Origin: an archaeon
Lineage (GTDB): Archaea > Methanobacteriota > Methanobacteria > Methanobacteriales > Methanobacteriaceae
DNA length: 40,010 nucleotides
NCBI GenBank assembly: GCA_024413395.1
Contig: JAKSUH010000002.1
Location: 1-40,010, forward strand
Direction: 5' to 3'
This document shows positions 1 through 40,010 of this stretch, in pieces. A program made the position numbers and the translations under genes. Positions within the stretch are counted from its first letter, which is position 1; each line of letters opens with the position of its first letter. The notes under the pieces were generated by a model. It did no database searches. It worked only from the letters and a program-made list of their open reading frames with translations, and was not told the origin of the DNA.

Positions 1-61
1 TGATTTAAATTTAAGTTAATTATAAATATATTGAAAAAAAAATAATTAATAAGTGATATAA

Positions 62-241
62 ATGGCAATGACAGGAACAACAATATTCTCACACATTATA
101 CCTGTAATTTTTGGAATTTTTGGTGTACTCCTTACAATTTCTGGAGTAATGGATGAAGATAAAAGTAAATTAATTTTAGGAATTTTTTTATTCGCATTCG
201 CTTGTATTTCCCCATTCATATTCTTAAGATTATTCTTATAA
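62..241 (+). CDS. small two-helix membrane protein, unknown function
   Basis: A 59-residue ORF that begins ATG GCA ATG at 62 and ends TAA at 239-241. A GTGAT ribosome-binding-like sequence lies at about 52-56, and an AT-rich TATA-like stretch lies before it. The protein has two hydrophobic segments, about residues 8-28 and 37-59, joined by a short charged loop (DEDKSK), so it should be an integral membrane protein with two helices. I do not recognise the family. Its stop overlaps by six bases the stop of the convergent HisA-like gene. The ribosome-binding sequence and sharp hydrophobic pattern argue that it is real, but no homology supports it. Confidence 0.55.
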   Translation: MAMTGTTIFSHIIPVIFGIFGVLLTISGVMDEDKSKLILGIFLFAFACISPFIFLRLFL

Positions 242-922
242 TATAGTTATTTCTCCATTGTGAAGAGAAGTACCTATTAAAACTTTTTTTATACCTAATG
301 AAGGTAATTCTTTAATGGACTCACTATTAATTCCACCACCAAGAATTAATTTATCTCTAAATTCTTCGAATTCATTAAATAATTTATAATTTGTACCATT
401 ATTAGTTCCAACTGAAGATACATCTAAAAGAATAATTTCATTTGGGTCAAACTCCCTTAAAACTTCTTTAAAATCTTTCAAACACATATTTAAATTATTA
501 TTTAAAAGTTCATTATCTTTAATATCCACACTTACAACAATTCTTTCTTTTGGAAATGTATCAAAAATCTTTCTAAGTTCATCTATACTTTCTAAAGTCT
601 CTGTAGCTACAATTATCTTATATGCATATTGAATAAAAAATTTAAAAGATTCAAAATTTTTAACTCCACCATCAAAAATAACAGGTAAAACGGTGTTAAC
701 CATTTGTATTTTGTCTATATTATGCCCTACTGATTCAATTAAATCTAAATCAGCAATATAAATTTCATTAGCACTATTTAACTTTAAATTAGTAGCTATT
801 TCAATAAGATTAGATGAAGATCCATAAATTGATTGTAATGGAGTATATGTATCTCTAAAACCAGATTTACCACTTACAGCAATTCCATTTTTTAAATCTA
901 ATACAGGGACTTTTGTTAACAT
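236..922 (-). CDS. HisA-like TIM-barrel protein (COG1411 type)
   Basis: A 228-residue protein resembling the histidine-pathway isomerase HisA. The N-terminus has VPVLDLKNGIAV, with Asp9 where HisA has its first catalytic acid. A second acid, Asp133, lies in VVSVDIKD, the position of the other HisA catalytic Asp. The C-terminal LILGGGI and VLIGTSLH motifs match the phosphate-binding loops. The N-terminal third diverges from true HisA, so I place it in the methanogen group annotated as 'related to proFAR isomerase', not as hisA itself. The substrate is unknown. No histidine gene is adjacent. It is codirectional with the prefoldin operon upstream, 54 bases away, and could be its last gene. Confidence 0.75.
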   Translation of the reverse strand: MLTKVPVLDLKNGIAVSGKSGFRDTYTPLQSIYGSSSNLIEIATNLKLNSANEIYIADLDLIESVGHNIDKIQMVNTVLPVIFDGGVKNFESFKFFIQYAYKIIVATETLESIDELRKIFDTFPKERIVVSVDIKDNELLNNNLNMCLKDFKEVLREFDPNEIILLDVSSVGTNNGTNYKLFNEFEEFRDKLILGGGINSESIKELPSLGIKKVLIGTSLHNGEITIL

Positions 923-976
923 AATATAAAATATATGTTATAAATTAATAAAAGTTTTTAAAAAAATAGTAAAAAG

Positions 977-1261
977 TTAGATTCTGTAATTTTCATCAAT
1001 GAAAGAATCTAATTTTAAATAGGTTTCATCAATAGCTGAATTTAATAACTCAGAATCTATATCAGAAAGTAAATCAAAACTTAAATCTAAATCAACATCT
1101 ACATCTAGTTGTTCATCTTCATAATTAACTTCAAAATTCATTTCGATATCATCTAATTCTTTAATTGTGACTTTTTTAGAAATTTCACGTTCTAATGTTT
1201 CACCAAAGAAATCTGAAATGTTAGATAAATCTTCAGATGTTAATTTTTTAAGTTTTGACAT
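977..1261 (-). CDS. DUF3194 family protein
   Basis: A small, very acidic 94-residue protein rich in Asp/Glu (for example EDEQLDVDVDLDLSFDLLSDID). Its length, acidity and position just after prefoldin subunit beta match the DUF3194 family of methanogens. The function is unknown. It lies 19 bases downstream of pfdB, so it should be cotranscribed in the L37Ae-RpoP-Brix-Pcc1-prefoldin operon, which suggests a role in protein folding or translation. There are no membrane segments or catalytic motifs that I can see. Confidence 0.75.
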   Translation of the reverse strand: MSKLKKLTSEDLSNISDFFGETLEREISKKVTIKELDDIEMNFEVNYEDEQLDVDVDLDLSFDLLSDIDSELLNSAIDETYLKLDSFIDENYRI

Positions 1262-1280
1262 AAAAATCTATAAAATAGAA

Positions 1281-1634
1281 TTATTGAGGAGCCATTGCTC
1301 CTTTCATTGCAGCTTCAATAGTAGCTTGCATTTCTTGAAGTTTTTTAACAACTCTTTCTTCTTGACGAGTCATAGTTTGAAGTCTTAAAGTTAATGTTTC
1401 AACTTTTTCTTCCATTTCTTCTAAGATATCAGCATGATTTACTTTAATAAGTAAAGTTCCAGCAGTTTTGAAAACTTCAGTACCTTCATCAGATTTTTTA
1501 AGTTCTTCTACTGCATTTTTAGTTTCTTGAAGTTGAACTTCTACATTTTGTTTTTGAATAGTAACAGCTTGAGCTTGTTGTTGTAATTGTTGAAATTGAT
1601 CTAATTGATGTTGAATATTTTCTGGTATTTCCAT
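1281..1634 (-). CDS. pfdB: prefoldin subunit beta
   Basis: A 117-residue protein made almost entirely of heptad-patterned coiled coil, with long Gln/Glu-rich helices at about residues 1-50 and 70-115 and a beta-hairpin region (KSDEGTEVFKTAGTLLIKV) between them. This is the prefoldin beta layout: the hairpins build the barrel of the alpha2-beta4 hexamer and the coiled coils hold unfolded proteins for transfer to the thermosome. The length is normal for archaeal subunits. A GGTGAT ribosome-binding site precedes the ATG. It sits between pcc1 and the DUF3194 gene. Confidence 0.93.
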   Translation of the reverse strand: MEIPENIQHQLDQFQQLQQQAQAVTIQKQNVEVQLQETKNAVEELKKSDEGTEVFKTAGTLLIKVNHADILEEMEEKVETLTLRLQTMTRQEERVVKKLQEMQATIEAAMKGAMAPQ

Positions 1635-1691
1635 TATATCACCTTTAAATTTTATTAATAAATATAATCTGTAATTAATTATATTTAAATT

Positions 1692-1955
1692 TTATAATAG
1701 ATTATTTATTTCTAAGGATAAATTAATCCATTTTATAGCAGAATTTAGTGAAGCCCTAAAAGAAGTTGAGTCTTCTGCATCAATATCAATAATTAACTTT
1801 GTTTTATCTAATTTTAAAGTCATTGATGAACGATAATCAGGAGCAGTGTCAAATTCTAAAAGTATAGCATCATAAATAATCTTAGCTTGATCTTCATCTT
1901 CAAAATCTATAACGATTTGACTTGTAACTTTTTCTAATGGTGTTTCAATTATCAT
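1692..1955 (-). CDS. pcc1: KEOPS complex subunit Pcc1
   Basis: An 87-residue Pcc1/CTAG-family protein. Pcc1 is the dimerising subunit of the KEOPS complex, which makes the threonylcarbamoyl-adenosine modification at position 37 of tRNAs reading ANN codons. The family pattern is visible: an N-terminal strand (SQIVIDFEDEDQAKIIYDAIL), a central RSSMTLKLDKTKLIIDIDAED, and a C-terminal helix beginning SFRASLNSAIKWI. Its ATG overlaps the TGA of the Brix gene by four bases (ATGA), so the two are translationally coupled. Kae1 and Bud32 are not in the window. Confidence 0.87.
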   Translation of the reverse strand: MIIETPLEKVTSQIVIDFEDEDQAKIIYDAILLEFDTAPDYRSSMTLKLDKTKLIIDIDAEDSTSFRASLNSAIKWINLSLEINNLL

Positions 1956-2428
1956 AAAATCTTTCTAACATATATTTGTAAATCAGTTTTTTCACCAAAC
2001 TTGTTGATAAAGTTAATTTTAGCTAAATAGTTCTCATCATCAATTGAACTTATAAGAATATAATTTTCACTAGCTGTAGCTTTAAGTTCAATATTAAGAA
2101 TATTTGATAAAACATCTAACTCATCTACTTTAGAAACAAGTTTTAATTTACTAGGTTGGATATTTAATCTAGTAGTTGAAATTGAAACAGTAATTAAAAT
2201 AGTTAAAAGTTCTTCGCCTTTGTTAGAGAAAAAAGTAATCTTACTAGGATTACCTTTAATCTGATTAACAACTGCTATGTTAACTTCATCTAATTCAAGA
2301 GCTTTTAAAAGAAGCTCACGCATATTCATTTTCCCACGATTTACATAATTAGTACCTAAAGCATGAGATAGATTTTTACAGAAACTTCTAGTTTTTTGAG
2401 AAGGTTTTCTGCTTGTTGAAATTAACAT
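1952..2428 (-). CDS. Brix-domain rRNA maturation protein (Imp4-like)
   Basis: A 158-residue protein opening with MLISTSRKPSQKTRSFCKNL, the typical start of archaeal Brix/Imp4-like proteins. GTNYVNRGKMNMRELL follows, a conserved stretch of the same family. Brix proteins bind rRNA and help assemble the ribosome; the archaeal form is a single short domain, as here. It lies between rpoP and pcc1, an arrangement common in methanogens, with the next gene overlapping by four bases. The assignment is firm at family level; which rRNA it helps process cannot be read from the sequence. Confidence 0.88.
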   Translation of the reverse strand: MLISTSRKPSQKTRSFCKNLSHALGTNYVNRGKMNMRELLLKALELDEVNIAVVNQIKGNPSKITFFSNKGEELLTILITVSISTTRLNIQPSKLKLVSKVDELDVLSNILNIELKATASENYILISSIDDENYLAKINFINKFGEKTDLQIYVRKIL

Positions 2429-2463
2429 AAAAAATCAATAAAAAGAAAATAGAAACAGAATAA

Positions 2464-2595
2464 TTATCTAGCTTTAATTATTCTAGTAGTTTCTGGTACA
2501 TTTTTAAATAAAATCCTGTATCTACATTCAGGACATTTATTTTCTTTGTATCTTTTGTGGTCTATTTCAGCACCACATTTAGGGCATTTATACAA
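2464..2595 (-). CDS. rpoP: DNA-directed RNA polymerase subunit P (Rpb12-like)
   Basis: A 43-residue zinc-ribbon protein. It begins at a TTG codon (2593-2595) directly after the L37Ae stop codon, in the same reading frame. The ribosome-binding site GGGGGAG at 2601-2607 lies inside the end of the L37Ae gene, five bases before the TTG, which supports this start. Two CxxC pairs (CPKC at 4-7, CPEC at 21-24) should bind one zinc, followed by [18 protein letters not shown], which matches the archaeal RpoP C-terminus. The length is right for the family (about 45). Neighbours (L37Ae upstream, Brix downstream) are the usual archaeal context. Confidence 0.92.
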
Positions 2596-2868
2596 TTATT
2601 CTCCCCCAACATTAGCATGCCTAATGTTACGAGCTGCTGATTTACCCATAGGAGTTTGAGGAATGAATGCTCCACCAGTGAATACTGCACCGCATTTTCT
2701 GCATTTCCAAATTCCTGCAGCTTCTCTTTTAACAAAAGGTCTATCACATTTAGGACAAATGTAATCTTTTTTCATATTTTCTTCAATAATTTTTACAGAT
2801 CTTTTAGCTTTTCTTCCGTATCTAGCACCAAATCTACCTGTAATTCCTACTTTTTTAGTTCTTGCCAT
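2596..2868 (-). CDS. rpl37ae: 50S ribosomal protein L37Ae
   Basis: A 90-residue ribosomal protein starting [18 protein letters not shown], the L37Ae signature. It has a four-cysteine zinc ribbon (CPKC at about 38-41, CRKC at about 56-59) and a basic N-terminus that contacts 23S rRNA. A GGAGG ribosome-binding site lies just before the ATG. On the reverse strand a TTATATAAAT sequence at about 2901-2912 is a credible TATA box for the operon. It is the first gene of the leftward operon that continues with rpoP, the Brix gene, pcc1, pfdB and the DUF3194 gene. Confidence 0.95.
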
Positions 2869-2984
2869 TTATAATCCTCCGATAAACATAAATAAATTAA
2901 ATTTATATAATCATAAAATTAACTAATGTAATAATATATATTTTCAATATATATAAATTTAATGTTTTTTTAAGTCAAATTAAA

Positions 2985-3021
2985 GAAAAAACCCAAATAT
3001 CCAACTAATCATGGGTTGGAT
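2985..3021 (-). terminator. hairpin terminator at the end of guaB
   Basis: On the reverse strand a 7-bp inverted repeat (ATCCAAC / GTTGGAT, at 3015-3021 and 2999-3005) spans the guaB stop codon. It is followed by ATTTGGG and a run of six T at about 2985-2990. Stem plus T-run fits an intrinsic-type terminator that ends guaB transcription ahead of the rpl37ae promoter. Confidence 0.5.
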
Positions 3022-4480
3022 AGTTAGGACTTTCATTAGTAATTAATAAATCATGTGGGTGAGATTCTTTAATTCCACTTGAAGTGATTCTAACAAATCT
3101 AGCTTTTTGTTGCATTTCTTTAATATCTTTAGAACCACAGTATCCCATAGATGCTTTTAAACCACCTAAAAGTTGGAATAAAATCTCAGCAATAGTTCCT
3201 TTATAAGGAACAGCACCTTCAATTCCTTCTGCAACTAATTTAGTGTGTTTCATCTTAGATTCTTGGAAGTATCTATCAGCTGCTCCACCAGCTCCACCAG
3301 TCATTGCACCAATAGAACCCATTCCACGATATTGTTTGTATTTTTTACCATTCATTACAACAACATCACCAGGAGCTTCATAACTAGCTGCAAGTAAATT
3401 ACCTAACATAACAGCATCTGCACCAGCACCAATAGCTTTAGCAATATCTCCAGAGAATTTAATTCCACCATCTGCAATAACAGGAACATCATAATCAGCT
3501 GCTGCATCAGCAACTTGTGATATAGCTGTAAGTTGTGGAACACCTACACCTGCTACAATACGAGTAGTACAAATGGATCCAGGACCAATACCTACTTTTA
3601 ATCCATCTACTCCTTTAGATATTAAATCTTCTGCAGCTTCTTTAGTTGCAATATTTCCAACACAAAGATGTGCATCTATATTATCTTTAATAGTTTCAGT
3701 AAAGTCAACTACATTCATATTATGTGCATGAGCACAATCAACAGAAATAATATCTGCTCCAGCTTGATCAAGAGCCATTGCTCTATCCAAATCAAATGGA
3801 CCAACTGCTGCAGCAACTAAATAGTTACCTTTAGCATCACGAGCAGCATTAGGATGTTTATCTCTGTTTAAAATATCTTTAATGGTAATAATTCCAACAA
3901 GTTTTCCATCACGAAGTACAGGAAGTCTTTCTACTTTATTTTCATAAGCAATATTTAAAGCTTCTTCAGCAGTGATTGGTTCTTCAATAGTTACTACTTC
4001 AGAAGTCATTATATCTTTAACAAATTTTTCTTCGCCAGATTTGATAACAGGATTAATATCTCTTTTTGAAATAATTCCAATAATTTCATCATTATCCATT
4101 ACAGGAAGACCACTAATAGATTCATTTTGCATTATATCGCAAACTTCTTTAATAGTGGAATCAGGATTAATAGTTACAACATCACGAATAGTTAATTCTT
4201 GAGCAGATTTAACCTTTTTAACTTCTGCTACTTGTTGTTCTTGAGATAAATTTCTGTGAATTACTCCAATACCACCTTCTTGAGCCATTGCAATAGCTAA
4301 TTCAGCTTCAGTTACAGTATCCATAGCTGCACTGATAATTGGAATAGACAGATTAATACCTTTTCCTAATGAAACGTTTGTTTTAACATTCTTAGCTTCG
4401 ACATAGCTTGCATTAGGAGCAAGTAAGAAATCGTCAAATGTAAAAGCTAACGGAGCTTCTTGTACTTTTTTTGAAAACAT
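3005..4480 (-). CDS. guaB: IMP dehydrogenase
   Basis: A 491-residue enzyme that oxidises IMP to XMP with NAD+, the committed step of GMP synthesis. The (beta/alpha)8 barrel is interrupted at about residues 96-205 by two CBS domains that usually bind adenine nucleotides. The active-site loop GIGPGSICTTR puts the catalytic cysteine at residue 304, and the flap has GGAGGAADRYFQ. The length matches ordinary IMPDHs. It ends in TAG, one of the genuine TAG stops in this window. It lies 15 bases downstream of mfnB and is probably cotranscribed with it. Confidence 0.97.
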   Translation of the reverse strand: MFSKKVQEAPLAFTFDDFLLAPNASYVEAKNVKTNVSLGKGINLSIPIISAAMDTVTEAELAIAMAQEGGIGVIHRNLSQEQQVAEVKKVKSAQELTIRDVVTINPDSTIKEVCDIMQNESISGLPVMDNDEIIGIISKRDINPVIKSGEEKFVKDIMTSEVVTIEEPITAEEALNIAYENKVERLPVLRDGKLVGIITIKDILNRDKHPNAARDAKGNYLVAAAVGPFDLDRAMALDQAGADIISVDCAHAHNMNVVDFTETIKDNIDAHLCVGNIATKEAAEDLISKGVDGLKVGIGPGSICTTRIVAGVGVPQLTAISQVADAAADYDVPVIADGGIKFSGDIAKAIGAGADAVMLGNLLAASYEAPGDVVVMNGKKYKQYRGMGSIGAMTGGAGGAADRYFQESKMKHTKLVAEGIEGAVPYKGTIAEILFQLLGGLKASMGYCGSKDIKEMQQKARFVRITSSGIKESHPHDLLITNESPNYPTHD

Positions 4481-4495
4481 TGTTACACCATAAAC

Positions 4496-5215
4496 TTAAT
4501 TTTTGAAAGAATCACATAATTCTTTTAGCTCAGCAACTGCAGTGTGATGAATCTTACCAGTATTACGGTCTCCTCCAACACAAGCAGCTCCTCTAATACC
4601 TACAACATCACAACCAATATCAGCTAAAAGTTTTAATTGATCTTTTTTAATAGACCCTGCAAGAGCAGTTAATAACCCATAACTTTGAGCTTCTTTAACA
4701 AATTGTTCTAAATCTTCAATACTTAAATAATCGAATAAAGTTTTTCCATCTTTAACAGCAGTATCTAACATCGCTAAATCACAACCAGCATCTTTAGCTA
4801 TTTTTGGAATTTCCATAGGTCCTACAGCACCAACACGTTCTGCATCAGCATAACCTGCTGCTACAACAATTGTATCCTCACTTTGACTTTGAATTGTTTT
4901 TACTACATTTTCCATTACTTCAACTGCTTCTTCATAATTTTTTGTTCCATATAATCCTACTTTAATGTAATCTGCTCCACAAACATGAGCACCCATTGCT
5001 GCAAGTGAAACAGTACCTGGTTTATAAGGTACATCCCCTAAAGTAGCACTTACAAGTTTATCTTCAGGAGTAAGTTCCCTAATTTCTTTAATTACCCAAG
5101 GGAAATTAGCACCTAAAGAACCTTCTTTAGGATTTTTCACATCAACAATATCTGCTCCACCTTTAATAGATTCAAGAGCTTCTTCATGATTTATAGGACT
5201 TATTAATAGAAGCAT
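4496..5215 (-). CDS. mfnB: (5-formylfuran-3-yl)methyl phosphate synthase, methanofuran biosynthesis
   Basis: A 239-residue TIM-barrel enzyme that condenses two glyceraldehyde-3-phosphate molecules into the furan precursor of methanofuran, the C1 carrier of the first step of methanogenesis from CO2. The family's active-site residues are in place: Asp25 and Lys27 in [14 protein letters not shown], Lys85 in DYIKVG, Asp151 and Lys155 in LDTAVKDG. The length is normal. A GGAGG ribosome-binding site precedes the ATG and an AT-rich TATA-like stretch lies upstream at about 5240-5260. guaB follows after 15 bases. Confidence 0.95.
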
Positions 5216-5326
5216 ATGATTCCTCCAATAAAATTCTTAATAATATATTTAAATATAATATGTTTATTTTACTTTTTCTTTATTAATAAATATATGCAAA
5301 AAAATAGAATTTAATAAAATTTAAGG

Positions 5327-6556
5327 TTATTTACTAATTAATACAGCAATAGTTTGAGCATCTTTAACAATATTGTTAATAACACAATATTCATTTGGAC
5401 TATGTGCAGTAGCATCAACAGTAGCCCATACTACAGGATTAAAACCTCTTTTACGAAAATCTGAAGCTACTGTTCCACCAGACATTCCTATTAATTTAGA
5501 ATCAATCCCGTGAACTTCTTTAAGAGACTGTGATAACAATTTAACAATCAAACTATTCTTATCTGTTGATGGAGATTCAACAAGCATTTTAATATCATAT
5601 GTAACTTTAACTGAAAACTCTTCTTCAAATGAATTACAAATCTCATTAACGAGGTCTAAAACATCATTTGGTGAATATTCAGGTAAAATTCTACAATCAA
5701 AGTAAAAAGTATCTTTACCAGAAATAATATTTATCCCTTCAACATTATTTTTACGCATAGTAGGTTCAAAAGTAGAAAATTTAGGGGAAAACAATTCATT
5801 TTCCTTATTAAAATGTGAACATAATTCTTGATTTAATCTTATTATAAGATGACTAGCAGCAAAACATGCATTAATACCTACATGAGGAATTGAAGCATGT
5901 CCTTGTTTACCAAATACATTAAATTCTAACCAAATTATAGATTTTTCAGCAATTGATATTGTTTCACCAAGAGAATCCCCACCATCAGGAATTAAGATTA
6001 AATCTTCCTTTTTAAAGATATCTGTATTATTTAAAAGCCATATCATACCCTTCTCACTACCATTTTCTTCATCAGAAACAAATAAAAGTTTCAATGTATG
6101 TTTAGGTTTAATTCCTAAAGAAATATATGCCCAAGCAGTAGCAAATGAAGATAGAATACCTTGTTGATTATCTTCTACACCACGACCAAATAATTTTCCA
6201 TCCTTTTGAATTACTTGAAATGGATCACTATCCCATAACTCTAAATTTCCATCAGGTACAATATCCATATGAGAAATTATCCATATAGAATAATCATCTT
6301 CTTCTCCTTCAATAGTAACTATTAAATTTGGTCTTATTTTACTTGAAACACGGCCATCAGGAATATCAATTCTTTCTAAATTACTAAAACCATGCTCTTT
6401 TAAAAAATTAGTAAGTTTAATACATTTTTTAAGTTCACCATCTCCTCCATGTTCAGGAGCAAGCGCTACTTCTGAAGTTAAAATAGATTGTAATTTGATA
6501 TATTCTTCTTGATTATTAGAAATAAAATTCTTAATCTCATTAATATTAATAGACAT
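5327..6556 (-). CDS. M20-family metallopeptidase / deacylase
   Basis: A 409-residue zinc hydrolase of the M20 family (succinyl-diaminopimelate desuccinylase / carboxypeptidase type). The first metal-binding motif is SHMDIVPDG (His96, catalytic Asp98), then GRGVEDNQQG (Asp129, bridging), the catalytic EE pair in SDEENGS (163-164), DGGD (Asp191) and a C-terminal AHSPNEY with the last His ligand. The dimerisation domain lies about residues 210-320. The substrate is uncertain; archaeal homologues are often named DapE or peptidase without proof. GGTGAAATA before the ATG is a good ribosome-binding site. It is 37 bases downstream of the kinase-like gene and could share its transcript. Confidence 0.85.
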   Translation of the reverse strand: MSININEIKNFISNNQEEYIKLQSILTSEVALAPEHGGDGELKKCIKLTNFLKEHGFSNLERIDIPDGRVSSKIRPNLIVTIEGEEDDYSIWIISHMDIVPDGNLELWDSDPFQVIQKDGKLFGRGVEDNQQGILSSFATAWAYISLGIKPKHTLKLLFVSDEENGSEKGMIWLLNNTDIFKKEDLILIPDGGDSLGETISIAEKSIIWLEFNVFGKQGHASIPHVGINACFAASHLIIRLNQELCSHFNKENELFSPKFSTFEPTMRKNNVEGINIISGKDTFYFDCRILPEYSPNDVLDLVNEICNSFEEEFSVKVTYDIKMLVESPSTDKNSLIVKLLSQSLKEVHGIDSKLIGMSGGTVASDFRKRGFNPVVWATVDATAHSPNEYCVINNIVKDAQTIAVLISK

Positions 6557-6593
6557 TATTTCACCTTTTATAAAAAAAGAAAAAAGAGATGTT

Positions 6594-7283
6594 TTAGATT
6601 AAAGCTAAAACATAATATGCAACAGCAGTAATACCTGAAACAGATACATTATCTATTCCACCAGGTGAAACTGCTTCTACAATAGCTGCTAATGCTGAAA
6701 TAACTAATATTGCTGTAAAGTTAAATTTAGGAATACCTGGATATCCAATTGCAACATAAAACATCCAAATAAATACACTCATAACAGCTACAACCACAAA
6801 CATGGAAAGAGAACCTTCTAATGATTTTTCTCCACCAGAAATTTTGTATTTAATCCTACCAAATTTAGCACCGATTAATGAAGCGAATCCATCACCATAT
6901 ACAAGTGCACCTACACCTAAAGCAACAACCCAAAGGTTCTTAGAGAATACACCAAATATGACAAGTAAAATAGTCCAAACAAGTGCATAATAGAATAATC
7001 CTAAAGCATGTCCTGCATCAGTAACAGTATTTTCAATCTTAATTGGTGAATATTCAGTTAAGAAGAATACTGCTATTGTAGCAGGTAATGTAATAAATAG
7101 AATCATTACAAGTGCTTCGGAAAAGAAAGGCATTACAAAAATCATGTTTCCGACCATAATATGGACGAATTTTCTACTTAATGTAGGCCTATCTTTTAAT
7201 AATTTTTCAGCAACAATGAATATTACAACTACATAGAAGTATACTAATGCGATTAAGCCAATATCTAATCCAGTAATATTCAT
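6594..7283 (-). CDS. phytol/dolichol/farnesol-kinase-like membrane protein (Sec59/VTE5 family)
   Basis: A 229-residue protein with about seven hydrophobic segments. It carries the motifs of the polyprenol kinase / CDP-alcohol family: TLSRKFVHIMVGN at about 34-46, LVYGDGFASLIGAKFGRIKY at about 127-146, and GGEKSLEGSLSMF at about 150-162. Family members phosphorylate phytol, farnesol or dolichol, usually with CTP, at the membrane. Here the alcohol is unknown; geranylgeraniol or another archaeal isoprenoid is plausible. Its ATG overlaps the stop of the tocopherol-cyclase-like gene (ATGA), so the two proteins should be made together. Confidence 0.82.
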   Translation of the reverse strand: MNITGLDIGLIALVYFYVVVIFIVAEKLLKDRPTLSRKFVHIMVGNMIFVMPFFSEALVMILFITLPATIAVFFLTEYSPIKIENTVTDAGHALGLFYYALVWTILLVIFGVFSKNLWVVALGVGALVYGDGFASLIGAKFGRIKYKISGGEKSLEGSLSMFVVVAVMSVFIWMFYVAIGYPGIPKFNFTAILVISALAAIVEAVSPGGIDNVSVSGITAVAYYVLALI

Positions 7284-8407
7284 TCTGTTTCACCATCGTA
7301 CAAACCAAACTCACAACCAGTATTTTCGATTTTAACATGGTCTATAAGTTCACCGTTTTTCTTGAATAATTTGATTTCACCATAACCGTTGCCACCATTC
7401 CATAAACGATTATGATTTTTAGCACCATCAGGAGCTTCGTAATTAATATGTAACATTTCATCAGTTTTACAATATAAAACTAATTCCATTCTACTATTCC
7501 AGTTACTTGCATTTACATGCCAAGTATTTAATTCATCTCCTTCTTCAAAGTCGAAATCAATTTTTACATTGTTCCAAAACCTTGCAAAGTTATATTCATA
7601 CATTTTACCTTCATAATAGAATCCAATGAGTAATTTACGAGGAATTTTAATTCCAAAAGCAATTGGTTTTCCTCCACCAGCTTCAAAAGCAGAATTTTCA
7701 AGTTTTTTACCAGAAATTAAACTTGTTATATTACAACTGGAAATCCATAACCAAGGACTAGTAAAATCTTTACCCCAATTTTTATCAGAATAACCATATG
7801 ATTTTTCAGGAATTATATCATAAATTTCCCCATCACATTCAATGGTTCCTTTATACATTGTTTTAATTCCTTCTGCATGCCAAAACATATTAAAAGCATT
7901 TAATTTCCTAAATAATGCATTTGCACCATAACCTACATTGAAAGAAATTTGTTTATCAATTTCAATATCCCATTTAAAATCACCTGCATCACACATGTAT
8001 TCAGGATGATCACGTGCTTCTTGTTCAGTTACTTTACAAACTCCTTTCATATGAGTTTCAGTTAAAGAACATGGCCCTACAGTAATATTTAATTCATTAT
8101 CAGGACAATGGAAATCTTTCATTGAGTAGAAGATATGTACTTGTTTTTTGTCTTTTCCCCATGCACCTACTTTCATCATAAAGTAGGATGGTTTTTTACC
8201 AGCTTGTTTATTAGCAGGAAGTTGACCCAAAGTTGGTTCATCTTCAGCTAAAGCAGGATTACAGATAAAGTATTCAATAAAAAACTGTCTTGCTTCACCT
8301 GTTTTCCTGTTGTATCCTGTTAAAGAATGCCACCACCAGTCATAACCTAAGCTAGCGAGTGGTCCTTTTAACATATTGTAATCTCTAGTTAAATCACTTT
8401 TATTCAT
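7280..8407 (-). CDS. tocopherol cyclase-like protein
   Basis: A 375-residue soluble protein that matches tocopherol cyclases (VTE1 / cyanobacterial Slr1737) in size and motif order. Near the N-terminus, WWWHSLTGYNRKTGEARQFFIEY resembles the family's aromatic W/F...GW segment. In the middle, YGYSDKNWGKDFTSPWLWIS matches the hallmark YAEKNWG..FP.RWFWLQ. Then come AFEAGGGKPI, IGFYYEGKMYEYNF and a C-terminal IENTGCEFG. The known enzymes close a chromanol ring on a prenylated quinol by protonating a double bond; related folds hydrate carotenoids. A Methanobrevibacter-like archaeon has no known tocopherol pathway, so the substrate is open. The start has a GAGGAATAAGT ribosome-binding site. The next gene, a phytol-kinase-like protein, overlaps by four bases. 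Confidence 0.8.
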   Translation of the reverse strand: MNKSDLTRDYNMLKGPLASLGYDWWWHSLTGYNRKTGEARQFFIEYFICNPALAEDEPTLGQLPANKQAGKKPSYFMMKVGAWGKDKKQVHIFYSMKDFHCPDNELNITVGPCSLTETHMKGVCKVTEQEARDHPEYMCDAGDFKWDIEIDKQISFNVGYGANALFRKLNAFNMFWHAEGIKTMYKGTIECDGEIYDIIPEKSYGYSDKNWGKDFTSPWLWISSCNITSLISGKKLENSAFEAGGGKPIAFGIKIPRKLLIGFYYEGKMYEYNFARFWNNVKIDFDFEEGDELNTWHVNASNWNSRMELVLYCKTDEMLHINYEAPDGAKNHNRLWNGGNGYGEIKLFKKNGELIDHVKIENTGCEFGLYDGETE

Positions 8408-8503
8408 ACTTATTCCTCATATTGTATAATTTATATAAAAATTATCAATTATGTATATATATGTTATAAATCATTATAAAAAGGTATTTATTAAATAAAA
8501 AAA

Positions 8504-9706
8504 TTAATATGGTGAATTATTATCTACAACATTTTTACTTATTTTTTCATGAACTTTAGGATAAAACCCCGCCTCAGTAGAGGATTTACGAATATTTTCA
8601 ATTAATTCATTAGTTGGAATTGATGTTGGACAATTTAAAGTACATAAACCACATAAAGTACACATATATAATCCAGAATTATAGCTAGTCTCTTCATCTT
8701 CAATGAATTTACTCATAGCTACTCCACGACCACCTAAATAGTTATTAAAACCAAATTCATTTCCTACAGCATTATATACTGGGCAATGTATTAAACAATT
8801 TCCACATCCAATGCACCACAAACATTCATCTAATGCATCAGATCTACCATTATCCAATAAAATAAGAACTATTCTATGTGCTCCATACATATCTTTAAGT
8901 AATTTTTTCTCAATATCAGCTGTTTTTGAAGGTCCTGAAATAACATTAATATAACTAGTAACAAATTTACCTGTAGCAAAGACGGTTTCTAATTTTACAA
9001 GAGATATTGCATCCTCAATTGTAGGAACAATTTTATCAATACCTGCAACAATAATATGTAATTTTTTAGAGGCAACAAGAGATACATTTCCCTCATTGTG
9101 AACTATAACTGCTGAACCTTCTTCAGCTGCTAATACATTTGCACCAGAAATACCTATTTCAGATGTAGAAATTTCAGAAAGCACCTCATCTCGAACATAT
9201 TCTAAAATTTTATGATGTTCAGGTGGAAGATTAGTATCTTTTGCTTTATTGATAATATTAGCAATCGCTTTAACATCCAAATGAGATGCAGGTCCTGTTG
9301 GATGAACAGGTTTATTATCATTCTCTTTAAGTTGTAATATCCTATCTCCTAAATCTGTTTCAATAACTTCAAAACCTTTCTGAGATATAAACTTTTTAAA
9401 ATTAATTTCACCTAATGTATTAGATTTAGCTTTAGCAATCTTTTTATTATAATTATTTTTAATTAAATCATAAATCAAATTACAAGCTTCTTGATTATTT
9501 TTAGCTAATAAAACTTCAAATCCATTAGAAGTAAATGTTTGTATAGCTAATTCTTTTAGTTCTTTATTATTTTCAATAGATTCTTTTTTAAATTCTTGAA
9601 CTTTTTTTTGAAGTTTTTTAACTTTAGGTGAAGATTTTAACTGATCAGAACGTGATTTAACAGTTTTAAATGAATTCCTCATAATCTCTAATTCATTTTG
9701 ATTCAT
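8504..9706 (-). CDS. LutB-like LUD-domain protein with two [4Fe-4S] clusters
   Basis: A 400-residue protein of the lactate-utilisation LutB family. The N-terminal two thirds is a LUD domain (GISGANVLAAEEGSAVIVHNEGN is characteristic). It is followed by a dicluster ferredoxin region with CLWCIGCGNCLIHCP at about 295-309 and CTLCGLCTLNCP at about 349-360. In bacteria LutA, LutB and LutC oxidise L-lactate; here no LutC is present, so the donor is uncertain. I chose the internal ATG at 9706, preceded by GGTGATAATT, over an ATG 12 bases upstream. Its start overlaps the end of the LutA-like gene by 14 bases, implying translational coupling. Confidence 0.85.
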   Translation of the reverse strand: MNQNELEIMRNSFKTVKSRSDQLKSSPKVKKLQKKVQEFKKESIENNKELKELAIQTFTSNGFEVLLAKNNQEACNLIYDLIKNNYNKKIAKAKSNTLGEINFKKFISQKGFEVIETDLGDRILQLKENDNKPVHPTGPASHLDVKAIANIINKAKDTNLPPEHHKILEYVRDEVLSEISTSEIGISGANVLAAEEGSAVIVHNEGNVSLVASKKLHIIVAGIDKIVPTIEDAISLVKLETVFATGKFVTSYINVISGPSKTADIEKKLLKDMYGAHRIVLILLDNGRSDALDECLWCIGCGNCLIHCPVYNAVGNEFGFNNYLGGRGVAMSKFIEDEETSYNSGLYMCTLCGLCTLNCPTSIPTNELIENIRKSSTEAGFYPKVHEKISKNVVDNNSPY

Positions 9707-10364
9707 AATTATCACCATATTTAATTAAAAATTCAGTTAAATCTAAAACATCTAAATCTTCATTTTTTAAGTTTAATTTACAAAATGGACAAGCAGTAAT
9801 TAATAGTTCTGCATTGGTACTTTTAGCTTCTTCCAATCTATTTTCAGCTAAAACGTTAGCAATTTCTGGAAAAGCCGATTTTACTCCACCACCAGCACCA
9901 CAACATAATCCTTTATCTTTAATATTATCCATTTCAATTAAATTAGCTACTTTTTTAATTACATTACGAGGTTCTTCAACAATACCACAATGTCTAGATA
10001 AATGACAAGAATCATGATAAGTAACATCTAAATTAGTTTTATTTAAATTTAATTTACCCTCTTTTATTAAAGAATCTAAAAGTTGAGAGATATGAATAAC
10101 CTCTAAACCTTCATAATCTTCACTAAGAGTTTTATAACAACCTGCACAAGAAGTTAAGATAGTTTCATCTTTAAGTAAAGCAGTATTTTTATTAATTTGT
10201 TCTTTAGCTTCTTTAATAAATCCAGTTCTTAAAAGAACTGAACCACAACAGTTTTCATTATCTAAAATATGATAATCCACATTTGCTAAGTTTAATAATT
10301 CTTCAGTAGCCTTAGCAATTGAAGATTCTCTTTCACGTGCAGTACATCCTCTAAAATATATCAT
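9693..10364 (-). CDS. LutA/HdrB-like CCG-domain Fe-S protein
   Basis: About 223 residues with two CCG-type cysteine-rich domains. The first has ENCCGSVLLRTG and TSCAGCYKTL; the second has YHDSCHLSRHCG, GLCCGAGGGVK and ACPFCKLNL. These motifs bind the unusual [4Fe-4S] clusters found in heterodisulfide reductase HdrB, GlpC/GlcF and LutA. The reading frame stays open 42 bases further upstream, but the ATG at 10362-10364 has a GAGG ribosome-binding site and gives the family start MIYFRGCTAR. It pairs with the LutB-like protein and probably forms an electron-transferring oxidoreductase with it. Confidence 0.85.
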   Translation of the reverse strand: MIYFRGCTARERESSIAKATEELLNLANVDYHILDNENCCGSVLLRTGFIKEAKEQINKNTALLKDETILTSCAGCYKTLSEDYEGLEVIHISQLLDSLIKEGKLNLNKTNLDVTYHDSCHLSRHCGIVEEPRNVIKKVANLIEMDNIKDKGLCCGAGGGVKSAFPEIANVLAENRLEEAKSTNAELLITACPFCKLNLKNEDLDVLDLTEFLIKYGDNYESK

Positions 10365-10389
10365 TAAATTCCTCAATTTAAAAAAATAA

Positions 10390-10722
10390 TTATTCATCAA
10401 CTTCATTATTTAAAGCAGTTATTTTAACTACTTCATCAAGATTTCTTTGTAAATCCTCAATAATAAAGTATAATTTTGCAATAATAAACAATAAAACAAC
10501 AATGGCTGCTATAAATACAAAATCAAGCCCACGAGAGATACCTAATAACTTAGCAAAAAGACCACTTGCATCTGGAAATATTGAAAACAATATCATAAAG
10601 AGCATAGCTACAGATAAAACTATTGCACTTGATAAAGAAATTCTATGCATCTTATATCTAATAATTGCATAAATCAATACTAAAATAGCCACAATTGTAA
10701 ATAAGTAAGAATAAACAAACAT
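10390..10722 (-). CDS. DUF2304 membrane protein
   Basis: A 110-residue protein with three hydrophobic segments (about residues 2-20, 30-49 and 62-84) and a short polar C-terminal helix (EDLQRNLDEVVKITALNNEVDE). This is the DUF2304 pattern, a small membrane family usually coded next to GT2 dolichyl-phosphate sugar transferases, as here. I use the ATG at 10720-10722, preceded by AAAGGTGTAAAA; a TTG start 18 bases upstream would overlap the glycosyltransferase. Its role is unknown, but it probably anchors or assists the neighbouring transferase. Confidence 0.82.
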   Translation of the reverse strand: MFVYSYLFTIVAILVLIYAIIRYKMHRISLSSAIVLSVAMLFMILFSIFPDASGLFAKLLGISRGLDFVFIAAIVVLLFIIAKLYFIIEDLQRNLDEVVKITALNNEVDE

Positions 10723-10732
10723 TTTTACACCT

Positions 10733-11437
10733 TTAATCAAACAATCTATGTCTCATCATAGTTATCATTATTTTAATCCCTACTTTGAAATTAGTTCCTT
10801 TATGTTGGGTTTCAGGATTATATATTGTTTTTATTTCAACCTCTTCAAATGAAATATCATTATCATGAATTTCACGAATAAATTCAGATGAGATTAAATA
10901 ACCATGTGCATTAATATCAATTTTATTTAATGCATCAATAGTTAAAGCTCTAAAACCAGTTTGAGAGTCACTTACATCTGCATTATAAAATATACGAGTT
11001 AATATATTCATTACAGTATTTGCAAAGTTTTTGGAAAAGGGCATATCCTCTAAAGGACGTGCTCCAATAACAGCATCAACACGACCACTAGTTAAAGGCT
11101 CTAAAACTTTTTCAATATCTTTAACATCATGTTGACCATCAGCATCAATATTGACAATATATTTTGGATTATATTTCAAAACAGCAGCAAACCCTGTTTG
11201 CATTGCAAGACCAACACCTCTGTTAATAACATGAGAATAAATATGAATTTGAGATGGAAATTCTTTTTTAACATCTTTTAATATTTGTAAAGTATTATCA
11301 GAAGACCCATCATTTATAATTACCATATTATAACCTAAATTAGCTATTTCTGTAACTACAGGCTTAATTCTAGTTTCTTCATTATAAGCTGGAATAATAA
11401 TATATGTGTCTTTTTTATCCTCTTTTGAAATATTCAT
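10733..11437 (-). CDS. family 2 glycosyltransferase (dolichyl-phosphate-sugar synthase-like)
   Basis: A 234-residue cytoplasmic GT-A enzyme. IIIPAYNEETRI at about 14-25, IINDGSSDNT at about 40-49 and NIDADGQHD at about 96-104 are the nucleotide-sugar and metal-binding motifs; SDSQTGFRAL marks the dolichyl-phosphate mannose/glucose synthase branch. There are no C-terminal membrane helices, so membrane attachment may come from the DUF2304 protein coded next to it. The likely role is to load a sugar on a polyprenyl phosphate for glycoprotein or wall polymer synthesis. Confidence 0.9.
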   Translation of the reverse strand: MNISKEDKKDTYIIIPAYNEETRIKPVVTEIANLGYNMVIINDGSSDNTLQILKDVKKEFPSQIHIYSHVINRGVGLAMQTGFAAVLKYNPKYIVNIDADGQHDVKDIEKVLEPLTSGRVDAVIGARPLEDMPFSKNFANTVMNILTRIFYNADVSDSQTGFRALTIDALNKIDINAHGYLISSEFIREIHDNDISFEEVEIKTIYNPETQHKGTNFKVGIKIMITMMRHRLFD

Positions 11438-11461
11438 ATTATTACTCCTAAAATAAAAAAA

Positions 11462-11986
<525 letters not shown>

Positions 11987-12044
11987 TCAATTTTCAAAAA
12001 TTTTAATAAATAAAAAATAAATATATATTAGAGGTATTACTTTA

Positions 12045-12077
12045 ATGGAAAATGATTACTATGAAACAAGGTTTTAA
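12045..12077 (+). other. possible 10-codon leader ORF before DUF1846
   Basis: ATG at 12045 opens [10 protein letters not shown] and stops with TAA at 12075-12077, overlapping the start of the DUF1846 gene in another frame. The only good ribosome-binding site, GAGGT at 12031-12035, is nine bases before this ATG and too far from the DUF1846 start that the family suggests. It may be a leader for translational coupling, or a one-base sequence error may have split the true N-terminus. Confidence 0.35.
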
Positions 12078-13566
12078 CCCAGAAAAATATATTGAAGAGC
12101 AGTCTGAACATATCCTTAAAAGAATAAATGAAGGAAAAAGTGAAAGACTTTATTTAGAATTCGGAGGTAAACTCGTTCATGATAAACATGCAATGAGAGT
12201 ATTGCCTGGTTTTGATGAAAATGCTAAAATTAAACTCCTAGAAAAAATGAGTGATTATGCAGAAATTATTCCGTGCATTTACTCAGGAGATATAATTAGT
12301 AATAAAACTCGTCAAGATTTTGGAATAACATACGATTTAGAAATTATGCGTTTAATAGACACCTTCAGAAAATTTAATCTCTCAATAAACAGTGTAGTAG
12401 TTACTAGATACGAAGAATCTCCAGCAGTTGAAATATTTATTAATAAATTAGAACGTAGAGGAATCAGAGTATACAAGCATTTCTTTACAAAAGGATATCC
12501 AACTGATGTAGAAACCATTGTAAGTGATGAAGGATATGGTGCAAATCCATATATTGAAGTAACAAAACCTTTAGTAGTAATAACCGGACCTGGAGGAGGA
12601 AGTGGTAAACTAGCAACTTGTCTTTCACAATTATACCATGAATATAAATTAGGAAGAACCGTTAGATATGCTAAATTCGAAACATTCCCAATCTGGAGTA
12701 TTCCATTAAAACATCCAGTAAATATTGCTTACGAAGCAGCTACCGCAGATTTAAAAGATGTTAATATGATAGATAACTTCCATCTTGATGCTTATAATGA
12801 ATTAGCTGTTAATTATAATAGAGATTTAGAAGTTTTCCCTGTAGTAAAAAGAATTATTGAAAAAATTACAGGAAAATCAGAATATTTATCTCCAACAGAT
12901 ATGGGGGTTAATAGAGCAGGTTTTAGTATAATAGATGATGAAGTCTGTAGAGAAGCAGCAATTCAGGAAATCATTAGAAGATTTTTAATAGCTGAATGTG
13001 ATTATAAAAAAGGAAAAATATCCTTAGAATCATTAGAACGTAGCGAACTTTTAATGAAAGAAATTGGAGCTAAAGTAGAAGATAGAAAATGTGTAATAGC
13101 TGCAAGAGACTATATTAAAGTTAAACAAGAAGAAACAGGAAATGAAAACCTTGATGGTTTTGCTATCGAACTATCAGATGGAACATTTATTACTGGAAAA
13201 AGTTCTGATAAAATGGTTGCTGCAGGTGCTGCAATCTTAAATGCTATTAAATATATTGCTAATATTGATGATGAAACTCCTTTAATTGCTCCTGAAGTAT
13301 TTGAAGCTATGGAACAACTTAAAACTGAAACATTAGGACAAGAAAAAGCTAGTTTAAGTGTAGAAGATATTTTAGCATCCCTTGCTATTTCTGCTACATC
13401 TGATGAAACTGCATTATTAGCTGAAACTAAACTTAAAGAATTAAGATTATGTAAAGCACATTCAACTGCAATATTGAATAATAAAGATGAACAAGATTTA
13501 AAAGCTATGGGAATAGACGTTACTAGTGACCCTGAGTTTTTAAACAGTAATTTATACTTTATTTAA
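12061..13566 (+). CDS. DUF1846 family protein
   Basis: A 501-residue protein of the DUF1846 family, found in many anaerobic bacteria and some archaea. The N-terminus [22 protein letters not shown] matches the family's usual beginning, so I chose ATG 12061 over an in-frame ATG at 12052. Conserved stretches include [19 protein letters not shown] and [21 protein letters not shown] at about residues 177-197, a P-loop-like glycine-rich segment. The biochemical function is not established to my knowledge. It is cotranscribed with pyrF, which begins a few bases after it. Confidence 0.9.
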
Positions 13567-13581
13567 AAATTAATGATTAAT

Positions 13582-14229
13582 ATGAAAATAGAAAACAAAA
13601 TTATTTTAGCATTAGATTTAATGAATTTAGAAGATTCAATTAAATTATGTGAACAAATATCCGATAAATTAAATACAATTAAAATAGGTTATCCTTTAAC
13701 ATTAGCAGAAGGATTAAACGCTGTTACAACCTTAAAAAAAGAATTTGATTTTAATATAATCTGTGATTTTAAAGTAGCAGATATAGATGCTACTAATTCA
13801 AAAATTTGTGATGTCACTTTCGAATCTGGAGCAGATGCAATAATTTGTCATGGATTTGTAGGTCCTGATTCTGTTCAAGCATGTTTAGATTCAGCAAACA
13901 ATCACAATAAAGAACTATTTTTATTAACTGAAATGTCACATCCAGGAGCTCGTAAATTTTTACAAGCAAATGCAGATGAAATTGCAAGAATGGGACGTGA
14001 AATGGGAATTAAAAACTATGTTGCACCAGCAACTAGAATTAATAGATTAAAAGAAATTAGAGAAATTGTTGGCTCTGAAGCTTGTATAATATCTCCAGGT
14101 GTTGGAAAACAAGGAGGAAATGTTAGAAAAATTTTAAATATATCAAATGGAGCTATTATAGGACGTTCTATTTATGAAGCAGAAGATCCTAAAAAAGCTT
14201 TAAATGATTTTATTGATTTAATTTATTAA
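13582..14229 (+). CDS. pyrF: orotidine 5'-phosphate decarboxylase
   Basis: A 215-residue enzyme that decarboxylates OMP to UMP, the last step of pyrimidine synthesis. The catalytic DxKxxD motif is present as DFKVADIDATN (Asp62, Lys64, Asp67), with the phosphate-binding end ISPGVGKQGG and AIIGRSIY. The length is typical of archaeal enzymes. I start at ATG 13582 (MKIENKIILALDL); an ATG at 13573 would add three residues. It follows DUF1846 and runs convergently into the membrane protein gene, overlapping it by 20 bases. Confidence 0.95.
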   Translation: MKIENKIILALDLMNLEDSIKLCEQISDKLNTIKIGYPLTLAEGLNAVTTLKKEFDFNIICDFKVADIDATNSKICDVTFESGADAIICHGFVGPDSVQACLDSANNHNKELFLLTEMSHPGARKFLQANADEIARMGREMGIKNYVAPATRINRLKEIREIVGSEACIISPGVGKQGGNVRKILNISNGAIIGRSIYEAEDPKKALNDFIDLIY

Positions 14230-14734
14230 TATATCCTGCAAATTCATAGCTTACTTCAAATAATATGAAGTAAAGAAAAGTCCGAATATCAAATAAACCA
14301 AATATTCCTAAAAATAGAACTGCAACTTTCATTAAACATCTATATTCAAAGAATAAATTTATGTATATGTTTTTAGTATAAAGAATAATTCTTTCATGGG
14401 CTAATTCATCTAATAAAGCAGTTATAATACATACAATTAAAGCTATGAAATTAACTGGCGGAATACCAAAAATTAAACAAATAATAGCAAAAACAGCCAA
14501 AGTAATAATATGATGAACTCCATCTACTTTAAAAGCAAAGACATTACCAATTAAAATAGCTATGAAAATAACACAAGCATCAGCATTTACAATTGTTGCA
14601 TAACCTGCAAATACACCACAGATTACTCCTAATAAACAAGCCACTGATACATTCTTTTTTTCATCAAATGCATCATCAGATGTTTTCATGAAAAATCCGG
14701 ATAAAAAATAAGATACTGCTAGAGTTATGGACAT
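14210..14734 (-). CDS. multi-pass membrane protein, unknown function
   Basis: A 174-residue hydrophobic protein with roughly six membrane segments. Distinct features are a DDAFDEKKN loop near residue 20, a KVDGVHH motif near residue 70 and a DELAHERI motif near residue 109. Acidic/His motifs in loops between helices hint at a metal-dependent or prenyl/phospho-transfer membrane enzyme, but I do not recognise the family. The ATG follows directly on the TAA of dys, with GGGAGG inside the dys end as ribosome-binding site, so it is translationally coupled to deoxyhypusine synthase. Confidence 0.7.
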   Translation of the reverse strand: MSITLAVSYFLSGFFMKTSDDAFDEKKNVSVACLLGVICGVFAGYATIVNADACVIFIAILIGNVFAFKVDGVHHIITLAVFAIICLIFGIPPVNFIALIVCIITALLDELAHERIILYTKNIYINLFFEYRCLMKVAVLFLGIFGLFDIRTFLYFILFEVSYEFAGYINKLNQ

Positions 14735-15658
14735 TTAATCCTCCCTAATTTTATCTAATGCTGCAGCATAGATTAATGGGAAAATGAATGTTACATCACC
14801 AATTACAGTTGCTAAATTAGAACCACATTTTGCTTTTGCCCATGATTTAGCTTCTTCTAATGGAGCACCGCTTAAACTACCAGATTCTGGACGATCCATA
14901 GTAATTTGGATAGCTGCATCCAATCCTCCTTTAATTACATTACTTGCAAGAGCATAATGTTTAGGAAGACCTCCACCTAAAAGTATTCCTCCAACTTTTT
15001 CACTATCAAATACTATATCTGATAAATAATGCATATCTTTTACAGCATCTACAGTAAAATCGTGATCTTGAGTAAATATCCATAATTGTAATCCAAACAT
15101 ACTGTCTATTAAACCTGGAGCAAAAATTGGAGTTTTATTTTTAGCAGCTTGATAAAGAATTGAATCTTCATCATCAATTAATAGCCCAACTTCGTACAAT
15201 AATTCTTGAATTGAAATGACTTTAAATCTAGAAGCTATATCTTCAAAAATATTAGTTATTTCAGTTTCAAAGACTACAAAATCATCAGATTGAGTATATA
15301 CATCAGCTATTCTACCAATTCCTTCTGCATTCAAAGCTTCATCATCATTACCTAAATCTTTATAATGTCGACCACCAAAAGCTTCAAGCAAATCATGTGT
15401 GATATTAGCACCACTAGAAATAAGTACATTAACTTGTTTTTCTTTAATCATAGAAGATATAATCTTTCTCATACCTCCTGGAACCATTGGCCCCCCAAGA
15501 CTCATGAAAACATTCATATCTTCATCTATAATCATGTCAGAAAGTAAATTACATGCTCGTGAAACTCTACCAGAACCTAAAACACCCGAATTTTCAAATT
15601 GAACAAGTAACTCACTAACAGTCATATTTTCTTTAATTTGAATTTGATTAACTTTCAT
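14735..15658 (-). CDS. dys: deoxyhypusine synthase
   Basis: A 307-residue NAD-dependent enzyme that transfers the aminobutyl group of spermidine (or a related polyamine) to a lysine of aIF5A, the first step to hypusine. Family segments are SLGGPMVPGGMRKII, ISSGANITHDLLEA (NAD binding), GGGLPKHY and the active-site region SGAPLEEAKSWAKAK with the catalytic lysine, followed by VIGDVTFIFPLI. The length matches archaeal enzymes. I start at ATG 15658, preceded by GTGATTTG; a TTG just upstream is in frame. It lies just after the CBS regulator gene and is followed without a gap by a membrane protein. Confidence 0.93.
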   Translation of the reverse strand: MKVNQIQIKENMTVSELLVQFENSGVLGSGRVSRACNLLSDMIIDEDMNVFMSLGGPMVPGGMRKIISSMIKEKQVNVLISSGANITHDLLEAFGGRHYKDLGNDDEALNAEGIGRIADVYTQSDDFVVFETEITNIFEDIASRFKVISIQELLYEVGLLIDDEDSILYQAAKNKTPIFAPGLIDSMFGLQLWIFTQDHDFTVDAVKDMHYLSDIVFDSEKVGGILLGGGLPKHYALASNVIKGGLDAAIQITMDRPESGSLSGAPLEEAKSWAKAKCGSNLATVIGDVTFIFPLIYAAALDKIRED

Positions 15659-15666
15659 CAAATCAC

Positions 15667-16569
15667 TTAATTTGTAATAATAGGAATTTCTTCTAAATTA
15701 GTAATACTTTCAATTAAATCAGTTCTAGTAACAATACCTAAAAAGTCATCGTTTTTATCAGAAACTATTAATCTTCCTATTCCTTTCTCAAACATAAGGT
15801 TAATAGCATTAGCTATTTTAGTATCTTCATCAACAAATACAATATCACTAGACATCAATTCTTTAACTTTAAAGCCATATTGATTTAATGCTAATGCTTT
15901 AACAATATCAGAAACAGTAAACATACCAATGATGTCACCACCATCAATAACCGGAGCACCATCAATAGTATTATCAGCTAAAACTTTAGCAGCTTCTTCT
16001 ATAGAATTTTCTGGTTTTAAGAAAATTACATCTTTAGTAGCAATTTCACCTACAGTCTTTTTAGGAATACTTCTAATTGTTTTAGTATCTATAAGTAAAA
16101 TATTATCCATATCATCTCTACCTACAATAGTACCCATAACTCCTAAGTTATTTACAGGTGTAGGTCCGATACGTACTTCATCACCTAATTTTAAATCTTT
16201 AATACTTCCTAAAACTTTAATAGCTGCTTCACATGCTGTTGGTCGAGGAACACTAGTAAATTCAATTCTAGCAACAGAGACATCTTCTAATTTAGTTTCA
16301 TTTTTATATATAGGAACTTTTGAATCATTATCAGAAACTGAAATATTTAATGAATGATATGCCTCTACAGTAGGTTTATATCCTCCTCTAGGACCAGGAA
16401 CACCTTTAACTAAAGATAAACTTCTAAGAGATTGCATTTGATTACGAATAGTACCTGGATTTCTTCTCATAACTTCTGCAATATCTTCCCCTTTAATTGA
16501 TTTACCTTCTGAAGATTGATATAAATTAATAAGTGTTTGTAAAATCTCTTTTTGAACTGATGTTAACAT
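15667..16569 (-). CDS. HTH transcriptional regulator with two CBS domains (COG2524 type)
   Basis: A 300-residue protein. Residues 1-75 form a winged helix (GKSIKGEDIAEVMRRNPGTIRNQMQSLRSLSLVKGVPGPRGGYKPT, recognition helix near 35-50). A middle region at about 95-170 has a small beta-rich domain. Two CBS domains follow at about 181-235 and 240-295 (VIFLKPENSIEEAAKVLADN, DIVFVDEDTKIANAINLMFE). CBS pairs usually sense adenine nucleotides or SAM, so it is probably a DNA-binding regulator responding to such a ligand. The target is unknown. It sits nine bases upstream of dys and is probably cotranscribed with it. Confidence 0.85.
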   Translation of the reverse strand: MLTSVQKEILQTLINLYQSSEGKSIKGEDIAEVMRRNPGTIRNQMQSLRSLSLVKGVPGPRGGYKPTVEAYHSLNISVSDNDSKVPIYKNETKLEDVSVARIEFTSVPRPTACEAAIKVLGSIKDLKLGDEVRIGPTPVNNLGVMGTIVGRDDMDNILLIDTKTIRSIPKKTVGEIATKDVIFLKPENSIEEAAKVLADNTIDGAPVIDGGDIIGMFTVSDIVKALALNQYGFKVKELMSSDIVFVDEDTKIANAINLMFEKGIGRLIVSDKNDDFLGIVTRTDLIESITNLEEIPIITN

Positions 16570-16664
16570 TATCCCTCACCAATATAATTTTTATAAATAA
16601 TTATATTTAAATATTAATAATTAATCCTCACATATGTTTAGAAAATTAAATAAAAATTTAAACA

Positions 16665-17651
16665 TTATTTAATTAACTGTTTTAAATCATTTCTAATAAT
16701 TGAAGTTGCATTAAACCCTTGAATAGAATCTACCATTTCAGGGAATTTACTTTTTGGAATTAAAACATTAATTTGTGAATAATTAGAACCTTTAGTAATA
16801 GTTGGTTCATCTGCACAAAGTTTATTTTCAACTAAAAATTTACTAACTTCTTCTATTTTTTCATTAGCTATATTAAATTTAACATCAAAGTAATTCTTAG
16901 CAGTTATTGCACCTAAAAGTTGTTTGTAAATCATTTTAGCTTTTTCTAATTTTTCACCAGTACAACTTACACCAGCATATAATCCTGCTGAAGAATGTAA
17001 AATAGTTTCAAGTTCTTTTAATCCAGCTTTTCTTAAACTAGATCCAGTTTGAGTATTATCTACAATTAAATCTGCACCTTTAGCAATGTATACTTCAGTT
17101 GCACCATCAGAGTTAATTACTTGAACTTTTTCATTATCTCCATCAGTTAAACCTCTTACTTGTACAAAAGGAACTGAATCTCCGAAAAGTTCTTGATAAC
17201 CTGGATTTTCCATAATAAATTTTCTAGTTAAATTTGGGTATTCAGTGAATATTAAGATTGGAGTATCTCTTTCTTTATTTTTTAAGAAGAAATCAGTTAA
17301 ATCTTCATATGGAGCATCATTAGGAAGTGCTACTATTAAACGAGTTTTTTCCATGATTTAAATCTCTAATTTTAACAGTGTGAGTATCTCTTAAAACAGA
17401 TTCTTCTTTAATCCAATCTTCTCCAACAATAGAAATATCTACCATACCCTACTTAGTTCAACAGGAGTACTTTGTGGACGTGTTAAAAATGCTATAATAT
17501 CATCATCATTTAAAATATCAATTTCATAAGATTCATTACCAGGTTCATATCCTCTTACTTCATAACCTGCATCAACGAATAATTGATAAGTATTACCTCT
17601 ATTAACGTTGTTTAAACTACCTTTTGGTAGACCTAATATAATTTTTGTCAT
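16665..17651 (-). pseudogene. hisG: ATP phosphoribosyltransferase with two compensating frameshifts
   Basis: First enzyme of histidine synthesis, joining ATP and PRPP. Three pieces align end to end. Piece 1 is an N-terminal part from 17651 ([14 protein letters not shown]...[12 protein letters not shown]). Piece 2, about 33 codons in another frame, is [20 protein letters not shown] and onwards to LNHGK. Piece 3 returns to the first frame and runs from [10 protein letters not shown] to 16665. The breaks lie at a G-run (17447-17449, one G too few) and an A/T-run (17345-17350, one base too many). Together they restore a full protein of about 328 residues including the C-terminal ACT-like regulatory domain. 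All motifs are intact, so sequencing error in homopolymers is more likely than a dead gene. Confidence 0.9.
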
Positions 17652-17719
17652 ATCAATAGATATATATAATATAATATTTAAAAATTAGCAATTAATAAAA
17701 AAAGAAATATGAATAAAAG

Positions 17720-18720
17720 TTATTCATACTTAAAACAAAGACTAGTTTTTTTACTATAACAGTTATTACAACTTTGACAAATAGATACACCCTCTCTATC
17801 TGTTTTCCATTGAGATAAGAAATCTTTTTGAGCAACAAATGGTTTTGACATAGACATGAATTCAACTTTAGAAGAATTTAATATATTATTCATAGTTTTC
17901 ATATCCCTTAAAGTTCCACCTAATATTACAGGAATATCAACTTCTTCAATTAATTTATCTGCAAAATCAATAAATGGATGTGATCCAATTTCACCATTAG
18001 CAAAAGATATAGTACGTGCAGTAACTTGAATACTATCTGCACCAGCAGCTTTAAATAATTTACATATTTCAATAGTCTCTTCAGGAGTCATTCCACCTTT
18101 TCTTACATCCCTAGGATTAACTTTATAATTTACATGTAAATTAAAATTAGCTTTAATGAATTTAATAACTTCACAAATCATTCTACAACGATTTTCTGTA
18201 TTTCCACCATATTCATCATCTCTTTCATTGAAAAATGGATTTATAAATCTTGCTAAATAGAAGTTATTACCACAATTTAATTGAATACCATCAAAACCAG
18301 CAAATGAAAATTTTTTAGCAGCCATAATTATATCAGCTTGTAATCTTCTAATACCTTCTTTTGATATATCATTTGGTTCTATTTTATGTTCTAAACCATC
18401 ATTATAATAGAAAAAGGATAATTGTCCTAAAATAGGAACATTATATTTATGAACTAAATCAGTAATTTCTTTATAATCCTTAATAAAACCCCTATAATTC
18501 ATATTAGTAGAATAATCAAAAAATCTATCTCTTTTATCTAATGCAAACATTTCAGAAATGATAGCTCCAACACCACTTTAGCTATACTTTCATATCTATC
18601 AAATACTTCATTAGATAAAAACCCACCTTCAGTGTTTTGAGTCTCCCAAATACCTGTTCTTATAACTCTACTTTTTAATTTAAGGGATCCGAATTGACAT
18701 TCATCAAAAATATCCTTCAT
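17720..18720 (-). pseudogene. Old Yellow Enzyme-type NADH:flavin oxidoreductase, frameshifted
   Basis: Two fragments make one flavin oxidoreductase of about 333 residues. The N-terminal 60 codons from 18720 (MKDIFDECQFGSLKLKSRVI...YESIAK) shift frame at about 18576, where AAAGTGGTG reads as if one G were missing from AAAGGTGGTG. The second frame continues GGVGAIISEMFALDKRDR to 17720. Visible family motifs are FAGFDGIQLNCGNNFYLARFINP, NERDDEYGG, NRCRM and VILGGTLRD. The C-terminus ends with SICQSCNNCYSKKTSLC, a cysteine cluster like the Fe-S site of 2,4-dienoyl-CoA reductase-type members, but the usual second half (FAD/NADH domain) is absent. The substrate is unknown. Confidence 0.85.
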
Positions 18721-18868
18721 AATATCACCAAGATTAATGTTATCATATTTAAATATTAAAATATTATTTAATATAACTTTCTAAATAAAAGGGTATATTA
18801 AATAAGAAAAAATAAAATAATAGAAATAGAATATAAATAATTAGAAATAATAAAAAGGTAAAAAAACT

Positions 18869-20086
18869 ATGGAGAATCGATTAATTAAAAAAACTGGAGA
18901 TAAAGTTTCACCAATTGGATTTGGAGCTATGAGACTTCCAAAGAAAAATGGAAAATTTGACCGTGAAAAATGTAAAGAATTAATCCATTATGTCATTGAC
19001 AATGGAGTTAATTTCATAGATACTGCATCTGCTTATGGTAATGGAGATAATGAAAAATTATTAGGAGAAATCTTAACTGGAGAATATAAAGATAAAGTAA
19101 TGATTTCTACAAAATTATCTGTTTATTTAATAACTAAAGAAGAAGATTTTGAAAAAATATTAAATAAAGAATTAGAAAGACTACAAAGTAATTGTATTGA
19201 TTATTATTTCTTACATAACATAGATTTAAGAACTTTAAGAAGAATTGAAAAATTAAATATTTATGATTTTATTGAAAAAGCTAAAAAAGAAGGAAAAATA
19301 AAACATATTGGATTTTCATATCATGGTTCTAAAGATAAATTTAATGAAATAATTGACTCTTATGATTGGGATGTGGTAATGGTTCAATATAATTATTTAG
19401 ATGACAATGTTCAAGCTAGTATCGATGGAATTCGTTATGCAGCAAGCAAAGATATAGGTATTTTTGTTATGGAACCATTAAAAGGAGGAATTTTAGCAGG
19501 AAAAATGCCTGATGAATGTGAATCTATTTTTAGAAAAAATGATCCAAATAGAAGTAATGCAGATTGGGCGTTAAGTTGGATTTTAAATCAACCTGAAATT
19601 ACATGTGTATTCTCTGGAATGAATGATATAAATCAAGTTAAAGAGAATGTAAACATTGCAAATAAAGTTAAAATGAATTCGGTTTCTCCAAAAGAAGTTA
19701 GTACGATTAACGAAGTAAAAGAAATAATGAAAGAAAAACTTCAAATTAATTGTGCTACCTGTGGTTATTGTTTACCATGTCCACAAGGAATTAAAATTCC
19801 TGAAATTATTAAATTATATAATGAAAAATATTTATTTAATGAAAAAGGCATTATAACTAATTCAAGATTAGGATATATGACAATAGCTGGTGGAATAATG
19901 ACAGACCCAGCATATGCAAGTCTTTGTAATAAATGTGGACAATGTATTAGAAAGTGTCCTATGCATCTAAATATACCTAAAGAACTTAAAAAAGTTGAAA
20001 AAGAATTTGAAATACCTGGATTTAAGTATTTTATTAAATTCTGTAAACATGTTGGAATGCCAATTTTCCAACTAATTGGATTGTAA
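18869..20086 (+). CDS. aldo/keto reductase with C-terminal [4Fe-4S] domain
   Basis: A 405-residue protein. Residues 1-285 are an aldo/keto reductase barrel: GFGAMRLP, the catalytic Asp/Tyr in FIDTASAYGNGDNE (about 49-62), Lys in ISTKLS and His in YYFLHNID. The C-terminal 120 residues carry CATCGYCLPCPQGIKIP (three or four ligands) and CNKCGQCIRKCPMH, a ferredoxin-like cluster region. This fusion is common in anaerobes and methanogens; the substrate is not known, and electrons may come from ferredoxin rather than NADPH. It lies 43 bases before the Cys-rich peptide operon, but an AT-rich promoter-like stretch in the gap suggests separate transcription. Confidence 0.9.
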   Translation: MENRLIKKTGDKVSPIGFGAMRLPKKNGKFDREKCKELIHYVIDNGVNFIDTASAYGNGDNEKLLGEILTGEYKDKVMISTKLSVYLITKEEDFEKILNKELERLQSNCIDYYFLHNIDLRTLRRIEKLNIYDFIEKAKKEGKIKHIGFSYHGSKDKFNEIIDSYDWDVVMVQYNYLDDNVQASIDGIRYAASKDIGIFVMEPLKGGILAGKMPDECESIFRKNDPNRSNADWALSWILNQPEITCVFSGMNDINQVKENVNIANKVKMNSVSPKEVSTINEVKEIMKEKLQINCATCGYCLPCPQGIKIPEIIKLYNEKYLFNEKGIITNSRLGYMTIAGGIMTDPAYASLCNKCGQCIRKCPMHLNIPKELKKVEKEFEIPGFKYFIKFCKHVGMPIFQLIGL

Positions 20087-20129
20087 AGTTAATATAATAA
20101 AATTGTAATATATTATTAAAGGTGAAATT

Positions 20130-20336
20130 ATGAAACTTGAAGAACTTTTAGCACCATGTCCAAAATGTGGTTCAACTGACAAAATAGCACACAGAAAAAT
20201 TTTAGATCACAGTCATGCACATGCAGAACTTGATACTGTTAAATGTGAACAATGCGGATATGTTTTTTTAGTTAATGAACCTGATGACGAAGATGAAAAA
20301 AGAAAATTATTAAAAGAATTAAATAAGATTTACTAG
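20130..20336 (+). CDS. Cys-rich peptide (TIGR04165-like), partner of the adjacent radical SAM enzyme
   Basis: A 68-residue acidic peptide with two CxxC pairs (CPKC at 10-13, CEQC at 39-42), a central His-rich HSHAHAE and a charged C-terminus (EPDDEDEKRKLLKELNKIY). It resembles the small methanogen Cys-rich peptides (TIGR04165) coded beside the Mhun_1560-type radical SAM/SPASM enzymes and thought to be their substrate; whether modification occurs is not proven. A zinc-ribbon protein is the simpler alternative. AAAGGTGAAATT before the ATG is a strong ribosome-binding site. It ends in TAG, and the radical SAM gene begins five bases later. Confidence 0.75.
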   Translation: MKLEELLAPCPKCGSTDKIAHRKILDHSHAHAELDTVKCEQCGYVFLVNEPDDEDEKRKLLKELNKIY

Positions 20337-20341
20337 ATAAA

Positions 20342-21472
20342 ATGACGTTCCACGTAATGATTATCCCAACTTTAAATTGTCTAGGAAACTGTAAATATTG
20401 TTGGGGTAGTGAAAATACAGAAGAAATAATGGATACTTCCATTATTGATAACATAATCGACTGGTTAAAAGATTTCAGAGATGAACCAGTTCATTTTACA
20501 TTCCATGGGGGGGAACCATTACTTGCTGATTATTATTTCTATGAATATGCATTAGAAAAATTATCCAATATCCCTAATTTTGAAGGATTTTCTCTACAAA
20601 GTAATATTTGGTTATTAGATGAGCCCTTAATAGAACTATTTAAAAAATACAATGTAGTTATTTCAACAAGTATTGATGGACCTAAAGAAATCAATGATTA
20701 TCAAAGAGGGGAAGGATACTTTGACAATACTATGGGCAAATATGAACTAGCTAAAGAAAAAGGACTTCCAATTAATTTTGTTTTAACAGTAACAGATTAC
20801 TCTAAAGATTTCTCAGATGAATTATATGATTTTTTTAAAGAAAATGGAATGAACCTTAAAATCCATGCAGCATTACCTTCACTTAGAGGAGATAATGCAG
20901 ACCCTTGGGCATTACCTCAAGAAGAACATGGAAAACTCCTTGTTGAGTGGTTAGATAAATATCTTTATGATTTAGATAAATTCATGATTAAAGATTTAGA
21001 CCATATTTGTAAAAGTACATTAAGAAGACGTGGAACATTATGTACATTTGCAGATTGTATTGGTGTAACATTCGCTGTAGGCCATGATGGAGCTATTTAT
21101 CCTTGTTATCGTTTTGTTGGAATGGATGAATATGTTTTAGGTAACGTAAAAGACAATCCTAGTTTTGATGATTTAAAAACTTCAGATGCATGGTCTAAAT
21201 TACAAGAATTCAGAGAATATGTTGACGAATCTTGTAAAAAATGTAGATTTAAAAGATACTGTGAAGGCGGATGTCCTTATAATGGAATAGTTGCATGCCA
21301 AACTCCAAAAGCAGTAGACCCCCAATGTACCGCATATAAAATGATATTTACTGAAGTTTCAAAAATAGCAAATAAAGAATTTGCAAAAAGAGCAATTCCA
21401 GGAATGCAAGAAAATAAAGTTAAAAGTGATGATGAACCATTTTCAATAATGGATTTAATGATGAAACCTTAA
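20342..21472 (+). CDS. radical SAM/SPASM enzyme, putative peptide-modifying
   Basis: A 376-residue radical SAM protein. The cluster-binding CxxxCxxC motif is CLGNCKYC (Cys13, Cys17, Cys20), followed by the SAM-binding FTFHGGEPLL. The C-terminus is a SPASM domain with CTFADC, YPCYRF and CKKCRFKRYCEGGCPYNG, which should hold one or two auxiliary [4Fe-4S] clusters. The family includes peptide maturases and sulfatase maturases; the small Cys-rich peptide directly upstream suggests a peptide substrate. It forms an operon with that peptide and the NadR-like gene. The reaction type (thioether, oxidation or other) cannot be read from the sequence. Confidence 0.85.
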   Translation: MTFHVMIIPTLNCLGNCKYCWGSENTEEIMDTSIIDNIIDWLKDFRDEPVHFTFHGGEPLLADYYFYEYALEKLSNIPNFEGFSLQSNIWLLDEPLIELFKKYNVVISTSIDGPKEINDYQRGEGYFDNTMGKYELAKEKGLPINFVLTVTDYSKDFSDELYDFFKENGMNLKIHAALPSLRGDNADPWALPQEEHGKLLVEWLDKYLYDLDKFMIKDLDHICKSTLRRRGTLCTFADCIGVTFAVGHDGAIYPCYRFVGMDEYVLGNVKDNPSFDDLKTSDAWSKLQEFREYVDESCKKCRFKRYCEGGCPYNGIVACQTPKAVDPQCTAYKMIFTEVSKIANKEFAKRAIPGMQENKVKSDDEPFSIMDLMMKP

Positions 21473-21481
21473 TTTGATAAT

Positions 21482-22468
21482 ATGAGTGAAAATTATATCT
21501 ATGATGTAGGTGTTATAGGAACATTTTATGATCCATTACACATAGGTCATTTAAATTCAATATACGATGGTGCAAATGAATGTAAAGAATTGTATGTTGT
21601 ATTATTTTATAGTGAAACTAATGATTCTATTAACTACAAAGTAAGGTACCAATGGATATACAATTTAACTAATCATTTTGACAATATAAAAATTATTTTA
21701 TGTAATTCAAATAATGAAAATATTGAAGGATACATTAAAAAAGAAATTAATAAAAAAATTGATGTATGTTACTGTCAAAAAGAACATAATCCAATAATTT
21801 CTAACACAAAAATAATTAATATTGAAAATAGTATCCCATATACAAGTGAAGAGATTAAGAAAAATCCTTTAAAACATTGGGAATATTTACCAATACCTGT
21901 TAAAGCACAGTATGTTAAAAAAATACTTATTATTGGAAATGAATCAACAGGAAAATCAGTCATATCAAAATCACTAGCTAATTTATATAATACTGAATGT
22001 GTTGAAGAGTATAGTAGATATATTTGCTCTGCTTGTGGTGGAGAAAATTATATGGTTAGTGAAGATTTTGAAGAAATTGTTTATCAACATAAATTAAACA
22101 TTATAAATGCTACTAAAACTGCTAATAAACTACTATTCATTGATACAGATGCATTTATGAGTTATTATTATAGAAATCAATGCGATTTAGATTTTGAAAA
22201 TAAAGAAAGCATTCTAGATGATGAAGAAATTATCCGTAAAATTTCTGGAGAATATGATTTAGTTTTATTTATGGAATCCGATGTTCCTTATGTTCAAGAT
22301 GATTTAAGAATTGTCGAACGTAATGATGAAGAACAAAGAGAATCATGTACTAAAAAAATAAAAGAATTATATTGTAGAAATGGAATTAAATATGAAATAA
22401 TTTCTGGTAATTACTATCAACGTCTAAAAAAAGCACAAAAAATAATTAATAAAAAATTTGATTTATAA
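21482..22468 (+). CDS. NadR-like NMN adenylyltransferase / nicotinamide riboside kinase
   Basis: A 328-residue two-domain protein like the enzymatic part of bacterial NadR, without its N-terminal DNA-binding domain. Residues 1-125 form a nucleotidyltransferase with TFYDPLHIGHLNSI (HxGH motif). The linker NPLKHWEYLPIPVKAQYVKK closely recalls NadR. A P-loop kinase follows: GNESTGKS at about 156-163, VEEYSRYI, and FIDTDAF as Walker B. The expected activities are nicotinamide riboside to NMN and NMN to NAD. The adenylyltransferase part looks divergent, so that activity is less certain. It is the third gene of the peptide/radical SAM operon, nine bases after it. A separate archaeal NMN adenylyltransferase lies at about 35.9 kb. 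Confidence 0.8.
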   Translation: MSENYIYDVGVIGTFYDPLHIGHLNSIYDGANECKELYVVLFYSETNDSINYKVRYQWIYNLTNHFDNIKIILCNSNNENIEGYIKKEINKKIDVCYCQKEHNPIISNTKIINIENSIPYTSEEIKKNPLKHWEYLPIPVKAQYVKKILIIGNESTGKSVISKSLANLYNTECVEEYSRYICSACGGENYMVSEDFEEIVYQHKLNIINATKTANKLLFIDTDAFMSYYYRNQCDLDFENKESILDDEEIIRKISGEYDLVLFMESDVPYVQDDLRIVERNDEEQRESCTKKIKELYCRNGIKYEIISGNYYQRLKKAQKIINKKFDL

Positions 22469-22470
22469 GA

Positions 22471-23502
22471 TTAATCTTCAAGATAATCTTTTAAATCTAT
22501 ATCTAATTTTTCACAAATATCATTAAGAACAATATATAACTTTTCATCAATAGGAAGTCCATTTTTTTGATTTTTAAGATATTTACCTACTGTACCATCA
22601 CCAGGAATACGTATTTTTTCACCTGAAGCTCTCATATCCTCAATTAATTCTTCAACTTGATCTTTAAAATTAGTTATATCTACAAATTTAGATGGATCAA
22701 TAGCAATAAATAAATCTCCTTTATTACAATTTTCTTTATAATCACCAGCAGTCCCAGTAACATCTACTCCAAAAGCAGCATCAACAAGAGGACCACATAA
22801 GATTTCAATAATAAAATTTAAAGCATAACCTTTAACTCCACCAAAAGGTAAAATTGAACCTTTAAGTGCTTCAGTTGGATCAGTAGTCGGTTTTCCATCA
22901 ACATCAATAGCTATTCCTTCAGGAATTAAAACTCCTTTTCTTTCAGCTTCAAGTAACTTACCTCTAGCAGAAGTAGAAGTAGCCATATCAACAGACACAT
23001 ATTTTTTAGTTGGAATACCTATTGCTAAAGGATTTGTTCCTAAAACAGCTTTTTTCCCACCTAAAGGAGCAACAGCTGATGCAGTATTACACATTACAAC
23101 ACCAATCATATCATTATAAATAGCTAAATCAGAATAAAAACCTGCAACTCCAAAATGATTTGAATTAAAAGTTCCAACAGCACCTATACCTGTTTGTGAA
23201 GCTTTTTCAATACATAGTTCCATAGCTTTATGTGCTACATATTGACCAAAAAGACTATTTCCATTGATTAAAGCAGTTGAAACGGTTTCTCTAACAATTT
23301 CAATATCTCCTGAAGGCTTAATAAAACCGTTTTCTAACCCATTAATATATTGTGGAAAACGGCCTAACCCATGAGAAGTGAAACCTTTGATATCAGCATC
23401 TAATGTAGCTTCAGATACAACTATAGCTTGTTCTTTAGAAACTCCTAAATTAAGTAATATTTCTCGAACAAGCATCCTTTCATTACTTACACTAATTTTC
23501 AT
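22471..23502 (-). CDS. comC: L-sulfolactate dehydrogenase (Ldh2/MDH2 family), coenzyme M biosynthesis
   Basis: A 343-residue NAD(P)-dependent oxidoreductase of the malate/lactate dehydrogenase type 2 family. ADIKGFTSHGLGRFPQYI carries the catalytic His (about residue 44). SNHFGVAGFYSDLA, LGTNPLAIGIPT and VDMATSTSARGKL are family-conserved. In methanogens this member oxidises or reduces sulfolactate/sulfopyruvate on the way to coenzyme M; malate and ureidoglycolate dehydrogenases are close relatives, so the substrate is inferred from the organism. I chose ATG 23502, preceded by AGGTGTGTCTA, over a GTG three codons upstream. A 40-residue protein and a MarR regulator lie directly upstream on the same strand. 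Confidence 0.82.
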   Translation of the reverse strand: MKISVSNERMLVREILLNLGVSKEQAIVVSEATLDADIKGFTSHGLGRFPQYINGLENGFIKPSGDIEIVRETVSTALINGNSLFGQYVAHKAMELCIEKASQTGIGAVGTFNSNHFGVAGFYSDLAIYNDMIGVVMCNTASAVAPLGGKKAVLGTNPLAIGIPTKKYVSVDMATSTSARGKLLEAERKGVLIPEGIAIDVDGKPTTDPTEALKGSILPFGGVKGYALNFIIEILCGPLVDAAFGVDVTGTAGDYKENCNKGDLFIAIDPSKFVDITNFKDQVEELIEDMRASGEKIRIPGDGTVGKYLKNQKNGLPIDEKLYIVLNDICEKLDIDLKDYLED

Positions 23503-23519
23503 TAGACACACCTATTAAC

Positions 23520-23642
23520 TTATTCATTATCTGAATCAAAAGTTTTTAAAAGTTCTATACCGCCTGCTTTAATAATTTCTTGCTTTTCAGCATCAGATGA
23601 TTCGTTAAATGTTTTTAACATTATTCTATCTAAATATGTCAT
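23520..23642 (-). CDS. 40-residue hypothetical protein between marR and comC
   Basis: ATG at 23640-23642 opens MTYLDRIMLKTFNESSDAEK and onwards to DSDNE, ending TAA at 23520-23522. The ribosome-binding sequence GGAGATGAT lies close before the start. The peptide is polar, predicted helical, with no membrane segment. It starts 17 bases after the MarR gene ends and stops 18 bases before the comC start, so all three could be one transcript. I do not recognise it. The good ribosome-binding site and neat spacing favour a real small gene. Confidence 0.6.
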   Translation of the reverse strand: MTYLDRIMLKTFNESSDAEKQEIIKAGGIELLKTFDSDNE

Positions 23643-23658
23643 TTTATCATCTCCGTGT

Positions 23659-24132
23659 TTAATCTTCTTTAGACAATACTGAAGACATTTTTTTAAGCAA
23701 TATTCTTAAGATTAATAATTCTTCTTCAGTAAAATCTTTCCGAAGTTCATTTTCAAAGCCTTTAATAACTGTGTGAAACTCATCTACGATTTGTTCACCT
23801 TCAGATGTTATTGTGACTAGCTTTTTACGTTTATCAGTCAAATCTACTTCCCTTTCAATGAGATTTAATCTTTCTAACCGATAAGTCAATTTAGTTACTG
23901 TTCCTTCAGACATATTTAATACACTAGCTAAATATTCCTGAGAAACATGATTATTTTCTGATAATGCTAATAAATAATAAATTTTTGAAGGTGAAAGATG
24001 AATTTTTCCAAGAAAATCCCCTAAATAGGAGATATAATCCTTTGAAACATTTTGAATTAAAAATCCTAAAGGGCTTTCAAGTACTTCTGTGTTTTCAAGT
24101 TCACTTACATGTTTTTTAATTGTACGATTCAT
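23659..24132 (-). CDS. MarR-family transcriptional regulator
   Basis: A 157-residue winged-helix regulator. The HTH covers about residues 55-85 (VSQEYLASVLNMSEGTVTKLTYRLERLNLI) and the wing has DLTDKRKKLVTITSEG, the DxRxxxxxLT signature of MarR. N- and C-terminal helices form the dimer interface. I use ATG 24132; an upstream TTG at 24144 is also in frame. Upstream, a TATA box (TATATAAA, 24181-24188) and the palindrome ACTTTC-CTGT-GAAAGT (24148-24163) sit where the transcript should start, which suggests autorepression. Likely targets are itself and the small protein and comC genes behind it. Confidence 0.9.
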   Translation of the reverse strand: MNRTIKKHVSELENTEVLESPLGFLIQNVSKDYISYLGDFLGKIHLSPSKIYYLLALSENNHVSQEYLASVLNMSEGTVTKLTYRLERLNLIEREVDLTDKRKKLVTITSEGEQIVDEFHTVIKGFENELRKDFTEEELLILRILLKKMSSVLSKED

Positions 24133-24147
24133 ATTTATCAACAATAG

Positions 24148-24163
24148 ACTTTCCTGTGAAAGT
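24148..24163. promoter_or_regulatory. palindromic operator candidate of the MarR gene
   Basis: Inverted repeat ACTTTC CTGT GAAAGT, perfect 6-bp arms with a 4-base centre. It lies about 18 bases downstream of the reverse-strand TATA box at 24181-24188 and ends 16 bases before the MarR ATG, so it covers the expected transcription start. The core CTTTC-N4-GAAAG recurs at 24345-24358. Confidence 0.55.
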
Positions 24164-24478
24164 AATTATATTGACCATAGTATATAAAACCATCGTATTT
24201 AATTTCTAGAATCTTAAAAATAAATATAAAAAAGAATATTAAGATTAAATTTTGTTAAAAAAGAATAATTAAAGCTTTATTAAATAAAATAATTAATTTT
24301 AAAATGTTTATAAATATAATGATTTAAAATCATATAAATTTTCTCTTTCAAACGAAAGTTTTCATTGGAAAATAAAAAATAGACATTATATTATAATAGA
24401 ATAGTTAAAATAGCTTAAAAATAAGTTAAAAAAGTTTACTATAAAAGTAAATAAAATAAAAAAAGATAGAGTTTAAAA
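24164..24478. other. 315-base AT-rich intergenic region with palindromes
   Basis: No convincing gene. From left to right it holds the MarR-gene TATA box (24181-24188), a perfect palindrome ATGATTT-A-AAATCAT (24319-24333), a second copy of the MarR-type box, CTTTC-AAAC-GAAAG (24345-24358, running into GAAAGTTTTC), and the galU terminator hairpin (24428-24451). It is unusually long for this compact genome. The second box is about 160 bases upstream of the MarR TATA box. A short untranslated RNA cannot be excluded, but I see no specific sign of one. Confidence 0.5.
24428..24451 (-). terminator. weak hairpin terminator after galU
   Basis: On the reverse strand, downstream of the galU stop, TTTACT and AGTAAA form a 6-bp stem with a 5-base loop (24435-24451), followed by C and six T (24428-24434). 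The stem is AT-rich and weak, but position and T-run suit transcription termination. Confidence 0.4.
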
Positions 24479-25330
24479 TTAAACTCCATTAGTCACTTCT
24501 TTCATGAATTGAATAAGATCATCTCTTGATTCATTATCATCCATAGCAAATTCTATTGAAGTTTTAAGCCAATCAAGACGATTACCAATATCATAAGTTT
24601 TTCCTTCAAAAGTATTTCCATAAATGACATCTAAATCATTTAATGCGTCGGTTAATTGAATTTCTCCACCAACACCTGGTTTAGTATCTTTAATTTTATC
24701 AAAAATATCAGGAGTTAAAACATAACGACCCATAATAGCTAAATTTGAAGGTGCTTCAGCCACAGATGGTTTTTCAACTAAGTTATTAATTTTATAAACA
24801 TTAGATTCAACTTCAATTCCATCAATAATACCATATCTTTCTACTTTATTTTCAGGAACTGCTTCAAGAGAAATTGCAGATGCTTCGTATTTATTATAAA
24901 TATCAATTAATTGTTTTGTACATGGAGAAGGTCCTTTAGTTATTGAATCTCCTAACATTACAGCAAAAGGTTCATCACCAACATGTTTTTTAGCACAATA
25001 AATTGCATCTCCTAAACCTTTTTGATCTTTTTGACGTACATAACAAATATCTGCTAAATCAGTGATATCACGAACTGTTTTTAAATAACTATCTTTACCT
25101 GTAGTTTCTAAGGTATATTCAAGTTCGAATGATTTATCAAAGTGATCTTCAATAGAACGTTTATTTTTTCCTGTAACAATTAAAATATCATCAATTCCAC
25201 TAGCTACAGCCTCTTCAATAACATATTGAATAGTAGGTTTATCAAAAACCGGTAACATCTCTTTTGGTTGTGCTTTAGTAGCAGGTAAAAATCTAGTTCC
25301 AAAACCTGCTGCTGGAATAACTGCTTTCAT
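24479..25330 (-). CDS. galU: UTP-glucose-1-phosphate uridylyltransferase
   Basis: A 283-residue nucleotidyltransferase making UDP-glucose from UTP and glucose-1-phosphate for cell-wall and glycan synthesis. The signature is MKAVIPAAGFGTRFLPATKAQPKEMLPVFDKP with G-x-G-T-R and the substrate-binding Lys. EAVASGIDDILIVTGKNK, VMLGDSI and VGGEIQLTDALNDL are also family-conserved. The length matches bacterial GalU. GGAGGTAAAGT precedes the ATG. It stands alone, divergent from the TIR-like gene and followed by a terminator-like hairpin. Confidence 0.93.
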   Translation of the reverse strand: MKAVIPAAGFGTRFLPATKAQPKEMLPVFDKPTIQYVIEEAVASGIDDILIVTGKNKRSIEDHFDKSFELEYTLETTGKDSYLKTVRDITDLADICYVRQKDQKGLGDAIYCAKKHVGDEPFAVMLGDSITKGPSPCTKQLIDIYNKYEASAISLEAVPENKVERYGIIDGIEVESNVYKINNLVEKPSVAEAPSNLAIMGRYVLTPDIFDKIKDTKPGVGGEIQLTDALNDLDVIYGNTFEGKTYDIGNRLDWLKTSIEFAMDDNESRDDLIQFMKEVTNGV

Positions 25331-25453
25331 ACTTTACCTCCAAATTATTATTTAATTATTTGATTGATATTATTTATAAATTTAACTTTAAAAAAGGATT
25401 AAAGATATGATTATATAATATAAGAAAAAAAGGATTATAAAAGGTGAGATAAA

Positions 25454-25861
25454 ATGTTTGAAGAAGAAACCAACAAAATTTATAATTTAATAATTTCTAA
25501 TGGTTATGATACAAATAACGAATATGGAGAATTTGTAAATAAATTATATATGAAAACTAATTTTTTATGGAAAGAATCAATTTCAGGATCATATAAACTC
25601 GTTGGAGAAGAATTTTATGGAAATGTAGATTGCATAATATTACTAGCAGGATTATATGAAAAAAATAAAGAATTATTTGAAGATTTACTTGAAGCTAGTG
25701 AAAAATATGAAGTTCCAGTAGTACTTGTAAGACCATATGGTTTAGAAGAAGTACCAGAAAAATTAGAAAAAAAAGCCACATCTATAGTTGGCTGGAATGC
25801 AAATTGCATAATTGATTCTATTCTCAGCTCAATTAAAGAATGTAGCTCTTATTGCGATTAA
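25454..25861 (+). CDS. TIR-like (MTH538/ThsB-type) domain protein
   Basis: A 135-residue single-domain protein. KIYNLIISNGYD at the start, VDCIILLAGLYEKNKELFEDLLEASEKYEVPVVLV in the middle and VPEKLEKKATSIVGWNANCIIDSI at the end follow the MTH538 TIR-like fold (DUF1863). In that family the VP...GWN segment near residues 100-115 is typical. The same domain type serves as ThsB in the Thoeris anti-phage system, but no ThsA partner is in the window and catalytic residues are not clear. AAGGTGAGATAAA before the ATG is a good ribosome-binding site. It is convergent with rad50; their stop codons overlap at TTAA (25858-25861). Confidence 0.65.
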   Translation: MFEEETNKIYNLIISNGYDTNNEYGEFVNKLYMKTNFLWKESISGSYKLVGEEFYGNVDCIILLAGLYEKNKELFEDLLEASEKYEVPVVLVRPYGLEEVPEKLEKKATSIVGWNANCIIDSILSSIKECSSYCD

Positions 25862-28608
25862 TTTATTTTTGAAATTCCATTCACTTTTTCTACTTTTATC
25901 AAATTATCAGCAGCAGATTCAAGTTGAGGTTCATGAGTTACAATAATCATTTGAGGTAATAAAGTCATCTCTTTTATTAAATTAATTAACTCATGTCTTC
26001 TAGCACTATCTAAAAAGATAGTAGGTTCATCTAAAAGAATAGTATCAGAACTTCCTCTACTTAAAGCTTGAGTAATTCCTAAACGTAAAGATAAAGCTAT
26101 AGCTATTTTTTCTCCACCACTAACCATATCTAAAGTAGATTCACCTTCAGGTCCAAATACTGTAATATTATAATCTTCATCCATTATTAAATCAGAATAA
26201 TCGAAATTAAATTGGGAGAAGAAATTTTTAGTGTATTTTTGAATTAAAGGTCTAGAACGGTTTCTTAAATCTCTTTGAATACCATTTTTACTGTATAAAT
26301 CCCTGAAAACAGATAATAAATGAATATAATCACTTAAATTATCATGTTCTTGATGTTTAACTTTATAGAATTTAAGTTGTTTTTCTAATTCAGTTAATTC
26401 AGGTTTAATTTCCTTACCTTGCTCTTTTATTCCGTGTAATTCAGCATATACTTCATTATATTCAGTTTCAAAACCCTCAGAAGTAGTTTTCAATTCCATA
26501 TGTTTCTCTTCATCATAATTACATTCAGAGATATTGTTTTTAAGAGATTCAATCTTATCAAGATTCATATTAAGTTGTTGTTTCAATTCAACACGGCGAG
26601 CTTGAATATTATCTAAATCTTTAATTATTCCTAAAATTTGATTATATTCAGTTTCCTTAGCTTTTAAATCATTGATTTTAGTTGTTAAATCTTCATGATT
26701 AATATCAATAGTTAAAAAAGGATCTGCATCAATAGCTTTTTGCATAGATTCGGTAACAAATATTATTTGTCTATTAACCTCATTTAATTTTTCTTGAATC
26801 TCTCTTTTATCTGGTAGAACTTTTAATAATGCAATAGCATTCATATAAGCATCATATGCATCTTGTAAAGATTCTATTTTATTTTCTACTCCTTGGATTT
26901 TTAAAATAATTTGACCAAGCACGTCATCATTAACACCACTATCTCTAATCTTTTCTTCGTTTTCTTTAACTTTATTTAAATAAACGTTTAAAGATTTTGA
27001 TTCCTGCATAAATTCAAGAACATTTCTAGAAATAGATTCAAAAGTAGTTAATTTAAGATTTAATTTATCTTTCTTTTGATTTAACTCTTTAATTTCACTT
27101 TCAAGTAACTGAATCTTTTTTTTAGCAGCTTTGATCTGTTTTTTAAAGAGGTCAGCTAAATCTATTTTTCTATTAGGAGGTATCTTAGATTGACAAAATG
27201 GACAGTAAGTACCTACGTTTTTCAACAATTCATCAAGATTACGTTGACTTTCTTCAAGAATATGCATTTGTTTAGCTTTTGCTTCTTTTTTAGAAGATAT
27301 CTTTTTATTTGCTAAATCTATAGTTTCTTTAATCTTATTAATATGTTGATCAATTAATTCGATTAATTTATCAATATCATTTACATTAGATAAACGATTA
27401 GAATTAACCCCTTCGGAAATTAATTCTTCTTTTCTTTTAGCTAAAAAAGTATCTACATTATTTTTTAAATAAGAAATTTTTCCATTTAACTCTTTATTTT
27501 CAGAAATTAATTGCTTAACAACTGCTAATTTTTTCTCAATTTCTACTTTCTCTTCTTTTAATTGTTCAAGTTCTTCTGAAAAATTAAGATAATCAATTTT
27601 ATCTATTTCATTTTTAGAAAGAATATCTTCTTGAGTTAATATAGATTCTAATTGAGAATTATACATATTAGCTTCTTTTCTTAAATTTTGTATTTTTTCA
27701 ATATTTCTTTCAAATTGTTCATACATAGGTATTTTAGCAGCATAAATACGAAGATTTTCTAATTTATCCTTAGCTTCATTAATTTCACTAAGTTTTTCAT
27801 CTATATTTTTAATCTGTTCTTTAATTAAATTAGCATTGTTTTCTTGAAGTTGTAAATCACTAACAAATTTTTCGTGAATTTCTTTTTCACGTTCTTTATT
27901 AATTAAATCTAATTTAATAGATTCTTTTTTCTTTTTAATCTCTTCAAGTTTTTTTTCTAGCTCTTTACCTCTACTTCTTAATTCATCAGCTTTTTCAATT
28001 TTACGGTCATATCTATCTTTAACCTCATCCTCGTTTGTCAAATATCCTTTTACTTCAGATTTCATATTTTCATAAGCAGAAATTTGAGGAGCTAAATCTG
28101 TCCAAGCTTTTTCTAAAAAATCAAGCCCTAAAAGTTTTCCAACTAATTTTTTCTTTTCAGCAGGAGATTTATCTACTAATTGAGCTATTTCTCCTTGTCT
28201 TACATAGATTGCATTTAAGAATAATTTTTTATCTAAATTTAAAATAGATTCAATTTCATTTGCAACTTCTTTCTCACCTACACACATAGGAATAAATAAA
28301 TTATTATCTTTAGATTTTTTAAGTAATGTTGATTTTACAGAATTTGCTTTTTCACGAATTACTTTAAATACATTACCAGCTGCAGTAAACTCTAATTCAA
28401 CTGACATTTTATCATTAGAATTATTTCTAACTAAATCAGCTAATTTTCCAGCAGCATGTTCTTTAAATAATGCAAAACTAATTGCTTCAAAAATAGTTGA
28501 TTTTCCAGCACCATTTTCACCAACAATTACTGTGATTCCTTTATCAAATCTGATTTCAGCATTACTATAAGATTTAAAGTTATTCAAAGTTAATTTATTA
28601 AAAATCAT
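25858..28608 (-). CDS. rad50: DNA double-strand break repair ATPase Rad50
   Basis: A 916-residue SMC-like ATPase that tethers and processes DNA ends with Mre11. The N-terminal Walker A is GENGAGKST (about 30-38). Two long coiled-coil arms at about 170-460 and 480-740 flank the zinc hook CPFC (Cys469, Cys472). The C-terminal lobe has the signature VSGGEKIAIALSLRLG and Walker B TILLDEPTIFLD. Its ATG overlaps the mre11 stop by one base (TAATG), so the two are translationally coupled. The length is normal for archaeal Rad50. Confidence 0.97.
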   Translation of the reverse strand: MIFNKLTLNNFKSYSNAEIRFDKGITVIVGENGAGKSTIFEAISFALFKEHAAGKLADLVRNNSNDKMSVELEFTAAGNVFKVIREKANSVKSTLLKKSKDNNLFIPMCVGEKEVANEIESILNLDKKLFLNAIYVRQGEIAQLVDKSPAEKKKLVGKLLGLDFLEKAWTDLAPQISAYENMKSEVKGYLTNEDEVKDRYDRKIEKADELRSRGKELEKKLEEIKKKKESIKLDLINKEREKEIHEKFVSDLQLQENNANLIKEQIKNIDEKLSEINEAKDKLENLRIYAAKIPMYEQFERNIEKIQNLRKEANMYNSQLESILTQEDILSKNEIDKIDYLNFSEELEQLKEEKVEIEKKLAVVKQLISENKELNGKISYLKNNVDTFLAKRKEELISEGVNSNRLSNVNDIDKLIELIDQHINKIKETIDLANKKISSKKEAKAKQMHILEESQRNLDELLKNVGTYCPFCQSKIPPNRKIDLADLFKKQIKAAKKKIQLLESEIKELNQKKDKLNLKLTTFESISRNVLEFMQESKSLNVYLNKVKENEEKIRDSGVNDDVLGQIILKIQGVENKIESLQDAYDAYMNAIALLKVLPDKREIQEKLNEVNRQIIFVTESMQKAIDADPFLTIDINHEDLTTKINDLKAKETEYNQILGIIKDLDNIQARRVELKQQLNMNLDKIESLKNNISECNYDEEKHMELKTTSEGFETEYNEVYAELHGIKEQGKEIKPELTELEKQLKFYKVKHQEHDNLSDYIHLLSVFRDLYSKNGIQRDLRNRSRPLIQKYTKNFFSQFNFDYSDLIMDEDYNITVFGPEGESTLDMVSGGEKIAIALSLRLGITQALSRGSSDTILLDEPTIFLDSARRHELINLIKEMTLLPQMIIVTHEPQLESAADNLIKVEKVNGISKIN

Positions 28609-29849
28609 TAAATCTCCTCCTCTTTATTGGTGAAATTATCTAAAGATACATCAGCACCTTCTTTAAGTTCATCTGATGTTGACTCATCAGTAACATCCAT
28701 ATCTTTTATATCAACTTCGTAGTGATCTTCATAAAATTGATTAATTACTTCTTCAGCTGTTTCATTCTTATTTTTTGATAGATTTTGATAAATATCAATA
28801 GCTAAATTAGTAATAGTTTCATCTTCGTATTTTTCTAAATTCTCTTTAATTAATTCAGTGATTTCAATACCAGAATCAGAACCAAGTTCCATAATATCAA
28901 AATCTTCTTCAAAATTAAATCTAGTTCGAATGATTAAACAAGAATCTTCTAATTCTTCAATAATCAATTCATGGATTTCACCTGAATCTCCTTCAATATT
29001 AATAACATTTAAATTAACAACGGGTTCCTTATCGAAATATTTAATTTCTTTTTTGAGTTCAGCTAATACTTTTGATAAATCTTTAATATCTACAGTTTTA
29101 TTAATAAATTTTCTAGGACTATCAATGGCAACTCTCTTAATGACAGGTTTTTCACCATCCATATCAACTATAACAAAACCTTTACCATTTTTATTAGCAT
29201 CAATCAATTCATTTGTTTTCCATATTTCAGTAGAACCAGGATAAACCAAATAACCTTTACCAAATTCATCATTAATATAATTATGAATATGACCAAAAGC
29301 ATAATAATTAAAATTATCTGGAATATCACCAATTTCAAGTTCATACTGGAAAGGTAAATATTTATCAATACCTTGATGTAAAACTAAAACTGATTTTTCA
29401 TAATTATCTGCTTTTTTAGATATATTTTTAAGTTTATTTTTAAAATCTTTCATCTGAGATTTAGGGAAAGATGGAAGTCCCATAATATGAATATCACCAT
29501 GTACATATTCCGTATTAATTGTACTGATAACTTTAAGACCTAATTTTTTAAAAATAACTTGCGGTGGGATAGCACCATTACGTAATACAGTATCATGATT
29601 ACCTGCAATTACATACATAGTAATTCCAGCACCTTTTAATCGTAACAAAGCTTTCTGAAAGACCAAAAGAGATTGTGGGGTTGGTCTAGCAGTTTCAAAT
29701 AAGTCACCACTATGGATGACAAAATCAACTTTTTCCTCTATTATTTTATCTATAATTTTATCAAATACTTCATAAAAGTCATTTTCACGATTAATGAGAC
29801 CGAATTGTCTATAACCTAAATGAGTATCTGCAATATGTGCAAATTTCAT
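28608..29849 (-). CDS. mre11: DNA double-strand break repair nuclease Mre11
   Basis: A 413-residue metallophosphoesterase that trims DNA ends in complex with Rad50. The two-metal site is complete: ADTHLG (Asp8, His10), HSGDLF (Asp49), GNHDT (Asn84, His85), then VLHQG and GHIHNY in the second half of the domain. The C-terminal 130 residues are acidic and more variable, containing the Rad50-binding and capping regions. It comes first in the mre11-rad50 pair. herA and nurA lie upstream on the same strand, separated by a terminator-like hairpin, so this is the usual archaeal end-resection cluster split into two units. Confidence 0.95.
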   Translation of the reverse strand: MKFAHIADTHLGYRQFGLINRENDFYEVFDKIIDKIIEEKVDFVIHSGDLFETARPTPQSLLVFQKALLRLKGAGITMYVIAGNHDTVLRNGAIPPQVIFKKLGLKVISTINTEYVHGDIHIMGLPSFPKSQMKDFKNKLKNISKKADNYEKSVLVLHQGIDKYLPFQYELEIGDIPDNFNYYAFGHIHNYINDEFGKGYLVYPGSTEIWKTNELIDANKNGKGFVIVDMDGEKPVIKRVAIDSPRKFINKTVDIKDLSKVLAELKKEIKYFDKEPVVNLNVINIEGDSGEIHELIIEELEDSCLIIRTRFNFEEDFDIMELGSDSGIEITELIKENLEKYEDETITNLAIDIYQNLSKNKNETAEEVINQFYEDHYEVDIKDMDVTDESTSDELKEGADVSLDNFTNKEEEI

Positions 29850-29960
29850 TATACCAACTCGTAAATTTTATAATAAATTGACACTTAAAAAGTATAAAAA
29901 TTATTATATTAATACTATGTTAAAGATTTTATTTAAATATTATTTAAATTGAAAAAAATA

Positions 29961-29998
29961 GGAAAAATTCATTTAGTTTTTATATAGAACTAAATGAA
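29961..29998 (-). terminator. hairpin terminator after herA
   Basis: A perfect 11-bp inverted repeat, TTCATTTAGTT (29968-29978) and AACTAAATGAA (29988-29998), with a 9-base loop. On the reverse strand it follows the herA stop by about 25 bases and is followed by a run of T (29963-29967 and beyond). It probably ends the nurA-herA transcript before the mre11 promoter. Confidence 0.65.
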
Positions 29999-30021
29999 AA
30001 AAGAAGTTAAAAAACTCCTTT

Positions 30022-31533
30022 TTAATAATATAAACCTAAATTAGAACTTACTTCTTCTTGTTTTTTAAGTTCTTCATCTTCTTTATCTTGATATTTTGAT
30101 AATTCACCAATAATATCAATATCTCCACCATGTCTCCTACCTTTAAACTCATCTATTTTAACAAGAGTAGGAACTTTAGTCATTAGCCCTAAAACAATAG
30201 CTTCACCTACATTTAATGATGGGAGTTGTTTTACTAAGTCTTCAGATAAACTTTCAGATGCAGACTGAACATGCCTTTGATCTTCAGGTTCAACTAACCT
30301 TAAAATAATCATATTATTCATTTGAGATAATGCATCATGGTCAACTGTTTTTGGAGATTGAGATACTAAACATAATCCTAAACCAAATTTACGTCCTTCA
30401 CGAGCTATTCTTTGAATCCATTTTTTAGAAGCATTATCTCTTTTATTAGGAGCTAAAATATGTGCTTCTTCTAAAACAAAGAATACTGGAAAATCTAATG
30501 TTTTATTTTCTACTTTATGAACCGCATTTTTACGATATTGTAAAGAATTCCTTAAAATATGACTTACAATAACTTCAGCTACAAATTCATCGGTTTGTGA
30601 TAAATCCAATACATTTGCTTTTCCCATTTGAATATCATTTAAGATATTTCCTTTGTTTATATCAAATAAATTTGAATATTTTTCTTGTAAATCTTCTACT
30701 TTATTCATTACATCTAAAATTTTATTCTTTTCATTTGCAAGTAATTCCTCATTATTATATTTATTTTCTAAAATAGAGTAAATTAAATCTAAAAAATTAT
30801 TTGTATTTTCAGTTCCTTCTCTAATTATAGATAAAGCTTCTTTAAATGCTTTTCTGAAATATCTTTCTTGAAGATGAGCATTAGATCCAATATGAGCCTA
30901 ACCTTTAATTTCAGAAAAAGACATGTAAATTGGATTTATTTTAGGCCTAATAACATTTACATCACCATTAGTAAATTCTGCAGACACATATTCACCATGC
31001 ATATCAAAAATAAATATAGGAACATTATAATCTAAAAGTCCATCAATTAAAACAGCAACAGTATTAGATTTACCTGCACCAGTCATCGCCAATATAGCTA
31101 AATGACGATTTAAGAAACTATTAGCATTAATATTTACTTTAACATCTTCTTGATTAATTAAAGTACCGATTTTAAGAGGATTTCCTACTTTAAAGACTTT
31201 ATTTAGTATAGTTTCATCAGCTAATTCAATAGGAGTACCTGGAGGTGCTGGAGTTCTTGGTAATTTAAGATTATCATCAATATCCCCTAAGATTCTAACT
31301 TTACCTTTAATATAATATTCATCACCTTCAATTTTAGTAATCATTTCTACAGTTTCAGGAGAATAAATTTCACCATTTAATGCAACATTTCCCCTAACCA
31401 TAGTTTCTATCATTCCTAAAATAGTTCTATCATCATATCTTAAACATACATATTCACCTACTTTAGGCATTTCATTTGAAATAAAAGTTACTTCTACAAG
31501 TGATGTTTCACCAATACAACGTCCAATAATCAT
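30022..31533 (-). pseudogene. herA: HerA DNA translocase/helicase interrupted by an in-frame TAG
   Basis: HerA is the hexameric ATPase that works with NurA in DNA end resection. The 504-codon frame is open from ATG 31533 to 30022 except for one TAG at 30898-30900 (codon 212). Before it are the N-terminal HAS barrel and Walker A TGAGKSN (about 151-157). After it, in the same frame, come 63 codons starting AHIGSNAHLQERYF, then the region with FFVLEEAHILAP (Walker B), RIAREGRKFG, LVSQSP and ILRLVEPED. A single T-to-A change in a TTG codon would explain the TAG. guaB and rpl40e end in TAG here, so readthrough is unlikely. Sequence error or a real null allele are the options. The start overlaps nurA by four bases. 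Confidence 0.9.
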
Positions 31534-32585
31534 CTTAACATCTCCCTTCCTGATTTAGCATGTACATTAACAATATTAACTAACTCACCAATATTTCTAT
31601 TTGAAATAACAACATCTTTATGAGCTTTTTTAAGTAAATAAGGATATCCTTCTGTGGAATATTTCTTTGATTTTTCACAAATATCGTATACTTCATTAAT
31701 AGTTGCTTTATATGGAAGTTCAATTTTTAATATATTTTTTCCATGATCTAAGCGTAAATAAAAAATAGTGAATTCTAAATTTTTAAAGAATTCATTACAA
31801 ATCGGAAATATATGTTTTGTTTCATCAGATACTTCTTTATAGAGTAATTTAGATATACCTTCAAATTTGGTATATTTATCAAAAATAGCTATATCTGGAA
31901 CCGTACTTTCAAATATTTCATTATTAGTAGAAGTTTTTGATATAGATATAATTTTTTTATTATATTGTAAAATCTTATTTAAAAGTAATAATTTCTCAAT
32001 ATTTGCTAAAAATATAGAATAATCAAAAGTAGGTATATTTGAAACGAAATATCTCTTCATTAACATAGGAGTTAATAACTGTTCTTTTGAAGAAGAAATT
32101 TCATTATTTAAATCATCAAAAATAAGATCAATTAATTCTTGACGTTTATCCTTTGTTAGATTTGCTCTATTTGGAAATGGTCTAATTAAATCTCCAAATA
32201 AAGATCCATCATATAAATAATAATCAACTTTATAATCTTCTAAAGTTTCTAAACAAGATTTAAGTTCAAAAATCCCCATATATGTCCTAAGTAAATCATC
32301 AACATGAGAATAATGAGGAATTGTATCAATTTCTGCTTTTTCAATTGTTTTTAACTCACCATCAAAAATTAATGATTCACTAGCTATTGCATAAAAATTA
32401 AAATTTAAAAACTTCTTTTTATTAAAACTGCCATCACCAGCACCAATAGAAAAATCTTCTGATGAAGATTTAATATTGAGATTATTCCAATTATCAAAAA
32501 TAGTAGATTCATTATCTAATTCAGGAACGATTTCCTCTAATGAAATTTTTTTACGTGCAGCTTCAATATATAACGAATTCAACAT
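31530..32585 (-). CDS. nurA: DNA repair nuclease NurA
   Basis: A 351-residue NurA-domain nuclease, partner of HerA. Motif I is GAGDGSFN with the metal-binding Asp at residue 51. YYLYDGSLFGDLIRPF supplies the second conserved acidic motif (Asp in DGSL), and a late FTIFYLRLDHG fits the C-terminal part of the domain. It is expected to degrade DNA strands during double-strand-break processing together with Mre11-Rad50. Its stop overlaps the herA ATG (ATGA). The overall sequence is divergent, but the motif order and the herA neighbour make the call safe. Confidence 0.88.
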   Translation of the reverse strand: MLNSLYIEAARKKISLEEIVPELDNESTIFDNWNNLNIKSSSEDFSIGAGDGSFNKKKFLNFNFYAIASESLIFDGELKTIEKAEIDTIPHYSHVDDLLRTYMGIFELKSCLETLEDYKVDYYLYDGSLFGDLIRPFPNRANLTKDKRQELIDLIFDDLNNEISSSKEQLLTPMLMKRYFVSNIPTFDYSIFLANIEKLLLLNKILQYNKKIISISKTSTNNEIFESTVPDIAIFDKYTKFEGISKLLYKEVSDETKHIFPICNEFFKNLEFTIFYLRLDHGKNILKIELPYKATINEVYDICEKSKKYSTEGYPYLLKKAHKDVVISNRNIGELVNIVNVHAKSGREMLR

Positions 32586-32655
32586 GAGATTATCTCCTAT
32601 ACTAATAAGAGATTTTTAATAAAAATAAAAAAAGTGAAAGAGTATTTGAAAAATA

Positions 32656-33408
32656 TTAATCCATTGAAGCTTTTTTAATAGCTCCAGTTAATTCTAATAT
32701 TTTTGCAGTTACATCTTCAGTTTCTTCAACAACAGTACCAGTAACAATTACATCTGCACCAGCTTTAGCAGCAGTGTATGCAGCTTTAGCATCACGAATT
32801 CCTCCACCTACAACAATAACCATGTCTTCAATAGCTCTTTTAGAGTAAGCTATCATTTCTGGAGGGATTGGTTTATCAGCACCAGAACCTGCTTCAAGAT
32901 AGAAATATCTCATACCTAAATATTCTGCTGCCATTGCATAAACTGCAGGGATTTTTGGTTTGTTATGTGGGACGAGTTTTGCATCTCCTACCCAACCAAC
33001 AGTTCCACCTGGTTCAGTTACCATATATCCCATTGGAATTACTTCAATTCCAGATTGTTTTACAATTGGTGCACCTAATGCTTGTGCATTAATAATCCAA
33101 TAAGGGTTAGTTGAATTCAAATAACTCATGAAAAAGATTGCATCAGCATATTTACTAACACAGTTAATATTTCCTGGGAATAAAATAATAGGTATATCTA
33201 TATTTTCAGATAAGATTTTACATGTATTTTCTACATCTTCAAAATTAACAGTTGAACCTCCTATCATTATTCCATCTGTTCCTCCTTTAATAGCTGCTTG
33301 AGCGATTTTTAAAGCATCCTCTGGAGTTTGTTCATCAGGATCTAAGAGAGTTAAATGAACTGATCTTGTTTCTAAAATTTCCTTAATTTGCTTTTCAACA
33401 ATTTTCAT
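32656..33408 (-). CDS. geranylgeranylglyceryl phosphate synthase
   Basis: A 250-residue TIM-barrel prenyltransferase that joins geranylgeranyl diphosphate to sn-glycerol-1-phosphate, the first ether bond of archaeal lipids. Visible family motifs are HLTLLDPDEQTPED near the start (metal/diphosphate binding), IMIGGST, ILFPGN, YLEAGSGAD (glycerol-phosphate binding) and VVGGGIRD plus IVTGT at the C-terminus. The length matches group II enzymes of Methanobacteriales. AGTGATTTAA precedes the ATG. It stands as a single gene. Confidence 0.95.
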   Translation of the reverse strand: MKIVEKQIKEILETRSVHLTLLDPDEQTPEDALKIAQAAIKGGTDGIMIGGSTVNFEDVENTCKILSENIDIPIILFPGNINCVSKYADAIFFMSYLNSTNPYWIINAQALGAPIVKQSGIEVIPMGYMVTEPGGTVGWVGDAKLVPHNKPKIPAVYAMAAEYLGMRYFYLEAGSGADKPIPPEMIAYSKRAIEDMVIVVGGGIRDAKAAYTAAKAGADVIVTGTVVEETEDVTAKILELTGAIKKASMD

Positions 33409-33500
33409 TTAAATCACTAAAAAATATTATAATTAATTATTAGATTTAACTAACATATTAAAGTAATGATTAAAATAAATAACTATTTAATCATAATAGT

Positions 33501-33926
33501 TTAAATTTTTTTATCATAATAACGAATTAAAATAAAAAATACAATGTATTGAATAGCTAAAAGTACTCCAATTACTTGAAATACAATTGTCATGCCTAAT
33601 GAAACAAAAAACAGTTAAAATAGCTAATACAACATTTGAAAATGTAAAAGCCATATAAGCAGAACGTTCTCTAATAATAATATACCTTTCATCTTCTTCA
33701 TTTATTTTATAACTTTTTGCATATTTATCATTGTTAAATAATACATATTTAACAGCACCAATAACTAAACATAGGACACCAAAAATAAAACACATTGATA
33801 CCCAAAATTCATCAACATGTATTTGTGTATTAAATAAAATTAATAATGCACCTATAATAAAAAACAAACACCTAATGTGATAGTGAGTTTAATAAATTTA
33901 AATTTATTTTTAAGAAAATCTTCCAT
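33501..33926 (-). pseudogene. DUF2178-like membrane protein with two frameshifts
   Basis: ATG at 33924-33926 (GGAGGAATAATCA before it) starts MEDFLKNKFKFIKLTITLGV. The frame breaks at a short A/T-run (33866-33868, one base short), continues with FFIIGALLILFN through NEEDERYIIIRERSAYMAF, and breaks again at the A-run 33606-33611 (one base long) before VSLGMTIVFQVIGVLL and the end RYYDKKI, TAA at 33501-33503. Correcting both gives about 141 residues with four membrane helices and the DERYxxIRERSA loop typical of DUF2178. It begins just after the XRE regulator, a common pairing; the regulator probably controls it. Both breaks are in homopolymers, so errors are likely. Confidence 0.75.
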
Positions 33927-33929
33927 TGA

Positions 33930-34127
33930 TTATTCCTCCTCATAAATAAAAATCTCTTCAATTGTTTTGTTAAAATATTTTGCTATTTTAAAAGCTAGAA
34001 TAATTGAAGGATTATAACGTCCATTCTCCAATGAACTAATAGTTTGTCTTGATACTTCTAAAACATCAGCAAGATCCACTTGACTGATATTAACTTCTTT
34101 TCTGAGTTTTTCAATATTATTTTTCAA
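33930..34127 (-). CDS. small XRE-family (Cro/cI) transcriptional regulator
   Basis: A 65-residue single-domain DNA-binding protein: MKNNIEKLRKEVNISQVDLADVLEVSRQTISSLENGRYNPS and a short C-terminal helix. The recognition helix is SRQTISSLE. I chose the TTG at 34125-34127, five bases after GGTGA, as start; a GTG three codons earlier overlaps that ribosome-binding site. It is followed after three bases by a DUF2178-like membrane protein. Two tandem palindromes lie between its TATA box and start, so it very likely represses its own operon. Confidence 0.9.
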   Translation of the reverse strand: MKNNIEKLRKEVNISQVDLADVLEVSRQTISSLENGRYNPSIILAFKIAKYFNKTIEEIFIYEEE

Positions 34128-34149
34128 TGAAATCACCCCAAAAAAATAT

Positions 34150-34182
34150 GTAAAGTTAACTTTACCGTAAAGTATACTTTAC
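34150..34182. promoter_or_regulatory. two tandem 16-bp palindromic operators of the XRE operon
   Basis: GTAAAGTTAACTTTAC (34150-34165) and GTAAAGTATACTTTAC (34167-34182) are both perfect palindromes. They share GTAAAGT..ACTTTAC and are 17 bases apart centre to centre. The reverse-strand TATA box (TATATAAA, 34192-34199) is ten bases away, so the operators cover the expected transcription start, which suits repression by the XRE protein coded just downstream. Confidence 0.85.
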
Positions 34183-34274
34183 ATTACATAGTATATAAAA
34201 TTATATTAAGAAATAGTGTAAAAAAATAAGTAAAAATAGTAAATAAAAAAAATAAATAAGGTAAGAGAATAAAT

Positions 34275-34421
34275 CTATCCTCTTGGTTCTTTTGCTTTGT
34301 ATCTTAATCCTTTGTAACCACATTTTCTACAAGTAGTTGCACTAGCAGGGTTACGAGCTTTACATTTTGAGCAAATTTTAACATTGAACATTCTGTTTTC
34401 AGCTTCTTCAAATCTTGCCAT
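34275..34421 (-). CDS. rpl40e: 50S ribosomal protein L40e
   Basis: A 48-residue basic zinc-ribbon ribosomal protein. It starts [20 protein letters not shown], with CSKC at 17-20 and CRKC at 31-34 as zinc ligands, and ends [11 protein letters not shown], all matching archaeal L40e in sequence and length. GGAGGAG before the ATG is a strong ribosome-binding site. It ends in TAG, which shows that TAG is a normal stop in this genome. It lies between the XRE operon and tsr3 on the same strand but is spaced from both, so it is probably transcribed alone. Confidence 0.95.
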
Positions 34422-34551
34422 AATTACTCCTCCTTCCTAATAAAATAAACTGTAATCTTAAAAAATGTTATAGAATGAAACATATTCATAACTATTACTA
34501 AATAATATATTTCTAATACTATTTAAAGTTTTAGACATATTTATAAATTAA

Positions 34552-35067
34552 TCACTTTTTTGAGTCTAAAAAATCATTTTGAATTTTAACAACTTCAGCA
34601 GAATTTTCAGCTTCTGAATATGCTTCTAATAAATCATGATTTAATTCTAAAAAAGTATGACTCCATTTAAATCCTTTTAAAATATCTTTAGCTTCATCTT
34701 TAAATCGAGTTATGTATAATGTAGCAGATACAGCTTCTACAGTAGATAAAATACATGGTTTACCATAGTTAACAGGATTAGTAGCTACTAAAAAAGGAAG
34801 AGACCTATGATATTTTGTTAAATCAAAGAACTTTTTAGATTTAGTAACTTCATTCCAAGAACAATCTAGTCCAACAATCCCTCTATGTTCTACCATTTTG
34901 GCATCTTTAAATGAAACTGCTTTTTCTGAAAAAGGGTTTAAGACAACTGCACCAGCAGGTATTTTATTAATATTATACACTACTCTGCATTTACCAAATT
35001 TTTCCATTTTTAAAGTAGTACATTTCTTTCGATCACATTCATCTGCATGAAAAACTGTAACTTTCAT
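34552..35067 (-). CDS. tsr3: 16S rRNA aminocarboxypropyltransferase Tsr3
   Basis: A 171-residue enzyme of the Tsr3 family (DUF367 plus RLI-like N-terminus) that moves an aminocarboxypropyl group from SAM to a small-subunit rRNA uridine. Recognisable segments are HADECDRKKCTTLKM at the N-terminus, VVLNPFSEKAVS, GIVGLDCSWNEV (the DCSW motif) and RSLPFLVATNPVNYGKPCILSTVEAVSATLYI. The length is normal for archaea. It begins two bases after the stop of the membrane-anchored protein, implying cotranscription. Confidence 0.93.
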   Translation of the reverse strand: MKVTVFHADECDRKKCTTLKMEKFGKCRVVYNINKIPAGAVVLNPFSEKAVSFKDAKMVEHRGIVGLDCSWNEVTKSKKFFDLTKYHRSLPFLVATNPVNYGKPCILSTVEAVSATLYITRFKDEAKDILKGFKWSHTFLELNHDLLEAYSEAENSAEVVKIQNDFLDSKK

Positions 35068-35069
35068 AA

Positions 35070-35702
35070 TTATACATTTCCGTGTTTTACTAAAAATGAA
35101 TCTATTTGTTTTAAATAAGCATCATACTGTGATTTAGATATACCTAACATACTATATTCAGTTGGAACTTTATCAGTTTGTTTCAATTGGGTAGATGATA
35201 ATAAAGGTTCTACATAGTATTTATAGAGATCACAATATGTAGTTCCATCACATTTAATTTTAGTTGAATCTTGTGCAACAATCATGACTAAATAACTTTG
35301 ATTATTTACTGTAGCAGTACAGAAATAAATATGCATACTAGCTTTAGTTACATTATTTTGAGCAGGTGCATAATAAATAGACCAGTCAACACCATTTAAA
35401 TCACGTTTTTCAGGACAAGTTGCTCCTTTAAGTAGATACTGACCTACTGTAAAATTAAATGCATCAGCAGTTTGTAATGAATATTGTATATTATTTGTTT
35501 TATCTTCATAAACTTGACTAAAAGAATCATTAGATATAGTATTGTTTAAAACAACATTTGCTCCTGTAAATTCCCCTGACATGAAATTATTATCAAAAGA
35601 AGTTACCTCTTTATTGAAAAAAGTAGTATAAGCAAAAATACCTAATATAATAACAATTACAACAACAATTACGGCTATTATTATTTTGCTTTTCTTTTCC
35701 AT
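35070..35702 (-). CDS. membrane-anchored extracellular protein, unknown function
   Basis: A 210-residue protein with a short charged start (MEKKSK), one hydrophobic helix at about 7-29 and a long polar domain outside the membrane. The outer domain is Asn/Thr/Ser-rich with four cysteines (CPEK, YFCTAT, KCDGTTYCD) that could form two disulfides. I do not recognise a family, though such N-terminally anchored proteins are common in Methanobacteriales. It precedes tsr3 by two bases, an odd pairing with an rRNA modification enzyme that may reflect only operon compaction. Confidence 0.7.
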   Translation of the reverse strand: MEKKSKIIIAVIVVVIVIILGIFAYTTFFNKEVTSFDNNFMSGEFTGANVVLNNTISNDSFSQVYEDKTNNIQYSLQTADAFNFTVGQYLLKGATCPEKRDLNGVDWSIYYAPAQNNVTKASMHIYFCTATVNNQSYLVMIVAQDSTKIKCDGTTYCDLYKYYVEPLLSSTQLKQTDKVPTEYSMLGISKSQYDAYLKQIDSFLVKHGNV

Positions 35703-35828
35703 TATTAAACCTCATAAATTATACAAAATAATTTATTTAAACTATATTATAAGTTTTTTTAATAATCAAATACTTATAAATAGAAATAAATATAAAATTA
35801 AATTAAAGAGATTTCTTAAAATAATTAA

Positions 35829-36392
<564 letters not shown>

Positions 36393-36405
36393 GAAATGTG
36401 ATTAA

Positions 36406-36582
36406 ATGTTAATGATGCTAATTAAAATTATTTTATTGTTTTTAATTGTTTATGCTATCATAAAAAATTTAAAATGGGTTTTAATTATAGCATTTATACT
36501 CTTTTTATTCTTCTTTTTACAAGGAATCTTTAATTATGATGCTATGGGCTTTTTACAACAATTATTCTATGTCCAAAAATAA
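36406..36582 (+). CDS. small two-helix membrane protein, unknown function
   Basis: A 58-residue ORF from ATG 36406 to TAA 36580-36582, 13 bases after nadM, with TGTGATTAA as a weak ribosome-binding site. It is strongly hydrophobic: one helix at about 5-18 and a second, very Phe/Leu-rich, at about 24-43, followed by a polar tail (NYDAMGFLQQLFYVQK). I do not recognise it. Close spacing to nadM suggests cotranscription. Other in-frame ATGs at codons 3 and 4 could also be the start. Confidence 0.55.
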   Translation: MLMMLIKIILLFLIVYAIIKNLKWVLIIAFILFLFFFLQGIFNYDAMGFLQQLFYVQK

Positions 36583-36694
36583 TAAATTTTACAATTTATT
36601 AAATCTATATTAAACTCAATAATAGTTGATTAAATTTTATTTTTAAAGTTATAAAATAAACATTATACAGATTATATTTAAAGGAGGATGAATT

Positions 36695-37056
36695 ATGAAA
36701 AAAAGTAGTATACTTATAATCATAATAATAATAGTAATTGCTATTGGTGTAGCTTTTGTTGCATCTAGTAGTTTAAATGACAAAAATACTAATGTTACCA
36801 TTAGTAAAGACACAATAACATCAAAAAACACACAAGATGTAAAAAAACACGACCACAAGAACCAACTAATAAAACTACAGAACCTACAATAGTTTCTGTT
36901 AAATGGTACTATAGCGAACAGTTTGGTGGTCAAATTAAAGAAGTAACCTATTCCGATGGAAACTTTAGACAATATGATGTAAATGGAAAATTAATTGGAA
37001 GTACATTTACTTCTGACCAAAAATATCTCCAACTATGTAATAAACTAAAAAAATAA
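36695..37056 (+). pseudogene. membrane-anchored extracellular protein, frameshifted
   Basis: GGAGGATGAATT and ATG 36695 begin a short charged tip, an Ile-rich helix (about 5-24) and a polar region up to TQDVKK. An A-run of seven at 36841-36847 then breaks the frame. With one more A it continues TRPQEPTNKTTEPTIVSVKW, then YSEQFGGQIKEVTYSDGNFRQYDVNGKLIG, ending LCNKLKK and TAA at 37056. The repaired protein has about 120 residues: an N-terminal membrane anchor, a Thr/Pro-rich linker and a small outer domain. The family is unknown. The intact second half suggests a sequencing error. Confidence 0.7.
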
Positions 37057-37068
37057 ATTTTAGGAGAA

Positions 37069-38727
37069 TTATAATTCTCCATCTCTTTTTCTTTTTTCTA
37101 ATAACTCAAGACCTAAATCCACAAGTTTATATTTTTGAATTTTACCACTAGTAGTAAGTGGGAATTCATCTACAAAGAAAACATATTTAGGAACTTTATA
37201 TCTAGCTATTTTACCAATAGAGAAATCTCTAATATCTGCTTCAGTTATATCATCAAAACCTTCTTTTTTAATAATAAAAGCTCCAACAAGTTCCCCATAT
37301 TTCTCATCAGGAATACCTGCTACTTGAACATCACTAACACATTCATGAGTAAATAAAAATTCTTCAACTTCTCTTGGATAAATATTTTCTCCACCACGGA
37401 TAATCATATCTTTAATACGTCCAACAATTGAATAATAACCATCTTCATCAACAGTAGCTAAGTCTCCACTGTGTAACCATCCATCAGGTTCAATAGTTTC
37501 AGCTGTTTTATCAGGCATTTTATAATAACCTTTCATTACATTGAAACCTCTACACATGATTTCTCCTTTTTCACTAGGACCTAATTCTTCACCAGTATCT
37601 GGATCAATGATTTTAACTTCAATATTAGGGAATTTTCTACCAACTGTGTTAACTTTCTTTTCAAAAGAATCTGCAGCATTAGTTTGTGTAAAACCAGGTG
37701 CCGCTTCAGTAAGTCCATAAACACTAGTAATTTCAGTCATATTCATTTTTTCAATAGCATCCTTCATAGTTTCAACAGGACATGTAGAACCAGCCATAAT
37801 ACCTGTTCTTAAAGAAGACATATCAAACATATCAAACATAGGATGGCTCATCATTCCAATAAACATAGTAGGTACACCATATATTGAAGTACATTTTTCT
37901 TTTTGAATAGATGAAATAGCTAAAAGAGGATCATACTCTTCAAGCATGATTAAGGTTGAACCATGAGTAATTACTGCCATAACTCCTAAAACAGTTCCAA
38001 AACAATGGAAAAGAGGTACTTGTAAAAGTAACCTATCTTTATTAGTGTAATTCATATTTTCTCCAATGTAGTAACCATCATTTAAAATATTACGGCTTGT
38101 AAGCATTACACCTTTAGGGAAACCTTCAGTTCCACTAGTATACTGCATATTAATTACATCATTATTATCAAAATGTTTTTTAGCTTCTTCTAAAATTGAA
38201 TCATCTTGGTTTTTACCTAATAATATTAATTCATTTGTATTATACATTCCTCTATGTTTTTCTTGACCTACATGAATAACATATTTTAAGTGAGGGAATT
38301 CTTTAGAAGTTAAACTATCTCTTGCACAAACTTTTAGTTCAGGAACTAAATCATAAAGCATATCTATATAGCTAGTTCCTCTAAATTCATCAGTCATAGC
38401 TAATGCTTTCATATCTGATTGTTCTAAAACATAATGTAACTCATGAGATTGGTAAGCAGTATTAACAGTTACTAAAACAGCCCCAATTTTAGCTGTTGCA
38501 AACATAAAAGTTAACCAATCGGGGACATTTTTAGCCAATATACCAACATGGTCTCCTTTTTTAATACCAATAGCTAATAACCCTTTTGCTAAACTATTAG
38601 CTCTTTGATTAAATTCTGAATAAGTATATCTTAAATCTCTATCTGGATAAACAATAAATTCATGATCTGGCTGTGATGCAACCATATCTTCAAAGAAATC
38701 TGCTATTGTCTGTTCAGTAAATAGCAT
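37069..38727 (-). CDS. AMP-forming acyl-CoA synthetase
   Basis: A 552-residue member of the adenylate-forming family, closest in look to medium/long-chain fatty-acyl-CoA ligases. [13 protein letters not shown] is the phosphate-binding loop, [10 protein letters not shown] the A5 motif, [40 protein letters not shown] the A7-A8 region, and TTSGKIQKY near the end holds the catalytic lysine. The acyl substrate is uncertain; an archaeal-lipid methanogen does not need fatty acids for its membrane. I start at ATG 38727, preceded by GGTGATTAT; the frame is open 33 bases further up. The ATG lies five bases after the stop of the thioesterase. Confidence 0.9.
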
Positions 38728-38731
38728 ATAA

Positions 38732-39153
38732 TCACCTTCTAGCATCAAATTCTTCTTCATCTAAATAATGTTCCATTAATTTCGCTTTAATTTCATCTTC
38801 AATTGGAACAGATTTTTGTTCTAAAAAGTTAAATTGAACAACAATGGATTTTCATTTACATTTTAATTCTCCATGTTGCCATGCTTCATGACCTGTTTTA
38901 AAAGAACTATTTCCAACATGCAAAATATAAGAACGAATTTCTACATCTCCATCATAATAAATTTGTCTTAAAAAATCAATTCTGTTCGAAGCATAATTAA
39001 TCTCCAAACATCATGATCTACATTTAAATCAGGAGTAAAGAATCTAAAGAAATCATTTCTTCCTAATTCAAACCATTTACCTAACACATTATTATTCACA
39101 TGTTTTAAACCATCTAAATCTCCAAAACTAGGTTCTACAATTTTTGAAAACAT
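38732..39153 (-). pseudogene. 4HBT hotdog-fold acyl-CoA thioesterase, broken
   Basis: ATG 39153 opens FSKIVEPSFGDLDGLKHVNN, the active-site region of 4-hydroxybenzoyl-CoA-type thioesterases (Asp12 in GDLDGLKHVNN). The frame shifts at about 38991, where ATGCTTCG should read ATGGCTTCG. It then continues ASNRIDFLRQIYYDGDVEI, then GHEAWQHGELKCK, hits an in-frame TGA at 38852-38854 (GGA expected) and runs on KSIVVQFNFLEQ to the TGA at 38732-38734. About 140 residues when repaired, the usual length. Two different lesions make this the best candidate in the window for a real pseudogene. It sits between the XRE-cupin regulator and the acyl-CoA ligase. Confidence 0.82.
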
Positions 39154-39165
39154 TAATAATCACCA

Positions 39166-39741
39166 TTATGAAGGAGTATATAAAACCGCTAAAATCACAG
39201 CTTTTTCACCATTTGCATGTAAATGATGAGGTACAATTGAATCATAGTATAAACTGTCACCAACATTTAATACATGAGTATTTTTACCATAGATTAATTC
39301 AATAGAACCTTGTAAAACATAAATAAACTCTTCTCCTTCATGAGAAGCTAATTCAATATCTTCTTTATGATCTTCTTGAATATCAATAATAAAAGGTTCC
39401 ATATGTCTATCAGGTTTACCAGCACCTAATGAATAAAATTGTAAGTGACTTTCTTCAATACTACTTTCATCACCTGAAAAATGAATAACTTGATTACTTT
39501 CACCTTTTCTGATAATAATTGGATCATCTTTAGGATTATCATCAAGGAAAGTTCCCAATCTAACTCCCAAAGCTCTAGCTATTTTAGTAAGTGGTGTAAG
39601 TGAAGGGATAATTTCTCCTTCAATAATTTGTTCTACGAGTAATTGATTTACTCCACTATTTTTAGCTATCTGTTCAGCAGATAGTTCTCTCATTTCCATG
39701 ATATTTTTTATTTTATGTCCAATAGTATTTTTTTCAGGCAT
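39166..39741 (-). CDS. XRE-family regulator with C-terminal cupin domain
   Basis: A 191-residue regulator: an HTH at about 8-62 (IGHKIKNIMEMRELSAEQIAKNSGVNQLLVEQIIEGEIIPS) and a cupin at about 115-188 (HEGEEFIYVLQGSIELIYGK, then LNVGDSLYYDSIVPHHLHANG) that may bind a small ligand. I chose ATG 39741, preceded by GGTGAAAATT, over the in-frame GTG inside that ribosome-binding site. It heads the thioesterase/acyl-CoA ligase unit and probably controls it, perhaps sensing an acyl compound. This regulator type often sits beside such ligases in methanogens. Confidence 0.9.
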   Translation of the reverse strand: MPEKNTIGHKIKNIMEMRELSAEQIAKNSGVNQLLVEQIIEGEIIPSLTPLTKIARALGVRLGTFLDDNPKDDPIIIRKGESNQVIHFSGDESSIEESHLQFYSLGAGKPDRHMEPFIIDIQEDHKEDIELASHEGEEFIYVLQGSIELIYGKNTHVLNVGDSLYYDSIVPHHLHANGEKAVILAVLYTPS

Positions 39742-39861
39742 AATTTTCACCTTATATATCTAACATATATTTTATGATTTTTAATACATATAAATATTAA
39801 CTATAAAATTTATAAAAAAAGATAATTTTTAAAAAATTAAAAAAAAGAAAAAATAAGAAGA

Positions 39862-40010
39862 TTAAGATTTTCTTTTTAATCTACTTTGTCTAATAACTAA
39901 ACCAACAGATATTAAAATTAAAACTGCAACTAATAATTCTAAAGAATTACCAGTAGGTTTCATAGTAATACCTTTAACCGGTTCATCATTTATTAGAGTA
40001 GTACCATTAG
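39862..40010 (-). CDS. C-terminal end of an adhesin-like surface protein (partial)
   Basis: The frame runs in from the right edge and stops with TAA at 39862-39864. The visible 49 residues read NGTTLINDEPVKGITMKPTG and then NSLELLVAVLILISVGLVIR and a basic tail QSRLKRKS. A PTGN motif, a hydrophobic helix and a positive tail form the C-terminal membrane anchor typical of the large adhesin-like proteins of Methanobrevibacter. The rest of the gene lies outside the window, so domain content and size are unknown. Confidence 0.6.
   Translation of the reverse strand, partial: NGTTLINDEPVKGITMKPTGNSLELLVAVLILISVGLVIRQSRLKRKS

Follow-up and report, generated by a model that had tools for sequence, protein, structure and literature searches.

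A gene of the tocopherol cyclase superfamily is coupled to a probable prenol kinase gene in gut methanogens

Two overlapping genes in a methanogen genome

The window, the whole stretch of 40,010 nucleotides analysed here from an archaeon of the Methanobacteriaceae, carries on its minus strand two overlapping genes, which we designate TocC and PhyK. The features of the locus are:

7280-8407, minus strand: TocC, first gene of the pair, 375 aa; predicted double-lipocalin protein of the Tocopherol_cycl (PF14249)/CrtC superfamily
6594-7283, minus strand: PhyK, second gene of the pair, 229 aa integral membrane protein; probable prenol (phytol/geranylgeraniol/polyprenol-type) kinase
7280-7283, minus strand: ATGA, overlap of the TocC stop and the PhyK start, read from the sequence
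7290-7294, minus strand: GGTGA, ribosome-binding-like site of PhyK inside the end of TocC, read from the sequence
8415-8418, minus strand: GAGG, ribosome-binding-like site of TocC, read from the sequence
7784-7792, minus strand: codons Tyr206-Ser207-Asp208 of TocC, counterpart of CrtC Tyr266-x-Asp268
5327-6556, minus strand: M20-family metallohydrolase gene, 37 bp downstream of the pair

An earlier reading of the DNA (hereafter the sequence-only reading) had described a VTE1-like and a VTE5-like gene that overlap by the four bases ATGA and are coupled, and both open reading frames and the overlap were confirmed. A 96-bp AT-rich gap (8408-8503), which contains the GAGG site, separates TocC from a LutB-like gene and may hold the TocC promoter. 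The M20 metallohydrolase gene is possibly cotranscribed with TocC and PhyK in the window; it is not a neighbour of the pair in the related genomes examined. At 8504-10406 of the window, the gene for a LUD-domain iron-sulphur protein (LutB/LdhH-like) overlaps that for a cysteine-rich CCG protein, and these two proteins could be a lactate or heterodisulfide-type oxidoreductase of the methanogen.

The pair is conserved and under purifying selection

Genome searches found TocC in 84 genomes of Methanobacteriaceae, 73 of which also encode PhyK. TocC was scored directly upstream of PhyK on one strand in 69 of these 73, and two more genomes bring the count to 71: G077, where the contig ends inside PhyK right after TocC, and G105, where the genes are fragmented but adjacent. 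In the two exceptions, G088 and G132, the genes lie apart and TocC is of a different type. Nearly every species of the window's genus has a TocC/PhyK overlap of 1 or 4 bases, and in the sister genus g10 a gap of ~40-230 bp separates the genes in most cases. Because short overlaps recur in nearly all pairs of the window's genus and adjacency holds in 69 of 73 genomes (71 of 73 with the two broken loci), we conclude that the ATGA overlap is not a product of chance. The pair was also found in several different genomic contexts. Pairwise dN/dS values of TocC are 0.015-0.05, indicating that the gene is strongly constrained. The pair is real and under purifying selection, and its conservation across relatives, on which the sequence-only reading had made its proposal depend, was borne out.

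The two genes also occur without each other. Methanosphaera (genus g3) has TocC and lacks PhyK. Conversely, 17 genomes carry PhyK but no TocC, including G021, which we take to be M. smithii PS, and older genera. In G073, a TocC relic of 33 residues (L070:9376-9474; 58% identity) lies directly upstream of an intact PhyK, a visible recent loss. Given these TocC-only, PhyK-only and relic genomes, TocC has been lost repeatedly and is able to work without PhyK. Separately, TocC of G026 (L063:9055-10122), presumably M. ruminantium M1, is frameshifted near the C-terminus, which may reflect an altered protein end or a sequencing error.

TocC belongs to a distinct long subfamily with a predicted double-lipocalin fold

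In a Pfam profile search TocC matched PF14249 (Tocopherol_cycl; E 3.6e-11, 43.2 bits, with a cut-off of 26.6 bits) in an alignment that spans residues 165-368, the C-terminal half only. The family is also matched by 65 of the 65 TocC relatives tested (E up to 1). A profile-profile comparison with the canonical short archaeal members, to which TocC is ~22% identical, aligned the KxWG and W.W motifs (E 1.5e-5, probability 79.6%). At 375 aa and with YDWWWH and LWNGG motifs, TocC represents a distinct longer subfamily, found in Firmicutes and gut methanogens. Methanobacterium-like genomes (L067:9318-10304, L068 and L069) carry a different, canonical PF14249 protein of 323-328 aa.

An AlphaFold model of TocC built on a 65-sequence alignment reached a pLDDT of 91.6 and a pTM of 0.91; a model made without the alignment (pLDDT 34.6) was useless. 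Foldseek searches with the aligned model gave AttH (2ICH) as the best match (E 4e-11, probability 1.00), with a probability of 1.00 also for pericyclases (Fsa2 7E5T and 7DMN) and for 25-phosphosteroid lyase (25-PSL; 9G2I, 9G4C and 9FZN), all at TM-scores of ~0.5. As modelled, TocC consists of two lipocalin-like barrels and falls in the double-lipocalin group of CrtC, AttH and VTE1. The Pfam, AlphaFold and Foldseek results therefore agree in placing it inside the tocopherol cyclase/CrtC-like fold to which it had been assigned by eye. For TocC, the name "tocopherol cyclase" denotes the superfamily and no more. Searches of solved structures by sequence returned nothing significant; matches to archaellin and HPPD from that search were judged to be chance.

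Residues essential in carotenoid hydratase have counterparts in TocC

Mutation of His239, Trp241, Tyr266, Asp268, Trp283 or Trp285 in CrtC strongly reduces or abolishes activity, Asp268 has been proposed to protonate the prenyl double bond, and free terpenes, geranylgeraniol included, are hydrated by the enzyme (PMC4717167, PMC12402844). Tyr206, Asp208, Trp219, Trp221 and Trp176 of TocC are invariant in 65 relatives, and His177 is kept in 64 of the 65. The spacing of Tyr206-x-Asp208 is identical to that of CrtC Tyr266-x-Asp268. Trp176/His177, ~30 residues upstream, are counterparts of CrtC His239/Trp241, and Trp219-x-Trp221 is the counterpart of CrtC Trp283-x-Trp285. This correspondence is one of motif and spacing, not of structural superposition, and it is inexact: the Trp-x-Trp lies at +11/+13 from the Asp in TocC but at +15/+17 in CrtC, and the order of His and Trp differs. 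Canonical PF14249 members show the corresponding pattern as Y-x-E....W.W. Because the counterparts of CrtC-essential residues are invariant, the hydration or cyclisation of an isoprenoid proposed in the sequence-only reading is plausible for TocC; the reaction itself is a matter of what we infer.

PhyK is probably a prenol kinase

The PhyK of the window matched no family in Pfam and NCBIfam searches, and only one of 18 relatives reaches CTP_transf_1 (E 0.012). The motifs RKF.HIM.GN, YGDG.A..IG and KS.EGS..M are nonetheless kept across the 18 relatives, and we take RK..H, YGDG.A...G and KS..GS to be motifs of the prenol-kinase/CTP-transferase superfamily. A bacterial relative from Lacrimispora algidixylanolytica is fused to DUF92 in one protein (L200:694-2139). 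DUF92 is the family of the phytyl-phosphate kinase VTE6, and this VTE6-type fusion suggests the sequential phosphorylation of a prenol. A search of 14 methanogen genomes found a DUF92 gene in 12 of them. Judging from its motifs, PhyK is probably a prenol kinase. Its narrower identification as a phytol kinase gains from the motifs and from the DUF92 fusion of its relative, and has against it the lack of a curated family match.

Older neighbours of PhyK point to isoprenoid metabolism. The gene adjoins that for a thymidylate-kinase-like P-loop kinase in several genera, and in two related genera a UbiA gene of geranylgeranylglycerol-phosphate type. The thymidylate-kinase-like neighbour is present in many Methanobacteriaceae (L103:8325-8885, L104, L106-L111, L114 and L101). 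It scores 59.5 bits, below the dTMP kinase cut-off of 83.25 bits, and could be a second prenyl-phosphate kinase.

TocC is of bacterial origin and was gained at least twice

TocC orthologues in Methanobrevibacter and Methanosphaera mostly share 74-80% identity, and those in Firmicutes share 50-64%. The best non-archaeal matches come mostly from Firmicutes, at 50-63% identity. TocC relatives are encoded at no fewer than 535 candidate loci of the genome collection, many of them from rumen and gut organisms; none was found in viral contigs or plasmids. Phylogenetic analysis recovered a main archaeal TocC clade (14 rows, support 100/100) and placed four other archaeal sequences in separate, well-supported positions among bacteria. 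Forcing the TocC of G071 into the main archaeal clade was rejected (AU p 2.8e-7). TocC is thus a bacterial gene, mainly of Firmicutes, that gut methanogens gained at least twice.

The second-clade TocC lies directly before PhyK in both G071 and G077. PhyK of G071 retains its ancestral TMK-like neighbour, which marks the site as the ancestral locus of PhyK. The second TocC beside PhyK therefore represents repeated assembly, or in-place replacement, of the same gene pair. In Fusibacter, a PhyK relative is followed after 10 bp by a canonical PF14249 protein, the only linkage to PhyK in ~60 bacterial PF14249 loci checked; we regard it as a third case of pairing, single but supportive. Bacterial TocC usually stands alone: comparison of bacterial neighbourhoods revealed no shared partner, and PhyK was not detectable in several TocC-bearing bacteria. 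At L112:3426-4955, the second TocC type adjoins an M20 hydrolase gene that reads as an ASCH-domain fusion; the contig contains N runs, and the fusion may be an artefact of them.

TocC-only and PhyK-only genomes argue against a fixed two-step pathway. The sequence-only reading had likened the pair to VTE1 and VTE5 acting in one pathway. For the pair as a whole this is too strong, as TocC occurs without PhyK in Methanosphaera and most bacteria and PhyK without TocC in several methanogens.

Tocopherol and quinone chemistry is very unlikely in these methanogens

Exactly one UbiA gene was present in each of the 11 Methanobrevibacter and Methanosphaera genomes in which the family was found (G000 and ten others). 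G000 is only 75% complete, so the argument is carried by its complete relatives. For G071, whose assembly is fragmented, no UbiA gene was detected. Methanobacterium-like genomes with a canonical PF14249 protein have four or five UbiA genes. The single UbiA is the prenyltransferase that archaeol synthesis requires, so no further enzyme of this type is evident that could serve tocopherol or quinone synthesis. A tocopherol cyclase of the VTE1 kind would act on a prenylated hydroquinone, and making one would take a second UbiA-type prenyltransferase. Tocopherol or quinone chemistry is accordingly very unlikely, and the earlier remark that these organisms have no known pathway of this kind agrees with its apparent absence from the 11 genomes.

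TocC as a true tocopherol (or plastochromanol) cyclase, with PhyK as a phytol kinase in a plant-like synthesis of vitamin E, could draw on the Pfam name and on the label already in print for a Methanobrevibacter ruminantium protein (PMC7772410). It has against it the single UbiA per genome where the family was found, with no homogentisate prenyltransferase evident, and the position of TocC in a distinct long subfamily ~22% identical to canonical archaeal members. Formation of the tocopherol head group moreover requires the O2-dependent HPPD, and the hosts are strict anaerobes. We rejected vitamin E synthesis on the single UbiA gene and consider it exceedingly improbable.

Possible roles of the pair

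We favour, at somewhat short of an even chance, the reading that TocC is an isoprenoid hydratase or cyclase that shares a substrate with the coupled prenol kinase PhyK. Here we infer the chemistry and its substrate, the order in which the two steps occur and the kinase activity of PhyK. TocC, an enzyme with the CrtC/tocopherol-cyclase fold, would act on isoprenoids by acid catalysis and without a cofactor. Asp208, aided by Tyr206 and the Trp/His cluster, would donate a proton to an isolated double bond of a prenyl chain; the resulting cation would then react either with water, giving hydration, or with an internal nucleophile, closing a ring. The membrane protein PhyK would phosphorylate an isoprenoid alcohol, and TocC would consume or produce this alcohol or its phosphate. 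In gut methanogens such a pathway would serve to modify or salvage a prenol, be it geranylgeraniol, phytol or a polyprenol. We counted for this reading the PF14249 match, the high-confidence model with its Foldseek matches, the CrtC residue counterparts and the use of geranylgeraniol by CrtC, together with adjacency in 71 of 73 genomes, the 1- or 4-base overlaps in the window's genus, the second TocC before PhyK, the Fusibacter pair, the dN/dS values, the single UbiA gene per genome where found and the UbiA-PhyK neighbours. We counted against it Methanosphaera without PhyK, the separated genes of G088 and G132, solitary TocC in bacteria and its rare linkage there, a likeness to CrtC by motif and spacing with shifted Trp-x-Trp and a different His/Trp order, the TM-scores of ~0.5, and a fold that also houses pericyclases and a phosphate lyase.

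The main mechanistic rival is a kinase-lyase pair, in which PhyK would phosphorylate an isoprenoid alcohol and TocC would remove the phosphate again by elimination, so that a double bond results. The net reaction would be a nucleotide-dependent dehydration, as with 25-hydroxysteroid kinase and 25-PSL. The pairing of TocC with a kinase gene is direct, 25-PSL is among the best fold matches of TocC (probability 1.00), a weak profile match to it covers the D.+.WG motif, and a two-step scheme in which kinase and C-O lyase are distinct enzymes is established in S. denitrificans (PMC8449060). Sequence similarity between TocC and 25-PSL is, however, not significant (E 0.65), and the CrtC-like Tyr-x-Asp retained in TocC is replaced by Ser-Arg-Asp in the lyase. 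Relatives of PhyK are described as acting on primary prenols, not tertiary alcohols, and Methanosphaera and most bacteria have TocC without PhyK. We judge this rival unlikely.

The main biological rival, to which we give a slightly better but still low chance, is that the two proteins act independently and are merely co-expressed, with TocC alone acting on some other hydrophobic molecule, such as an isoprenoid or phenolic that plants bring into the gut. That TocC is solitary in Methanosphaera and in many Firmicutes of the rumen and gut would fit, as would the many TocC matches from rumen and gut organisms and the varied chemistry of the fold, pericyclases included. Yet the tight overlap is kept across dozens of species and several genomic contexts, and a second, independent TocC sits beside PhyK, as does a canonical family member in Fusibacter. 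TocC might instead have no enzymatic activity and serve, in the manner of a lipocalin, to carry a hydrophobic prenol to PhyK, the kinase in the membrane. Its lipocalin-like fold and membrane partner are consistent with this, but the invariant acid, aromatic and histidine positions fit a catalytic set and the characterised double-barrel relatives examined are enzymes; we think such a role quite improbable.

The hydratase/cyclase reading can be extended, with rather more doubt, to an undescribed isoprenoid-modifying pathway: a bacterial CrtC-fold enzyme, twice paired with a resident archaeal prenol kinase, would give a hydrated or cyclised isoprenoid (a hydroxylated lipid, a lipid carrier or a salvaged dietary prenol) unrecognised in Methanobrevibacter. 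That the pair makes a new lipid or redox compound, as suggested earlier, is hypothetical. Hydroxyarchaeol is one possibility, and we found no report of it in these genera in the open literature. The chief methanogens in the guts of ruminants and people are Methanobrevibacter and Methanosphaera, which build their membranes and lipid carriers only from isoprenoids. A pair that modifies or salvages isoprenoids would, if true, bear on how membranes are composed, on how dietary phytol and other prenols are used, and on lipid biomarkers. With a bacterial gene gained repeatedly beside the same archaeal kinase, the vague "tocopherol cyclase" label becomes a testable two-protein hypothesis, one that also gives access to the large Firmicutes branch of PF14249, so far uncharacterised.

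Comparison with known systems

TocC resembles VTE1 and the prokaryotic members of PF14249 in its family match, its [DE]K[DN]WG....P..W.W motif and its double-lipocalin fold; it differs in forming a longer, separate subfamily (relative to the canonical archaeal members compared) and in having hosts that appear to lack a prenylquinol pathway. CrtC, whose substrates are prenyl chains, shares the superfamily fold, and its catalytic residues have, by motif and spacing, invariant counterparts in TocC, but no significant sequence similarity between the two was found. We know of no carotenoid pathway or carotenoids in these methanogens. In the 25-hydroxysteroid kinase/25-PSL system an alcohol kinase and a double-lipocalin enzyme act one after the other on the side chain of an isoprenoid, as TocC and PhyK may; TocC is only marginally similar in sequence. 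No lyase candidate lies near the 25-hydroxysteroid kinase gene of S. denitrificans (PMC8449060). AttH and the lipocalin-like Diels-Alderases (Fsa2 and the Phm7-type pericyclase) are the best fold matches, but share ~10% identity with TocC, and the substrates of the Fsa2/Phm7-type enzymes are fungal polyketide-type. PhyK has the membrane topology and motifs of the phytol and farnesol kinases (VTE5 and FOLK) and is tied to DUF92 (VTE6) by the bacterial fusion and by a DUF92 gene in most of these methanogens, but differs in that the methanogen protein lacks a curated family match. The "tocopherol cyclase" label for a Methanobrevibacter protein is already in print; new are the findings that the two genes are coupled, that this coupling arose repeatedly, that TocC shows the pattern of catalytic-residue counterparts, and that no second prenyltransferase is evident.
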